From a bacterium (GTDB lineage: Bacteria > Armatimonadota > Zipacnadia > Zipacnadales > UBA11051): a DNA stretch of 53,012 nt. How positions within the stretch are numbered: the stretch's first letter is position 1; each line of letters starts with the position of its first letter. The translations under genes and the position numbers were made by a program. The stretch covers positions 1 to 53,012 of the forward strand of contig JAJFUB010000028.1 of NCBI GenBank assembly GCA_021372615.1, given 5' to 3'. The notes beneath the pieces are model-generated. The model worked only from the letters and a program-made list of their open reading frames with translations. It did not search any database and was not told the origin of the DNA. Shown here piece after piece: positions 1 through 53,012 of this stretch.

Positions 1-55
1 CCGCACACGACGCGGCACCCACGGCCTGTTCCTTCTACAAACCTCAGTAATCATA

Positions 56-1039
56 TCACAACTGGACGACCTGGTGTGTGCGGGCTGCTTCACGCAGCTT
101 GAGCACGACCTCGGTCATGCGGAAACAGTCGTCGGCCGGGACCTCACAGGCCTCGTCGCCCTGGATGGACTTGACGAAGTTGGCGAACTGGCGGCCCGCC
201 GGGGGCAAGGGCAGCTCGCGCGGGCCCTCGTCCGCAGTGATCAGCGTCACCTGCGTTCCGGCGGCCAGGGACTCGATGACCCCCTTGTTGCCGGCCAGGC
301 GCAGGCGGTCGTCGCCGTGGGTCGGCGCGGCCGCCGGGCGGCAGTAGTCCAGCCGGGCGCCGGCCGAGGCCCCGTTGTCCAGCTCCAGCGCCAGGCAGGC
401 GTTGTCCTCCAGGTCCCGGATCTCCGGGTGCCCCGTGTTGGCGCAGAAGGCCGCCCCGCGCACGAACTGTCGGCCCGACGTCCAGGAGATCAAGTCCAGC
501 GCGTGGATCCCGATGAAGGGGATGATGCCGCTGAAGGTGCGCCGGTCGCGCTGCCAGGCGGGGCGATTGCCCAGGCGGTATGACTTCTGCATCGCGCCCT
601 GGCAGATGTCGCCGATCAGCCCCTCCTGCACGCACTGCCGCAGCAGCCGGTAAGCCGGCTCGAAGCGCATGGTGAGCAACATGCTCACCTGGATGCCGCC
701 CTGCACCGCGGCCTGCCGCACGGCCGCCAGTTCCTCCAGGTCGAAGGCCAGGGGCTTCTCGGCCAGGACATGCACGCCGCGCTCGGCGCACGCTCGGATG
801 ATCTCGCCGCGCTGGCTGTCCACGCCCGACTCGCCCACGACGTCCACCTGCTCGCGGTCGAGCAACTCGCGGTAGTCCGTGTAGGTCTTCGTCTCGGCGT
901 CGGCAGTGGGCCACTTGGGGACCCCGGCCAGCACCTCCGGGTTGTCGTCGCAGACGGCCACCAGACGGCTGCCCGTCTCCTTGAGCCCCTCGAGGACCGT
1001 CCCATAGTGGCCCTTCAGGCCAATCAGCGCCACATTCAC
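56..1039 (-). CDS. Gfo/Idh/MocA family oxidoreductase
   Basis: This is a 327-residue NAD(P)-dependent sugar or inositol dehydrogenase-like cytoplasmic enzyme. The N-terminus (NVALIGLKGHYG) forms the first strand and glycine loop of a Rossmann fold, in the less common GxxGxxG form. The family motif AEKPLAF supplies the Lys of the EKP signature. A C-terminal alpha/beta substrate domain follows. I chose the GTG at 1037-1039 because AAGGAG lies about 9 bases upstream and the protein then starts directly at the Rossmann strand. The frame is open for 71 more codons upstream, but that extension is basic, low-complexity and unlike the family. It is transcribed away from yajC. The substrate cannot be inferred. 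Family confidence is high; a second family member lies at 40167-41183. Confidence 0.9.
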   Translation of the reverse strand: MNVALIGLKGHYGTVLEGLKETGSRLVAVCDDNPEVLAGVPKWPTADAETKTYTDYRELLDREQVDVVGESGVDSQRGEIIRACAERGVHVLAEKPLAFDLEELAAVRQAAVQGGIQVSMLLTMRFEPAYRLLRQCVQEGLIGDICQGAMQKSYRLGNRPAWQRDRRTFSGIIPFIGIHALDLISWTSGRQFVRGAAFCANTGHPEIRDLEDNACLALELDNGASAGARLDYCRPAAAPTHGDDRLRLAGNKGVIESLAAGTQVTLITADEGPRELPLPPAGRQFANFVKSIQGDEACEVPADDCFRMTEVVLKLREAARTHQVVQL

Positions 1040-1215
1040 GGTGCATGTCTCCTTCGGGTGGAGCAGGGCAGTTCGGCGGCAGCGGCGAAGACACCTCCCC
1101 CGCTGCTGCAACGCCTTCCCGGGTCCGGAAGGCTCTCGCCGCCCGGGAAGGACCGGCGAACCGCGGCGGCGAATTGCCTTACCCTTCGCTGCGCCGTTAC
1201 CGAGAGGAGTCCGTC
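1040..1215. other. Divergent intergenic region with two hairpins
   Basis: This region separates the divergent Gfo/Idh and yajC genes. It holds a perfect 7-bp hairpin (GCCTTCC at 1113-1119, GGAAGGC at 1127-1133) and a wider GCCGCC/GGCGGC pair at 1138-1143 and 1165-1170. No convincing -35/-10 pair was seen for either gene. The hairpins could be leader structures, but their role is unknown. Confidence 0.35.
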
Positions 1216-1503
1216 GTGGAGCATACCACCAACCTGAAGGACCTGCTGCCACTCATCATCTTCATGGTGGCCATGTTTGTGCTGTTCTACTACATGATCA
1301 TCATGCCCGCCAAGCGCAACCAGAAGCGCCACCAGGACCTCGTGACCTCCATCAAGGAGGGGGATGAGATCATCACCGCCGGCGGCATCTACGGCAAGAT
1401 CGTCAAGCTGCGCGACGACTGGGTAGAGGTCGAGGTGGCGCCGAACGTGCGGATGAAGTTCGACCGCCGCGCCATTCGCCGCCGGGCCGAGGAGAAGGGG
1501 TAG
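1216..1503 (+). CDS. yajC: Preprotein translocase subunit YajC
   Basis: YajC is a small inner-membrane accessory of the SecDF-YajC complex, which assists Sec-dependent protein export. The 95-residue product has one N-terminal membrane segment (about residues 10-29, LLPLIIFMVAMFVLFYYMII). The family core follows (MPAKRNQKRHQDL, then IKEGDEIITAGGIYGKIV) with a basic tail. Start: GTG at 1216-1218, preceded by GAGAGGAG with 6 bases of spacing. In-frame upstream codons extend to 1045 but encode low-complexity sequence. It lies 3 bases upstream of a DUF4446 gene, so the two are probably co-transcribed. secD and secF are not in the window. The size and order of elements match YajC well. Confidence 0.95.
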   Translation: MEHTTNLKDLLPLIIFMVAMFVLFYYMIIMPAKRNQKRHQDLVTSIKEGDEIITAGGIYGKIVKLRDDWVEVEVAPNVRMKFDRRAIRRRAEEKG

Positions 1504-1506
1504 GCC

Positions 1507-1992
1507 ATGTCGGGACTGCTGATGTGGGTGCCGCTAGCCGTCTCGCTCATCGCCCTGGCTGCCGCCGGGCTGGCGCTGTGGCAGGCCAAGCAGGCCAAGG
1601 CCCTGGCTACCCCCACCCCGGAGATGCAGCGCCTGGAGGCGCACCTGGCTGAACCCGCGGGGCAGCAATTGCTGGCCCAACTGCTCTCCCAGGTGCAGGC
1701 ACAGGAGGGGCGGCTGCGCGAGCTGGAGTCAGCCCGCGAGCAGATTCGCAACCAGCTACGCGGGGCCGTCCAGCGCGTCGGGCTCAAGCGCTTCAACTCC
1801 GAGGAGGGCGTCGGCGGCAACCTCAGCTTCGCCCTGGCCCTGCTCGACGCCCGCAACCACGGGATGATGATTACCTCGATGTACAGCCTGCAGTCCTGCC
1901 GTGTCTTCCTGCGGGGGATCGTCAGCGGCAAGGCCGAGATGCCGCTGACCGAAGAGGAGCAAGAGGCGCTGGAGATGGCGCTGAAGGGCTAG
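1507..1992 (+). CDS. DUF4446-like membrane-anchored protein
   Basis: This 161-residue protein of unknown function has an N-terminal membrane anchor (about residues 5-25, MWVPLAVSLIALAAAGLALW), a charged coiled-coil-prone stretch (about 35-85) and a conserved C-terminal block. That block, QRVGLKRFNSEEGVGGNLSF with ALALLDARNHG and a serine/arginine-rich strand, matches the DUF4446 pattern as I recall it. It ends in LTEEEQEALE, also typical. The gene starts 3 bases after yajC, with a purine-rich AGAAGGGG just upstream. The architecture suggests an inner-membrane protein with a cytoplasmic domain. No catalytic motif is visible. Confidence 0.8.
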   Translation: MSGLLMWVPLAVSLIALAAAGLALWQAKQAKALATPTPEMQRLEAHLAEPAGQQLLAQLLSQVQAQEGRLRELESAREQIRNQLRGAVQRVGLKRFNSEEGVGGNLSFALALLDARNHGMMITSMYSLQSCRVFLRGIVSGKAEMPLTEEEQEALEMALKG

Positions 1993-2022
1993 CCCGCGAC
2001 GCAGCGCCCACGGCCCGGGCGT

Positions 2023-2391
2023 CTACCGCGGCGCCTTGTCCGGCGGCATGCGGTCCAGGGCGCGCAGCAGCTCCTCGGCGCTATAGGTGACGTCCAGCTC
2101 CACCCCGAAGGCCTGGGCCGTGGCGCGGTCCTTGGCCAGCAGGTCCACGGCCTCGCACTCGTCCGAGCGCTTCGGGCAGGGGACCTTCAGGCACAGGTCA
2201 TCACAACCCATGACCACGCGCACGGGCTGCTGGGGGTGGTCCACGATGCGCTGGAGCAGCTCGTCGTGGCGCTCGGCGAACTCGGGCGTGTAGCCCTGCC
2301 GGACGCCGAACATCAGCCGGTAGTTGTGCTCGTGGGCATACCGGTACAGGTTGATGAGATGCTCGCCGCGCAGCGTGATCGTGTCTGCCAT
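2023..2391 (-). CDS. DUF1284-like cysteine-containing protein
   Basis: A 122-residue soluble protein. It opens with ITLRGEHLINLYRY and has GYTPEFAERHDELLQRI in the middle. A strand ending in MGCDDLC is followed by PCPKRSDEC, so four cysteines (C63, C67, C72, C79) lie close together. This layout matches DUF1284, whose cysteines have been suggested to bind a metal or iron-sulfur centre. That role is inference here. Start ATG at 2389-2391 has GGAGG 6 bases upstream. It lies 32 bases downstream of the nitrilase-family gene on the same strand, so the two probably share a transcript. Function unknown. Confidence 0.75.
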   Translation of the reverse strand: MADTITLRGEHLINLYRYAHEHNYRLMFGVRQGYTPEFAERHDELLQRIVDHPQQPVRVVMGCDDLCLKVPCPKRSDECEAVDLLAKDRATAQAFGVELDVTYSAEELLRALDRMPPDKAPR

Positions 2392-2423
2392 GGGGCGCCT
2401 CCAGGGCGTGCTGAGGGTCCGGT

Positions 2424-3371
2424 CTACAGCCCCGCCTGCTTGAGATACCGCTCCCGCTCCCGGCGCGCGCGGGCCAGGTACTGGGTCCAGGTCTCCAGCT
2501 CGAACTCCGCCACGATGTCCTCCACCGTGACCTCATCCATCAGGGAAGCCAGCGTGAAGTGGGCCTCGGGGTAGTGGTTCTCGATCTCGACGCCCGGCCC
2601 GTACTTCTTGAGAATCTCCGGGAACTTGTTCTGGTTGTAGTCCAGGTGGAAGAGCATCCGGTCGGCGTTGATGACCGTCGAGAGCAGTGGCGGCAGCAGC
2701 CCGGCGCGGACCTGGTTGTCTTCCCAGCCGGAGCTGCCCAGGAAGCGGCCGGCCATGTCCACGATGTAGCTACGCGCTGAGCAACTCGACACGATGTAGA
2801 AGCCGAAGTCCCGCGCCCAGTGCAGCAGCCGCTCCCCGCCGATGAAGGCCGACACGAAGCACACAACGCGCGCTTCGTGGGCCGCGAGCCGCTGGCCGAC
2901 CTCGACGAACTTGAGGTCGAAGCAGATGGCGGCGCCGAGCTTGCCGAAGTCGGTGTCGAAGGTCGGGGCGTCGGTCCCCGGCACAATCCCCGCCTCCATC
3001 TCGCCGATGGTCGGCTGGAACTTGTGGTACTTGCCCAGAATCTGTCCCTCGCGGTCCAGGAAGCAGGCGGTGTTGTAGAGCGTATCGCCATCGCGCTCCA
3101 GCAGTGGCACGCAGACAACCATCTTGTGCCTGGCGGCGATCTCAGCGGCCCGGTCGGTCAGCGGCCCGGGAATGGCCTCGGCGTTCTCGGGCCACTGTTC
3201 CCACGGGATGCCGCCCATGTTGAAGGTCTCGGGGAAGACCACCAGGTCGGGTTTGGCCAACGCGGCCTGCTCCAGGTAGTCGGCCATCTTGTCGCGGGTG
3301 CGGGCATGGAAATCCGCCCCCTGCTCGACGCCCTGGTAGGCGACGGTGGTGACGCGGATGAAGCGGGCCAT
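2424..3371 (-). CDS. Carbon-nitrogen hydrolase (nitrilase superfamily)
   Basis: A 315-residue cytoplasmic amidase or nitrilase-like enzyme that would cleave a non-peptide C-N bond. The catalytic triad is visible: Glu48 in VVFPETF, Lys117 in GKYHKF and Cys150 in AAICFD. After the core, the last ~60 residues are charged and helical (IVAEFELETWTQYLARARRE), longer than a minimal family member. Start ATG at 3369-3371 has AGGAG 8 bases upstream. It is probably co-transcribed with the DUF1284 gene. The substrate is unknown; beta-ureidopropionase-like or omega-amidase-like activity cannot be separated by eye. Confidence 0.92.
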   Translation of the reverse strand: MARFIRVTTVAYQGVEQGADFHARTRDKMADYLEQAALAKPDLVVFPETFNMGGIPWEQWPENAEAIPGPLTDRAAEIAARHKMVVCVPLLERDGDTLYNTACFLDREGQILGKYHKFQPTIGEMEAGIVPGTDAPTFDTDFGKLGAAICFDLKFVEVGQRLAAHEARVVCFVSAFIGGERLLHWARDFGFYIVSSCSARSYIVDMAGRFLGSSGWEDNQVRAGLLPPLLSTVINADRMLFHLDYNQNKFPEILKKYGPGVEIENHYPEAHFTLASLMDEVTVEDIVAEFELETWTQYLARARRERERYLKQAGL

Positions 3372-3441
3372 GGGATGGGCTCCTGAGACGAGATGATGTG
3401 CCGGATGGTTCCCTCCGGCTCGTGTCCTGTCCTGCGCAACA

Positions 3442-6400
3442 TTACGGCGTCACCGTGAATGACGCCGCGCCCTTCGTTCCCGTCGCCAGGTCGGTCGCCA
3501 CGATCTGCCACTTGCCGGGCGTGTCGTTGAGCGCGAGCTGGAAGCTCCCCCGCGCGACATCCTGCGTCGCCGCCAGTTGCGCGCCGTAGTAGCTCCGTAG
3601 CGTCCCCGCCGGGTCGGTGACCTCGACGCCGAAGGCGCGGGGCAGCTTCGTCTTCTGGCCGAGCGCTGCCACGGTGTACTGCACCTGCGCCCCGGGGGCC
3701 AGCTTCGTCGCTGACGCCTGCACCCGCACCGCGGCTACCTGCTCGGGCAGCAGCGTCAGCAGCCGCGCCTCGCCGGCGGTCATCTCGAAGCTGAGCCGGC
3801 CCGTTCCCACGTACTTGCCCTGGCGAGCATCATAGACCTGCATCCCGAGCTTCTGCACCGTGCTTACGGTGCACCCGCCGGGCTTCGTGTCCCGCAAGAA
3901 GCCAACGTAGTGCGCCGCCCCGTTCACGAAGTGCCGCACTTTGACCCTGTGGCCGCTCGATACGCTGACCTCGCAGTATGATTCTGCCCCGATGGAGTCG
4001 AAGACCGTGTGCACGAACGCAGACAGGACGTTCTCTGCACCCAATTCCTGCCGGCGCGGGTAGCTGTTGAGGAACATGTTGAGCAGGATGGCCCCACCCT
4101 TGCCGTACTGGTTGAGGATGTAGGCTGGCTTACCGGCGATGTCCGCCCGCGCCTTGCCCGTGGTCAGTGTCAGCGACGGGCTGGCGCAGTAGTCGTCCAC
4201 CTTCAGTCCCCTGAGGGCTAAGTCTCCCTGCAGCATCTTCTCCACGCCATCCGGCTTGCTCGCGATGCCGAAGACCTCATCCAGCGCGCCCTGCGGCAGC
4301 GTCCGGCAGTGCTCATCCATCAGCCCCGGGCGTCCATCGGCGATGACGACACCCCCTGCCTGCACGAAGGCCCGAATCGCCTCGACTTCCTTCGCGGAGA
4401 GCGCTTGCGAGTACGGCAGGATCAGCACCCTCGGCCGGGTGCCGGCTGCCTTGAACGTGGCCAGCTTCCCGTTCTCGATCTCCGCGTACGAGATGAAGTC
4501 CGCCTGCATGCCGCAGTCGTCAATCGCCCGCATCCAGCCGTCGCGGTTGTTGCGGAACAGGTCGTCATTGTCGCAGATGTACGCCGCATGGATGCTGGCC
4601 TGCGAGTAGTGCACCAGGACATCGGGCGGGCGGGCACAGAGGGCCAGCAGCAGCCCCAGCCCGGCCTGCTGGTCGCGGATGTCGCTCAGGCCGTCCGCCG
4701 CCGACTTGGGCAGCGTCATGTCGGGGTTGAGCATATAGTTGTAGACGAAGAAGCTGCCGCCCCGCGCCTGGTTGAGGAAGCGGTTCCACATCGTGTAGGA
4801 CAGGTCGGGGTTCAGGCTGGCATAGCCCCACCAGGGCAGGCTGACCATCCCGAAGCTACGGTGCATCTCGCCGGTGTTCTGGTGGTCGTAGGCCTGGATG
4901 AAGTCCAGCGTGTGGGCCAGCCGCCACCAGTCGAAGCCGCCATACGCCTCGGCCGCCTGCGTCCCGGAGATGCCGATGCGCCCCTCCGGGTCGGTCTTGC
5001 GCACTTCGTCGCGCACGAACTTCATGTAGTCGGCGAAGGCGAACTCCATGTAGGTGCGGTGGTCGGCCCAGGGGGCGTAGTTGCCGCGCTTGGCCACCTC
5101 CAGCGCCGTCATCGGCATGACCTCATCCCAGGTGGCGAACTGGGTCTCCCACTCGCGGTTCAGGGCCGCCAGGTCGGCGTACTGCGTCTGCAGCCACTGG
5201 CGGAAGGCGGCGAGGCTGACGGGGCTGAAGTCAAAGTCGAAGGGGGTGGTGTAGTACGTCGTGCCCAGCTCATCGCCCAGGCAGTAGCCCATCGGCTTGA
5301 AGGGCGCGAGCACCTTCACCCGCTCGGCAATCTGCTTGGCCTGCTCCGCGCGCATGGCCGGGTCCTCCAGGGACACAGGGCGCACGAGGTACTGCTTGTC
5401 GTGGGTCTTGACGTACTGCTCCTGCAGGTCGTGGAAGCCCGGCTTGCCGTCGCGCCCCTGGCGTTCCGGCAGGCGCAGGGGGTTGCCGCCAATGCCGTAG
5501 GGCATGAGCCGGAAGCCGGCCTCGTAGTTGGAGCGGTTCTCCTCGGGCTGGAGCCAGCTGCTGCTGACCTGCACGGTGTCCAGGCCCATCCGGCGGCACT
5601 GGTCGGAGGCGACCTGGTGCAGGGAGTCCACGCTGTACGCGCCAGCGGGATTGCCCCACAGCGTCCACGTCATCGGGTTCCAGTCGCGGCGGGCAGTGCG
5701 CGTGGGCATGAGCAAGACCTGCGCCTGCTGCACCGAAAGCGGCTTGCCCTCGTCGAGCAGCACGGCGCGCACCACGCCCGCCTGGGCCAGCGGCTCGGGG
5801 ACGGCGAGCGTGCCCGTGGCCTCGCTCTTGCCGGCCTCGACCGGCACCGTCTGGGTGGCCAGGAGACGCCCGAGAGCGTCGGTCAGCAACCACTGCAGAG
5901 TCAGCTTGCGCCCCGGGGCCGCGCCGGTCAGGCCCACCGTCGCCGCGAGCGTGTCACCGCCGCCGTAGCACTCTTTGTCCGTCTTCAGGTCTTTGAGTGT
6001 CGCGACCCACTGCATCGAGGGCTTGACCGCCCCGCTCCCCCAGGCCACCACCTTGCCGCCCTCGCGCAGGATGACGTCCACCAGGTGCAGCCCGCAGGTC
6101 ATGCGCCCCGGCCACTTGGGGTAGATCGCCCCGACGCCTGTGGGGACCTGGCACTTGAGGGTGCTCTGGGCCTCAACCTGCCCGAACTCATCGCGGATCC
6201 CCACCCAGGCCTCGACCTGGCGGGCCGGGCCGGGGTTGTCCACCGTCACCCCGATGACGCCCTCGGTGCTGCTGCTGATCGGGTCGCCGGGCAACTGCCC
6301 GCTGACTTCCTTGACGCGCAGCTCCGGCTCGCGCCGTGCCGCCCAGAGCATCGCCCGCGCCAGCAGGCCGTAGTGGTAGTCCCAGTATGGGAACTGCTGC

Positions 6401-8298
6401 GTGGCGTTGCGCACCCACGGGGTGATCCCGTTGCTGTAGCTCCCAGGGCCCTGCCACGAGGTGTTGTAGCCCAGCCCCACGATGCGCCCCTTGCCCTCCT
6501 CGCGCACCGCCAGCAGCGGCCGGTCTCCGGCCAGCGCCAGCAACTCGCCGTTGGCCTTGTAGGCCGAGCAGCCCGTTTGCGGCAGCGCTTCCCACGGCAG
6601 TCCCGCCGTCAGCGCATGGTCGGCCGTCTTCTTCCAGGTCAGTTGGGGCAGGTTCGTCGGCTTGAACTGCGTCAGCGGCAGGAGCGCCTCGGCCTCGGCG
6701 GGCAGCTTGTTGGGCTGCACCCAGACCAGGCCCGTGCCGTTGCGGACCTTGGCGAAGATCGCGTCCAGCAACTCCTGGTCGAAGAACGCACCGGTCAGCC
6801 CGCCGATGAGGATCACGTCGTAGTCCTGCTTGAGCGCCGCACGGACGTAGCCCTGCGACTGCTTGAGGTTGATCTCGCGCGGCAGCAGGCCGATGGTGTA
6901 GCCCAACTCATAGGACGAGCCGACCGTCGGCGCGACGTAGTCCAGATCGAGACGCTGGGCCAGCTCGATCGTCTCGCGGCCCGTGAGGTAGCTGTTGATG
7001 ATGAGCGCCCGGGTCTTGCCCCTGGCGTACGGCCGGGCCCAGGGCGTGTGCGGGGTGACGATCTCCCCGGACAGCTTCAGGTCGGGAGGAGCGTTGCCGG
7101 CGGTCGCCATCTTGTCCCCGAACTTCTCGCCCTCGCGCCCCAGGCGCTGCTCCAGCGGCTGCAGCGCGTACTGGCCGGTGGCCTGCCTCACGATGCAGGG
7201 CCGCTCGAACTCGAGCACGCTCTTGCCGCCGATCTCCACAACCGCCCGCACGACGTACGTGCCCGGGCCCGCAGGCTTGACGAAGGTGTCGGTCGAGGCA
7301 CTGAAGGTCGGCAACGGTTTGAGCGTGAGCTGGCTTTCGGTTCTCTTGCTCTCCTGTCCGTCTGGCCCCTTGATGTAGGTCCGCAGCGTACACTCCGCGG
7401 GCCCGGACCCACTCAAGGTGACCTTGAACGGCACCTCCTTCGCGTCGGCTGCCACTTGCGGCGCGATCTCCAGCGCCCCCACGACCTCCGGCGCGGCTCC
7501 GGTCACATTGGGCAGCCCCTGGAACGGCACCAGCCACACCGTCGTGTCGAGCGACTCGCCGTTCTGGATGTCGAAGGAGCGGAAGGCCCATTCCAGGCCG
7601 GGCATGGCATCATGCAGCCACTGGTAGAACAGCATGAGGCGCTTGTACTCCATGCAGATGGCCAGGCCGTCGCCGCTCTCGCCGCGGGCCGCGAGCCAGC
7701 CGCGCTCCGGCTGGTACCACCAGTACTCGCCCTTGGCCCCGGCGCCGTAGGCGATCTCCTGGATCTTCCCGTCGCTGGGCAGGACGAACGTGTTCTTCTC
7801 CCCGCGCACCCCGGGGCGGCCGTGGAACCACATGCCGATGCGCATCGGCGTCATGGCCTCCTGGGCGATCTCGAAGCGGTAGTCGGCCCGGATGGCGGCA
7901 CTGCCGTCGGTGAGGCTGAAGGTCTTGTGCACGATCATGCGCCCGGCGACGTCACCGTTGCCGCGGCGCGTCAGCTCGACGGCGGCATCAGTGCCGCCGC
8001 CCTTGAGCTTGAACTCATACGGGAGCTTCTCCCACTGCTGGTAGATCTGCGGGTCGTCGTAGTTCCACACGCGGTCCACGAACAGCCCCGTCTCCTCGGC
8101 ACACAGGTGCTTGCCGGTGGCCTTGAGCACGATGTCGCTGATCTGCCCGCCCCGCATCGGGGCCACGGTGACGCGCACGAGGTCGTTGTCCAGCACGACC
8201 ACCGGCTCGCCGCCGACCGTCTGCTGCTGCACGGTACACGCGGCGAAGAGCGCCGCCGGCAAGGCCAGCAGGATTGTGCACACAGTGAGCATTCGCAT
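3442..8298 (-). CDS. Very large secreted GH42-like glycoside hydrolase
   Basis: A 1618-residue exported protein with a signal peptide (about residues 1-20, ending LFAAC). Residues ~25-270 look like a beta-sandwich of the mutarotase-like or polysaccharide-lyase-like kind. About 485-560 is a Rossmann-like segment (YDVILIGGLTGAFF). A TIM-barrel region at ~868-1250 resembles GH42 beta-galactosidases (SPVSLAAFRQWLQ, LNREWETQFATWDEV); Glu1010 in LGDELGTTYY is the likely acid/base. About 1265-1420 resembles the GH42 trimerization domain (SAKEVEAIRAFVQAGGVVIA). The C-terminus has Ig-like strands. The nucleophile is not obvious. It is over twice the usual GH42 length. Start ATG at 8296-8298 has GGGAGG upstream. 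A secreted 275-residue gene lies 13 bases upstream in the same unit. The substrate is probably a plant or microbial glycan, by inference. Confidence 0.72.
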   Translation of the reverse strand: MRMLTVCTILLALPAALFAACTVQQQTVGGEPVVVLDNDLVRVTVAPMRGGQISDIVLKATGKHLCAEETGLFVDRVWNYDDPQIYQQWEKLPYEFKLKGGGTDAAVELTRRGNGDVAGRMIVHKTFSLTDGSAAIRADYRFEIAQEAMTPMRIGMWFHGRPGVRGEKNTFVLPSDGKIQEIAYGAGAKGEYWWYQPERGWLAARGESGDGLAICMEYKRLMLFYQWLHDAMPGLEWAFRSFDIQNGESLDTTVWLVPFQGLPNVTGAAPEVVGALEIAPQVAADAKEVPFKVTLSGSGPAECTLRTYIKGPDGQESKRTESQLTLKPLPTFSASTDTFVKPAGPGTYVVRAVVEIGGKSVLEFERPCIVRQATGQYALQPLEQRLGREGEKFGDKMATAGNAPPDLKLSGEIVTPHTPWARPYARGKTRALIINSYLTGRETIELAQRLDLDYVAPTVGSSYELGYTIGLLPREINLKQSQGYVRAALKQDYDVILIGGLTGAFFDQELLDAIFAKVRNGTGLVWVQPNKLPAEAEALLPLTQFKPTNLPQLTWKKTADHALTAGLPWEALPQTGCSAYKANGELLALAGDRPLLAVREEGKGRIVGLGYNTSWQGPGSYSNGITPWVRNATQQFPYWDYHYGLLARAMLWAARREPELRVKEVSGQLPGDPISSSTEGVIGVTVDNPGPARQVEAWVGIRDEFGQVEAQSTLKCQVPTGVGAIYPKWPGRMTCGLHLVDVILREGGKVVAWGSGAVKPSMQWVATLKDLKTDKECYGGGDTLAATVGLTGAAPGRKLTLQWLLTDALGRLLATQTVPVEAGKSEATGTLAVPEPLAQAGVVRAVLLDEGKPLSVQQAQVLLMPTRTARRDWNPMTWTLWGNPAGAYSVDSLHQVASDQCRRMGLDTVQVSSSWLQPEENRSNYEAGFRLMPYGIGGNPLRLPERQGRDGKPGFHDLQEQYVKTHDKQYLVRPVSLEDPAMRAEQAKQIAERVKVLAPFKPMGYCLGDELGTTYYTTPFDFDFSPVSLAAFRQWLQTQYADLAALNREWETQFATWDEVMPMTALEVAKRGNYAPWADHRTYMEFAFADYMKFVRDEVRKTDPEGRIGISGTQAAEAYGGFDWWRLAHTLDFIQAYDHQNTGEMHRSFGMVSLPWWGYASLNPDLSYTMWNRFLNQARGGSFFVYNYMLNPDMTLPKSAADGLSDIRDQQAGLGLLLALCARPPDVLVHYSQASIHAAYICDNDDLFRNNRDGWMRAIDDCGMQADFISYAEIENGKLATFKAAGTRPRVLILPYSQALSAKEVEAIRAFVQAGGVVIADGRPGLMDEHCRTLPQGALDEVFGIASKPDGVEKMLQGDLALRGLKVDDYCASPSLTLTTGKARADIAGKPAYILNQYGKGGAILLNMFLNSYPRRQELGAENVLSAFVHTVFDSIGAESYCEVSVSSGHRVKVRHFVNGAAHYVGFLRDTKPGGCTVSTVQKLGMQVYDARQGKYVGTGRLSFEMTAGEARLLTLLPEQVAAVRVQASATKLAPGAQVQYTVAALGQKTKLPRAFGVEVTDPAGTLRSYYGAQLAATQDVARGSFQLALNDTPGKWQIVATDLATGTKGAASFTVTP

Positions 8299-8311
8299 CA
8301 GGAAGCCTCCC

Positions 8312-9139
8312 TCAGTTCACCGGCAGCCGCAGGGCCACCGTGAAGCACGTCTCAGTGTCGCGGTAGGTGTACAGCCCTCCGTGGGGCATCTGGGCGGGGC
8401 CCGCCAGGAAGCTCAGGTACTGGGTCCAGTCCTGCATCTGTACGCGGCTGGTGCCCCCGAACCACAACGCCAGGGGCCCGGCGGTGCTCTCGACCCGGGC
8501 GCCCATGAGGCCCTGGGAATGGTCCCGGTCGGGCAGGTTGCCCGGCGCCTCGCCCGGGATCGTCAGGCCCGGCAGGAACGTCTGGAAGGGCTTGCCGCGT
8601 ACGGCTTCCATGGTCAGCGCCGTGACCAGGTCGAAGCCTCCCCAGCGCAAGAGCCGGTCGAAGTGGCACTCGTAGCGCAGATCCAGTTCGCCCCCGGGGC
8701 TGACACGCACGGTCTCGCGTAGCCGCCACAGGGGGGCATTGTCCAGCACCTGGGGGTGGGAGCAGACACGGGTGACGGCAACCTGCGCGCCGCCCTCGGC
8801 GCAAGTCACGTCCATCTGTGGGGCGCGGTCGCCGAGGCCGGGCGTCTCGGCCTGGCAGCCGCGCACACCCTTGCCCGTCTCAGGCGAGGTAGGGGTCGTG
8901 TACAGGGCAATGAAGGAGACGAGTTGCGTCTCGCCCACGCGCACGTTGCGGAGGGTGCCCGTGCGCTCGACGCTGACCCGGAACTGGGACGTGCCGAGGG
9001 TCACGGCCTGGTCGGTGCGCGCCAGTTCGCGCACCGCCTCCCCCTGGGCGCACAGGCGCGCCGGGGCCGCGAGCGTGACGCACGCGACCAGCAGAAGGCG
9101 CATCTCAGGCCACCGAGGGTCTCGGCGCTGGCTTGCCAT
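8312..9139 (-). CDS. Secreted protein of unknown function
   Basis: A 275-residue exported protein. The signal peptide has a long basic N-region (RRDPRWPEMR) and the core LLLVACVTLAAPARLCAQ. The remainder is rich in beta strands, with pieces such as FRVSVERTGTLRNV that recall mutarotase-like sandwiches as in its downstream neighbour. No known catalytic motif is visible. I kept the ATG at 9137-9139 because AAGGGAGG lies 8 bases upstream. The internal ATG at 9101-9103 would give a tidier signal peptide but has no ribosome-binding site. The 1618-residue GH42-like gene follows after 12 bases, so the two are probably an operon acting on the same glycan. Confidence 0.6.
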   Translation of the reverse strand: MASQRRDPRWPEMRLLLVACVTLAAPARLCAQGEAVRELARTDQAVTLGTSQFRVSVERTGTLRNVRVGETQLVSFIALYTTPTSPETGKGVRGCQAETPGLGDRAPQMDVTCAEGGAQVAVTRVCSHPQVLDNAPLWRLRETVRVSPGGELDLRYECHFDRLLRWGGFDLVTALTMEAVRGKPFQTFLPGLTIPGEAPGNLPDRDHSQGLMGARVESTAGPLALWFGGTSRVQMQDWTQYLSFLAGPAQMPHGGLYTYRDTETCFTVALRLPVN

Positions 9140-9300
9140 GCCTCTGGCCTCCCTTGCAGGTGCCGCTGGCCGGCACAGTTCCTTCCCCGGCGGCTCCTCT
9201 CCTGCACGTCGCTGCCGGCGTACTCGCCTTGAGGCTACATCCGGGACGAATGACTGCGGCTTGAAGCCAACTTGATGCAGGGGAAGGACAATGCGCCCAA

Positions 9301-9329
9301 CGAGACGAATACTGTATGATTACGTCTCG
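9301..9329 (+). promoter_or_regulatory. Operator-like dyad around a TATGAT -10
   Basis: A perfect 7-bp inverted repeat, CGAGACG (9301-9307) and CGTCTCG (9323-9329), encloses TATGAT (9315-9320). Half-sites at equal distance around a candidate -10 are what a dimeric repressor would bind. No good -35 was found 16-18 bases upstream, so the promoter itself is uncertain. The hybrid histidine kinase gene starts 30 bases downstream. Confidence 0.45.
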
Positions 9330-9358
9330 GACCCGGTCGTGCCAGGAATGTGAACACC

Positions 9359-11428
9359 ATGCGCGATGTCGCCCCCGACGAGCCGCAACTCCCCCGCTCT
9401 GTCTGCAGCCCGGCAGCAGCCGCTGCGCGGTACCAGCCCGACCTGCCGACGCACCTGACCTCGCTGCTGGACGTGCTGGAGACCGAGTTGGGGCAGCTGG
9501 TGGGGTCTGTGGGGGCCGATGCGGCCGGAGTACACCTGGTTGAGGACGATGTGGCCCCGCCGTTGCGCCTGTGCGCGCAGCAGGGCCTGTCTACCCAGGA
9601 AGAGCGCCAGGCAGCCCTGGCCCCCCTCGAAGGCAGTCTCGTCGGCCACTGTGTGTGTAGCCGGACGTCCGTCACGCGGTGCGCCGACGATGCCGACGAG
9701 CCGGCCGCTGCCGTGTGGGAGAGCAGCCACCACGTCTTTGCCGCCGAGCCCCTGCGTGCGGATGATGTGGTGCTGGGAGCGCTGTGGTGTTTCTCGCGGC
9801 AGGGGCGACTGGCCCCCGGGGCCGACGTCGTGCTGGGGCTGGTGGCCCATCACATCGCCGAACTCGTCCTGCGACACTTCCTGCTCCAGCAGGTCACCAC
9901 CGAGCGCCGCGAATATGAGCAGCTTGCCGACCACCTGCGCGACACCATCTGGACGCTGGAGCTGGAGCCGGAGCAGCGCACGGTGCTGGTCTCGGGCGGC
10001 GTGGTCGGCCTGACCGGCTACACCCCGCAGGACTTCGCTGACAGGCCGGAGTTGTGGGGCGAGATCATCTACCCCGATGACCGGCCCCAGGCACTCACCG
10101 AGTGGCGGCGCGCCATCGCCGACGGCGATTCCGAGCTGCACCAGCGGGTGCGCATCGTGCGCCAGGACGGCGAGATCCGCTGGGCCCACACCCGCGGGCA
10201 CATCGTGCGCGAGGGTGACGCGCTGCGGTTCTACGGTCTGACCACGGACGTGACCGACCACGTGCGGCTGGAGGAGAAGGTGCGGCGGGCCGACCGGCTC
10301 TCCGCCGTGGGGATGCTCGCGGGCGGCATCGCCCATGAGTACAACAACCTGCACTTCGCGATCCTGGGCACGCTGGACCTGCTGCTGATGCGGGACGACC
10401 TGGATGCAGGGACGCGCCAGCACATCAACCGCGTCCGCGAGGCTGCCGAGCGTGCCTCGGAGATCACCACCAAGCTCGTCGCCTTCGCCCGGGGGGGCAG
10501 TGGCGGGCGTGAGGACCTCGACGTGTCCGAACTGGTGGACTCCGCGCTCACCCTGGTCGAGCGCGAGTTCAGCACCATGGGCATTCAGGTCGAGATCATG
10601 CAGTCGCCGCTGCCGCTGCGCGTGCACGGCAACCGCGCGGAGTTGGGCCAAGCACTTATCAACCTGGTCATCAACGCCCAGCAAGCCATGCACGACCGCC
10701 CCACCAAGCGCCTGACGATCGCTACCGGCCTGGACGACGATGGGCGCATCTTCATCAGCGTCGCGGACACCGGCCACGGCGTGGCCCCCGAGAACCTCCC
10801 CCGGCTGTTCGATCCCTTCTTCACCACCAAGGGCGCCGCCGGGTCGTGGCTGGAGGGGCGCGCCGCTGCGGACGCCTTCCTGCCCGGGCGCGGCCTGGGT
10901 CTGAGCGTGGCTCAGACCATCGTCCACGAGCACGGCGGGGACATCGAGGTGGAGAGCGAGGTCGGCTGCGGCACCAAGTTCACGGTCTACCTGCCGGCGC
11001 CGGGCCTGTCGGAGACCCTCCCCGTCGCCGACAAGCCCTTCCGGCGGCCCGAGAGCGGGCGCATCCTCATCGCCGATGACGAGGAGCCGGTACGGGAAGT
11101 GTGTCGGGAGTTGCTCGAGCGCCTTGGCTACGAGGTGGCCGAGGCGGCCGGCGGCGCCGAGGCGCTGCAGCTGCTGATCGGCAGCCCCTTTGACCTGGTG
11201 CTGGTGGACCTGCAGATGCCGGACATGGAGGGGCTGGAGCTGATCCGGCGCATCAACGCGATCCCGGCCGACCGGCGGCCCGCCAAGCTCATCATCACCG
11301 GGAACATTGACGAGGTCCCCCCGGAGACCTGCGCCGACCTGGGCATCTCCGGCCTGCTGCAAAAGCGCGCCAATCTCAGTGAGCTGGTCAGCAAGGTGCA
11401 ACTGGCGCTCGCGGCCCGGCAGCCCTAG
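9359..11428 (+). CDS. Hybrid sensor histidine kinase with receiver domain
   Basis: A 689-residue soluble signalling protein with no membrane segment. Order: N-terminal GAF-like region (~20-180), PAS domain (~190-305, ending FYGLTTDVTDHV), HisKA with phospho-acceptor His326 in GGIAHEYNN, HATPase (N-box NLVINAQQAM, G-box ISVADTGHGV, then GRGLGLSVAQ), and a C-terminal receiver with Asp617 in LVDLQMPD. The ATP lid carries an extra ~10 residues (around SWLEGRAAADAF) between FFTTKG and GRGLGLS. Start: ATG 9359 sits 11 bases after AGGA; the in-frame GTG at 9350 is only 2 bases from it. No partner regulator is adjacent. The signal is unknown. Confidence 0.9.
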   Translation: MRDVAPDEPQLPRSVCSPAAAAARYQPDLPTHLTSLLDVLETELGQLVGSVGADAAGVHLVEDDVAPPLRLCAQQGLSTQEERQAALAPLEGSLVGHCVCSRTSVTRCADDADEPAAAVWESSHHVFAAEPLRADDVVLGALWCFSRQGRLAPGADVVLGLVAHHIAELVLRHFLLQQVTTERREYEQLADHLRDTIWTLELEPEQRTVLVSGGVVGLTGYTPQDFADRPELWGEIIYPDDRPQALTEWRRAIADGDSELHQRVRIVRQDGEIRWAHTRGHIVREGDALRFYGLTTDVTDHVRLEEKVRRADRLSAVGMLAGGIAHEYNNLHFAILGTLDLLLMRDDLDAGTRQHINRVREAAERASEITTKLVAFARGGSGGREDLDVSELVDSALTLVEREFSTMGIQVEIMQSPLPLRVHGNRAELGQALINLVINAQQAMHDRPTKRLTIATGLDDDGRIFISVADTGHGVAPENLPRLFDPFFTTKGAAGSWLEGRAAADAFLPGRGLGLSVAQTIVHEHGGDIEVESEVGCGTKFTVYLPAPGLSETLPVADKPFRRPESGRILIADDEEPVREVCRELLERLGYEVAEAAGGAEALQLLIGSPFDLVLVDLQMPDMEGLELIRRINAIPADRRPAKLIITGNIDEVPPETCADLGISGLLQKRANLSELVSKVQLALAARQP

Positions 11429-11455
11429 CGGCGCGCCTGATCGCGCGATTCGGGG

Positions 11456-11485
11456 TTGACAGGCCCTCCCCGTTTTCCGTTTACT
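11456..11485 (+). promoter_or_regulatory. Sigma-70-type promoter for the symporter gene
   Basis: TTGACA (11456-11461) is a perfect -35. After 18 bases comes TTTACT (11480-11485) as a -10. Transcription would start near 11492, giving a leader of about 40 bases before the ATG at 11532. Confidence 0.6.
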
Positions 11486-11531
11486 GTGTGTGCCTCTGCG
11501 CTCCAACCCCCGCTGCTTCGGAGCTTCGCAC

Positions 11532-13127
11532 ATGGACGCCCTTCAGCAACTGCAGGTCCACACCAACTTCAGCGTCGCCGACTGGGCAATCGTCATCGCC
11601 TTCCTGGTGGCCTCCACCATCGCCGGCATGTGGGCGATGAAGTACATCCGCGACATGGATGACTATGTGGTGGCCGGGCGCTCGGTGCGCACCTACCTGG
11701 GTGTGGCCTCGATGATCGCCGCCGAACTGGGCCTCGTCACGGTCATGTACTCGGCCCAGATGGGTTTCACCAGCGCCTTCGCCGCCTTCTCGGTGGCGGT
11801 GTTGGCGGCAATCGCCGGGCTGATTGTCGGACAGACCGGCTTCATCGTGGTGCCCCTGCGCCGCCTGGGCATCATGACCATCCCCGAGTTCTATGAGCGG
11901 CGCTTCAGCCGCGGCCTGCGCATCTTCGGCGGCCTCATCCTGGCGGCCTCGGGCATCCTGAACATGGGCATGTTCCTCAAGGCCGACGCCATGTTCGTCA
12001 CCAGCGTCGTCGGCATGAACGACGACAACACGCTCAAGTGGGCCATGACTCTGATCCTGCTCCTGGTGCTGATGTACACCACCGTCGGGGGCATGATCTC
12101 CGTCGTCTTCACCGACTACCTGCAGTACACCGTGATGTCCATAGGCATGATCGTCACCAGCGTCATCCTGATGATGCATTTCGGCTGGAACGGCATCCTG
12201 GTCAACGTGCAGCAGATCACCGGCGACAAGGGTTTCAACCCCCTGACTGCCGATGGCATCGGTCCGACGTACCTCGTCTGGATGCTGTTCCTGGGCTTCA
12301 TCAGCGCCTGCGTCTGGCAGACTTCCGTCATGCGGGCGACGTCGGCCGAGACGGAGAAGGTCGTGCGCAACACCTACTCGTGGGGCTCCATCGGCTTCCT
12401 GGTACGCTTCATCGTCCCGTACTTCTGGGGCATCTGCGCCCTGGTCTTCGTCTTCAGCAACCCGCAGCTGCGCGAGATCCTGCTGGGCCTCAAGGCCGCC
12501 GTCGCCGCCGATCCGGAGAACACGAAGGCGGCGGGCGAGTTGGGCACCTTCCAGTTGCGGGCCATGCCCATCGCGCTGAGCACCATCATGCCGGTGGGGT
12601 TCATCGGCTTGCTGACCGCCGGCATGCTGGCGGCGGCCATGTCCACCTACAACACGTACCTGCACACTTGGAGCGCGGTGCTCACGCAGGACTTCGTCGC
12701 CCCCCTGTGCGGCAACCGCCTCGGCAGCCGGGCCCGGATCAACATCGCCCGCGCCATCATGTGCCTGATCGCGTTCTTCCTGCTCGTCTGGGGGCTGTGG
12801 TACCCGCTAGCCGAGCGCCTGTGGGACTACATGGCGCTCACGGGGGCGGTCTACTTCACCGGCGCCTTCGCCGTGCTGGTGTGTGGGATCTACTGGAAGA
12901 AGGCCAGTCGCGCCGGAGCCTATGCGGCCTTCGCCAGCGGCTTCCTGATGCTGCTGGAGCTGGGGCCGATCAAGTCGGCTCTCACCGGGGCCGGCGTGCC
13001 CGTCCCCAAGATCGAGATCCTGGGGCTGGTCGTCGGGGCCCTGGCGCTGATACTGATGGTGGTGGTATCGCTGCTTGTGCCTGACGACTCCGCCCCTGCC
13101 GTACCGGATGACGAGGAGGTGGCCTGA
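11532..13127 (+). CDS. Sodium:solute symporter (SSS) family permease
   Basis: A 531-residue inner-membrane transporter, probably Na+-coupled. About 13 hydrophobic segments are visible, beginning WAIVIAFLVASTIAGMWAMK. Family landmarks follow: DDYVVAGRSVRTY, a long glycine/serine-rich helix, and PEFYERRFSRGLRIFGGL. A C-terminal pair of helices ends at VVVSLLVP. The solute is unknown. Start ATG at 11532-11534 is preceded by CGGAG with 8 bases of spacing; in-frame codons reach upstream to 11490 but overlap the promoter. A 70-residue membrane protein begins 2 bases after the stop, so the pair is one operon. Neighbouring glycan-degradation genes suggest a sugar or sugar acid, by inference. Confidence 0.92.
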   Translation: MDALQQLQVHTNFSVADWAIVIAFLVASTIAGMWAMKYIRDMDDYVVAGRSVRTYLGVASMIAAELGLVTVMYSAQMGFTSAFAAFSVAVLAAIAGLIVGQTGFIVVPLRRLGIMTIPEFYERRFSRGLRIFGGLILAASGILNMGMFLKADAMFVTSVVGMNDDNTLKWAMTLILLLVLMYTTVGGMISVVFTDYLQYTVMSIGMIVTSVILMMHFGWNGILVNVQQITGDKGFNPLTADGIGPTYLVWMLFLGFISACVWQTSVMRATSAETEKVVRNTYSWGSIGFLVRFIVPYFWGICALVFVFSNPQLREILLGLKAAVAADPENTKAAGELGTFQLRAMPIALSTIMPVGFIGLLTAGMLAAAMSTYNTYLHTWSAVLTQDFVAPLCGNRLGSRARINIARAIMCLIAFFLLVWGLWYPLAERLWDYMALTGAVYFTGAFAVLVCGIYWKKASRAGAYAAFASGFLMLLELGPIKSALTGAGVPVPKIEILGLVVGALALILMVVVSLLVPDDSAPAVPDDEEVA

Positions 13128-13129
13128 CC

Positions 13130-13342
13130 GTGACTGACTTCTGGATGTCACTTTGGACCTACATCTGGTTCATCAGCCTGGGCGTGTTCAGTATCCTGTC
13201 CATCCTGGTCATCATCTTCGGCGGGTACGATCTGGGGGCGCTGCTGCAGTCACTGCGCAGGCGCCATCTGGAGGCGACTACCACCGAGGAGGAGATCTAT
13301 CTGGAAGAGCCGGCTATCCCACCGGCGCCGCCGGCGCCGTAG
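13130..13342 (+). CDS. Small membrane protein paired with SSS symporter
   Basis: A 70-residue protein with one strong membrane segment (about residues 10-32, IWFISLGVFSILSILVIIFG) and a YDLGALLQSL motif. A charged tail ends in alanine/proline repeats. GTG start at 13130-13132 with GAGGAGGTGG 7 bases upstream, inside the end of the symporter gene. Small partner proteins encoded directly after SSS permeases are known. This one is most simply an accessory or stabilising subunit of the upstream transporter. Its last 29 bases overlap the convergent gene at 13314-13523. Confidence 0.75.
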   Translation: MTDFWMSLWTYIWFISLGVFSILSILVIIFGGYDLGALLQSLRRRHLEATTTEEEIYLEEPAIPPAPPAP

Positions 13343-13523
13343 CCAGCGCCTCGCGGAGGCGGCGAATGAGGTCCTCCACCGTATCCAGGCGCTCTTCCAG
13401 CCTGTGCCGGTAGGCCCGCTTGTCGGTGTGGCGCACCTCGGCCGGCAACTCGCGCCGCTCACGCTCCAGCAGGTCCAGCACGATCTCCCATTCCTGGTCT
13501 GACAGCACCAGCTTGTCGAGCAT
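13314..13523 (-). CDS. Small conserved-looking hypothetical protein
   Basis: A 69-residue, highly charged helical protein (LSDQEWEIVLDLLERERREL, then a RHTDKRAYRHRLEERLD segment). It is too regular and polar to be a random antisense frame. ATG at 13521-13523 follows AGGTGAGG; an in-frame GTG 9 bases further upstream is possible. It is convergent to, and overlaps by 29 bases, the small symporter partner gene. Function unknown. Confidence 0.6.
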   Translation of the reverse strand: MLDKLVLSDQEWEIVLDLLERERRELPAEVRHTDKRAYRHRLEERLDTVEDLIRRLREALATAPAAPVG

Positions 13524-13561
13524 GGTCCTCACCTGAGGACGCCATCGTCATCCTCATTGTA

Positions 13562-13588
13562 TGTATAGTCATTCCCGTGGACGGTCAA
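13562..13588 (-). promoter_or_regulatory. Possible promoter for the small gene at 13314-13523
   Basis: On the minus strand TTGACC (13583-13588) is followed after 15 bases by TATACA (13562-13567), within TATACATACAAT. The spacing is short, and an alternative -10 (TACAAT) would be too far. The A/T-rich patch is distinctive in this GC-rich region, but the call is tentative. Confidence 0.35.
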
Positions 13589-13617
13589 ACGCCCGGCGTC
13601 CCCCTACCGCCGGGCGT
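13589..13617 (-). terminator. Hairpin after the ADP-ribosylglycohydrolase-like gene
   Basis: Perfect 10-bp inverted repeat (ACGCCCGGCG at 13589-13598, its complement at 13608-13617) with a 9-base loop, 32 bases past the stop of the gene at 13650-14963. On the minus strand it is followed by TTTG. The U tract is short, so it may be a weak or factor-assisted terminator. Confidence 0.5.
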
Positions 13618-13649
13618 CACTCCCGCAGTCCGTCCCCAATCGCCGGTCC

Positions 13650-14963
13650 CTAACTCAGCACCTTCTCCGCCATCTCCACGGAACGCTGCGCCAGGTCGCT
13701 GATGCGGTTGACATTGAAGCCGTCTATGGCGCTGTGCAGCGTGTCGCCCAGCGGCTCTGTCCACTTCGCCGGCAGCGCCCGCGCCCCCAGCAGCGCCCCC
13801 ATCACCGACCCCGCCGTCGCGCCGTTGCAGTCGGTGTCCAGGCCCCCCGTCACCGCGATGCAGATGGCCTTCGTGAAGTCCCCGCCGCTGTGCAGCAGGC
13901 CCATCAGCACCAGGCAGGCGTTGTTGATCGTGTGGACCGGGTGGTAGTGGCCATACTTGGCCATCACCTGGTCCCAGGTCGCCTCCCACGGGCCCTCACC
14001 GCACCAGGCGAGCATGTCGCGCACCGCCTCGGCCAGGCGGCACCGGGCCGGGATCTCGCTCAGCGCCACCTCGATCGCCGCGTGGAGGTCGTCCATCGCC
14101 AGACATGCCGCAATCAGCGCCGCGAAGAACATCTCGCCATAGATGCCATTCTTGGTGTGGGAGATCGAGGCGTCGCGCCAGGCGAAGTCGGCGGCCCGCT
14201 CCGGCCACCCGGCGGCGCCATAGCCGAAGCCGTCAGCCCGGATCTGCGCTCCGATCCACTCGCGGTACGGGTTCATCACGACCGCCGAATCCGGCGGCCA
14301 CACGTCGTTCACCAGGTTGCGGTAGGCCACGCGCTCGGCGGTGTAGGTCTTGTGGTACGGCAGGCGCAGCAGCCACTCCTGGGCCACGTGCCGCGGCCCG
14401 AACTGCGGGCCGTGGGCCTCCAGGATGTGCAGCCCCAGCACGGTGTAGTCGGTGTCGTCGTCGCGCACGCCGTGGGTGATGTTGCCTCGCAGGCACTCAT
14501 GGTAGCTCGGATGCCACTTGAGCCCTTCGGGGAGGTCCTCGACGGGCGGGAAGTAGTTGTCCAGCGGCAGGGCGTCGGCCGCCTGCAGCAGCTTCTCGAT
14601 GTTCGCGCGCGGCCAGCCCTCCACCGGCTTGCCCAACATGCAGCCGGCGCAGCGGCCCAGCCACGCGCCCAGCATCCGGTCCTGCAGCATATCCCCGTCG
14701 GCCAGCGGCAGCCGTCGCGGCCCGGCCGGACGCTCGGCCTGGATCTCGGGGAGGGTCGAGGGCTCCACGTAGGGCGTCTGCAGCTCCTCCTGCGCGACGA
14801 CGGCCTCGCGCCAGAAGACCTCGAGGGCCTCCGCCTGCATCGCCTCGTCCTGCTCCCCGGCCAGCTTCAGGGCCCGAGCCAGCTCCACGGTGCGGGCGCC
14901 CTCCTCGGCCAGTTGCGTCAGCTCCGCGGCCGCCAGATTCCTCTGCTCCTGCAGTGATGGCAT
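13650..14963 (-). CDS. ADP-ribosylglycohydrolase family protein
   Basis: A 437-residue protein of the DraG/ARH fold, which removes ADP-ribose from proteins or small molecules using two Mg2+ ions. Metal-binding signatures are present at both ends: RDDDTDYT in the middle and GGLDTDCNGATAGSVMGALL near the C-terminus. The region beginning DRMLGAWLGRCAGCMLGKPV is the standard N-terminal core. About 95 helical residues precede it and may be a separate cap. Start ATG at 14961-14963 follows GAGAGAGGGA; the frame stays open further upstream, but that part is poor coding sequence. It is divergent from a prepilin-like gene. Substrate unknown; some relatives in such genomes may act on sugars or nucleosides. 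Confidence 0.87.
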   Translation of the reverse strand: MPSLQEQRNLAAAELTQLAEEGARTVELARALKLAGEQDEAMQAEALEVFWREAVVAQEELQTPYVEPSTLPEIQAERPAGPRRLPLADGDMLQDRMLGAWLGRCAGCMLGKPVEGWPRANIEKLLQAADALPLDNYFPPVEDLPEGLKWHPSYHECLRGNITHGVRDDDTDYTVLGLHILEAHGPQFGPRHVAQEWLLRLPYHKTYTAERVAYRNLVNDVWPPDSAVVMNPYREWIGAQIRADGFGYGAAGWPERAADFAWRDASISHTKNGIYGEMFFAALIAACLAMDDLHAAIEVALSEIPARCRLAEAVRDMLAWCGEGPWEATWDQVMAKYGHYHPVHTINNACLVLMGLLHSGGDFTKAICIAVTGGLDTDCNGATAGSVMGALLGARALPAKWTEPLGDTLHSAIDGFNVNRISDLAQRSVEMAEKVLS

Positions 14964-15161
14964 GGCTCGGTTCCCTCTCTCGTCACCAAGTATCTCCAGG
15001 TGACTGAGGCTATTCGCCGGGGCGGGGCGGCTACCTGCCCAGAGCCATGGCTGTGATCTCGCGCGCGGCGCTGGCATTACATGGGGGCCGCAGTTACAAC
15101 ATGGTAGAAAATGGGTAAACTCAACGGTAAGTCTGTGCGACATCCTCACAGGAGGTACGCT

Positions 15162-15797
15162 ATGAGAACCCGCGGCTTCACACTCATCGAGCTTCTCGTC
15201 GTGATTGCCATCATCGCCATTCTCGCGGCGATCCTGTTCCCTGTCTTCGCCAAAGCCCGCGAGAAGGCCCGCCAGTCAAGCTGCCAAAGCAACTGCAAGC
15301 AGATCGGTCTGGCTGTCATGCAGTACGCCCAGGACTACGACGAGCGCACGCCCAGGCACTGCGACAACGCGGGGGCGTCCGCGAGCGATGACTGCTGGGG
15401 CAAGGTGGTCCAGCCTTACATCAAGAACACGCAGGTGTTCATCTGCCCCTCGGCGTCGGCCAACACGGCGACCGCCGGCAACTACGGCTGGAACATCCGG
15501 GGCTGCGACCAGCGCTCCCTGGGGCAGTTCGCCCATCCGGCCGAGACGATCATGGTCGCCGACCACATCGCTCCGGGTGAGTCGCCGTCGTACAGCGGCG
15601 GCTACATCCGAGCGCCCAACTGCTGCGGCTCGGGCAATCCCCTGACCGGCCAGCAATTCTCCCTGATCTCCTCGCGCCACAATGATGGGGCCAACGTGGC
15701 CTTCACGGACGGCCACGTGAAGTGGTACCACGGCAGCGCGAACAACCAGAACTACGGGGGGCTGCTGGGGACCCAGTACAACTGGAACGACCAGTGA
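15162..15797 (+). CDS. Prepilin-like protein (DUF1559 type)
   Basis: A 211-residue pseudopilin-like exported protein. The first residues MRTRG are the leader; cleavage would occur after the glycine and before [19 protein letters not shown], the N-methylated helix. [13 protein letters not shown] and a pilin-like globular part follow. The C-terminal block [17 protein letters not shown] is the H-x-DG type common in these families. AGGAGGT lies 5-6 bases before the ATG at 15162. No pilus assembly or type II secretion genes adjoin it, so a prepilin peptidase and machinery must be elsewhere. Very similar in plan to 19583-20188. Its role could be a minor pilin or a secreted surface protein. Confidence 0.9.
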
Positions 15798-15824
15798 GCC
15801 GCCTGGTAGGGTGACGAGTCGTTT

Positions 15825-15853
15825 GAGCCCGTGGGCCAGGTGCCCACGGGCTC
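15825..15853. terminator. Bidirectional hairpin between convergent genes
   Basis: Perfect 12-bp stem (GAGCCCGTGGGC at 15825-15836, complement at 15842-15853) with a 5-base loop. It lies between the convergent prepilin-like and sensor-kinase genes. There is no strong U tract on either side. Position and stability suggest a shared terminator. Confidence 0.6.
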
Positions 15854-15878
15854 TATCACACTGCCTCACCTGTGCTGT

Positions 15879-17666
15879 CTACTTCGTCGCCGCGTCCCCA
15901 TCCCCCGCCGCCGCAGGGAAGAATACGCTGAAGGTCGAGCCCTCCCCCGGCACGCTGTGCACCGTCACCCGCCCGCCGTGCGACTCCATGATGTGCCTGA
16001 CAATGGACAGGCCCAGGCCGGTGCCGCCGGTGGCGCGGTCGCGGGCCTTGTCCACGCGGTAGAAGCGCTCGAAGATGCGCCCCTGGTGCTCGGGGGGGAT
16101 GCCGACGCCCGTGTCGCTGACGGCCAGTTCGTACCCTTCGGGCGCCGCGCGCCCGGTGATCGTGACCAGGCCGCCCCGGGGCGTGTACTTGAGGGCGTTG
16201 TCGGCCAGGTTGAGCAGTACCGTGTGCAGGCCATGGGGGTCGGCCCGCACGATGTCCTCGGCGCCAACGCGCGTCTCCAACGCCAGCCCCTTCTCTTCGG
16301 CCCTCAGACGGAGTTCCTCGACCACCTCGGCCACGGCGGGGGCCACCGCCACCGGCTCAGGCTTCAGCAGTTGCTGGCCGCGCTCCACGCGCGTAAGCAC
16401 CAGCATGTCATCCAGGATGCTGGTCAGTCGGTCCGCCGCCTCGACGATCTGCCCGACGAAGCGCGGGCCGCGCTCCGGGTCGCGCAGCGCCCCCATCTGC
16501 AGGGCCTCGGCCAGCGCCTTGACCCCGGCGGCCGGGGTTCGCAGTTCGTGGCTGGCGTTGGCGACGAACTCCCGCCGCACCTCATCCAGCCGCCGCAGGT
16601 CTGTCACGTCGTGCAGCAGTCCGACGGCCCCCAGCGTCTGGCCCTGGTCATCGTGCAACGGGGTGACGACGGCGGCGAGGCTACGGGGTTCGGGGTAGAG
16701 CACGCGCACCTCGTCATGCAGCACGGCCCCCTGCTCGACGGCCCGCTTGAGCAGGGCGCTCAGGTCGTAGTTGAGGGCGAGTTGCTCGGATGAGCGGCCT
16801 TCGGCCGCCGCCTCATCGGTGCGGAACAGGCGGGCGAACGCCGCATTGACGAACTGGGCGCGTCCGGTGCGGTCCACGATCACCACGGCATCGCTCATCT
16901 GCTGGAGTATGGCCGCATAGTACCGGGATTCGCGCTGCGACGACTGGAGCAGCCGCGCCAGCTCATCCAGGGCCGAGTTGAGCACCGTGCCCAGCTCCGC
17001 CAGCTCCGGCTCGGCCAGTCTCTCCGCGCGCGCGGTCAGGTCGCCCTTGCTCACCCGCCGGGCCACGCGCACCAGGTGCTCCACCGGTGCGGTCAGGTGG
17101 CGCGCCAGCAGCAGCCCCAGCAGCCAGATGGCCGCCAGCGCCGCCGCGAGGGTCGCCAGCAGCGCTCGCTGCAAGCCGGCCTGGGCCGCGTAGACCTCCA
17201 CCAGCGGCCGGGCCAGCCGCAGCACCGGCCCTGCCGCAGCCTCCGGGGTCCCCACGGGGATTGCCACATAGAGCATGTCCATGCGCAGGGTGTGGCTGAA
17301 GCGGATGCTGCTGCCGTGGCCGTAGGCCAGGGCTTGCAGGCGCTCGGGCCGGTCCGCGTGGTTCTCCATGGCACCGGGCTCCTCGCGGCTGTCGGCGAGC
17401 ACGACGCCGTCCGCGGCGATGATTGTCACGCGCGCGCCAATCCGCGCATCGAGGGCTTGCGACCAGGCCTGCAACCCGGTGGCATGTGGCGTGAGGGGCG
17501 GGAGTTGGTCGGCGGCCAGGTGGGCCTGGGTCAGCAGGCTCTCGGTAAGCTGCCGGGTCTCGACCACACGCACCGCCGCATGCAGGTACGCGTATAGCAC
17601 CGCGAGGATGGCCGCCGACCCGAGCGTGACGGCGATGGTGATCTTCCAGCGCAGAGCCAGCTTCAT
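15879..17666 (-). CDS. Membrane sensor histidine kinase (PhoR-like)
   Basis: A 595-residue inner-membrane sensor kinase. Order: first membrane helix (~8-30, ITIAVTLGSAAILAVLYAYL), periplasmic sensor domain (~31-160), second helix (~165-190), HAMP, PAS domain (~250-350), HisKA with phospho-acceptor His373 in NASHELRTP, and HATPase (NLADNALKYTP, DTGVGIP, GTGLGLSIV). The order matches PhoR/WalK-type kinases. Its ATG overlaps the stop of the response regulator gene (17663-17665), so the pair is translationally coupled. Phosphate sensing is suggested by the promoter repeats of the operon but is not proven. Confidence 0.94.
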   Translation of the reverse strand: MKLALRWKITIAVTLGSAAILAVLYAYLHAAVRVVETRQLTESLLTQAHLAADQLPPLTPHATGLQAWSQALDARIGARVTIIAADGVVLADSREEPGAMENHADRPERLQALAYGHGSSIRFSHTLRMDMLYVAIPVGTPEAAAGPVLRLARPLVEVYAAQAGLQRALLATLAAALAAIWLLGLLLARHLTAPVEHLVRVARRVSKGDLTARAERLAEPELAELGTVLNSALDELARLLQSSQRESRYYAAILQQMSDAVVIVDRTGRAQFVNAAFARLFRTDEAAAEGRSSEQLALNYDLSALLKRAVEQGAVLHDEVRVLYPEPRSLAAVVTPLHDDQGQTLGAVGLLHDVTDLRRLDEVRREFVANASHELRTPAAGVKALAEALQMGALRDPERGPRFVGQIVEAADRLTSILDDMLVLTRVERGQQLLKPEPVAVAPAVAEVVEELRLRAEEKGLALETRVGAEDIVRADPHGLHTVLLNLADNALKYTPRGGLVTITGRAAPEGYELAVSDTGVGIPPEHQGRIFERFYRVDKARDRATGGTGLGLSIVRHIMESHGGRVTVHSVPGEGSTFSVFFPAAAGDGDAATK

Positions 17667-18355
17667 GCGCCCTCCGCGAACTTGTAGCCCACGCCGCGCA
17701 CGGTGAGGAGATGCCGGGGATGGGAGGGGTCCGTCTCGATCTTGGTGCGCAGCCAGCGGATGTGCACGTCCACGGTGCGCTCGTCGAGGTACTCCTCCTG
17801 CGCCCAGACGGCGGCCAGTATCTGCTCGCGGGTGCGGACGCGGCCGGCGTGCTCCATCAGGTAGGCGAGCAGGTCGAACTCGCGGGGGGTGAGTCGCACC
17901 GGCGCTCCGTCCGCGGTCACCTCATGGCGCGCGCGATCCACCACGATGCCGCCCCGGCTGAGCGTCAGAGGCGCGGCCTCGGCGCCACTGCCCGCCCGCC
18001 GCAGCACGGTGCGCACCCGGGCCACCAACTCGCGCATGCTGAAGGGCTTGGTGACGTAGTCATCCGCGCCCATCTCCAGGCCGGCCACGCGGTCGGCCTC
18101 GTCGGCGCGGGCAGTGAGCATGATGACGGGCACGCCGGGCCGCTGCTTGCGGAAGGCGCGGAACAGGTCCCAGCCGTTGATGCCCGGCAGCATCAGGTCC
18201 AGCACGACCAGGTCGGGGCGGCCCTGCTCGAACTGGTCCAGCGCCTGGTGGCCGTCGCCCGCCACAGTCACGGCCAGGCCCTCCTGCCCCAGCGCATAGG
18301 CCACCGCCTCGGCCAGACTCGCCTCGTCCTCAACGATCAGAATGTGTTCCGCCAT
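17663..18355 (-). CDS. OmpR/PhoB-family response regulator
   Basis: A 230-residue DNA-binding regulator. The receiver has the acidic pair E9/D10, phospho-acceptor Asp53 in LVVLDLMLPG and the KPF lysine near 105. A winged-helix trans_reg_C domain follows (LTPREFDLLAYLMEHAG, RTVDVHIRWLRTKIE, VRGVGYKF). Family length is normal. Start ATG at 18353-18355; the ribosome-binding site is weak (GGAG about 14 bases upstream). It is the first gene of the two-component operon and lies behind a perfect TATAAT with TTAACA-type direct repeats, suggesting autoregulation. Confidence 0.95.
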   Translation of the reverse strand: MAEHILIVEDEASLAEAVAYALGQEGLAVTVAGDGHQALDQFEQGRPDLVVLDLMLPGINGWDLFRAFRKQRPGVPVIMLTARADEADRVAGLEMGADDYVTKPFSMRELVARVRTVLRRAGSGAEAAPLTLSRGGIVVDRARHEVTADGAPVRLTPREFDLLAYLMEHAGRVRTREQILAAVWAQEEYLDERTVDVHIRWLRTKIETDPSHPRHLLTVRGVGYKFAEGA

Positions 18356-18395
18356 GGCAGATGTGCACGCTCCGGCGACCGCAGTGTCACCCGCG

Positions 18396-18440
18396 ATTAT
18401 AGCCGAGGCCCGTTAATGCCCTGTTAAGCCACATTATGTC
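18396..18440 (-). promoter_or_regulatory. Promoter with PhoP/PhoB-box-like direct repeats
   Basis: Reading the minus strand, TTAACA (18422-18427) is followed 5 bases later by TTAACG (18411-18416), then 9 bases, then a perfect -10 TATAAT (18396-18401). Weaker A/T-rich half-sites (GTTAT, ATAAT) continue upstream at about 10-11-base steps. TTAACA-N5-TTAACA is the known arrangement of PhoP boxes in Bacillus-type phosphate systems. Transcription would start near 18389. Autoregulation by the encoded regulator is inference. Confidence 0.6.
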
Positions 18441-18449
18441 ACCATAACA

Positions 18450-18467
18450 CAGGCCCGACAGGGCCTG
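18450..18467 (-). terminator. Short hairpin after the aldo/keto reductase gene
   Basis: CAGGCCC (18450-18456) and GGGCCTG (18461-18467) form a 7-bp stem with a 4-base loop, 9 bases after the stop of the gene at 18477-19448. On the minus strand TGTTAT follows. It separates that gene from the two-component operon promoter. Termination is likely but not strong. Confidence 0.45.
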
Positions 18468-18476
18468 CGTCCCGCC

Positions 18477-19448
18477 TCACGGCGCCAGCGACGCCGGCAG
18501 CGGGAACAGCTCCCCGCAGCGCCGGTACACGTCGTCGGGCAACTCCGCCTCCGCCGCCGCCAGGTTGCCCTGCAGTTGCTCGGTCTTCGTCGCCCCGAGG
18601 ATCACCGACGTGACCGCCGGGTGCTTCAGGCACCAGGCCAGCGCCAACTGCGCCGTGGTCAGCCCCAGGTCGCCGGCCATGGTCTTCAACTCCTGCGCCT
18701 TGCGCAGGTTCTCGTCGGCGTAGTACAGGTCCATCATGATCTTGTTGGTGCTCTCGTCGGCCGCGCGGCTGCCGGCCGGGGGCGGCTGGCCGGGCTCGTA
18801 CTTGCCCGTCAGCACTCCGTGCGCCAGCGGCGAGAACACCACATTGCCCAGGCCCAGCTTGAGCGTGGTCGGAAAGACCTCCGGCTCCGGGTTGCGCCAG
18901 AGCATCGAGTAGCGCGGCTGGTTGGACACCGGCGGCCGGCACCCGAGGCGCTCGGCTGTGCCCACGGCCTCCTGAATCAGCGCCGCAGGCCACTCGGACA
19001 CGCCCCAGTAGATGATCTTGCCCGCCCGGGCCAGGTCGTCCATCACGCGCACCGTCTCCTGCACCGGCGTGCCTGGGTCGGGCCGGTGGCACTGGTACAG
19101 GTCCACGTAGTCCATCTGCAGCCGCTGCAGGCTGGCATGGCACTGCTCGCGGATGTGCTTGGCCGACAGTCCTCGGTCGTTGGGCCCGTCGCCCATCGGC
19201 GCCCAGACCTTCGTGGCCAGGACGAAGGACTCGCGGGGGTAGTCCTTGAGTATCTTGCCGAAGGCAATCTCGGCCTGCCCGCGGTTGTAGGCATTGGCCG
19301 TGTCAAACCAGTTGACGCCGTGGTCGAAGCACAGCTTCACATGCTCGGCGGCCAGATCGTCCGCCACGTGCATGCCGATGGTCAGCCAGCTTCCGAGGCC
19401 GACGGTGCTGATCTGTACGCCCCACTTGCCCAGATGTCGGTACTGCAT
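18477..19448 (-). CDS. Aldo/keto reductase
   Basis: A 323-residue NADPH-dependent oxidoreductase with an (alpha/beta)8 barrel. The catalytic tetrad is present: Asp49 and Tyr54 (WFDTANAYNRG), Lys80 (ATKVWAP) and His121 (LYQCHRPDP). SNQPRYSMLWR and the NADP-binding end (GATKTEQLQGNL) fit the voltage-gated-K+-channel-beta/YghZ-like subgroup. Start ATG at 19446-19448 has AAGGAGG 7 bases upstream. It is divergent from a prepilin-like gene. The substrate is probably a sugar-derived or other aldehyde, unknown. Confidence 0.93.
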   Translation of the reverse strand: MQYRHLGKWGVQISTVGLGSWLTIGMHVADDLAAEHVKLCFDHGVNWFDTANAYNRGQAEIAFGKILKDYPRESFVLATKVWAPMGDGPNDRGLSAKHIREQCHASLQRLQMDYVDLYQCHRPDPGTPVQETVRVMDDLARAGKIIYWGVSEWPAALIQEAVGTAERLGCRPPVSNQPRYSMLWRNPEPEVFPTTLKLGLGNVVFSPLAHGVLTGKYEPGQPPPAGSRAADESTNKIMMDLYYADENLRKAQELKTMAGDLGLTTAQLALAWCLKHPAVTSVILGATKTEQLQGNLAAAEAELPDDVYRRCGELFPLPASLAP

Positions 19449-19527
19449 GAGTCGCCTCCTTCAGAGCGCCCGAACTGATCCGGTCGCATTTCGTGCTCAT
19501 GTTGACTGCCCGGAACCGGCCCGTCTG

Positions 19528-19536
19528 TGGTATGAT
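19528..19536 (+). promoter_or_regulatory. Extended -10 promoter for prepilin-like gene
   Basis: TGG directly before TATGAT (19531-19536) gives an extended -10 (TGn-TATGAT). A TTGACT 23 bases upstream is too far for a classical -35. A start near 19543 leaves a leader of about 40 bases before the ATG at 19583. Confidence 0.5.
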
Positions 19537-19582
19537 GCGCCGCGCGGCCTGGGGCCGCACATCCTGTCACGAGGAGTTGTCT

Positions 19583-20188
19583 ATGCGGCGCGGTTTCACA
19601 CTGATAGAACTGTTGGTCGTGATCGCCATCATCGCCATCCTGGCGGCCATCCTCTTCCCGGTCTTCGCCAAGGCCCGAGAGAAGGCCCGCCAGACGAGCT
19701 GCCTGAGCAACCTCAAGCAGATGGGCCTGGCCTGGCTGCAGTACGCGCAGGACTACGATGAGAAGGTTGCCGTGTGTCGTGTCTCGTCCACGTGCTCCGG
19801 CTCGGTCTCGAGCTTTTTCCAGGACTTCCCGTATCTCCTCATGCCGTATGTCAAGAACAACCAGGTCTTCGACTGCCCCTCCAGCGGGTACGCGAAGTAC
19901 GCCGGCACCACCTCGTACAACCCGGCCAGCTACCAGCAGAATGTCTATCTGGGCAATGAGCCCCTCGGCACGCCCAACAACTATCGGCCAGCCTCACTGG
20001 GAACGATCACCTCGCCGGCCACCTGTCCGCTGCAGTGGGACAGCGCCAACACCAACTGCGAGGGCTGGTGGGTAGCCAACTACCTGGGCATCCGCCACAA
20101 CGACGGGTTCAACTGCAGTTTCTGCGACGGCCACTCCAAGTGGCTGAGCAAGCAGACCGCCCTCGGCACGATCAGCGCCTCGCCCTAG
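19583..20188 (+). CDS. Prepilin-like protein (DUF1559 type), second copy
   Basis: A 201-residue exported pseudopilin-like protein. Leader MRRG, then the same N-terminal helix as the gene at 15162-15797 and the same [13 protein letters not shown] segment. The globular domains diverge strongly. The C-terminal [18 protein letters not shown] block is shared, with four cysteines in the C-terminal half that could form disulfides. ACGAGGAG lies about 6 bases before the ATG. In-frame codons extend upstream to 19493 but overlap the promoter. Like its paralogue, it is a single gene without secretion machinery nearby. Confidence 0.9.
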
Positions 20189-20211
20189 CCGACAGCCTGC
20201 GTATCGTCCCG

Positions 20212-20239
20212 CCGGCCCGGCTGTGACATGCCGGGCCGG
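20212..20239 (+). terminator. Hairpin after the prepilin-like gene
   Basis: CCGGCCCGGC (20212-20221) and its exact complement (20230-20239) form a 10-bp stem with an 8-base loop, 24 bases after the stop at 20188. The following TCTGCATT is only mildly U-rich. It lies between convergent genes and could serve both. Confidence 0.55.
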
Positions 20240-20275
20240 TCTGCATTCCCCTGGCAGGCGCGATGGAACGCGCCG

Positions 20276-22939
20276 CTACTTCGCCTCGGCGGCCACCTGC
20301 TCGGCCGTCAGCGTCGTGCTGAAGAGCCTGATCTCGTCAATGACCCCGTCCATGAAGTGCAGCCCGCCGTAGCTCCCCAGCCGCAGGTCATAGGCCCCCG
20401 AATGCAGGTCGTCCTGCTTCTCACTCCGCGCCAGCAGCTTCCCGTCGCGATAGTGGCAGACGATCACCCTGTCGCCGTCACGCTGGCACGTCACCGCGAG
20501 GTGATACCACCGGCCGGTCTCCCACTGCAGCGCACCGGTCGCGAAGCTCGTGCCCCACTGGTGCTTCTCGTTGCCCATCTCCAGCGTGAGCTGATAGTTC
20601 GGCGGATAGCCGATCCACCACCAGAAGTGCTGCACCGGGCTCTCGGGGCCCTTGTTGACGATCGTGCGGCCGTTGCCCGGCTGGCTGAGCGAGTTGAGCT
20701 TGACCCACGCGCACAGGCTGAAGCTCTTGAGTTTGTGGAAGGGCTCGTCGGCGATGATGACCGCCTCGGACGAGCGCCCGTCGAAGGCCAGCGCGCTGCC
20801 CTGCTTGCCGGTCGTCCAGGTGGCGGTGCGCACCGCACCCGGATAGGGCGGCGGCGGGCTGCTGTCGGCGAAGCTCTCGCCCTTGCCCTCGTCCAGCTTC
20901 CAGTACCCGATCAGCCCCCTGGGTTTGGCGATCGCTTCAGGCAGGACCCGCGGGTCACTGGCCAGCAGCGGGCGTGGACCTTTGAGCGTCAGCATGACCT
21001 CCGCCGTCTTGGCCCCGCCCAGCGGCGCGACCCCCAGGCGCCAGACGCCGGCCACGGGCTGCCCGGCCTCCACCGCGCTCTCCTCCGTTGCCGCCACCTC
21101 GGCGGACGCCACCTCGGCGCCCTGCGGGTCATACAGCTTCAGCAGCGCACTCTCGCCGGCGTTGCGGCAACGGGCCAGGAGGGCGAGGCTGTCACTGTCC
21201 GGCCGCACGCGGAAGTACAGCTCCGCCGGCGCCGGAACGTGGACGGGATAGGCCGGGATGCGCTCGGGGCGGAGCACGTCGGGCTCGGTCTGCCAACCGC
21301 CCTCGCTCTCCTTGTACTTGCCCTTCCACGGCACCGGCTCCCACTGGTCCAGCGGGCTGCGGTAGTTCCGGTCCTTGAGCCACCTGTCCGCTTCCTGGTG
21401 CGCCCACACCGCCGCGGGCCAGAAGTCGTCATGCCACGAGGGCTTGCCCAGGTAGGCGAAGCGGCAGCCCCAGTCGCGGTACAGGTTGTCCCCGGGCCAG
21501 TGCCAGTAGCCCTGGCCCTTGGTGACCAGGTTGTAGGCATGGGCGGCGAAGAACCGGGGCTCGGTGGCCGGGAAGTACACATCCCACACGGCGCTGCCCT
21601 GCAACACCTCCGCGCCCCAGTCCCGGTACGCCTGCGTGATCTTCCCGAGCCACTGGGGGTCGAAGCCCACGCCGTAGTAGGTGTGCTCGGCGAAGTTCAC
21701 CGTCGGCACGCCCGGCTGGCCGAAGCCCCGGGCGATGCCCCGGCAGAACCAGTTGCCGATCTCGGTGACGAACATGTCGGTCAGGAAGTCGGGGTTGATC
21801 TTGTGCAACTCGTTCCGGCACCAGCCCGCGATGGCCGCCATCTCGTTCTCAAGATACCTGTCGTACTCGGGGTACAGCTTCTGCGCCTGGAGCCAGTCGT
21901 AGCGCGCCTGGCCGGTCGTGAGCTGCGTGAGCAGCCCCATGTCCTGCTGCTTGGCCTTGAGGAACCCGCCGAGGCAGGTGTCACAGAAGCACGTGCCGCT
22001 CATCATGTAGTGGCCGTACTTCCAGGCAGCGTACATCTCGGGGTCCAGGCCGAAGCCGACAACGCAGGGGTTGCTGCGTGACAGCTCGGCCGCCACCCGC
22101 GCCCGCGACAGGTAGACCTGCTCCCACATCCTCCGGTCCAGCGGACACGGCGCCAGCGGCAGCTTCTCCAAGTGCTCGATATACAGCCCCGGCCGACAGC
22201 CCTCCCAGGCCCTCACCTCGGCTCCGCTGCCGCCGAGGTTCACCGTCGGCATGACGCGCAGGTTGACCTTCTTCGCGTAGTCGCACCAGCGCTTGACCTT
22301 GGCCGTCCAGTCCTTCAGCCCTGCCGGGGTCAGGAAGTCATCGGCGTAGCGCTCGAAGTCAATCATCGCCACGTTGAAGCCCCCCAGCTTCAGGTCGCGC
22401 AGGAAGTGCAGGTGCAGGGGCGTGCGATCATACGCACTGTGTGGACCGCCATCGAGGCACCAGCACGACACCAGCGGCTTGACCCGCGCGGTGTTGCGGC
22501 TCCCAGGGCCGGAGTTGACCAGCAACGTGCAGACCCCGGGCTGCTTCGCCACCGCCACCCGCGTCGTCTTGCCCGGCGCGACGACGCCCGTCGCCAGTTC
22601 CTGCCCTGCGCCATCGAAGAGCGCATAGAGCGTGTGCGGCCAGACCGACTGCCCGGAGACGCCGGTGATCTCGCAGGCGACGCTCCTGTCCCGGTCGGGC
22701 AGCAGCATGAAGAGGCTCTCACCGACCACGGTCAGGGGAGGCGCGTTGCGCGCCCCGCCCTCCTGGGGCGGCAGCACGAAGCGCGGCCGGAGGGGCTCGA
22801 CGGTGGGGTCATGGAAGAGCACCCCGCGCAGGCGCTCGGTCTCCAGCCACTGCACCCGCGGGTTCAGGGCGGGGAAGTCGGCGGCGAGGGCCGCCGCCGT
22901 GATGGTGACCATCATGAGTGCAATGGCCAGAGTTCTCAT
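20276..22939 (-). CDS. Secreted GH-like protein with C-terminal LamG domain
   Basis: An 887-residue exported protein. The signal peptide is MRTLAIALMMVTITAAALA. Residues ~150-560 look like a TIM-barrel glycoside hydrolase of the GH42-like or 'hypothetical glycosyl hydrolase' kind. The CFCDTCLGGFL element (C-x-C-x2-C-x3-F) occurs at a matching place in GH42 enzymes, and acidic residues lie in FGLDPEMYAAW. About 670-887 is a concanavalin-like LamG domain (GLIGYWKLDEGKG, FSLCAWVKLN, GVIDEIRLFSTTL). No catalytic pair can be assigned with confidence. Start ATG at 22937-22939 has AGGGTGG upstream. It lies downstream of the nucleoside hydrolase gene on the same strand. A cell-surface glycan role is inferred. 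Confidence 0.72.
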   Translation of the reverse strand: MRTLAIALMMVTITAAALAADFPALNPRVQWLETERLRGVLFHDPTVEPLRPRFVLPPQEGGARNAPPLTVVGESLFMLLPDRDRSVACEITGVSGQSVWPHTLYALFDGAGQELATGVVAPGKTTRVAVAKQPGVCTLLVNSGPGSRNTARVKPLVSCWCLDGGPHSAYDRTPLHLHFLRDLKLGGFNVAMIDFERYADDFLTPAGLKDWTAKVKRWCDYAKKVNLRVMPTVNLGGSGAEVRAWEGCRPGLYIEHLEKLPLAPCPLDRRMWEQVYLSRARVAAELSRSNPCVVGFGLDPEMYAAWKYGHYMMSGTCFCDTCLGGFLKAKQQDMGLLTQLTTGQARYDWLQAQKLYPEYDRYLENEMAAIAGWCRNELHKINPDFLTDMFVTEIGNWFCRGIARGFGQPGVPTVNFAEHTYYGVGFDPQWLGKITQAYRDWGAEVLQGSAVWDVYFPATEPRFFAAHAYNLVTKGQGYWHWPGDNLYRDWGCRFAYLGKPSWHDDFWPAAVWAHQEADRWLKDRNYRSPLDQWEPVPWKGKYKESEGGWQTEPDVLRPERIPAYPVHVPAPAELYFRVRPDSDSLALLARCRNAGESALLKLYDPQGAEVASAEVAATEESAVEAGQPVAGVWRLGVAPLGGAKTAEVMLTLKGPRPLLASDPRVLPEAIAKPRGLIGYWKLDEGKGESFADSSPPPPYPGAVRTATWTTGKQGSALAFDGRSSEAVIIADEPFHKLKSFSLCAWVKLNSLSQPGNGRTIVNKGPESPVQHFWWWIGYPPNYQLTLEMGNEKHQWGTSFATGALQWETGRWYHLAVTCQRDGDRVIVCHYRDGKLLARSEKQDDLHSGAYDLRLGSYGGLHFMDGVIDEIRLFSTTLTAEQVAAEAK

Positions 22940-22997
22940 TGCGGCACCACCCTTTCTGAACCGGTGTAGGAGCGGTCACCGACCGCGACCGCCCCCG

Positions 22998-23861
22998 TCA
23001 CCGCCCCAGCCGCTGCCCCAGGAGCCGCTCCATGAACAGCATCAGGAAGCGACCGACATGGGGCGTCACGGCCACGCGCATGTTCGGCTCGCCCTTGACC
23101 GGCCGCGTGTGGCCTTCGTCGTCGCACACGAGGCACAGGTCGGCCATCCCGCATATCGTCTCATCAATCGCCACGCCCACGGCCAGCGGGTCGTGCAGGA
23201 CCGGCGTCTGTCCGGGCCAGCAGCTCAGCATCCCCACCAGCCCGTCCGTCAGCGGCGTGCCGGCCGCCAGGATGCGCGCGCGGTTCTCGGCCTCCAGCTT
23301 CACCCGGTACGTCGCGTCCAGCGGTACCATGACCAGCGGCGCCCCACACGACAGCATCGCCTGCGAGGCCGGGACGTCGGTGACGATGTTGTACTCGGGC
23401 TTGATCTCCGGCGTCGCGCCCTCCGGCCAGCCGACGCACCCGCCCATGATGACGAAGTCGCACTTGCGGCCCAGGTCGGGGTCCAGCTTCAGCGCGTCGC
23501 CGATGTTGGTGAACGGCCCAATCGGGATGATGGTGATCTCGCCCGGGGCAGCGTTGACCTGCTCGACGAGGAAGTCCGCGGCGCTCTGGGCGACAGGCGC
23601 GGTGGCCGTATAGCCTTCGGCCCACGGCGCCTGGTTGACGCCGCCGCCGGTGTCGGTGGCGCGGCCCACCGCCACGGGGACATCATTGCGGCCGCACTCG
23701 TGCAGCATCTTGAGCGCCAGCTTCGCGCGGGCGGCCGTGTCGTTGTTGGCGATGGTGACGCCGACGAGCTCCAGCTCGGGCGAGCACAGGATCAGCGCTA
23801 GGGCATAGGCGTCGTCAATGTCGGTGCCGATGTCGGTGTCGAGAATGATGCGGCGAGCCAT
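22998..23861 (-). CDS. Nucleoside hydrolase (IUNH family)
   Basis: A 287-residue ribonucleoside hydrolase-like enzyme that cleaves N-glycosidic bonds of nucleosides. The Ca2+-binding N-terminal motif is perfect (LDTDIGTDIDDAYAL). The family core follows: VGVTIANNDTAARA, then TIIPIGPFTNIGDAL and VIMGGCVG. I chose the ATG at 23859-23861 (start MARRIIL) because GGAGG sits 7 bases upstream. The frame is open to 23903, but that extra 14 residues would be unusual. It may be co-transcribed with the LamG protein (58-base gap). Base specificity is unknown; a ribose-recycling role is possible. Confidence 0.93.
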   Translation of the reverse strand: MARRIILDTDIGTDIDDAYALALILCSPELELVGVTIANNDTAARAKLALKMLHECGRNDVPVAVGRATDTGGGVNQAPWAEGYTATAPVAQSAADFLVEQVNAAPGEITIIPIGPFTNIGDALKLDPDLGRKCDFVIMGGCVGWPEGATPEIKPEYNIVTDVPASQAMLSCGAPLVMVPLDATYRVKLEAENRARILAAGTPLTDGLVGMLSCWPGQTPVLHDPLAVGVAIDETICGMADLCLVCDDEGHTRPVKGEPNMRVAVTPHVGRFLMLFMERLLGQRLGR

Positions 23862-24175
23862 GGCGGGGCCTCCGAAGGGATTGGCGTAGAGTTCCGGCAT
23901 CATGAGGGGTTGACCTGCCGGTGGGACGGCAACGGCTCCTCACCCCTGCCCCTCTCCCTCGCCCGCGGAACGACCGCGGGCTCCGGAGAGGGGAGGCCGA
24001 ATGTCGCTCTGTAACTTCGAAGCCACGAAGTGGTCGCACGTGGTCCCCTCTCCGGAGCGCGGCCTCATCGCGCGAGGGAGAGGGGTAGGGGTGAGGACGC
24101 CGTTCCCGGCAGGTCGCGCCGACCCTCGAACCGAAATGTCCTCCCTCACCAACGACTTCCCCGGGAGGGCATCCC
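23862..24175. other. Intergenic region holding a nested palindrome
   Basis: This divergent region between the nucleoside hydrolase and the SDR gene is dominated by the 159-bp nested palindrome (23938-24096). Only about 80 bases on each side are left for promoters, and none was clear. Short open frames inside it look like chance products of the repeat arms. Confidence 0.5.
23938..24096. repeat. 159-bp nested palindromic element
   Basis: Outer arms of 25 bases (23938-23962 and 24072-24096) pair with one mismatch; they are C/T-rich on the left and G/A-rich on the right. Inner 14-base arms (23981-23994 and 24044-24057) pair perfectly. Two smaller hairpins lie inside: CCCGCGG/CCGCGGG (23962-23968, 23974-23980) and ACTTCG/CGAAGT (24014-24019, 24026-24031). 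The branched fold looks like a MITE or REP-type element rather than a terminator. No target-site duplication was recognised. Confidence 0.7.
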
Positions 24176-25141
24176 ATGAACGAACTGAACATCCGCACCC
24201 TCGCCGTCTTCGGCGGCAGCGGCAAGCTCGGCCAGGCGCTCATCCGGCACTTCCTCGGCCAGGGCCTCGGCATCCGCGCCATGGTCCACCACACCCCGCT
24301 CGACCTCCCGGGCGTCGAGAGTGTCGCCGGCGATGTGCGCAACCTGGCGGACGTCCGGGGGGTCTGCGACGGCGCCGACGCCGTGCTCTGCCTGGCCACC
24401 ACCAAGGAAGACCCTGACACGTTCTTCGATGTGAGCCTGAAGGGCACGTTCAATGTCCTGGAGGCTTGCCGCGACACGCCGGTCAAGCAACTGATCCTGG
24501 CCGGGGGCGACGCGGCCTGTGGCATCTGGTTCTACCCGCACCCCGAGCCGATTGACGAGACCCACCCGCTCATGGCCTACCCGGGCTACTACGCCTTCAG
24601 TAAGGTCATGGAAGAGGTCATGCTCAACCAATACCACATCCAGTATGGCCTGCCGACCTGCGTCCTGCGGATGTCGTGGATATTCGAGAGGGCCGACATC
24701 CTCAACCACCTGTCGTTGCGCAACCTCAACCCCGCGGAAAAGGGTCACGGGTGGGACGACTACCTGACCGAGGAGCTGCGTGCCGTCATCGCCGCGGGTG
24801 GCAACCGCGTGCCGATCCTGGTGAACGATCAGGGCGTGCCGTACACGCGGCACATCGTGCATCTAGATGATGTCGTGCAGGCCTTCGACAAGGCGCTGGG
24901 CCATCCGGCCGCCATCGGCGAGACCTTCCACATCGCCGCGCCGCGCGCGTTCCGCTATGACGAGGCGGCGGCATACCTGGCCCCCAAGGTGGGCCTGGAG
25001 ACCGCCACCATCACGGCCTCGGGCTACCACTCGTTCGAGATCAACGTGAGCAAGGCACGGCGGATGCTGGCCTATGACCCGCAGTACGACATCTTCGGGA
25101 TCATTGATAAGGCGCTGCAGTGGAGGCAGGAGCACCCATAG
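24176..25141 (+). CDS. NAD-dependent epimerase/dehydratase (extended SDR)
   Basis: A 321-residue cytoplasmic sugar-nucleotide or related dehydrogenase/epimerase. The Rossmann glycine motif is near the start (VFGGSGKLGQALIRHF). The catalytic YxxxK is YYAFSK. A substrate-binding stretch (VLRMSWIFERADI) and VHLDDVVQAFDKAL match extended SDRs. GGGAGG lies 7 bases before ATG 24176. First gene of a run with the membrane-protein, GH-like and beta-helix genes; gaps are 16, -4 and 10 bases. The substrate is unknown. It probably modifies a sugar released or built by the downstream proteins, by inference. Confidence 0.9.
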   Translation: MNELNIRTLAVFGGSGKLGQALIRHFLGQGLGIRAMVHHTPLDLPGVESVAGDVRNLADVRGVCDGADAVLCLATTKEDPDTFFDVSLKGTFNVLEACRDTPVKQLILAGGDAACGIWFYPHPEPIDETHPLMAYPGYYAFSKVMEEVMLNQYHIQYGLPTCVLRMSWIFERADILNHLSLRNLNPAEKGHGWDDYLTEELRAVIAAGGNRVPILVNDQGVPYTRHIVHLDDVVQAFDKALGHPAAIGETFHIAAPRAFRYDEAAAYLAPKVGLETATITASGYHSFEINVSKARRMLAYDPQYDIFGIIDKALQWRQEHP

Positions 25142-25157
25142 GGACGAGTGATGCGCG

Positions 25158-25799
25158 ATGGGCGAGAGCATCTTCCTGCGGTATCCGTGGCTGGGCGGCC
25201 TGCTGGTCGTCGCGGTGTTCGGGCTCATGATGCTGTGGGTGACGAAGCTGCAGGAGGCCACTCGCGCCGCCAGCGGGCCCCCCGATGCCAGCGGCAGTGG
25301 GCCTGCCCCTGCGTCCCTGCGCGGGACCTGGCTGAGTCGTTTCCTGCTGCTGTGCGTGGCGGGGGCGCTCCTGACAGTGCTGGGGTATCTGGACGCGATG
25401 GGCACGCGTGGGCTGCTTGGTTTGCCACGTGGCACAGCCTTCGAGTTCATCCTGGGCGCGTTCGTGTCCCCCGTGATCGCCCTGGCGATCTCGACGGTGA
25501 CCAAGGTGCACGTAGCCTGGCGCGCCGCGCAACTGGGCTTGCCCATCCGCACGATTCTGCCCCCCTGGGTGGCGCTGGAGAACTGGGCGCTGCATCTGGC
25601 GAGCATTGCCGTGTTGCTCGCCCTGCCACTGCTTTTTGGGCTACGCCCCTTCTTCATCGGTGGCGTGGCAGCGTCCACTGCCGTCTGCCTGTGGGCGTGG
25701 GGCCAGGCCCGCGCCGCGCACCGGCGCCCGTTGCCCCCGTCGCCGCCGCCGGTCGTGCCCCCGCCTCCGCCAGACCCGGCCTCGGGAGAGCGACCATGA
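25158..25799 (+). CDS. Membrane protein of unknown function
   Basis: A 213-residue protein with about five hydrophobic segments: ~12-30 (LGGLLVVAVFGLMMLWVTK), ~60-78, ~94-110, ~140-160 and ~165-180. A proline-rich C-terminal tail (PPSPPPVVPPPPP) is probably disordered. I recognise no family. Start ATG at 25158; a GGGACGAG stretch precedes it. Its last 4 bases overlap the start of the GH-like gene (ATGA), so the two are translationally coupled. Confidence 0.65.
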   Translation: MGESIFLRYPWLGGLLVVAVFGLMMLWVTKLQEATRAASGPPDASGSGPAPASLRGTWLSRFLLLCVAGALLTVLGYLDAMGTRGLLGLPRGTAFEFILGAFVSPVIALAISTVTKVHVAWRAAQLGLPIRTILPPWVALENWALHLASIAVLLALPLLFGLRPFFIGGVAASTAVCLWAWGQARAAHRRPLPPSPPPVVPPPPPDPASGERP

Positions 25800-28639
25800 A
25801 AGTGACGGCATCGGCCGCACTGGCCCTGCTGGCGGCAGCCTACCTGTGCACGGGAGGGCAAGCCATGGAACTCAAGGCCGGCGCCCTGTTGATCACGCTG
25901 GATGATACCGGGCGCCTCACACGGCTGCACGACACCGTCGGCAGGCGCGAGGTGCTGGCCCCCGGCCAGAAGCCCCCGCTGCTCACCTGCCAGCTTGGGG
26001 GAAGGACCGTGGAGCCCACCACGGCAGCACCGAACGCCACCGGCAGCCAGTTGCGGCTGGGCTTCGGTGACGGGGGGCCACAGGCTGTCATCGCCGTCGC
26101 GGCGAAGCCGACGCACCTGCGCCTCGAACTCGCTGCCTGGGAAGGGCCGTTGCCGACGCGCCTCACGTGGGGGCCGTGGCCGACCACAATCTGCCAGAGC
26201 GTCGGCGGGACCATCGGTGTCCTGCGCGACGAGCAGACCGCCCTCGGCATCCAGGCACTCAACGTGCAGACACGCGGTAGCGCCCGGCGTAACGGAGAGC
26301 AGGGGCTGCTGACTGCCGAGGCCGTCGAGCACGAGGGGGGCATCAGGGGCTCGGCCGTGGCCCTGTTCGGGTGCGCAGCCGCAGACGCCCTGGCGACCAT
26401 CGGCAAGATCGAGATCGCCGAGGGCCTGCCCCACCCGATGCTGGACGGTCAGTGGGGCAAGACCTCACCCACCGCCCGCGAGCCGTACCTGGTCGGCTAC
26501 TTCGGTGAGAAGGATTTCGACGCGTACCTCGACCTGGCGCAGAAGGCCGGCATCCGCTACCTCTACCACGCCCACCCCTTCAAGACGTGGGGCCATTTCC
26601 AACTCATTCCCGAGCTCTTTCCCGACGGCGAGGCCAGCCTCCGCCGCTGTGTGGCGAAGGCGGCACAGCGCGGCGTGCGCGTCGGTGTCCACACTCTCTC
26701 CGGCTTCATCACCACCAACGACCCGTACGTGACGCCTGTGCCCGATCCGCGCCTGGCGCGCATGGGCTCGAGCACGTTGACCGCGGCGGTGGACGAGAAG
26801 GCTACCGAAATCGGCGTCGCCGACCCGGCCGCCTTCCGCAACCGGCAGACGCTGGGGGCGGCGCTCCTGGGCACGGAGATCATCCAATATGGGCGCGTGT
26901 CGGAGCAGGCGCCCTGGCAGCTCCTGGACTGCACCCGCGGGGCCTTCGGCACGGCCACCGCGGCCCATGCGGCCGGGGCGGACATCGGCAAGCTGGCCGA
27001 CCACGGCTACCGCACGTTGTACCCCTCGCTCGAGAGCGGCATGATGGATGAGATGGCCGGGCGACTGGCGCAGTTCGTCCGCGACAACGGCCTGCGCCAG
27101 ATGTCCTTCGACGGCCTGGAAGGCATCTCCACCTACGGCTACCCCGGCGACGCCATCCGCGCTCACTTCGTCAAGTATGTCTACGACCGCTGGCAGCACG
27201 AGGTCATCAGCGACGCCAGCAACCTGCTGCACTACAACTGGCACATCCACACGCGCATGAACTGGGGCGAACTGACCCAGTCGGCCAAGACCGATGTGGA
27301 TGTCTACCGTGCGGGCAACTGCGACTACTTCGAGGCGAACCTCTTCCCCTGCGCGATGGGCTGGTGGCGCTTCGGCGGCCCGGGCCTGGATTGGGAAGCG
27401 ACGCGCCTGGAGGACGTCGAGTACCTGCTGGCCAAGGCTGCCGGCTATCGGGCCACGCACGGTCTGGAGACCAGCCCGGGCGCCGTCGCGGCGCACGGCT
27501 ATGGCGAGCAGTGTCTGCAACTGGTGCGCGACTGGACCGAGGCCTCCACCACCGACGCTCTCAGCGACGCCCAGCGGCGGAAGCTGCGCGAGAAGGGGCG
27601 CGACTTCCACCTCGCCCGCGTGGGCGAGCGGGGCTGGACGCTGTCGGAGGTCCGGTACTCGCCCTTCTTCTGGGCCTGCCCGGGCAAGGAGGGCCTTCTG
27701 AGCCTCAACACGGCCGACGACCGCACGCGGGGGATGACCTCCGCAGTGAACAACCCCTTCGGCGAGCAGCCACTGCAGTTCGAGCTGCGTCTCGTCAACA
27801 GCTTCGACTATGCCAGCGACCAGAACCTGGCGCTCAACGTGCCGGCGGCCGCCTTCGCGCCGCATCATCAACTGCCCGAGGGCGCCGCGGCCCTGCAGAT
27901 GCAGGGCGACACGCGCGGGGGCCTGACGCTGAGCGCCTCGTACCACGGCCCCGACCCCCGCTCCCGCTCGGTTCGCTCGCTGGCTGCCTTCCCGCAGGCG
28001 CTGAACCTGCGGCAGCACCGCGGCCTCGGCCTGTTCGTCGAGGGCGATGGCCAGGGCGAGCTGCTGTTCATCGAGCTGGTCGCCCGCGACAGCAAGCGCC
28101 AGTACTATGTCCCCCTCAGCTTCACCGGCCGTCGCTACGTGGAGTTCCCCTGCGGCGAGATGAGCCTGCAGCGCTACTACGCCTACGACTGGGGCGGCGC
28201 GGGTGGCTTCGCGGCCTGGTGGAACACCCTCAAGGGCTTCGACTACGGCCACGTGGAGCAGATCACCGTGGGCTTCAACAGTGTGCCTCGGGGGCAGACC
28301 GTGTCGTGCCGGATCAGCGGGCTCATGGCGCTGCGGGAGCTGGGCAGCGGTGTCGCCAACTTCGCGCTCCGGTGCGGTGGGAGACAACTGCAGTTGGCGG
28401 CCCCGGTCCCACCCGGCGCGCAGTACCTGACCTACAGCGGCGGCGATGCCGTCGAGGCCCGCGATGGCAACTACCGGCTGCTCTCCGCGCTGCCGGCGAC
28501 GGGCGACCTGCGCACGATACCCCCGGGCGAGAGCGCCTTCGACCTGTCGTACGAGGGCAACGACGCCCCGGCTCCGTGGACGCGTATCGAGTACAAGTGC
28601 GTCGGCCCGGCAGAAGCCGTGGCGGCGCCGAGACCTTAG
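25796..28639 (+). CDS. Secreted glycoside-hydrolase-like protein
   Basis: A 947-residue exported protein. The signal peptide is MKVTASAALALLAAAYLCTGGQA. An N-terminal beta-sandwich (~25-235) opens with a mutarotase-like strand pattern (ALLITLDDTGRLTRL). A TIM-barrel-like region (~240-620) carries acidic residues Asp439 and Glu442 in MSFDGLEG, a plausible catalytic site. About 650-930 is beta-rich, probably carbohydrate-binding. I recognise no exact GH family. ATG 25796 overlaps the previous stop and has GGGAGAG upstream; the frame is open to 25148, but that is antisense-like sequence. A polysaccharide target is inferred from the neighbouring genes. Confidence 0.65.
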   Translation: MKVTASAALALLAAAYLCTGGQAMELKAGALLITLDDTGRLTRLHDTVGRREVLAPGQKPPLLTCQLGGRTVEPTTAAPNATGSQLRLGFGDGGPQAVIAVAAKPTHLRLELAAWEGPLPTRLTWGPWPTTICQSVGGTIGVLRDEQTALGIQALNVQTRGSARRNGEQGLLTAEAVEHEGGIRGSAVALFGCAAADALATIGKIEIAEGLPHPMLDGQWGKTSPTAREPYLVGYFGEKDFDAYLDLAQKAGIRYLYHAHPFKTWGHFQLIPELFPDGEASLRRCVAKAAQRGVRVGVHTLSGFITTNDPYVTPVPDPRLARMGSSTLTAAVDEKATEIGVADPAAFRNRQTLGAALLGTEIIQYGRVSEQAPWQLLDCTRGAFGTATAAHAAGADIGKLADHGYRTLYPSLESGMMDEMAGRLAQFVRDNGLRQMSFDGLEGISTYGYPGDAIRAHFVKYVYDRWQHEVISDASNLLHYNWHIHTRMNWGELTQSAKTDVDVYRAGNCDYFEANLFPCAMGWWRFGGPGLDWEATRLEDVEYLLAKAAGYRATHGLETSPGAVAAHGYGEQCLQLVRDWTEASTTDALSDAQRRKLREKGRDFHLARVGERGWTLSEVRYSPFFWACPGKEGLLSLNTADDRTRGMTSAVNNPFGEQPLQFELRLVNSFDYASDQNLALNVPAAAFAPHHQLPEGAAALQMQGDTRGGLTLSASYHGPDPRSRSVRSLAAFPQALNLRQHRGLGLFVEGDGQGELLFIELVARDSKRQYYVPLSFTGRRYVEFPCGEMSLQRYYAYDWGGAGGFAAWWNTLKGFDYGHVEQITVGFNSVPRGQTVSCRISGLMALRELGSGVANFALRCGGRQLQLAAPVPPGAQYLTYSGGDAVEARDGNYRLLSALPATGDLRTIPPGESAFDLSYEGNDAPAPWTRIEYKCVGPAEAVAAPRP

Positions 28640-28649
28640 GAGGACCCCG

Positions 28650-31391
28650 ATGACGCGATTGGCGCTGTTGAGCCTGTTGGCCGCGGCCTGCCTGCTCAGC
28701 TTCGCGCGCAGCGGAGGTGCCGCCGTGACCGAGTTCTTCGTCTCCACCCAGGGCAAGGACGCCAGCCCCGGCACCCGGGAGAAGCCCTTTGCGACGCTGG
28801 AGCGCGCCCAGCAGGCGGCGCGCCAGGCACGGGCCAAAGGGCCCGTAACGGTCTGGCTGCGCGGCGGCGTCTTCCGCCGCGACAAGCCCCTGGCGCTCAC
28901 CGCTGAGGACTCCGGCACGACCTGGCGCGCCTTCGGCGGCGAGCGAGCTATCCTCATGGGCGGCATCAACCTCTCCGGCGAGAGCTTCAAGCCGGTGACC
29001 GACCCGGTCGTCCTCGCCCGCCTGGACCCGGCGGCCAAGTCGCACCTCCTCGTCTCCGACCTCACGAAGCAGGGCGTGACGGACTTCGGCGGCGCGTGGC
29101 CGGACCGCTTCCGCGGCTACAACGGCTGGCATGAGCTGTTCTTCGACGGCCGGCGGATGCAGATCGCACGCTGGCCCAACGAGGGCTTCGCGCGCATGGG
29201 CAAGGTGCTCGACGCGGGCTCCAAGCCCCGCGTGAACGAGAAGCCCGACAGGCCCGGCAAGTTCCAGTACCAGGGCGACCGGCCGGAGCGCTGGCTGCAG
29301 GCCCCGGAGGTCTACCTGGACGGCTACTGGTGCTTCAAGTGGTACAACGAGGTGCTCAAGGTCGCCAAGATCGACCCGGCCGACAAGAGCATCACCTTCA
29401 CCGTCCCGCACATCTACGGCGTCGGCGGCCCGTCGGGCGGCGAGTACTTCGCGCTCAATCTGCTCGAAGAACTCGATAGTCCCGGTGAGTACTTCCTGGA
29501 CCGCGCACACGGCCTGCTGTACTTCTGGCCGCCGGCGGAGCTGAAGGGCAAGGCCATCGGCCTGTCGGTCATGCAGGACCCATTGGTGACGATCACCGAG
29601 GCCCAGAACGTGACGTTGCGCGGGCTGACCTTCGAGGTCTCCCGCGGGGCGGCGATCAACCTGAGCGGCGGCGAGGGGAACCTCATCGCCGGTTGCACCA
29701 TCCGCAACCTGGCCAATGACGCCGTGCGCATCGCCGGTGGGAAGCACAACGGCATCGCCGGGTGCGACCTGTACCGCCTCGGCGGCGGGGGCATCTCCCT
29801 GTCCGGCGGCGACCGCGCCACGCTCACCGCGTGCGGCAACTTCGCCCACAACAACCACATCCACCATTTCGGCGAGCTGTACCGCACGCACCACGACGCC
29901 ATCAACCTCAACGGCTGCGGCTGCCAGGCCACCCACAACCTGATCCACGACGCGCCGCACCACGCCATGGACTTCGGCGGCAACGACCACCTGGTGGAGT
30001 TCAACGAGGTCTATCGCGTCTGCATGGAGACCGACGACGCCGGGGCGATCTACACCGGGCGCAACTGGACCGTGCAGGGCAATGTGATCCGCTACAACTT
30101 CTGGCACGACATCGGCGGCGGCCCGGCGGTGGGCAACCAGGCGATCTACCTGGACGACTGTGCGGCCGGCACGACGTGCTACGGCAACGTCATCTGCCGC
30201 GTAGGGCGCGCCTTCCTGATCGGCGGCGGGCGCGACAACACCATCCACAACAACATCATCGTGGACTGCCGCATACCCCTGCACATTGACAATCGGGGCG
30301 TGGGCATCGCCCGCAGCAAGGATGAGAACTGGGGCACACTGACCCGCGAGTTCGCCACGCTCCCCATCCAGGGCGAACTGTGGAGCAAGCGCTACCCGCA
30401 CTTGCCGACATACCTGGAAGACCAGCCCGGCTACCCGAAGTACAACGACGTGGCCGACAACCTGATCGTGCGCTGCGGCAAGATGAACCTGGCGAAGGAA
30501 GCCCAGGAGCTGAGCACCTTCAGGGACAACCTGGAGACGAGCGACGACCCGGGCTTCGTGAACGCGGCAACGCTGAACTTCGCGCTCAAGCCCGACGCCC
30601 CGGCGTTCAGGCAACTGCCGGACTTCAAGCCGATCCCCTTCGCCCAGATCGGCCCGCTACTGGACGAGAACCGCCAGACCATGCCGCTGCTCGTGCCGAC
30701 CATCTCCCCGACGCCGCAGGCCTTCGTCGGCGAGATGGCGGTCACCATCGGCACGCGCTTCCCGGGCAGCACGATCCGCTACACGCTCGACGGCAGCGAC
30801 CCCACCGCGACCTCCCCGGTCTACAGCAAGCCGATCAAGCTGACGAAGACCACCACGGTGAAGGCGCGCTGCTTCTCGTCCCGGGACAGCACCGACGTGG
30901 CCGAGAGCGTCTTCTCGGTGATGCTGCTGGGGCCCGACCACGGGGTCTACCTGAGCGACCTCGAGCCGACAGAAGCGACGGCGCACGGGGGCCTCAAGCG
31001 TGATACGAACTACTCCGGCAAGCCCATCCGCCTCCACGGCCAGACCTACGCCAGGGGGCTGAGCACCCACGCGCTGGCTGACCCGCAGGGCGAGGGGGCG
31101 ACGGTGACCTATGCCCTCAACGGCGGCCTGGCCGCCGCCCGGCGCTTCAAGGCGCTGGTGGGCCTCGACGATACCGCCGACCAGCGCGGCTCGTGTGTGT
31201 TCATCGTCGAGGTGATGCGGCAGGGGAAGTGGGAGAAGCTGTTCGAGAGCCCAACCGTGCGGGCGGGGCAGGAGCCGGTGCCCGTGGACGTAGACGTCAC
31301 CGGGGCGGCGCAGCTACGCCTGCGCGTGACCAACGCCGGCGACAGCAACTACTCCGACCACGCCACCTGGGCGGAGGCGATGCTGCAGTAG
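28650..31391 (+). CDS. Secreted beta-helix protein with CHB and NPCBM-like modules
   Basis: A 913-residue exported protein. The signal peptide ends near residue 26 (FARSGGAA). A right-handed parallel beta-helix follows (~35-620), starting with the DUF1565-like FVSTQGKDASPGTREKPFAT and continuing in regular coils rich in N-x-I (NLIAGCTIRNL, NTIHNNIIVDC). About 686-757 resembles the chitobiase/beta-hexosaminidase C-terminal domain (IRYTLDGSDPTATSPVYSKP). About 764-913 resembles NPCBM (TYARGLSTHALA, FKALVGLDDT). ATG at 28650-28652 has TTAGGAGG upstream. Last gene of the four-gene operon. Probably a polysaccharide lyase or hydrolase; the catalytic residues are not identified. Confidence 0.78.
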   Translation: MTRLALLSLLAAACLLSFARSGGAAVTEFFVSTQGKDASPGTREKPFATLERAQQAARQARAKGPVTVWLRGGVFRRDKPLALTAEDSGTTWRAFGGERAILMGGINLSGESFKPVTDPVVLARLDPAAKSHLLVSDLTKQGVTDFGGAWPDRFRGYNGWHELFFDGRRMQIARWPNEGFARMGKVLDAGSKPRVNEKPDRPGKFQYQGDRPERWLQAPEVYLDGYWCFKWYNEVLKVAKIDPADKSITFTVPHIYGVGGPSGGEYFALNLLEELDSPGEYFLDRAHGLLYFWPPAELKGKAIGLSVMQDPLVTITEAQNVTLRGLTFEVSRGAAINLSGGEGNLIAGCTIRNLANDAVRIAGGKHNGIAGCDLYRLGGGGISLSGGDRATLTACGNFAHNNHIHHFGELYRTHHDAINLNGCGCQATHNLIHDAPHHAMDFGGNDHLVEFNEVYRVCMETDDAGAIYTGRNWTVQGNVIRYNFWHDIGGGPAVGNQAIYLDDCAAGTTCYGNVICRVGRAFLIGGGRDNTIHNNIIVDCRIPLHIDNRGVGIARSKDENWGTLTREFATLPIQGELWSKRYPHLPTYLEDQPGYPKYNDVADNLIVRCGKMNLAKEAQELSTFRDNLETSDDPGFVNAATLNFALKPDAPAFRQLPDFKPIPFAQIGPLLDENRQTMPLLVPTISPTPQAFVGEMAVTIGTRFPGSTIRYTLDGSDPTATSPVYSKPIKLTKTTTVKARCFSSRDSTDVAESVFSVMLLGPDHGVYLSDLEPTEATAHGGLKRDTNYSGKPIRLHGQTYARGLSTHALADPQGEGATVTYALNGGLAAARRFKALVGLDDTADQRGSCVFIVEVMRQGKWEKLFESPTVRAGQEPVPVDVDVTGAAQLRLRVTNAGDSNYSDHATWAEAMLQ

Positions 31392-31482
31392 CAGCAGACA
31401 CCTTGACGATCCCGGCCTGATTCGGCAGGATGGTGACCCCCGAGTGTGCGGCTGGACCGCCGTCTGGGGGTGAGGCACTGCT
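31392..31482 (+). promoter_or_regulatory. Short intergenic region upstream of first Fic gene
   Basis: The 91-base gap between the beta-helix and Fic genes holds a TTGACG near 31402 without a matching -10, and a long-range ACCCCC/GGGGGT pair that could fold just before the start codon. A GGGGGTGAGG ribosome-binding site ends about 7 bases before ATG 31483. No terminator was recognised. Confidence 0.3.
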
Positions 31483-32628
31483 ATGGACCGACTGGACATC
31501 AAAGACGACCGCGCCGGGAAGGTGGTGAGCATCCCCGGAGGGCTGTGGGCCTTTGTGCCCCACAAGCTCCCGCCGTGGATCGAGTCCGGCCCGCGCTTCC
31601 TGCAGGCCACTGCGGAGGCCGGCAGCGCGCTCAGCCGCGTGGACGGGGCGATGAGCATGTTTCCGCCTGGCGCCACGCCGATCTCCCCGCTGCTGTGGCG
31701 CGAGGCCAGCGCCAGCGCGCGCATCGAGGGCGCCGGCGTCACCTGCGCCGAAGCTGTGCAGACCGAACTGGAGTGCGCGCCCGCGGGCAGCGAACTCGAC
31801 GAGGCCGCCGCCTGCCGCGATGCCATGCAACTGGGCCTCGAGCGCATGCCGAAGCTGGGGTTCGGCGTCGAGCTGGTGACGCTCATGCACGCCGAGGCCA
31901 TGCGCGGGGCGCACTGGGCGTACGTGTCGCCCGGCCGCTTCCGCGAGGTGCAGACGTTCATCGGCGTGCGTCGCAAGCGCCTGAGCACCGCCTCGTACGT
32001 CCCGCCCCCGTGGGAGTACATCGGCGAGCTGATGGCCGACTGGGAACGCTTCGCCCGTGAGAACCGCGAGCTGCCCCCGCTGGTGCAGACAGCCATCCTG
32101 CACGCGCAGTTCGAGCTGATCCACCCCTTCATGGACGGCAACGGCAAGGTCGGCCGCATGGCGATGAACCTGTTCCTGCTGTCCTGTGGCCGGCTGAGCT
32201 ACCCGGTCCTGCTGCTGAGCCACTACTTCGAGCGCACCCGACACGAGTACTACCAGGCCCTGCGCGGCGTAAGCCACCGAGGGCTGTGGGAGGAGTGGGT
32301 GATGTACTTCCTGGACGGCGTCACGCAGGAGTCCGAGCGGATCCTGCGCGTGGCCCAGCGCCTGAACGCCCTGCGCGAGGACGCGCGCGAGCACCTCATC
32401 GCGCGCCGCGCCGGCCCGTCGGCCCTGCGCCTGCTGGACACCTTGCTCGACAACCCGTACACCAGCCGCGAGTTAGCCGCCACCAAGCTGGAGGTCTCCG
32501 CGCGTACGGCACGGACCGCCATCGCCGCCCTGCAGGGCCTGGGCCTGGTCGAGGAGACCACCGGCCAGCGCCGCGACCAGCGCTTCCGCGCCCCCGCGAT
32601 CATTGACGCCCTGCACACCGACGTCTAG
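31483..32628 (+). CDS. Fic family protein with atypical motif (GNGK)
   Basis: A 381-residue Fic-fold protein; the fold usually transfers AMP or other phosphate-linked groups to protein hydroxyls. The Fic motif is HPFMDGNGKVGR (His214-Arg225): the first Arg of the usual GNGRxxR is Lys. A self-inhibitory helix, S78-x3-E82-G83 (SARIEG), lies in the N-terminal domain, so the class is the N-terminally inhibited one. A C-terminal winged-helix-like segment (TSRELAATKLEVSARTARTA) may bind DNA. It resembles the Fic protein at 33783-34970, with a lysozyme between them. The target is unknown. The Lys substitution could alter ATP phosphate contacts. Confidence 0.88.
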   Translation: MDRLDIKDDRAGKVVSIPGGLWAFVPHKLPPWIESGPRFLQATAEAGSALSRVDGAMSMFPPGATPISPLLWREASASARIEGAGVTCAEAVQTELECAPAGSELDEAAACRDAMQLGLERMPKLGFGVELVTLMHAEAMRGAHWAYVSPGRFREVQTFIGVRRKRLSTASYVPPPWEYIGELMADWERFARENRELPPLVQTAILHAQFELIHPFMDGNGKVGRMAMNLFLLSCGRLSYPVLLLSHYFERTRHEYYQALRGVSHRGLWEEWVMYFLDGVTQESERILRVAQRLNALREDAREHLIARRAGPSALRLLDTLLDNPYTSRELAATKLEVSARTARTAIAALQGLGLVEETTGQRRDQRFRAPAIIDALHTDV

Positions 32629-32766
32629 GCGGATGTCAGGCCTCTGTCAGCCTCCGCACAGGACTCCCCGAGGTCGCTCCCGGTACAACGGGGAGCGTTC
32701 GGGGCGTCCAGAGCGCTCCGAGCCCACGGGACAGCCGTCCCGACCCGTTCGCCGGAGGGCAGACAG
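32629..32766 (+). other. Intergenic region with a hairpin before the lysozyme gene
   Basis: The 138-base gap contains a perfect stem of about 7 bp (CGCTCCC / GGGAGCG, near 32675-32697) and a second short pair (GGGAC / GTCCC). Either could end the Fic transcript. GGAGGG lies about 7 bases before ATG 32767. No promoter was clear. Confidence 0.35.
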
Positions 32767-33681
32767 ATGCAGAAGCTGCAAGGTTGCGACGTGAGTCACT
32801 GGAACGGGCGGCCCGACTGGGCCGCCGCCGCCCGGGCCGGGATGAGATGGGCCGCCGTCAAGTTCAGCCAGGGGGACGCGATCACCGACGCGCAGGCGGT
32901 GCGCAATGTGGACCGCCTGCGGCGCCTGGGCCTCCCCGTCATGCCGTACCACTTCCTGTACCCGGGCCTCCCCGCCGCCGACCAGTTCACCCGGTTCCAC
33001 GCTGTCGTGACAGCGTGCGGCGGCTGGGGCGGGCTGCTGATCCCGGCCCTGGACGTGGAGGGTGACGAGCACTGCGCCCTGCGCGGCATGAGTTCGGCAG
33101 CCTACTGCGAGCTGGCCGCCGACTGGCTCGCCCTGCTGGAGCGCGAGATCGGCCGGCCGGGAGCGGTCTACACCTACCCGTCGTTCAACGCCGAACACGG
33201 CGTCGGGCAGCGCCTGGGCAGCCGGTCGCTGCTGTGGGCCGCCAGCTATGGCAGCCAGGTCCCGCACTTAGCGGGCTGGCCACGGGCGACGTTCTGGCAG
33301 ACCAGCGACCACGGCACCTGGCCGGGGATCGGCGGCGGCCTGGACCTGGACTGGTTCCTGGGCACCGAGGACGCACTGCGGGCGCTGCTTGTCGAGGCGA
33401 AGCGTCAGCCGCTGGTGGTCGGCGCCGAGGGCCGGCCGATCAGTTGCGCGCCGGACTGGTCAGGCGATCGTGTGACGGTGGCTGCAGCCCCGCTGCTGGC
33501 GGCCCTGGGCCTGCCCACCGCCCCCCTGCCCCCGGCTGTGCATGCCGACACCGGGCGGGCGTTCCTGCACGAGTTGGAACCGTACTGCCGCCCGTGGGGG
33601 TTCTTCTATCGGGACACGCCGCAAGGCCCACGGGTGTACTGCAAGCGGGTGGCAGCCGCACAGGAGACAGGTGTTTCCTAA
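32767..33681 (+). CDS. GH25 family lysozyme (muramidase)
   Basis: A 304-residue peptidoglycan hydrolase of the GH25 (Chalaropsis/Cellosyl) type, cleaving MurNAc-GlcNAc bonds. It starts with the family strand GCDVSHWNGRPDW (Asp8). The catalytic acid pair is LDVEGD (Asp96, Glu98). The barrel end WQTSDHGTW is also typical. About 215-304 is an extra C-terminal domain of unknown kind (PISCAPDWSGDRVTV, FLHELEPYCRPWGFFYR). No signal peptide was seen, so export would need a holin, lysis or another route, as for phage endolysins. It stands between two Fic genes. A phage origin is possible but no other phage gene is nearby. Confidence 0.9.
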   Translation: MQKLQGCDVSHWNGRPDWAAAARAGMRWAAVKFSQGDAITDAQAVRNVDRLRRLGLPVMPYHFLYPGLPAADQFTRFHAVVTACGGWGGLLIPALDVEGDEHCALRGMSSAAYCELAADWLALLEREIGRPGAVYTYPSFNAEHGVGQRLGSRSLLWAASYGSQVPHLAGWPRATFWQTSDHGTWPGIGGGLDLDWFLGTEDALRALLVEAKRQPLVVGAEGRPISCAPDWSGDRVTVAAAPLLAALGLPTAPLPPAVHADTGRAFLHELEPYCRPWGFFYRDTPQGPRVYCKRVAAAQETGVS

Positions 33682-33700
33682 CCAGTCTCGCCTCTATCTC

Positions 33701-33730
33701 TTGATAAAGCAATGCGGCATGTGCTTTAAT
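33701..33730 (+). promoter_or_regulatory. Sigma-70 promoter with palindromic spacer before second Fic gene
   Basis: TTGATA (33701-33706), 18 bases, then TTTAAT (33725-33730). The spacer holds an imperfect palindrome, AAAGCA-ATG-cgg-CAT-g-TGCTTT (33706-33727), a likely operator. This A/T-rich stretch contrasts with its surroundings. The start would be close to 33737, at an ATG that opens an 18-codon frame (33737-33790) whose stop overlaps the Fic start. Confidence 0.6.
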
Positions 33731-33736
33731 ACAGGC

Positions 33737-33790
33737 ATGGATCTAGCCGTGGTAGTGAACTCAGAGGGCAAGGACCTTTCCCATGCGTGA
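33737..33790 (+). CDS. Possible 17-residue leader peptide before Fic
   Basis: ATG 33737 opens a short frame (MDLAVVVNSEGKDLSHA) that ends with TGA at 33788-33790, overlapping the start of the Fic gene (33783). It would begin almost at the predicted transcription start, so it would be leaderless. There is no ribosome-binding site. It could be translated to couple Fic expression, or be chance. Confidence 0.2.
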   Translation: MDLAVVVNSEGKDLSHA

Positions 33791-34970
33791 GGAAGGCGGG
33801 CCTGCCGGCGAGTATGTCTCCATCGGCGGACGCGAGCCAGCGTTTGTGCCCTATGCGCTGCCGCCGCGCCTGGTTTGGTCGCCCGGCCTGCTGAATGACC
33901 TGGCCGAAGCGGCGCGGTCGCTGGGAGTGCTGGAAGGCTTCAGCCACGTGTCGGACTTCTCGCAGTACATGCCCGGCCCTCGACTGCTGCTGTCACCCCT
34001 GCTGCAGCTGGAGGCACTATCCAGTTCGCGGATCGAGGGCACGGTCACGACCCTTGAGGAGATCCTGCGAGCACTCAGCGGCGACAGGACCGACGTGGCG
34101 TCCGGAACCGTCGAGGTCCTCAACTACCTCGACGCGCTGGAACTGGGAATGGCGGCACTCCGCCGTCGGCCGCTCAACCTCGACCTCGTCCGTGAACTGC
34201 ACCGGGAACTGCTGAAGAGCGCGCGCGGCCACGACCGCACGCCGGGCGAGTACCGACAGCGGCAGGTCTACATCGGGAACCCGCGGGTCGGGCGACTGAG
34301 CTACGTCCCGCCCCCGCCTGAACGCCTGCCCGGACTCCTGGCGGACTGGGAGCGGTTCCTCCTGCAGGATGACAACCTGCCGCCGCTGCTGAAGTGCGCT
34401 CTGCTGCATGTGCAGTTCGAGATGATCCACCCCTTCAGCGACGGGAACGGCCGTACCGGGAGGCTCATCATGAGCCTGTACCTGGTGCAGCGAGGCTATC
34501 TGAGCCAGCCGTTGCTCTATCTGAGTGGCTACCTGGAGCGCAACCGGGCGGAGTACTACACGCGGCTGCAGGCAGTAAGTCGTCGCGCCGACTGGCAGGG
34601 ATGGACTAGCTTCCTGCTCCGAGGCATCGCGGCGCAGGCTCAGCACACCGTGGAGGTGTGCCGCAACCTCATCGCCCTCCGCGACTCGCTGCGGGCGGCC
34701 CTGACACAAGCCCGCGTCTCAGCCACGGCGATGAGACTGCTGGATCTGCTGTTCGAGAACCCCTACACGAGTGTCCCGGTGGCCGCCCAGCGTCTGGACG
34801 TCACATACCCCACCGCGCAGTTGGCGTTGCGCAGTCTCGAGCGGATGGGCCTCGTGATCGAGTACACCGGGCGACGACGGCGCAATCGCCGCTTCCGCGC
34901 CGACGGCATCATCGCGGCGATTCGGGCGGAAGAGGAGCAGGTGCCCGGGGCCCGGGCTGACACGGAGTAA
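33783..34970 (+). CDS. Fic family protein with canonical motif
   Basis: A 395-residue Fic protein, a probable AMP-transferring or related enzyme. The active-site motif HPFSDGNGRTGR (His216-Arg227) is complete. The inhibitory motif SSSRIEG (Ser81, Glu85) lies in the N-terminal helix, so activity is expected to be autoinhibited until Glu85 moves. Residues ~300-395 form a winged-helix-like domain (TSVPVAAQRLDVTYPTAQLA) with a basic tail (YTGRRRRNRRFRADG) that may bind DNA. AAGGA is 8 bases before the ATG. It has its own promoter (33701-33730). hydF begins 5 bases after its stop, so the two are co-transcribed. A role as a toxin or transcription-linked regulator is possible. Confidence 0.93.
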   Translation: MREEGGPAGEYVSIGGREPAFVPYALPPRLVWSPGLLNDLAEAARSLGVLEGFSHVSDFSQYMPGPRLLLSPLLQLEALSSSRIEGTVTTLEEILRALSGDRTDVASGTVEVLNYLDALELGMAALRRRPLNLDLVRELHRELLKSARGHDRTPGEYRQRQVYIGNPRVGRLSYVPPPPERLPGLLADWERFLLQDDNLPPLLKCALLHVQFEMIHPFSDGNGRTGRLIMSLYLVQRGYLSQPLLYLSGYLERNRAEYYTRLQAVSRRADWQGWTSFLLRGIAAQAQHTVEVCRNLIALRDSLRAALTQARVSATAMRLLDLLFENPYTSVPVAAQRLDVTYPTAQLALRSLERMGLVIEYTGRRRRNRRFRADGIIAAIRAEEEQVPGARADTE

Positions 34971-34975
34971 TGGCC

Positions 34976-36286
34976 ATGCTATCCACCCCCAAAGGCTTCC
35001 GCCTTCACATCGGCCTCTTTGGCCGGCGTAATGTCGGCAAGTCGTCCATCCTCAATGCCCTCACCCGGCAGGATGTCTCCATCGTCTCCGACGTGGCCGG
35101 CACGACCACCGACCCCGTCGAGAAGCCCATGGAGCTGCTGCCGCTCGGGCCCGTGCTGTTCATTGACACCGCCGGCATTGACGATGTCGGCGCGCTCGGC
35201 GAGATGCGCGTGGCGCGGACGAAGCAGATCTTCGACCGGTGCGACCTCGGCGTCATCATCGTCGGCATGGAGCGCGGCTCTCCAGAGCCGCCTTCGCCGG
35301 CCTGCGGCTCTGGAGAGCCGCGGTCCAGTGACTTCGGCCCCTTCGAGGAGGAGATCCTCAAGGAGCTGCAGCAACGCCAGATCCCCGTCATCATCGTGCT
35401 CAACAAGGCGGACCTCGGCGCGCCCGACCAGGCCCTGCTGGACCGCTTCAAGGCCGCCAAGATCCCGGTGGTGCAGACCGTCGCGGTGCAGGGCCAGGGC
35501 CTCCCCGAGCTGCGCGAGGCGCTCATCAAACACGCGCCCGAGGACTTCATCAACATGCCCTCGATCATGGGCGACCTGCTGCCGGCCGGGGAGTTGGCGG
35601 TGCTGGTCGTGCCCATTGATCTGGAGGCCCCCAAAGGCCGGCTGATTCTGCCGCAGGTCAACGCCATCCGCGACGTGCTGGATGTGGACGCCTACTGCAT
35701 GGTCGTCAAGGAGCGCGAGCTGCGCGACGCGCTGGAGCGCCTCAACCGCCCGCCGGCCATCGTTGTCACCGACAGCCAGGGCTTCCTGAAGGTCGCCGGC
35801 GACACCCCGCCCGAGATCCCCATGACCTCGTTCTCGATCCTCTTCGCCCGCTACCGGGGCGATCTGTTCGAGTTCGTGCGGGGCGCGCTGACCATAGACC
35901 GCCTCAAGCCCGGCGACCGCATTCTGATCGCCGAGGCCTGCTCGCACCACCCCATTGGCGAGGACATCGGCACCGTCAAGATCCCGCGCTGGCTGACCCA
36001 GTACGTCGGCGGCAAGCTGGAGTTCGACAATGTGCAGGGGCACGACTTCCCCGATGACGTGACACCCTATCGGCTCATCGTCCACTGTGGGTCATGCATG
36101 TGGAACCGGCGCGAGATGCTGTCGCGCATTCTACGCTGCCGCCAGCAGGGCGTACCGATCACCAACTACGGGGTCACGATCGCGTATAGCCTGGGGATCT
36201 TCGAGCGCGCGCTGGGGCCGTTCCCGTCGGCGCTGGAGGAGTACCGCCGCTTCCGGCGGGAGCAGGTGGGGAAGCGGAAGGCGTAG
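34976..36286 (+). CDS. hydF: [FeFe]-hydrogenase maturation GTPase HydF
   Basis: HydF is the GTPase scaffold that assembles the 2Fe subcluster before it is passed to the hydrogenase, working with HydE and HydG. The 436-residue product has the G1 loop GRRNVGKS (residues 16-23), the G2/G3 region (DVAGTTTDPVEK, FIDTAGIDD), NKAD, and the [4Fe-4S] ligands Cys322-x-His324, His370-Cys371-x2-Cys374 (HCGSC). Residues ~100-116 are an in-frame insert encoded by a 48-bp palindrome, not expected in the family. Start ATG 34976 has CGGAG 8 bases upstream; an ATG at 34970 overlaps the Fic stop. No hydrogenase, hydE or hydG is in the window. Confidence 0.94.
   Translation: MLSTPKGFRLHIGLFGRRNVGKSSILNALTRQDVSIVSDVAGTTTDPVEKPMELLPLGPVLFIDTAGIDDVGALGEMRVARTKQIFDRCDLGVIIVGMERGSPEPPSPACGSGEPRSSDFGPFEEEILKELQQRQIPVIIVLNKADLGAPDQALLDRFKAAKIPVVQTVAVQGQGLPELREALIKHAPEDFINMPSIMGDLLPAGELAVLVVPIDLEAPKGRLILPQVNAIRDVLDVDAYCMVVKERELRDALERLNRPPAIVVTDSQGFLKVAGDTPPEIPMTSFSILFARYRGDLFEFVRGALTIDRLKPGDRILIAEACSHHPIGEDIGTVKIPRWLTQYVGGKLEFDNVQGHDFPDDVTPYRLIVHCGSCMWNRREMLSRILRCRQQGVPITNYGVTIAYSLGIFERALGPFPSALEEYRRFRREQVGKRKA
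35274..35321. repeat. 48-bp palindromic element inside hydF
   Basis: Two 18-base units (35274-35291, 35304-35321) are exact reverse complements separated by 12 bases. Each unit is itself nearly palindromic (GCGGCTCT-CC-AGAGCCGC). The 48 bases are 16 codons, so hydF stays in frame. The 15-mer AGCGCGGCTCTCCAG at 35271-35285 recurs at 45966-45980. Confidence 0.75.
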
Positions 36287-36314
36287 CCGCCCCGACCGGG
36301 AGAGCCCGTGTGGC

Positions 36315-38432
36315 CTACCGCACCAGCACCGCCGCCTCGCCGCTGCGCAACCGCACCGTCGTCACGGCCTCCCCTGGCGTCCCGTCGGCGCTGAGCGGGC
36401 GGAGCGGCGCGGGCAGGGGCACCTCCCGGGCCGTGTCATCGCCCCAGTCCCCCGCGAACGGCCGCAGCAGCACCAGCCCGCGCTCGAAGTCGCGCCCGTA
36501 CACCGAACAGGTGGCGTCCGCCCCCTCCACCAGCGCCAGGTCGTCGAACCAGGCCGTGCCCTTCGTGCCGTAGAGGCGGAAGTTGATGCGGCCATGGGTG
36601 CCGGCGCCGGTGGTGAAGCTCACGCTGTGGCGGCGCCAGTCGCTGGTCCCCGTCGCGACGATGAAGCCCCCGCCGGTCATGCCCTCGAAGCCGTATGGGT
36701 ACACCTGCGCCCCCTGCCCGCCGATCCCCTCGGTCCTGATCCATGCCGACAGCGTGTAGGTCGTCCGGGGCTTGAGGTCCACCCAGAGCTTGCTGAAGTT
36801 GTTGATCGTGTCGGAGTCGCTGGCAATCCGCGCCGACTGGCGGCCGCCGTGCCTGACCTGCGAATCCAGCGCCACCGGCTCGACGATCTCCCAGCCGTCG
36901 GGCTTGCCGTCGCCGTCGGCGTCCTGCTCGAAGCTACCGTTGGTGAGCACATTGGCGCCGGGGGCCTCGCGCGGCTCCTCGTGGTGGAACAGGCGCAGGG
37001 GGCCCTGCGGCCGGCCCAGGTCGGTGTCGGCCGCGCCGACCCACTGCCGCTCCGACTTGGTGTACGGGTGCTGCCCGCGGCCGAAGTACGTGTAGTCGCC
37101 AGCCGCCAGATAGTACGCCGCGAGACCGAACAACTGGTCGCGCTCCGGGCTGACGGGCACCTTGACGCCGAACTCCCCGAACTCCGGGTCGTAGATGCCG
37201 TTGACCTGGCACATCTGGACCTTGCCCCGCCGGTCCAGGCTGGTGACGGTCTCCAGCCGCTGGAGCAACTGCGACTCGCTGAGACTGATGTTCAGCCAGT
37301 TCTCCCATTCCACGCCGTCAATCACGAAGGGCGTAGCCGACCAGCCGTTGGCGGTGACGAGCGCATCGGGGTGCGCGATCTTGATGCGCGCCAGGATCAT
37401 CTGCATGGCCCGCAGCCACGCGCCATCGGCCTGCGCCGCCAGCGAGAACTCCACCAGCGGGCTGCCGCGCCCGGCGGGCACCGTCGCGGGCGTCGTATCA
37501 ATGAAGAGGCCACTCGACTTCTCCAGGAACGCACTGACATAGCGGGTGGCGATGAACTCCTGGTAGTCGGGGTCCGCCACATTCACTACGAAGTCATCCG
37601 CGGGCGGCCCCCAGTAGTAGATGGGGATGCGGGCCTGGCGCAGCTCGCGGGCGCTGGCCTGCGGGTTGGCCCGTTGGGCGAACTCGGCGTCGTCCACGCG
37701 GCCGTCGCCGTTGCGGTCGTTGGCCGGGTCCCAGCCGGGGACCATCCGCTCCTCGATGGGCCGGTCGGCTCGCTCCGCCCCGACGTGCAACTTGCACGGT
37801 GTGTCCTGGGCGTAGTGGGCGAACATGCGCTCGGGGATGCCGGCCCGGGTGAGGCCCTTCTCGACGCAGAACTGCTCGAGGTCCTTCGCCTTCTGGGAGG
37901 GGACGACGAGGGTGGCGACGAGGCAGTAGCTGACCGTGATGATGTTCGGGTCGCGCTCGCGCGCCGCCGCCAGAAACGTCAGGTCATAGCGCTGTGCCAC
38001 GACCTCGAGGTCGCTGCCAAAGTTGAGGAAGGCGCGCAGGTGGGGACGCTTGCGGGGGAGGACGCGCGGCTTGAGAGCAAACCGTTGCGGGACGCAGAAG
38101 GAACTGGCGTCCTGTCCCTCCCAGGTCTGCACGGCCCACCAGAGCGTCTGCCCCGGCGGCAGCGGCGTCCCCGCGTATTCGGCAATGGGCAGCGCCGTCG
38201 CGACCCGTCCCGTATCCCACAGGTCCCCGCGGCCCTGCCGGATGAGGCCCTCGGTCGTGGCGACGATGACGCGATAGGCCGTCTGCCCCGGGGCCTGCCA
38301 GAAGAACTCCGGGCAGATGTCCGGCACGGCCATGTTGTCCGTGCGCCACTCGCACAACATGCCGGCGGGCGGGGCGGACCAGGCGGGGCTACAGGCGCAC
38401 ACGCAGAGCAGCAGAGCCATCGGGTATCTCAC
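36315..38432 (-). CDS. Secreted rhamnosidase-N-like/GH-like fusion protein
   Basis: A 705-residue exported protein. The signal peptide ends near residue 19 (CSPAWSA). An N-terminal domain (~25-120) resembles alpha-L-rhamnosidase N-terminal or fibronectin-like domains (FFWQAPGQTAYRVIVATTEG). A barrel-like middle (~130-460, with GDPDYQEF-like VADPDYQEF and GLFIDTTPATVPAGR) is followed by a carbohydrate-binding-like module (~490-640). Two EF-hand-like loops (DRNGDGRVDDAEF, DADGDGKPDGW) suggest Ca2+ binding. The catalytic family is not recognised. GTG start at 38430-38432 with CGGAGGA 7 bases upstream; the ATG 12 bases later is the alternative. It is convergent to hydF (28-base gap). Confidence 0.65.
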   Translation of the reverse strand: MRYPMALLLCVCACSPAWSAPPAGMLCEWRTDNMAVPDICPEFFWQAPGQTAYRVIVATTEGLIRQGRGDLWDTGRVATALPIAEYAGTPLPPGQTLWWAVQTWEGQDASSFCVPQRFALKPRVLPRKRPHLRAFLNFGSDLEVVAQRYDLTFLAAARERDPNIITVSYCLVATLVVPSQKAKDLEQFCVEKGLTRAGIPERMFAHYAQDTPCKLHVGAERADRPIEERMVPGWDPANDRNGDGRVDDAEFAQRANPQASARELRQARIPIYYWGPPADDFVVNVADPDYQEFIATRYVSAFLEKSSGLFIDTTPATVPAGRGSPLVEFSLAAQADGAWLRAMQMILARIKIAHPDALVTANGWSATPFVIDGVEWENWLNISLSESQLLQRLETVTSLDRRGKVQMCQVNGIYDPEFGEFGVKVPVSPERDQLFGLAAYYLAAGDYTYFGRGQHPYTKSERQWVGAADTDLGRPQGPLRLFHHEEPREAPGANVLTNGSFEQDADGDGKPDGWEIVEPVALDSQVRHGGRQSARIASDSDTINNFSKLWVDLKPRTTYTLSAWIRTEGIGGQGAQVYPYGFEGMTGGGFIVATGTSDWRRHSVSFTTGAGTHGRINFRLYGTKGTAWFDDLALVEGADATCSVYGRDFERGLVLLRPFAGDWGDDTAREVPLPAPLRPLSADGTPGEAVTTVRLRSGEAAVLVR

Positions 38433-38450
38433 CGTGAGGTCCTCCGGGAC

Positions 38451-39200
38451 TCAGATGTCGTTGTGTTCCAGCACCCTCTCCCGCACCGCCGCGAAGTCGC
38501 TCTCACCCTCGCGCGCGATCTGCTGGACGGCCGCCAGGCGCTGCTCGTACTCGGCCTCTCCGACGCCCAGCAGCGGCAGCAGGCACGACGGCCCCTGCCG
38601 CACGATCGTGCCCTGCCCGTTGAGGGCGAAGGCCAGCCGATGGCCCTCCTCCGTCGCCTCGTACAGCAACGCCACGCGGCGCTGCCGGCCGGGCAGGAGG
38701 TGGATGAACAGGATCAGGCCGACACCGTTGAGCGTCTCCGGCGTCACCTGCAGCGGCGGCGCGCACAGGATGTCCTGCAGCTCCTCCAGCGTATCGGCAT
38801 GGAGGCACGAGGCCACGCGGTCGCCGGCGCTCCGCAGGGCCAGGAAGTCCGGCACGTCGCTCCCCCAGATGTAGCCGTACCAGTGGCCCGCGCCGATCTC
38901 GTGGGCCAGGTGACACCGGGGCGCGCCCTGGATCCCGACCGTCCCCGGCTGCCAGGTGACGATGCGCTCGGCGCACGGCAGGAGCATGAGCAGGTTGGCC
39001 AGCACGGTGCTCTTGCCCGCCCCGCCGGGGCGGGCGGCCGTCAGGAAGGACGCGCCATGGGCGATGGCCGTCCAGCAGTGGGCGACCATCTCCGCCGACA
39101 TCGTGCCGGCGGAGATCAGGTCCACGAAGCTGAGGGTGCGTCCGCCCCGCTGGTTGAGACTCTCGATCTCGCGCAGGTTGTGTTGCTGTAGTGCGTACAT
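38451..39200 (-). CDS. Stand-alone secretion-ATPase-like P-loop protein
   Basis: A 249-residue protein resembling the core of type II/IV secretion or Flp-pilus ATPases (CpaF/VirB11 type). It has a P-loop-like RPGGAGKST (Lys63, Ser64) in which the usual first Gly is Arg57. LLPCAERIVTW and ASCLHADTLEEL recall the equivalent CpaF strands and the LHAN region. Walker B and the Arg finger motif are degenerate or missing, so activity may be altered. Start: ATG 39200 with GGAA upstream; ATG 39227 is the alternative. It has no secretion partners nearby and lies between a secreted GH-like gene and a permease. Function inferred only at fold level. Confidence 0.55.
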   Translation of the reverse strand: MYALQQHNLREIESLNQRGGRTLSFVDLISAGTMSAEMVAHCWTAIAHGASFLTAARPGGAGKSTVLANLLMLLPCAERIVTWQPGTVGIQGAPRCHLAHEIGAGHWYGYIWGSDVPDFLALRSAGDRVASCLHADTLEELQDILCAPPLQVTPETLNGVGLILFIHLLPGRQRRVALLYEATEEGHRLAFALNGQGTIVRQGPSCLLPLLGVGEAEYEQRLAAVQQIAREGESDFAAVRERVLEHNDI

Positions 39201-39264
39201 GGCAGTTCCGGTAGTCGCGCCACTCATGGCGCGGAACGTGTGGTGGGCGCGATGAGCCGCGCCG

Positions 39265-40062
39265 CTACTTGAGCAGAGACCAGGCCAGGACTCCGGCGGC
39301 CATCACGAGGACGGCATAGACCGACAGGCGGAAGGCATGCTCGTTCATCCGGTAGTGTGTGTGCGTCCCGATCCACATGCCCACGAGCGTGGCAGGCAGA
39401 CACAGGAGATTGAGCCACAGTTGCGTCTGGTCGAGGCGGCCCGTGGCGAGGAAGACCCCCACGAGGATGGTGTCGAGAACCAGCCAGACCATGGACAGCG
39501 TGGCGCGGAAGACGCTCTTGTCGCGCATGGCGCGGTCGGCATAGACGACAATGGGCGGGCCACCGGTGCCGAAGGCCCCGTTCATGATGCCGCCCACGGG
39601 GACCAGGAAGGTGAACCAGCGGGCCGGGCGGCGCGCCGCGGTCGGCGCGTCCGGGGCGTCCGCGCCCACGCGCTGTGCGTCCGGGACCTCCGCGGTCGCG
39701 CGGCGGCTTTCCCGCACCAGCCCCTCGGCGCCGACGCTGCCCATGAAGGCCACCAGGGTCCAGCGCAGGGCGTGCTCGGGCAGCGTGCCCGCCAGCCACA
39801 GCCCCACCGGCTGCCCCGCCGCCCCCAACAGCAGTATCTTCCCGCACTCGCGCCAGTCGATGTGACGGTGCGACTCCCACACCATCAGCGCCGCCAGCAC
39901 CCACGCCTGCACCACCAGCAGCGGCACCGCGCGGTGCAGGCCCAGCAGCAGGATCACGAAGGGCAGAGCGAGGACATTGGAGCCGAACCCCGTCACACCT
40001 TGTTGGAAGTTGCCAAGCAGGACGATGAGGCCGACGATGACGTAGCGGGTGACTTCAGACAT
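39265..40062 (-). CDS. TauE/SafE family sulfite exporter-like permease
   Basis: A 265-residue inner-membrane protein with about eight hydrophobic segments. The family's two inverted halves are visible: the N-terminal half begins VIVGLIVLLGNFQQGVTGFG, and the C-terminal half has VGGIMNGAFGTGGPPIVVY, whose GxxxGxFGxGGPP loop is a hallmark. A hydrophilic linker (~115-145) is long and alanine-rich. Relatives export sulfite, sulfoacetate or other organic anions. Start ATG 40060-40062; an in-frame GTG 6 bases upstream is the alternative, and no strong ribosome-binding site was seen. It is divergent from the Gfo/Idh gene. Confidence 0.88.
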   Translation of the reverse strand: MSEVTRYVIVGLIVLLGNFQQGVTGFGSNVLALPFVILLLGLHRAVPLLVVQAWVLAALMVWESHRHIDWRECGKILLLGAAGQPVGLWLAGTLPEHALRWTLVAFMGSVGAEGLVRESRRATAEVPDAQRVGADAPDAPTAARRPARWFTFLVPVGGIMNGAFGTGGPPIVVYADRAMRDKSVFRATLSMVWLVLDTILVGVFLATGRLDQTQLWLNLLCLPATLVGMWIGTHTHYRMNEHAFRLSVYAVLVMAAGVLAWSLLK

Positions 40063-40166
40063 GGGCACAGGCGACTTCGTCGCTGCCCGGCGCCTGACCT
40101 GCAGGAGGGCTGCGCTGACAGGACGCGAACATACCCAGCACAGCGATAACGCGCGAGGTGGTCAGC

Positions 40167-41183
40167 ATGGAGGAACTCCGAGTCTGTGTCATCGGCTGCG
40201 GGCAGCTCGGGCAGGTCCACGCCCGCAACTGGCCGCACGTCCCGAGCGCTCGCGTCGTGGCGGTGGCCGACCCGTGGGAGGAGCGCGCCCGCGCCCTGGG
40301 CGAGGAGTTGGGCTGCCCCTGGTTCGCCAGCGCTGAGGAGGCGCTGGGCGTCGACGGCGTCAACGCCGCCTCCGTGGCCGTACCATCGGCGGTCCATCGC
40401 CAGTGCACCGTGGCGGCCCTGGAAGCCGGCTGCCATGTGATCTGCGAGAAGCCCATCGCGCTGTCGCTGGACGACGGGCGGGCGATGATCCGCCTGGCGC
40501 AGCAGCGGGGCCTGACCCTCGCCTTCGGCTTCTGCAAGCGCTTCATGGGGCAGGTGCAGACCGTGCGGGACCTGGTGCAGGGCGGCCAGCTGGGCCGGCC
40601 GGTGATGTACCGCCATGTCAGCGCCTGGGAAATCCGGCCCAAGCCGTGGATCATGGACCGGAACCTCGGCGGGGGCCCAATCTTCGACATCAGTTGCCAC
40701 TACACCGACCAGTGGCGGGTCATCTTCGGCAGCGACCCCGTGCGCGTGAAGGCCTCCGGCCTGACGATCATGCAGGACTCGCCGGACAAGCCGGACATTG
40801 ACCCGCAGGTGGACAGCTTCGCGATGACCGTCGAGTATGCGTCCGGCGACATCGGCGTGCTCTCGATGACCTGGGGCCTGCCCAAGGGCGTGACGGGCCA
40901 GACGCTGGAGGATTGCCTGGGGCCGCTCGGGCTGCTGAAGATCGAGAACGCGAAGGTCGAGCGGCTGGGCGCGGGCGGGGAGAAGGAAGCCTTCGAGAAC
41001 CTGAATACGGACATGCACCCGGGGCAACTGAACGCCTTCGCTGCCGCGATCCGCGAGGGCCGGCCCGTGGCCGCCTCGGGCGAGGACGGCCTGTGGGCCC
41101 TGCAGACCTCGCTGGCAGCGCTGCGATCCATCGAGACCGGTGAGGCGGTGGCCGTGGCCGAACCGTGGGAGGACCCGGCCTAG
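40167..41183 (+). CDS. Gfo/Idh/MocA family oxidoreductase, second copy
   Basis: A 338-residue NAD(P)-dependent sugar dehydrogenase-like enzyme. Rossmann motif VIGCGQLGQVHARNW (GxGxxG), the family EKP (VICEKPIALS), and the substrate strand GGGPIFDISCHYTDQW, with the catalytic-type Asp/His pair, are clear. ATG 40167 has GAGG 8 bases upstream; the GTG at 40158 is less likely. It is divergent from a permease gene that may move a related compound. The substrate is unknown. Only moderately similar to the protein at 56-1039. Confidence 0.92.
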   Translation: MEELRVCVIGCGQLGQVHARNWPHVPSARVVAVADPWEERARALGEELGCPWFASAEEALGVDGVNAASVAVPSAVHRQCTVAALEAGCHVICEKPIALSLDDGRAMIRLAQQRGLTLAFGFCKRFMGQVQTVRDLVQGGQLGRPVMYRHVSAWEIRPKPWIMDRNLGGGPIFDISCHYTDQWRVIFGSDPVRVKASGLTIMQDSPDKPDIDPQVDSFAMTVEYASGDIGVLSMTWGLPKGVTGQTLEDCLGPLGLLKIENAKVERLGAGGEKEAFENLNTDMHPGQLNAFAAAIREGRPVAASGEDGLWALQTSLAALRSIETGEAVAVAEPWEDPA

Positions 41184-41335
41184 ACTCTACCTGCCGACAC
41201 ACACCGCCACGTTACCGAACTCGGCCTTGGCCCACATCCACAGCCCGGAGAAGCGCGGGCGCAGAGGCAGGATTCTGGCACGGTAGTGGGCAATGATGGT
41301 GAAGAGGGCGACCAGAATCCCAGGAGGGCGGAACG
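41184..41335 (+). promoter_or_regulatory. Leader region of the glycine-rich lipoprotein
   Basis: The 152-base gap holds a perfect 9-bp inverted repeat, GGATTCTGG (41270-41278) and CCAGAATCC (41312-41320), immediately upstream of the AGGAGGG ribosome-binding site at about 41322. It could fold in the leader and affect translation. A sigma-54-like TGGCAC occurs at 41275 but with wrong spacing. No sigma-70 promoter was obvious. Confidence 0.4.
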
Positions 41336-43930
41336 ATGCGCACGTTCGTGAAGACGCTTCTGGCGGTGGCGGCGGTGCTCCTGATCGTGTTGTGGCTTGC
41401 AGGCTGCGGCGGCTCGTCGGGGCGGGGTCGCAATCCAGTGCTCTCCGGGGTGGTCAATGTCACTCAGTTCGTGGTCGAGGCGGGTGAGACAGTGGCGTGG
41501 CGCGGAGACGTCACGATCAACTGCGAGACCGCGTCCATCGCCGGGCAACTGGCAGCCCAGGATGCCAGCGGGTCCGGAGCGGCTGGTGGCAGCCTCAACA
41601 TCAACGCCCAGAATGACATCGTCGTGACCGGTCGCCTCGTGGCCGCAGACGGGATCGCAGGCAGCAGTGCCGGCGACGGTGGCGCCGGTGGCGCCGGCGG
41701 CAGTATCACGCTGGCCTCGGCGGCCGGGGGCATCACTCTCGGGGCGGCGGCCGCCGCCGCGGGGCGCGGGGCGCGGCTGGCGCAGGCCGGAGGCTGCACC
41801 ATCTCGTCAGGCAACGGCGCGGCCGGCGGCAACGGGCGTCTCGGCGGCGCGGGCGGGAACGGCGGCTCCCTGACCTTCCACTGCCCGGAGGGCACGCTGG
41901 CTATCCATGAGAGCCCGGGACTGCTGCAACTGGGTGACGGTGGAGCCGGCGGGCAGGGCTCCTTCCCGATCAGCGAAGGCGGCGCACCTGGCGTTCCCGA
42001 ACAGATGCCCAACAGCGGCGGTGCCGGCGGCACGCTCACCGGGGAGATCGGGGCCTTCAGCGGCCCCACGCCACAGCCCACCGGCGTGGTCTACGAGGGA
42101 CGCCCCCTGCAGACGGTGGTCATGGACGACGATACCATCGTCGGCGGCAAGGGGGGCAATGCCGGCGACGTCGAAGGCAGCGCTCCGGTCACCACAGCGC
42201 TCGGATTGTTGCGATCGGGACTCCAACACATTGCGGAGGCCGACACCGCTCAGACGCTGCCGCCGGCGCGGTTTGAGGGGGCTCGCGGCGGCGATGGCCG
42301 CCAGTACGGCGGCGATGGCGGCAACGTGACACTGCCCAGCGGCTTTGGGATGCCTGCCGGAAGCGGCCGAGAGGGCTTCAATGTGATCGTGGACGGGGGG
42401 GGCGGTGGACACGCGCTGGAGCGTTGCGCCCTGGTGCGCGGAGCAGAGGCACTCGGGCTGGTGGCGCTACTTCCATCGCGGGGCGGCCGCGGCGGCAACG
42501 CGCGCGCCATCGGGGTGAACGGTGGCTCCGGCGGGCCCGGCCAGGCAGGAGGCAAGGGGGGCGACGCCACCGCAGAAGGGGGCGAGGGAGGCAGCGCGTT
42601 CGCCTGGGTAGAGGGTAACACTATTGCCGGGGAAGGAGGGAACGCCTACGCCGCCGGCGGCATGGGGGGCGCTGGCGGGGCCAACTGCACTCCCCCCGGC
42701 CAGGGCGGCGCGGGGGGCGACGGTGGGGCAGCGCTGGCCAAGGGCGGCAATACCGGCCTGGCCAACCAGTTGGCGAAGGGTGGCAACGCGGCCGCTCTCG
42801 GCGGCAACGGTGGTAGGGGCGGCGATGGCAGCCCTCCCGGCGGGGGGGGTAAGGGCGGGAACGCATGGGCCTTCAAGGGTGGGGGCAGCCCGCAGGGAAC
42901 GGAGAGTGCCAGGGATGGCGTTGCCGGCGAGGCCGGCAGCCCGTGTGGCCCTACCACCCCGGCCTACGGCACCACGACGGCCAGTTCCACCCCCAGCCAG
43001 GGCATCGTGATCGAGACGGCGTTTGTGCAAGGCACCGCGCCCCGGTCGCTCGCACCGCGCCTGGGCGGCCCCACCAACCCCATCCGGGCCTATCCAGGCC
43101 AGTCCATGGTCACCAGCGCCAACGGGCGTGACCTGTGGGTGGCAAACGAGAACTCCGGCATCCGTCTCTACCGCAGTTTCGTCACCGGCGGCGACCGCGC
43201 CCCGGATCTCACCCTGACACATACGGGCGCGGTCGGCGACACCTTCTGCCCGACTGCCCTGTGGCTGGACACCAGCCGCGACATCCTCTATGCCGCCTAC
43301 CGCCTGACCCGGACGCAGCCGAACACCAACCGTATCCTGGCATGGCAGGGCGCCTCGGCGATCGTCGCCAACCGCCCCCCCGATCGGCAGATCGTCGTCT
43401 CCGATGCCACGGAGGTGACCGCTCTGGCCGGAGACCCGGGGGCGGGCGACCGCTGCTTCACCATGCAGTTCAGCGGCACGAAGGGCTTCCATATCGGCGT
43501 ACTGGACAGCTTCAGTGTGCGGCAGGGCGTAGCGGCCGCCTCACGGACCATCACCGGCGTAGCCTGGGGCAGCTACGGTCTGGCCTATGACTACCAGCGG
43601 GACATCCTGTATGTCCAGCGGGAGGACTTGACCAACGGCAACCATGCCGTAGCCATCGTTCCCCAGGCGGCAACCGCCGAGGGCAACGCCGCGTTCCTCA
43701 CTCTCCGCGGCGACGCGACCGGGCTACAGGCGCCGGCCGGCGACCGCGGCCGCAACGACCCGATCAGCCTGTGCGTGTTCCCCGACGCCAACCTGCTCTT
43801 CGTGGCCGCGTTCCAGGGGGAGATGCTGGCCTTCGCCAACGCCAGCGCCCTGACCGGCAACGTGGCGCCCACCAGCCGCCGGACGATGATGGACGAGATG
43901 ACTGCGGCGGGAGGCTGGCGCTCACAATAG
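41336..43930 (+). CDS. Glycine-rich lipoprotein with C-terminal propeller-like domain
   Basis: An 864-residue lipoprotein. The signal peptide ends in the lipobox LAGC (Cys24), so it is likely lipid-anchored on the surface or in the periplasm. Residues ~35-110 are beta-rich (VVEAGETVAWRGDVTINC). About 110-545 is a long stretch of GGxGG-type repeats, rich in Gly, Ala and Asn (for example GGNGRGGDGSPPGGGGKGG-like runs), a parallel-beta or glycine-coil structure. About 560-864 resembles a beta-propeller (GRDLWVANENSGIRLYRS, LDTSRDILYAAYR). AGGAGGG lies about 7 bases before ATG 41336. Function unknown. It may be adhesive or a cell-surface matrix protein, by inference. Confidence 0.75.
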   Translation: MRTFVKTLLAVAAVLLIVLWLAGCGGSSGRGRNPVLSGVVNVTQFVVEAGETVAWRGDVTINCETASIAGQLAAQDASGSGAAGGSLNINAQNDIVVTGRLVAADGIAGSSAGDGGAGGAGGSITLASAAGGITLGAAAAAAGRGARLAQAGGCTISSGNGAAGGNGRLGGAGGNGGSLTFHCPEGTLAIHESPGLLQLGDGGAGGQGSFPISEGGAPGVPEQMPNSGGAGGTLTGEIGAFSGPTPQPTGVVYEGRPLQTVVMDDDTIVGGKGGNAGDVEGSAPVTTALGLLRSGLQHIAEADTAQTLPPARFEGARGGDGRQYGGDGGNVTLPSGFGMPAGSGREGFNVIVDGGGGGHALERCALVRGAEALGLVALLPSRGGRGGNARAIGVNGGSGGPGQAGGKGGDATAEGGEGGSAFAWVEGNTIAGEGGNAYAAGGMGGAGGANCTPPGQGGAGGDGGAALAKGGNTGLANQLAKGGNAAALGGNGGRGGDGSPPGGGGKGGNAWAFKGGGSPQGTESARDGVAGEAGSPCGPTTPAYGTTTASSTPSQGIVIETAFVQGTAPRSLAPRLGGPTNPIRAYPGQSMVTSANGRDLWVANENSGIRLYRSFVTGGDRAPDLTLTHTGAVGDTFCPTALWLDTSRDILYAAYRLTRTQPNTNRILAWQGASAIVANRPPDRQIVVSDATEVTALAGDPGAGDRCFTMQFSGTKGFHIGVLDSFSVRQGVAAASRTITGVAWGSYGLAYDYQRDILYVQREDLTNGNHAVAIVPQAATAEGNAAFLTLRGDATGLQAPAGDRGRNDPISLCVFPDANLLFVAAFQGEMLAFANASALTGNVAPTSRRTMMDEMTAAGGWRSQ

Positions 43931-44004
43931 GGCTGGCCCACGCCCCACACGTGGTCCCTGCCCCGGAAGGACGCGGGCCCCGGCTTCTCCCGGACGAGGT
44001 TCCG

Positions 44005-44013
44005 TGCTATGAT
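44005..44013 (+). promoter_or_regulatory. Extended -10 promoter for the ABC-F gene
   Basis: TGC directly before TATGAT (44008-44013) forms an extended -10. A start near 44020 leaves only about 6 bases before ATG 44026, so the mRNA would be nearly leaderless. No good -35 is present, which fits an extended -10 type. Confidence 0.5.
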
Positions 44014-44025
44014 GCACGCTCGCCC

Positions 44026-45960
44026 ATGCCACTGCTTACTGTAGACAACCTCACCAAGTACTACGGCACCGAGCTGATCCTCGACCACGTCGCGTTTGCC
44101 ATTGACCACCGCGAGCGCCTGGGGTTCATCGGGGCCAACGGGACCGGCAAGACGACCCTGTGCCGCATCCTGCTTGGGCGCGAGCCGTACGAGGACGACG
44201 CCGAGATCCACATCGCGCGCGGGGCCACCATCGGCTATCTGTCGCAGGAAGTGGACCAGGACCTGTCGCTGACGCCGTGGGACATGGTCATGTCGGTACA
44301 CCAGAGACTGCGTCGCCAGGAGCGCGAGATCGCCGTCCTGACCGAACGCATGGCCGAGGACGTGAGCGAGGAGGTCATGCAGGGGTTGCTCCAGCAGCAT
44401 GCGACGCTCCTGGAGCAGTTCGCGGCGGGGGGCGGGCACGAGTACGAGCGCGAGGCGGCCCGCGTGCTGACCCGCGTCGGCGTGCCCGCGGCCGACTTCC
44501 ATCGGCCCCTCAGCAGCTTCAGCGGCGGCGAGCAACGCCGCGCGGCTCTGGCCCGGCTGCTGCTGCAGCAGCCCGACCTGCTGCTACTGGACGAGCCCAC
44601 CAATCACCTCGACGTCGCCGGCATCGAGTGGCTCGAGCAGTACCTGAAGTCCTACGCCGGGGCCGTCATCGCCATCTCCCACGACCGGCGCTTCCTGGAC
44701 AACATCGCCCAGCGCATTCTGGAATTGGAGGCGTGCGACCTCGCCGAGTACCGGGGCGGCTACTCCGACTACGTCAAGCAGAAGGAGGAGCGCCTGCTGG
44801 TCTACGAGCGCACGTACGAGCGCCAGCAGCAGGAACTCAAGAAGCAGATGTCGTTCATCCGCTGGGCCCTGGGCACGCAGCAGGAGAAGCGCGTCCGGGC
44901 CGCCAAGAGCCGGATGAAGCTCATCGCCAAGACCGAGTACCTCGACCCGCCCGTGGGGCAGCGCCGCAAGATGAACCTGCGCTTCCACCCGCGCATCCGC
45001 GGCGGCCAGGAGATCCTGCACCTGCAGGGCGTAGGCAAGCGCTTCGGTGACCGGCAGCTCTTCGCCGGGCTGGACCTGTTCGTCCGCCGGCAGGAGCGGG
45101 TCGGCATCGTCGGCCCCAACGGCTCGGGCAAGACGACGCTGCTGCGCATGGCCCTGGGCCTGGAAGAGCCCAGCGAGGGCACCGCGCGTCTGGGCACGAG
45201 TGTCGAAGTCGGCTACTACCGCCAGGAGCAGTTCGACTTCACCTCCCGCAACACCGTGATGGAGGAGTTCGCCACGGTCATGCCCGACGCGGAGCCCGGC
45301 GAGCTGCGTAGCCTCCTGGCCCGCTTCCTGTTCGTCGAGGATGACGTGAGCAAGCGCGTGGACGATCTGTCTGGCGGCGAGAAGAGCCGTCTGGCGCTGG
45401 CCAAGCTCGTCATGACGCGCCCCACGTTGCTGGTGCTCGACGAGCCGACCAACCATCTGGACATCGACTCGTGCAATGCGCTCGAGAACGCCCTGCGCGA
45501 ATATGCCGGCACGATCGTCGTCGTCAGCCACGACCGCTACTTCCTCGACAGCGTGGTGAACCGCCTGGTGGTGTTCCACGACGGGGGGGTGACGGTACAC
45601 GAGGGCAACTACGGGTCGTACGCGGCCAGGATGCGGGCCCTGCGCGAGGAGGAGGAACGGCTGGCGCGCGAACAGGCGGAAGCCGAGAAGCGCGAGCGGC
45701 TGCTGCAGGAGAAGCTGGCCCGGCAGGCCAAGCGCGCGCGCCTGCGCGCCGCCAATGGCCAGGCCCTGCCCACTGCCGAGGAGCTGGAGGAGCGCATCCA
45801 CGCGCTCGAGGGGCAGTTGGCCCTGGTCGAGAAGATCCTGGCCGACCCCGAGACCTACCAGACGCCGCAGAGGGTTGCCGCCCTCAACGCCGAACATGAG
45901 AAGCTGTCGGCGCAGCTGGCGCAGACATACGAGCAGTGGGAGCAGGTGGAGGGGCTGTAG
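44026..45960 (+). CDS. ABC-F family ATP-binding protein
   Basis: A 644-residue cytoplasmic protein with two ABC cassettes and no membrane domain. ABC-F proteins act on ribosomes, as translation factors or as antibiotic-resistance proteins. Walker A motifs: GANGTGKTT and GPNGSGKTT. Signatures: SFSGGEQRR and DLSGGEKSR. Both Walker B regions read LDEPTNHLD. A charged linker (~250-320, with KQKEERLLVYERTYER) matches the interdomain arm. The C-terminus is a Uup-like coiled coil (~545-644, EEEERLAREQAEAEKRERLL, EKLSAQLAQTYEQWEQV). The start is near the predicted promoter. General housekeeping or Uup-like function is more likely than resistance. Confidence 0.94.
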   Translation: MPLLTVDNLTKYYGTELILDHVAFAIDHRERLGFIGANGTGKTTLCRILLGREPYEDDAEIHIARGATIGYLSQEVDQDLSLTPWDMVMSVHQRLRRQEREIAVLTERMAEDVSEEVMQGLLQQHATLLEQFAAGGGHEYEREAARVLTRVGVPAADFHRPLSSFSGGEQRRAALARLLLQQPDLLLLDEPTNHLDVAGIEWLEQYLKSYAGAVIAISHDRRFLDNIAQRILELEACDLAEYRGGYSDYVKQKEERLLVYERTYERQQQELKKQMSFIRWALGTQQEKRVRAAKSRMKLIAKTEYLDPPVGQRRKMNLRFHPRIRGGQEILHLQGVGKRFGDRQLFAGLDLFVRRQERVGIVGPNGSGKTTLLRMALGLEEPSEGTARLGTSVEVGYYRQEQFDFTSRNTVMEEFATVMPDAEPGELRSLLARFLFVEDDVSKRVDDLSGGEKSRLALAKLVMTRPTLLVLDEPTNHLDIDSCNALENALREYAGTIVVVSHDRYFLDSVVNRLVVFHDGGVTVHEGNYGSYAARMRALREEEERLAREQAEAEKRERLLQEKLARQAKRARLRAANGQALPTAEELEERIHALEGQLALVEKILADPETYQTPQRVAALNAEHEKLSAQLAQTYEQWEQVEGL

Positions 45961-45965
45961 GGGGG

Positions 45966-45980
45966 AGCGCGGCTCTCCAG
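45966..45980. repeat. Second, partial copy of the hydF palindrome unit
   Basis: AGCGCGGCTCTCCAG is identical to 35271-35285, the left arm of the palindrome in hydF. Its complementary arm is missing here; the sequence continues into the ribosome-binding site (AGGGAGG) of the next gene. It could be a remnant or a chance 15-mer. Confidence 0.45.
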
Positions 45981-45991
45981 GGAGGCATCCT

Positions 45992-48637
45992 ATGTGGTTC
46001 CACGCGACGATCCTGACCCTCGCTCTGGCGGTCGCGATGGCGGCGGCGGCCCCCCAGACCATCATTGACACGGACTTCGGCAACTGCACCGTCCCCGTCA
46101 ATGACGTCAGCCCCGACGGCGCCAAGAAGCTGACCGGGAGCCTCCCCGAGGGCTGGACGGAGAACTCCGGCTGGAACAAGGAGATCGTCGTTACCTACCA
46201 GCCCACCGAGGAGAACGGTCGGCGCTTCCTGCGTGTCACCAAGACCAGCGGCGGCAACGACCAACTGGCGTTCCACCTCGGCGACATCCCCCAGGAGACC
46301 TTCTACCGGGTCGAGCTGACTGCCCGCAGCCCCGTGAAGGCGGGCGTGATGGTCGGCCTCCGCGATGCCGGGGCGCCATACAGCTTCCACTGGTCCGTCC
46401 AGCCCGCCCTGACCACGCAGTGGCAGGACTTCACCTACGAGTTCCGCCTGGACCGCAAGTCTCAGCGTGTCGGCATCTGGATCAACCTCGGCGACAACGC
46501 CAGCTATGACCTCGCCCACTTCAAGCTGATCGCCAAGACCCGCGAGGACATCATCGCGGAGCTGCAGGAGCGGTACCCCGAGAGCGGCCCCAATAACCTC
46601 GTGCGCGTCTCGGCCTTCCCATTGGGTCTGCCCACCGGCTGGTCGCTGGACCGCGACTGCTCGGACGGCGACCAGGTGGTGGTCGCCGCCGATCCGCAGG
46701 CGCAGAGCCCCGCCGGGGGCTCCGCACTGTCCGTCAAGAGCGCCGACAAGTGGCGCCTGTGGACCGCCCCCGTCTTCATCGGCCGCAGCTTCGAGCCGCA
46801 CACTGCCAGCCTGTACGCGCGTGGCTCGGGCAAGCTGCGCCTGACGGCCTTCGGCGACGCGCGGCAGCTCGCCTCGCGCGAGCAGGACCTGACGCCCGAC
46901 GGCTGGCAGCGCGTCACGCTGACCTTCAGCCCCCTGCTGCTGGGGCGGCTGCACCAGATCACGGTTGACGGCGCCGGCGAGGCCTGGCTGGACGGCTTCC
47001 AGATCGAGCGCGGTAGCGCCGCGACCGACTACGCGCCCCAGCAGGCCTGCCAGGTCGTGCTGGCGGTGCCCGAGTCGGCCGCCTCGGCCGCGCGCATTCA
47101 GTTCAGCGACGAGCCCGCCGTGATTCGCTACGCCGTCACCGGCGCGCCGGCCGGGAGCGTCCTGAAGCTCACACAGCACGACCTGTACGGCGGCACAGTG
47201 GCGCTGCCGGACGTGAACAGCCCCGCGGGTCAGGGCACGGTGCAGCTCGCGCCCCCCGCCGCGCACCCCCTCGGCAGCTTCCGCGTGGAGGCCACCGTGA
47301 CGAACGCGCAGGGCCAGGCGCTCAGCCCGACTGACGAGGTCGTCGTGCAGCGCATGCGCCGCCCGCACTACTGGAACAAGTCGGCCCCGAACTCCGCCTT
47401 CGGCATCCACACCAACTCCACCACCCGCCACATTCTCCTGGCCAAGGCTGTCGGGGCGAACTGGACGCGGCTGCACGACGCGGGCACGCAGTATATCGGC
47501 TGGGCGCACCTGGAGCCCGAGCCGGGGACGTGGGCCTTCCGCGACGCCGAGCTGCAGCGCTTCGGCAAGTACGGGCTCAAGATCCTGGGCCTGCTGTCCA
47601 CCTCGCCGTTGTGGGCCAACTATGGCGACAAGCCACGCAACGGCTACTTCGATCGCTACATCGAGCCGAAGGACTTCAGCCAGTTCGCGAACTACGTCAA
47701 GGTGGTGACCGCGCGGTACAAGGGGCTCATTGACACCTACGACGTGTGGAACGAGCCGTGGGGCACGAGCTTCTGGTCCATGGGCTGGGATGAGGAGAAG
47801 AAGGAGTGGAAACGCAGCCCGACGGCCTCGGAGGACTACACGAAGCTCCAGCAGGCGGCCTTCGCGGCGGCCAAGGCCGTGGACCCGAAGCTGACGATCC
47901 TGGGCTTCAACACCTACGGCTCCCAGGGCGGGCGCGACTGGACCGCCGACCTGCTCAAGTTCGGCGCCTTGCCCGCATGCGATGTCGTGTGCTACCACCA
48001 CTACTCCAGCGCCTACAACGGCATGCCCGGCGATGATGTGAGCGTGGCCCTCGATCTGGCCGTCGAGCCCCTCATCAAGCAGCAGCAGCGCGTGGGCAAG
48101 CCGCTGTGGATGACCGAGGGCAACCCCGTCAGCACCTCGCTGAACAATGGCTTCTACCGGCAGACGGTGTGCGGGCAGGAGACCGATGACAACTGGGACA
48201 TCGCCAACCGCCTGGGACGCTACATGGTGAGCATGCTGTCCCGGGGCGTGACGCGCTTCTTCCTGTACACGATGCACGGCCACGGCCCCTTCACCGCACA
48301 GGCCGCCAACTGGCGCGTGTTGGTGGAAGACGACGGCTTCCCGCACCCGTGCGCGGCGGCGCACTCGCACCTGGCATGGCTACTGGAGGACACGCAGTAC
48401 GTCAAGCTCGTGGAGCCCGCGTCGGGCGTCTACGCCTACCTGTTCGCCGGCAATGGACGTGCGGTGGCCGTGCTATCGAGCAAGCCCGGCCACGCGGCCT
48501 ATGCCGTGCCGAAGGCGGACGGAGTGATGGCTACGGACCTGTTCGGCAACGCCGTGAAGGCGGGGGAGAGGCTGGGGGACAACCTGGTGTATCTGAGCGC
48601 GGACAAGATGAGCCGGCTGGAGGGGGCCCTGCGGTAG
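45992..48637 (+). CDS. Secreted clan GH-A glycoside hydrolase (GH39/GH5-like)
   Basis: An 881-residue exported enzyme. The signal peptide is WFHATILTLALAVAMAAAA. Two N-terminal beta-sandwich modules (~30-185 and ~200-350) resemble carbohydrate-binding domains (FYRVELTARSPVKAGVMVGL). A linker Ig-like region follows. The barrel (~460-780) has the acid/base Glu588 in YDVWNEPWG and the nucleophile Glu709 in LWMTEGN, the clan GH-A pattern. GH39 or GH5-like specificity cannot be settled by eye; xylan, mannan or glucan are possible. Start ATG 45992 has AGGGAGG 6 bases upstream. It follows the ABC-F gene by 31 bases and may be transcribed from it. Confidence 0.85.
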   Translation: MWFHATILTLALAVAMAAAAPQTIIDTDFGNCTVPVNDVSPDGAKKLTGSLPEGWTENSGWNKEIVVTYQPTEENGRRFLRVTKTSGGNDQLAFHLGDIPQETFYRVELTARSPVKAGVMVGLRDAGAPYSFHWSVQPALTTQWQDFTYEFRLDRKSQRVGIWINLGDNASYDLAHFKLIAKTREDIIAELQERYPESGPNNLVRVSAFPLGLPTGWSLDRDCSDGDQVVVAADPQAQSPAGGSALSVKSADKWRLWTAPVFIGRSFEPHTASLYARGSGKLRLTAFGDARQLASREQDLTPDGWQRVTLTFSPLLLGRLHQITVDGAGEAWLDGFQIERGSAATDYAPQQACQVVLAVPESAASAARIQFSDEPAVIRYAVTGAPAGSVLKLTQHDLYGGTVALPDVNSPAGQGTVQLAPPAAHPLGSFRVEATVTNAQGQALSPTDEVVVQRMRRPHYWNKSAPNSAFGIHTNSTTRHILLAKAVGANWTRLHDAGTQYIGWAHLEPEPGTWAFRDAELQRFGKYGLKILGLLSTSPLWANYGDKPRNGYFDRYIEPKDFSQFANYVKVVTARYKGLIDTYDVWNEPWGTSFWSMGWDEEKKEWKRSPTASEDYTKLQQAAFAAAKAVDPKLTILGFNTYGSQGGRDWTADLLKFGALPACDVVCYHHYSSAYNGMPGDDVSVALDLAVEPLIKQQQRVGKPLWMTEGNPVSTSLNNGFYRQTVCGQETDDNWDIANRLGRYMVSMLSRGVTRFFLYTMHGHGPFTAQAANWRVLVEDDGFPHPCAAAHSHLAWLLEDTQYVKLVEPASGVYAYLFAGNGRAVAVLSSKPGHAAYAVPKADGVMATDLFGNAVKAGERLGDNLVYLSADKMSRLEGALR

Positions 48638-48639
48638 TC

Positions 48640-48665
48640 GGGCGCCCCACGACCGATGGGCGCCC
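48640..48665 (+). terminator. Hairpin after the GH-A gene
   Basis: Two copies of the self-complementary GGGCGCCC (48640-48647 and 48658-48665) pair with a 10-base loop, 2 bases past the stop at 48637. There is no U tract, so termination would be weak or factor-dependent. Confidence 0.4.
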
Positions 48666-48740
48666 ATGGCCTCCTCCGGCCTCGGCAGTACCGCCCCTCC
48701 GGGGCTCTTGGCGGAGGGGGAGGATGAGGGGGCGCGATGC

Positions 48741-48977
48741 GACGGGGGCTTCCGCCCCCCGCCTAGCATGAGGCGCGCCTCCGGCGCTGACGGCAACGGC
48801 CCCCGCCCACGGTCATTGGCCCATGCCCGGTGCCGTTGCCATCGCCAAATGTCCGAATGTCGTCGCCATCGGCTCGTGCCCCGATGCCGTTGCATTGCCA
48901 TCTACCGGCGCCCGGATGCCGTTGCCGTTGAGGCCCGGAGGGCCGACTCAATCTAGGCGGGGGCGGAAGCCCCCGTC
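48741..48977. repeat. 237-bp element with terminal inverted repeats
   Basis: The left end (48741-48766) and the right end (48953-48977) are near-perfect reverse complements of about 25 bases, with one extra C on the left. The interior contains four degenerate copies of a CCGRTGCCGTTGCC-like unit starting near 48827, 48853, 48881 and 48912 (spacing 26-31 bases), and a complementary GGCAACGGC near 48792. It fits a MITE or another non-coding mobile-like element. No duplicated target site was seen. Confidence 0.65.
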
Positions 48978-49048
48978 CCACTCCGCCCTCCCCCCTCCTG
49001 GTGGGGTCTTGAAGGCATCCATTGGACAACCGAGTGAGGAACCATCCC

Positions 49049-50146
49049 ATGACCACCCGCGAACGCTTCGTCAATGTCCTGACCGGCAAGCCGGTCGACC
49101 GCGTGCCCTTCATGAAGGTCTTCGGCGGCGACAACGCCATCTTGCCGCACTGGGAGCAGGAGCATCCCGGCCTCGGCCAGTGCATTGATGAGTTGCTGCA
49201 GTTTGAGGGCGGCTATCGGGGCTGGCGCACCACGCCGGTGAACATGGACCCCTCGCAACTCCTGCCGGTCGAGGTGTTGGAGGACACGCTGGACAAGCAG
49301 ATCCGCCGTCGGGGCGACGGTACCGTCGAGATGGTGTACAAGACCGGCGACTACCGCCGGCATGATGTCGGCTGGCCCATCAAGACGCTGGCCGACTGGC
49401 GCGAGTACAAAGCCCGCCACATGCAGCCCGACGACCCCTCGCGCTTCCCGACCAACTGGGACGAACTCGTCAAGCAGTACCAGCAGCGCGACTACCCGCT
49501 GCAGCTCACCCACCGGGGCGTCTACGGCTTCCCGCGCAACCGCATGGGCGACGAGGCCATGGCCTATGCCTTCTACGACGACCCCGAGCTGATGCACACC
49601 ATCATGGACGACTACACGGACTTCGCCCTCGCCGTCTATGAGAAGATGGTGGCCGAGGTGGACTTCGACCTCATCGAGTGCTGGGAGGACATGGCCTACC
49701 GCAGCGGCTCGCTGATCTCGCCGGCGACCTTCCGCGAGTTCATGACTCCCAACTACCGCAAGCTGCGGCAGTTCGCCGACGCCCACAACATCCCGATCAT
49801 CCTCGTGGACAGTGACGGGTACATCGAGGACCTGTCGGAGGTCATGTTCGAAGCCGGCGTCAACGCGATGTACCCGTACGAGGTGCAATCGGGCAATGAC
49901 GTGGCGCGGGTGCGCGAGCGCTTCCCGGGGATGGGCTGCGTCGGGGGGCTGAACAAGGAGGCCATGGCGTGGGGACAGGAGGCGATAGACGCCGAGATCG
50001 CGCGCGCCCGGCGCCTCATCGAGCTGGGGCACTTCATCCCCGGCCCGGATCACTTCGTCCTGTCGAATGTCGCCTTCGCCAGCTACCGGTACTTCATGGA
50101 GCAGCTACGCGAGGTGTGCCTCACGACGACGCCCGGGCACGACTGA
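49049..50146 (+). CDS. Uroporphyrinogen decarboxylase (URO-D) family protein
   Basis: A 365-residue cytoplasmic TIM-barrel protein. It starts like the family (MTTRERFVNVLTGKPVDRVP). The region IECWEDMAYRSGSLISPATF, NIPIILVDSDGYIEDLSEVM and GMGCVGGLNKEAM matches the group related to methyltransferase MtaA and URO-D rather than true HemE. In such genomes the family may act on methyl groups, or its role is unknown. Start ATG at 49049-49051 follows GAGGAA. The stop is 15 bases from the convergent hydrolase stop. No corrinoid partner gene is nearby. Haem synthesis is unlikely. Confidence 0.88.
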   Translation: MTTRERFVNVLTGKPVDRVPFMKVFGGDNAILPHWEQEHPGLGQCIDELLQFEGGYRGWRTTPVNMDPSQLLPVEVLEDTLDKQIRRRGDGTVEMVYKTGDYRRHDVGWPIKTLADWREYKARHMQPDDPSRFPTNWDELVKQYQQRDYPLQLTHRGVYGFPRNRMGDEAMAYAFYDDPELMHTIMDDYTDFALAVYEKMVAEVDFDLIECWEDMAYRSGSLISPATFREFMTPNYRKLRQFADAHNIPIILVDSDGYIEDLSEVMFEAGVNAMYPYEVQSGNDVARVRERFPGMGCVGGLNKEAMAWGQEAIDAEIARARRLIELGHFIPGPDHFVLSNVAFASYRYFMEQLREVCLTTTPGHD

Positions 50147-50161
50147 GCGCCGCGGCGTGCC

Positions 50162-53012
50162 TCATCGCGCCCTCGTGATCTCCGCCAACACCGCTGCCGC
50201 CTGCACGGCCGGGCCGTCGCCGATCTGCGACTGCATGTCGAGCCGTCCCCCACGCGCCCGGCACGCGCTCGCAGTCCACGCGGCCAGCTTCCCCCACGCC
50301 TCCGTCCTCAGCGGGCAGGCCATCTGATCCACGGGCTGGAGCCACGCCACGGGCCGCGGCGCGGCCAGCGCCGACAGCTCGACCACGTCGAAGTCACGCG
50401 GGGCCTCGGGAATCCAGAAGTAGCCCCGCAGCTCGTAGTAGGGGTTCTCGATGAGGGTGCGATACGACGCGAGCGTGCCGAGTGTGACGGCGCGCCCAAT
50501 CTGCGGCTCGCCCGCCGCCGCCAGTAGCGCCCACAGGCCCCCCTCGCCCTCGCCCAACGCGGTGAGTTCCGTCGAGCCCAGGTCGCCGCGCGCGTGCAGA
50601 TACCGGGCGGCGGCGGCCACGTCCTCGGCCCGCATGGCTGCCATCGTCCGGCGCAGGGCCGCCCACGCCGTGATGGCGAGGCTGTCGCGGGCCCAGTTGT
50701 CCGCGTCATAGCCATTGGCGGTTGCCGCAAAGCGCCCGTCGCGCGGGTCGGTCTCTCCCACACCGCGCACGTCCAGGGACAGCACCGTCGCGCCGGCACG
50801 GCACAGCTCCAGCGGCAGTGAAGGTTGGTCCGCGCGTGTGGGCTTGCCGCGGTCCGACACGTGCAGCACGAGCGGCCCGCCCGGCTGCGCCGGGCGCAAC
50901 AGCGCCGCCGGACAACGAACGCCCTCCTCCGTGCTCAGGACCAGCATCTCCGCCGTGAAGCCCTCGCCGTCAAACGTGCCCGCCGGCTGAGCCGCCGGCA
51001 CCGCCCCGTCGGGAAGCAACCTGGCCCCCGCCCGTTGCGCGACCGCCTGCCGCAGGGCCGTCACCTGCGCCTCGGCCTCGGCCGCCGAGGTCGGTTGCTT
51101 CCGCGTTGGCAGCATGGCGTGCAGGCGCGCCGTGTTGAGGCTGACGCCGCTCTCGCCCCCCAGCGACTTGAGGGTGAAGCCGCTGTCGGTACACCACAGC
51201 TCCTGGGCGGTCAGCACGTGCAGCGGGGGCTCGTCGGCGCCGGCCTCGGGCTTGCCGAACCAGCGGTTGAACCACGCGTAGGCCGCGACGCGCTTGGGTC
51301 TCTCCATGTTGTGCACGCCGTCCACCCAGGCCAGGTCGCAGCGGTCCTCGGCCACGCCGAGGCCGCGATAGAAGCGTCGCATGTCCTTCATGCGGCTCTC
51401 GTGGCCGACCTCGCCGGAGTCCTTGCCGACGATGAAGCGGCACGGGCGCGGCGCGATGAGGCACAGCAGGTCCGGGTCGCGGTAGCCGCCGACGAGGTAG
51501 GTGTTCTCCTGCGAGCCGCCCGGATGTCCGGCCGCGCAGACCTGGATGCGCTCATCCACAGCCGTGATGAGCAGCGCCATCTGCCCGCCGCCGGAGTTGC
51601 CCGTCGCCCCCAGGCGCTGCGGGTCTACCTCGGGCCGCGAGGCCAGGTAGTCCACCGCGCGGATGGCGTCCCAGGTGCGGTGTCCCGACAGCGTCTGCCC
51701 GACCAGATACGCCGGGCGGCCGAACTGGTGGTGCTGGGCCACGGTGAGTGGCACGAGGTGCGCCAGCGTCTCCGGGTCGAAGTACTCCGAGCGCTCCCCC
51801 TGGCCATGCGGGTCCATGGCCAGCACCGCGTAGCCCTTCAGCACCAGCCCCAGCGCCGTCTCGTGGTACAGGTGGTAGCCCTTGCCCTCGGCGGCGTGCC
51901 CGCAGAACAGGGCGATCCCCGGCACAGGCCGGAGGCACGGGACGGGGCGGTAGAAGTTGGCGGTGACGTAGTAGCGCGGGCGGCTCTGGAAGATGACCTT
52001 CTCGATCGCGTAGCCCTCGGCGTGGATCGTTCCCACGGTCTTGGGGTTGAGCGGGGTCTTCTCCGGGAACGGGCCGAAGAAGTCGGCCAGACGGGCGCGA
52101 ATGCCGTCCTGGTAGGCGCGCCATTGCGCCGGGGTCTGCAGGGCCGCCAGGCGCTCCTCACGCCGGGCGTTGGCGGCAGCGACGCCACGGTACACGAACG
52201 CCGACAGCATCGCGCGGGCAGCGCTGCGCTCGGGCGGGAGCTGCCAGACGCGCAGGCTCGGCGGCGGAGGCAGCTGCTCGGCGGGCAGAAGCGTCCCCCG
52301 GAAGCCGCCCGCCGGCCGGAAGCTCACCGACACAATGCGGCAGTACTCGCCCGCGTCGGCCTTGCCGCGCAGCACCAGCCGCGAGTTGCGCTGGATGTCC
52401 AGGGCCGGGAGCGTCCACGGGCGCACGGTGTCCTTGTCGGTCGCCGGCGTGGTGTCGAAGGCCCTCTGCCCGACCGATTGGCCGTTGAGGAGGACTTCGA
52501 GCGTGGCGGCGCCGTCGGGCTCGTCGAGATACTCCACGGTCACGGTGTAGCGGGCCGAGGGCAGCGTGACATACAGCAGCGCCTCGCCGGCGGCCGCGCC
52601 GCCGCCGGTCGGGATCTGCAGCATGCTGCGACCGTCGCGGCTGACCACCTCGTAGCCCTGGAGACGCCAGAAGTCCTCCGGGCCGAAGACGATGGGCGGG
52701 GCCGCAATCGCTGGCGCCTCCCCGGTCGCCTCGCCCGTCAGCACCACATCATCGAAGGCCGCCGTGCCCACGCCCTTCACCTCCAGGTATGGCATCACGT
52801 ATGCGGCCCCGGCAGGCACCGTGGCCTGGACCTGCAGTTCGGTCCAGTCGGCCGTACCGGTGAGCGACTGCGAGGACGGCTGGGCCAGGACCTCACCCTT
52901 GGCGTCGAGGCTGTAGAGCAGCAGGTAGGCCCGGCCCTGCAGCTCGTGCGTCCGCACCCACGCCGACAGGCGCGCCGCCGTGCCGGGCTTGAGGCGCAGG
53001 TCCCCGCCGTGG
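50162..53012 (-). CDS. Tandem alpha/beta-hydrolase (acetylxylan-esterase-like), partial
   Basis: A protein of over 900 residues; its start is beyond the right edge, where the frame is still open. The edge sequence (RLSAWVRTHELQGRAYLLL) is a carbohydrate-binding-like module, and a second sandwich follows. A first hydrolase domain has the nucleophile Ser in TGNSGGGQM (codon 51593-51595) and MDPHGQGER upstream, fitting acetylxylan esterase-like or ABhydrolase_7-like enzymes. A second hydrolase-like domain (~last 280 residues, LDVRGVGETDP) has GEGEGG where a GxSxG elbow is expected, so it is probably inactive. The signal peptide would be outside the window. Deacetylation of plant polysaccharide is the likely role. 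Confidence 0.75.
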   Translation of the reverse strand, partial: HGGDLRLKPGTAARLSAWVRTHELQGRAYLLLYSLDAKGEVLAQPSSQSLTGTADWTELQVQATVPAGAAYVMPYLEVKGVGTAAFDDVVLTGEATGEAPAIAAPPIVFGPEDFWRLQGYEVVSRDGRSMLQIPTGGGAAAGEALLYVTLPSARYTVTVEYLDEPDGAATLEVLLNGQSVGQRAFDTTPATDKDTVRPWTLPALDIQRNSRLVLRGKADAGEYCRIVSVSFRPAGGFRGTLLPAEQLPPPPSLRVWQLPPERSAARAMLSAFVYRGVAAANARREERLAALQTPAQWRAYQDGIRARLADFFGPFPEKTPLNPKTVGTIHAEGYAIEKVIFQSRPRYYVTANFYRPVPCLRPVPGIALFCGHAAEGKGYHLYHETALGLVLKGYAVLAMDPHGQGERSEYFDPETLAHLVPLTVAQHHQFGRPAYLVGQTLSGHRTWDAIRAVDYLASRPEVDPQRLGATGNSGGGQMALLITAVDERIQVCAAGHPGGSQENTYLVGGYRDPDLLCLIAPRPCRFIVGKDSGEVGHESRMKDMRRFYRGLGVAEDRCDLAWVDGVHNMERPKRVAAYAWFNRWFGKPEAGADEPPLHVLTAQELWCTDSGFTLKSLGGESGVSLNTARLHAMLPTRKQPTSAAEAEAQVTALRQAVAQRAGARLLPDGAVPAAQPAGTFDGEGFTAEMLVLSTEEGVRCPAALLRPAQPGGPLVLHVSDRGKPTRADQPSLPLELCRAGATVLSLDVRGVGETDPRDGRFAATANGYDADNWARDSLAITAWAALRRTMAAMRAEDVAAAARYLHARGDLGSTELTALGEGEGGLWALLAAAGEPQIGRAVTLGTLASYRTLIENPYYELRGYFWIPEAPRDFDVVELSALAAPRPVAWLQPVDQMACPLRTEAWGKLAAWTASACRARGGRLDMQSQIGDGPAVQAAAVLAEITRAR

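Follow-up and report, generated by a model that had tools for sequence, protein, structure and literature searches.

The window analyzed here is a stretch of DNA of 53,012 nucleotides (contig JAJFUB010000028.1, assembly GCA_021372615.1) from a bacterium of the Armatimonadota. It carries a two-component operon on the minus strand, in which the kinase gene and the regulator gene overlap by 4 bp (Table 1). Two DUF1559 prepilin-like genes (15111-15797 and 19493-20188) flank the operon, with no recognizable box at either, and one of the two is separated from the operon by an aldo-keto reductase gene. Upstream of the regulator gene, on the minus strand from 18427 to 18396, direct reading of the sequence gives TTAACA-GGGCA-TTAACG-GGCCTCGGC-TATAAT, i.e., five bases between TTAACA and TTAACG and nine between TTAACG and TATAAT; this confirms the arrangement that an earlier note on this DNA had reported ahead of the operon. 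The regulator ATG is at 18355, 46 bp away when counted from the start of TATAAT. The repeats are direct and in tandem with an 11-bp period. They are two units only, the positions 11 and 22 bp farther upstream giving no match, and about 10 bp separate them from a downstream TANNNT -10 hexamer that has no good -35. At spacers of 16-18 nt from TATAAT, the best match to TTGACA is 1/6; the TTAACA unit matches TTGACA at 5/6 positions but sits 20 nt from TATAAT. An ordinary sigma-70 promoter, complete with its -35, is ruled out by this -35 result and by a sigma-70 promoter scan, which found 0 promoters.

Table 1. Coordinates of the operon, the repeats and the multi-unit boxes (positions of the window, or of the named contig of the same genome).
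Feature	Position	Strand	Remarks
DUF1559 prepilin-like gene	15111..15797	+	Occupies the place of the pst genes in relatives; no box found upstream
phoR/pnpS-like sensor kinase gene, 595 aa	15879..17666	-	Weak sCache_like, HAMP, PAS, HisKA, HATPase
phoB/phoP/regX3-like response regulator gene, 230 aa, OmpR family	17663..18355	-	Response_reg and Trans_reg_C; orthologues precede kinase and pstSCAB-phoU
-10 hexamer TATAAT	18396..18401	-	Without matching -35 at 16-18 nt
Promoter-proximal box unit TTAACG	18411..18416	-	First base 15 bp from the -10 hexamer; offset recurs in relatives
Distal (upstream) box unit TTAACA	18422..18427	-	11 bp from the next unit; unit and period recur upstream of orthologues
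Five in-phase units TTAAC, TTAGC, ATAAC, CCAAC, TTAAC	C67:26291-26339		Before a DUF1559 prepilin-like gene
Four units	C135:6727-6775	Opposite to the DUF47-pit operon	Match to the four-unit pattern

The first NCBIfam model for the regulator is PhoB, followed by MtrA and YycF; for the kinase it is PnpS, followed by WalK and PhoR. The regulator scores 248.4 bits with the PhoB model TIGR02154 (cut-off 296.2), and the kinase 277.6 bits with the PhoR model TIGR02966 (cut-off 334.2) and 355.8 bits with the PnpS model NF046044 (cut-off 400). All three scores are under the equivalog cut-offs; the protein sequences are therefore not sufficient to name the pair PhoB/PhoR, and the proteins are not filed as members of these families. 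The sCache_like domain of the kinase has a sub-threshold score in the domain search. RegX3 is the closest regulator with a solved structure. At E 1e-80 the kinase query has a match in 39 of 121 genomes (the own genome and 120 relatives), and this match is single in the own genome, no further kinase being found at that threshold.

The gene neighborhood of the pair differs between the window and many of the relatives. In the latter, the regulator and kinase genes are followed on the same strand by those for PstS, PstC, PstA, PstB and/or PhoU (e.g., G001, G006, G024, G029, G004, G015, G022, G011, G019, G016 and G020); G064, G077 and G113 also have a pst-linked pair, the PstS there being missed by the query. 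Near the pair of L088, L092, L101, L105 and L107-L110, among others, no pst genes were found. The pair is thus found beside pst-phoU in relatives, while that of the window is unlinked and the pst genes are absent. This linkage says more on the phosphate role of the pair than the protein scores do. In relatives of family f5 (L080, L083, L084 and L086) the kinase and pst genes come after a tandem of two regulator genes, the second of which shares about 50% identity with the query.

When up to 2 mismatches are allowed, TTAACAN5TTAACR has a single match in the window, i.e., the site itself (mean of the shuffles, 0.17). At least one match is found in 15 of 100 window shuffles, so that the window statistics by themselves are not strong. 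In the whole genome (6,412,752 bases), TTAACN6TTAAC is found once and YTAAYN6YTAAY twice (5 times in the reversed control). The composite YTAAYN6YTAAYN10TANNNT has one exact match in these 6.41 Mb, that of the window; with up to 2 mismatches it has 15 (control, 32), most of which were discarded as sites, many lying within ORFs. The second exact YTAAYN6YTAAY, at C70:175-190, was not retained as a regulon member: it faces the contig end, away from a coding sequence that reads as cinA-like.

The distances between YTAAY pairs were counted in 41 regions that precede regulator genes. The distance of 11 bp is found nine times, those of 22 and 33 bp three times each, and all others at most 2 times. 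Removal of five second-in-tandem or second-copy regulator genes leaves 36 orthologous regulator promoters. The exact tandem pair (T/C)TAA(C/T) at 11 bp is present in 9 of them (own, G001, G043, G011, G020, G059, G085, G064 and G077), spanning 7 genera and 5 families, and absent from the other 27, including the three that belong to g3 in the own family. Any other spacing from 5 to 24 is found in no more than 2 of the 36; the reversed control gives 0/36 and 1000 dinucleotide shuffles a mean of 0.039 (maximum 1). The exact box is also present upstream of 9 of 20 PstS genes (control, 2) and of 4 of 8 porin genes (control, 1), the boxed porin belonging to Porin_O_P, i.e., the phosphate-selective porins. 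Four in-phase units are frequent at these pst and porin promoters.

The position of the -10 was analyzed on 26 sites of relatives, hand-picked upstream of genes for the regulator, PstS or the porin; the window was excluded and a near match was allowed for the last unit. At a distance of 15 bp, counted from where the last unit begins, the hexamer agrees with TATAAT in at least 4 positions at 15 of the 26 sites and has A2/T6 at 21; the other offsets from 5 to 26 give at most 3 and 4, respectively. The site of the window has the same 15-bp offset.

The total number of sites in 11 relatives is not above the control (105 vs. 128 in the reversed control), and the informative part is thus their placement, not their number. 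The 6.5 Mb of G059 contain only two sites, one ahead of the regulator gene and the other ahead of that for PstS. The four matches in G011 make up the sites of pst, of the regulator and of the adjacent pilin, and the five in G001 are those of the regulator, PstS, DUF47-pit, a CHAD-domain protein and one unassigned place. The gene for this CHAD-domain protein (L317:4822-5799), a domain known for polyphosphate binding, is directly behind an exact TTAAC pair. The genes behind the single sites in G085 and G046 possibly encode a metallophosphoesterase and an aquaporin. Among those of 60 named loci (mostly distant kinases) that have a regulator match, only L254 (Eisenbacteria) and L282 (a planctomycete) have the exact pair upstream.

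PstB is present at E 1e-70 in 102 of the 121 genomes. In the own genome (assembly 96.7% complete) no PstB is found over the cut-off or at E 1e-70, and PstS has 0 matches at E 0.001; a Pho regulon with Pst as its core is thus not found there, and the usual high-affinity phosphate pump seems to have been lost. One PhoU, apart from any pst gene, and one Pit are present. The four-unit pattern with up to 3 mismatches is found at two places only in this genome, upstream of a pilin gene and of pit (control, 0). At the latter, the units overlap a TAGAAT -10-like hexamer of the DUF47-pit operon and extend between this hexamer and the ATG. Since the box covers the -10 and the leader, repression is predicted there. 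G001 has an exact pair at the corresponding place, likewise on the opposite strand. Six of 31 DUF47 loci score at least 16 of 20 for four in-phase units (G000, i.e., the own genome, G001, G059, G072, G085 and G108), this being a raw count without shuffled control. In G059, G072 and G085 the units come after a TACAAT hexamer and ahead of the start. Divergently from DUF47-pit, G000 and G001 have a gene for a DNA methylase, and this gene could be the target of the box rather than DUF47-pit.

The sites that the earlier note had proposed to look for near phosphate genes are therefore found, at pstS and porin genes of relatives and at DUF47-pit in the own genome. The three proposals of that note, i.e., a PhoP-box-like activator site, positive autoregulation of a PhoB/PhoR-like pair and a link with phosphate, all gain independent support: the orthologues of the pair are linked to pstSCAB-phoU, the 11-bp units recur with their -10 offset before the genes for the regulator, PstS and the porin in relatives, and a box covers the DUF47-pit promoter of the own genome.

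The second four-unit place of the genome is upstream of a DUF1559 gene on C67 (Table 1), where the last unit is followed by ten bases and then TATGCT. This pseudopilin gene (L313, C67:21000-33000) has an IS110-type transposase and a tyrosine integrase immediately upstream. In G001, G007, G011 and G043 a DUF1559 gene is found near the pho genes; its upstream region carries three or four units or near-units in phase, together with a hexamer that keeps the 15-bp offset. The site of G007 precedes the predicted start by nearly 400 bp. These four proteins are about 60-68% identical to each other and 43-50% identical to that of C67. Among the nine genes with this DUF1559 N-terminus (40 wide loci and L206), five have the box and four, including both pilins of the window, have none.

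The box may be genuine and the pair of this genome may have ceased to read phosphate, being redeployed after the loss of Pst, e.g., for envelope or pilus control as in its WalRK- and MtrAB-type relatives. The missing PstB and PstS, the scores of the regulator with the MtrA and YycF models and of the kinase with WalK, and the presence of a pseudopilin among the remaining targets are in favor of this explanation. It is nevertheless judged unlikely, since one of the two four-unit boxes of the genome is at DUF47-pit, a phosphate transporter operon, and PhoU has been kept.

In G046 (L165-L185, e.g., L171:544) about twenty DUF1559 genes lie behind an ATTAG-CTAAT-CTAAT-YTAAT array of 11-bp period, followed by ten bases and a TATAAT-like hexamer, i.e., the same -10 offset. 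This genome thus has two flavors of tandem site, TTAAC and ATTAG/CTAAT, which suggests paralogous regulators with related sites. Another OmpR-family regulator might in the same manner bind the box of the window, the operon being then cross-regulated and not autoregulated; as the box goes with the pair and the linked pst operon across relatives, and the kinase is single at E 1e-80 in the own genome, we regard this as improbable. That an AT-rich repeat stands near the promoter by chance is hardly credible: the shuffled windows do contain matches, but the composite is unique in the genome, its period and -10 offset are conserved in several families, and this conservation in relatives is the strongest evidence against chance.

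Very probably, the repeat is a genuine binding site by which a phosphate-sensing switch turns on its own expression. On the comparative evidence, it is classed as a Pho box in the style of E. coli PhoB and cyanobacterial SphR. We are fairly confident that it acts as a two-unit Pho box for self-activation of the phoB-phoR-like operon, most likely when phosphate is scarce. The phosphorylated regulator would bind the two units, which are arranged head to tail at a distance of one helical turn, replace the missing -35 and recruit a sigma-70-type polymerase to TATAAT, so that the operon would activate itself. Multi-unit boxes would drive pst, porin and a pseudopilin gene, and the box over the -10 and leader would repress pit. 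The remaining targets predicted in the own genome are (i) the operon itself; (ii) the DUF1559 pseudopilin gene; (iii) DUF47-pit. More tentatively, this set may constitute a Pho regulon devoid of Pst, in which the pair would sense phosphate independently of Pst, activate itself and the DUF1559 pseudopilin and repress pit through the box, and a DUF1559 pseudopilin of a single orthologous group would be a constant regulon member throughout the lineage.

The analysis provides a defined Pho box (unit, period and -10 offset) with a predicted regulon for the lineage. Two predicted features are unusual: a control by phosphate in a genome where Pst is not detected, and a control by phosphate of the DUF1559 pseudopilins. 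The latter, if true, would be the first regulatory clue to DUF1559, a very large family of unknown function. In the portions available of the armatimonad literature on PhoB or the Pho regulon, no such site or Pho regulon is described; the available text of PMC4072686 mentions PhoB-PhoR once, in the context of exopolysaccharide. Likewise, no phosphate control of DUF1559 was found in the accessible parts of the literature on DUF1559 and phosphate.

The comparison with known systems is as follows. The PhoP box of Bacillus subtilis consists of TT(A/C/T)ACA-type repeats with 5-bp gaps, usually four in number; the site of the window shares the TTAACA unit and the N5 gap and differs in having two repeats. 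The domain order of the window kinase is that of PnpS/PhoR, and B. subtilis PhoR has the same order. RegX3, the closest regulator of solved structure, belongs to SenX3-RegX3, whose binding unit differs from that of the window. The E. coli Pho box unit is of the CTGTCA type. The E. coli PhoB system differs from the present one by this unit, here (T/C)TAA(C/T), by the score of the protein, here under the PhoB equivalog cut-off, and by the own genome, in which PstB and PstS are not detected. The orfA gene of Sinorhizobium meliloti presumably encodes a DUF47 protein; the own-genome box differs from that of orfA-pit in being on the opposite strand and overlapping the -10.

SenX3-RegX3 is described as a phosphate two-component system of mycobacteria in the available part of PMC4415409. 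In S. meliloti, orfA-pit is repressed upon phosphate starvation, with a box just upstream of the start (PMC3131613, in part); the likeness consists in a small gene ahead of pit and a Pho box that closely precedes the translation start, repression being predicted in the present case. According to the part of PMC1906773 available, E. coli Pho boxes consist of repeats of 8 bp separated by a 3-bp linker and are located 10 bp ahead of a -10 TAN3T/A. The site is alike in its head-to-tail 11-bp period and its position about 10 bp before a TANNNT -10, replacing the -35, and in both cases the regulator and pst genes are among the targets (PMC1906773). In the same source, the SphR Pho box is made of at least three CTTAACCT repeats; it shares with the present site a near-identical unit, (C)TTAAC, the 11-bp period and the location before pst genes, whereas the site of the window has two repeats. 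As far as these sources go, the site joins the known kind of Pho box, near the SphR unit CTTAACCT and the E. coli geometry.

What the first reader, a model, noticed from the sequence alone, without database searches (positions are those of the whole stretch)
35274..35321. In-frame palindromic element inserted in hydF
Two 18-base inverted units separated by 12 bases add exactly 16 codons to HydF between GTPase strands. Repeat insertion inside an essential-looking GTPase domain without breaking frame is unusual. It suggests a mobile palindromic element tolerated as a surface loop.
Basis: partly seen in the sequence, partly recalled or inferred. Interest (0 to 1): 0.62.

Follow-up and report, generated by a model that had tools for sequence, protein, structure and literature searches.

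The report
Mobile REP hairpin inside hydF gene
A short, multi-copy DNA hairpin of the bacterial REP/REPIN type has landed inside the gene for the hydrogenase-assembly protein HydF without breaking its reading frame; REP elements inside genes are already known, so this is a clear new example in an unstudied phylum (Armatimonadota), not a new kind of element.

Summary
The two 18-base inverted units are real. Each is a GGAGC head plus an 18-nt hairpin, facing tail to tail, in an element of about 58 nt (35269-35326). The same genome (6.4 Mb Armatimonadota draft) holds 116 copies at up to 2 mismatches, against 1 for the reversed control. The insert adds 19 codons to HydF, not 16. It is absent from all of about 100 HydF relatives compared and from a solved HydF structure. 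AlphaFold places it in a low-confidence loop between a GTPase strand and helix. About 70 copy sites were inspected: most lie between genes, often just after stop codons. About eight lie in genes by codon-usage frame (FGGY kinase, FolC, others); all keep the frame. All 23 close pairs are tail-to-tail with unconserved spacers (11-22 nt, one 71), the REPIN layout. A RAYT transposase in this genome, and orthologs in three relatives, are flanked by inverted hairpins with the same head but different stems. Best explanation: a REPIN, spread by a RAYT-type HUH transposase, tolerated as a surface loop. Mobility is inferred; the exact cognate RAYT was not found. Intragenic REPs are published, so this is a new member of a known kind.

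The parts
34970..36286 (+). hydF, 438 aa, [FeFe]-hydrogenase maturation GTPase, intact ORF
   Evidence: TIGR03918 543 bits (cut-off 326), Pfam HydF_dimer/HydF_tetramer/MMR_HSR1
35269..35326 (.). REP doublet (REPIN-like) inserted in frame; net +19 codons against relatives
   Evidence: tail-to-tail pair of GGAGC-tagged hairpins; absent in about 100 HydF relatives
35269..35273 (+). head GGAGC of left REP unit
   Evidence: GGAGC conserved in 87-91 of 92 units at each position
35274..35291 (+). left 18-nt hairpin unit GCGGCTCTCCAGAGCCGC
   Evidence: exact family consensus
35292..35303 (.). 12-nt spacer, not conserved between copies
   Evidence: spacers of other pairs differ in sequence, 11-22 nt with one at 71
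35304..35321 (-). right 18-nt hairpin unit, inverted
   Evidence: exact consensus on - strand
35322..35326 (-). head of right unit, GGACC on - strand (one change from GGAGC)
   Evidence: unit L012 minus

Best explanation
The stretch is a REP doublet (REPIN-type element): two GGAGC-headed hairpins, tail to tail, about 58 nt, belonging to a family with about 90-116 copies in this genome. Such units are probably moved or copied as single-stranded hairpins by a Y1/HUH RAYT transposase. Most surviving copies sit between genes because insertions that break genes are removed by selection. This copy survives because its net length is a multiple of three, it contains no stop in this frame, and it lies in a GTPase-domain loop after the strand at residues 93-99, where extra residues probably do little harm. 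Shown: family, layout, absence in relatives, frame preservation, loop position in a model, and RAYTs flanked by same-head REPs. Inferred: transposition by RAYT, selection against other insertions, functional neutrality of the insert.
For: 116 copies against a control of 1; head GGAGC at about 95% or more per position in 92 units and an A after the hairpin in 78 of 92; all 23 close pairs are tail to tail, spacers 11-22 nt apart from one of 71; insert absent from about 100 HydF relatives and from PDB HydF 5lad; about eight genic copies in frame on both sides by codon usage, and no frame-shifting copy in the sites checked; RAYT at G000:C34 passes NCBIfam NF047646 REP_Tyr_transpos and is flanked on both sides by GTAGGAGC-GCCAGCTTCCAGCTGGC; orthologs in G041, G009 and G033 are likewise flanked by GGAGC hairpins; GGAGC-hairpin counts go with the presence of this RAYT (Fisher p about 0.001); insert residues 104-119 have pLDDT below 50 between strand 93-99 and helix 124-135.
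Against: The RAYT-flanking REPs have different stems from the hydF unit, so the strict cognate transposase is not identified; it may be lost or unassembled. G046, G051 and G031 have GGAGC hairpins without a strong RAYT hit. No closely related strain was available to see a filled/empty site or an excision. Singles (46) outnumber doublets (23), and doublets are not more conserved than singles (61% against 67% exact), unlike the Pseudomonas REPIN result. Net insertion lengths are not an exact unit multiple (57-60 nt in hydF; about 15-18 nt in FGGY).
Confidence: 0.88

Rival explanations
1. The palindrome is a functional part of hydF (for example an RNA hairpin regulating the gene, or a selected protein loop) that happens to look like the repeat.
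For: Very stable hairpin; HydF otherwise intact and apparently in use (HydG and six Fe-hydrogenase large-subunit hits in the genome).
Against: No HydF relative has it; the same DNA unit occurs in other genes in other reading frames, giving different peptides (GARLSRAA, GSPEP, AALQSR, GSGEPR).
Confidence: 0.05
2. Two independent single REP insertions, or one insertion followed by inverted duplication, rather than one doublet moving as a unit.
For: Spacers of the pairs are not conserved in sequence; single units are more common than doublets.
Against: All 23 pairs share one orientation and 22 of 23 have an 11-22-nt spacing, which independent insertion would not give; the hydF spacer is itself extra relative to relatives.
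Confidence: 0.2
3. Assembly or binning artefact at a repeat.
For: Draft assembly in 171 contigs; several copies lie at contig ends.
Against: The window continues hydF in frame through the element and both flanks match the same relative HydF at about 86% identity.
Confidence: 0.02

Closest known systems
REPINs of Pseudomonas fluorescens SBW25 (PMC3116915)
   Same: Two inverted REPs with a variable spacer forming a hairpin, many copies, linked to RAYT-type transposases
   Different: Shorter here (about 58-68 nt); singles more common; doublets not more conserved than singles; phylum Armatimonadota; located in a gene
GTAG-tagged REPs including intragenic REPs in Opitutus terrae, Thioalkalivibrio and others (PMC3733652)
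   Same: Head-tagged hairpins, mostly intergenic and close after genes, a minority inside ORFs, dimers adding 20-30 aa; RAYT-flanking copies here read GTAG-GAGC
   Different: The invariant part here is GGAGC; the GT of GTAG is present in only about 60% of dispersed units and absent from the hydF copy
Xanthomonas REPs (GTAGGAGCGCGCTCGCGCGCGA) with RAYT (PMC2817692)
   Same: Same GTAGGAGC head followed by a G+C hairpin; RAYT flanked by two inverted REPs
   Different: Stem sequence; host phylum
Rickettsia palindromic elements (RPE; described in PMC10969869)
   Same: Palindromes inserted in frame in protein genes
   Different: RPEs are longer (about 150 bp) and carry a conserved peptide; no RAYT link was tested here for RPEs

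Membership tests
REP (repetitive extragenic palindrome) | 20-40-nt palindrome in high copy number, mostly intergenic | tested here: met
   116 places; about 8 of about 64 resolvable sites genic, the rest between genes
REP (repetitive extragenic palindrome) | conserved tag at one end of the palindrome | tested here: met
   GGAGC head in nearly all of 92 units
GTAG-tagged REP superfamily | GTAG tetranucleotide at the tagged end | tested here: inconclusive
   RAYT-flanking copies have GTAGGAGC; dispersed units have G and T at those positions in 56 of 92 each; the hydF copy has CATGGAGC
REPIN | two inverted REPs with a spacer, forming a hairpin | tested here: met
   23 of 23 pairs tail to tail; strong fold of the hydF copy
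REPIN | doublet is the replicative unit (doublets more conserved than singles) | tested here: not met
   61% of doublet units exact against 67% of singles; small sample. This is evidence used for REPINs in Pseudomonas rather than part of their anatomy, so I call the hydF element REPIN-like
RAYT/REP system | RAYT gene flanked by two inverted cognate REPs | tested here: inconclusive
   A same-head RAYT/REP pair exists, but its stem GCCAGCTTCCAGCTGGC differs from the hydF-family stem
RAYT/REP system | transposase acts on the REP | not testable with these tools
   needs biochemistry
Rickettsia RPE | about 150-bp element encoding a conserved peptide | tested here: not met
   about 58-nt element; different peptides in different genes

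The most novel reading that the evidence does not exclude
The 24-nt single unit (GGAGC + 18-nt hairpin + A) is exactly 8 codons and stop-free in all six frames, and several unrelated palindrome families sit in frame in proteins of this genome; the repeats may have been shaped to be harmless within genes, making them a recurrent source of new protein loops.
Probability: 0.12. Interest if true: 0.55.

Novelty: new member of a known kind. Interest (0 to 1): 0.33.

Why it matters
It extends the REP/REPIN-RAYT system and its in-gene insertions to Armatimonadota (no paper in the searched library holds both terms). It also offers a clean natural insertion in a GTPase domain whose activity can be assayed: a test of how much a maturation GTPase tolerates in that loop.

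Tried and rejected
Conserved HydF domain extension: rejected, absent in about 100 relatives. Frame-shifting genic copies: seven candidates from the codon scan all proved to lie after an upstream stop codon, between co-directional genes. The hydF-stem REP directly flanking a RAYT: none found within 1 kb of seven Y1_Tnp genes. Exact insertion boundaries and target duplication: could not be fixed, as relatives are too diverged; FolC shows replacement of a variable linker rather than simple gain.

Full report
Observation. The window holds GCGGCTCTCCAGAGCCGC at 35274-35291 and its reverse complement at 35304-35321 inside hydF. Each unit is also self-complementary, so the pair can form either two small hairpins or one long one (-33.9 kcal/mol, z -8.7). 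The protein is HydF (TIGR03918, 543 bits), and the genome also encodes HydG and six matches to the [FeFe]-hydrogenase large subunit, so the gene is probably in use.

Is it an insertion? Of about 100 HydF relatives at 45-83% tblastn identity over the aligned part, including a same-family genome (G001), none has the stretch. A solved HydF, 5lad, also lacks it. The net gain is 19 codons against nearly all relatives. With the heads the element is 58 nt, so one or two bases at the junction are unresolved.

Is it a repeat family? The unit occurs 116 times at up to 2 mismatches in the 6.4-Mb genome, against 1 for the reversed control. In 92 aligned units the five bases before the hairpin are GGAGC in nearly all, the base after is A in 78, and GCCGT is common on both flanks. 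Among the sampled own-genome sequence, hairpins follow GGAGC far more often than other 5-mers tested (87 against 8-18); that sample is centred on copies, so this number is biased upward. All 23 close pairs are tail to tail; 22 have spacers of 11-22 nt and one has 71, and the spacer sequences of the exact pairs differ.

Where are the copies? A codon-usage scan of about 70 sites found most between genes, many starting 2-44 nt after an upstream stop codon. About eight sites lie in genes in the same frame on both sides: hydF, an FGGY kinase, FolC (Mur ligase), an HZS-alpha-domain protein, an FG-GAP protein, a spermidine-synthase-like protein, an unassigned protein (L042) and possibly the end of another (L174). 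No copy was seen to break a gene's frame, but this rests on a home-made codon score, not a full annotation. If coding density is about 85% (an assumption), genes are strongly avoided. The unit gives different peptides in different genes, which argues against a selected peptide.

Who moves it? Seven Y1_Tnp proteins are in the genome. One, at G000:C34, passes NF047646 REP_Tyr_transpos narrowly (81.2 against a cut-off of 80) and is flanked by inverted GTAGGAGC-GCCAGCTTCCAGCTGGC hairpins. Its orthologs in G041, G009 and G033 are flanked by GGAGC hairpins with other stems. Genomes with this RAYT tend to have GGAGC hairpins (4 of 6 against 3 of 55, p about 0.001), though the cut-offs were chosen after seeing the data and G046, G051 and G031 have hairpins without a strong RAYT hit. 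G009 and G014 carry the variant GCGGCTCACCAGAGCCGC. No RAYT with the exact hydF stem was found, so the link is by head, hairpin size and genome, not by identical sequence.

Structure. In the AlphaFold2 model (mean pLDDT 76.8) residues 104-119 are below 50 and lie between strand 93-99 and helix 124-135. Low confidence there is expected for an insert absent from the alignment, so this supports but does not prove a flexible surface loop.

Comparison. RAYTs flanked by inverted REPs (PMC2817692), REPINs (PMC3116915) and intragenic REPs, more than half of them dimers or groups encoding 20-30 residues (PMC3733652), are all published. The hydF case fits these in layout and effect. Differences are the GGAGC tag with a partly kept GT, the shorter doublet, and doublets not being more conserved than singles. 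It is a new member of a known kind.

Noticed in passing
L010 (G000:C22), FGGY kinase, minus strand, near residues 203-233: A second in-frame insert of 31 aa made of CCCCCCCCTGAAGGGGGGGG-type palindromes, absent in 14 relatives.
   Followed up: partly
L205 (G000:C101), spermidine-synthase-like gene: The REP unit is followed closely by another palindrome CCCCTCCCTGAAGGGAGGGG, the whole still in frame.
   Followed up: partly
window 23949-24085: Intergenic pair of palindromes CCCCTCTCC...GGAGAGGGG; a similar one is in L032.
   Followed up: partly
L211 (G000:C56): A Y1 transposase gene flanked by GTAG-CCGTGGGC-GGCA-GCCCACGG hairpins, a separate REP family in the same genome.
   Followed up: no
window 31483-32628 and 33783-34970: Two Fic-family genes flank a glycosyl hydrolase 25 gene just upstream of hydF.
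   Followed up: no
L035 (G000:C48), FolC: The REP unit stands where relatives have a longer variable linker, suggesting insertion with deletion.
   Followed up: partly
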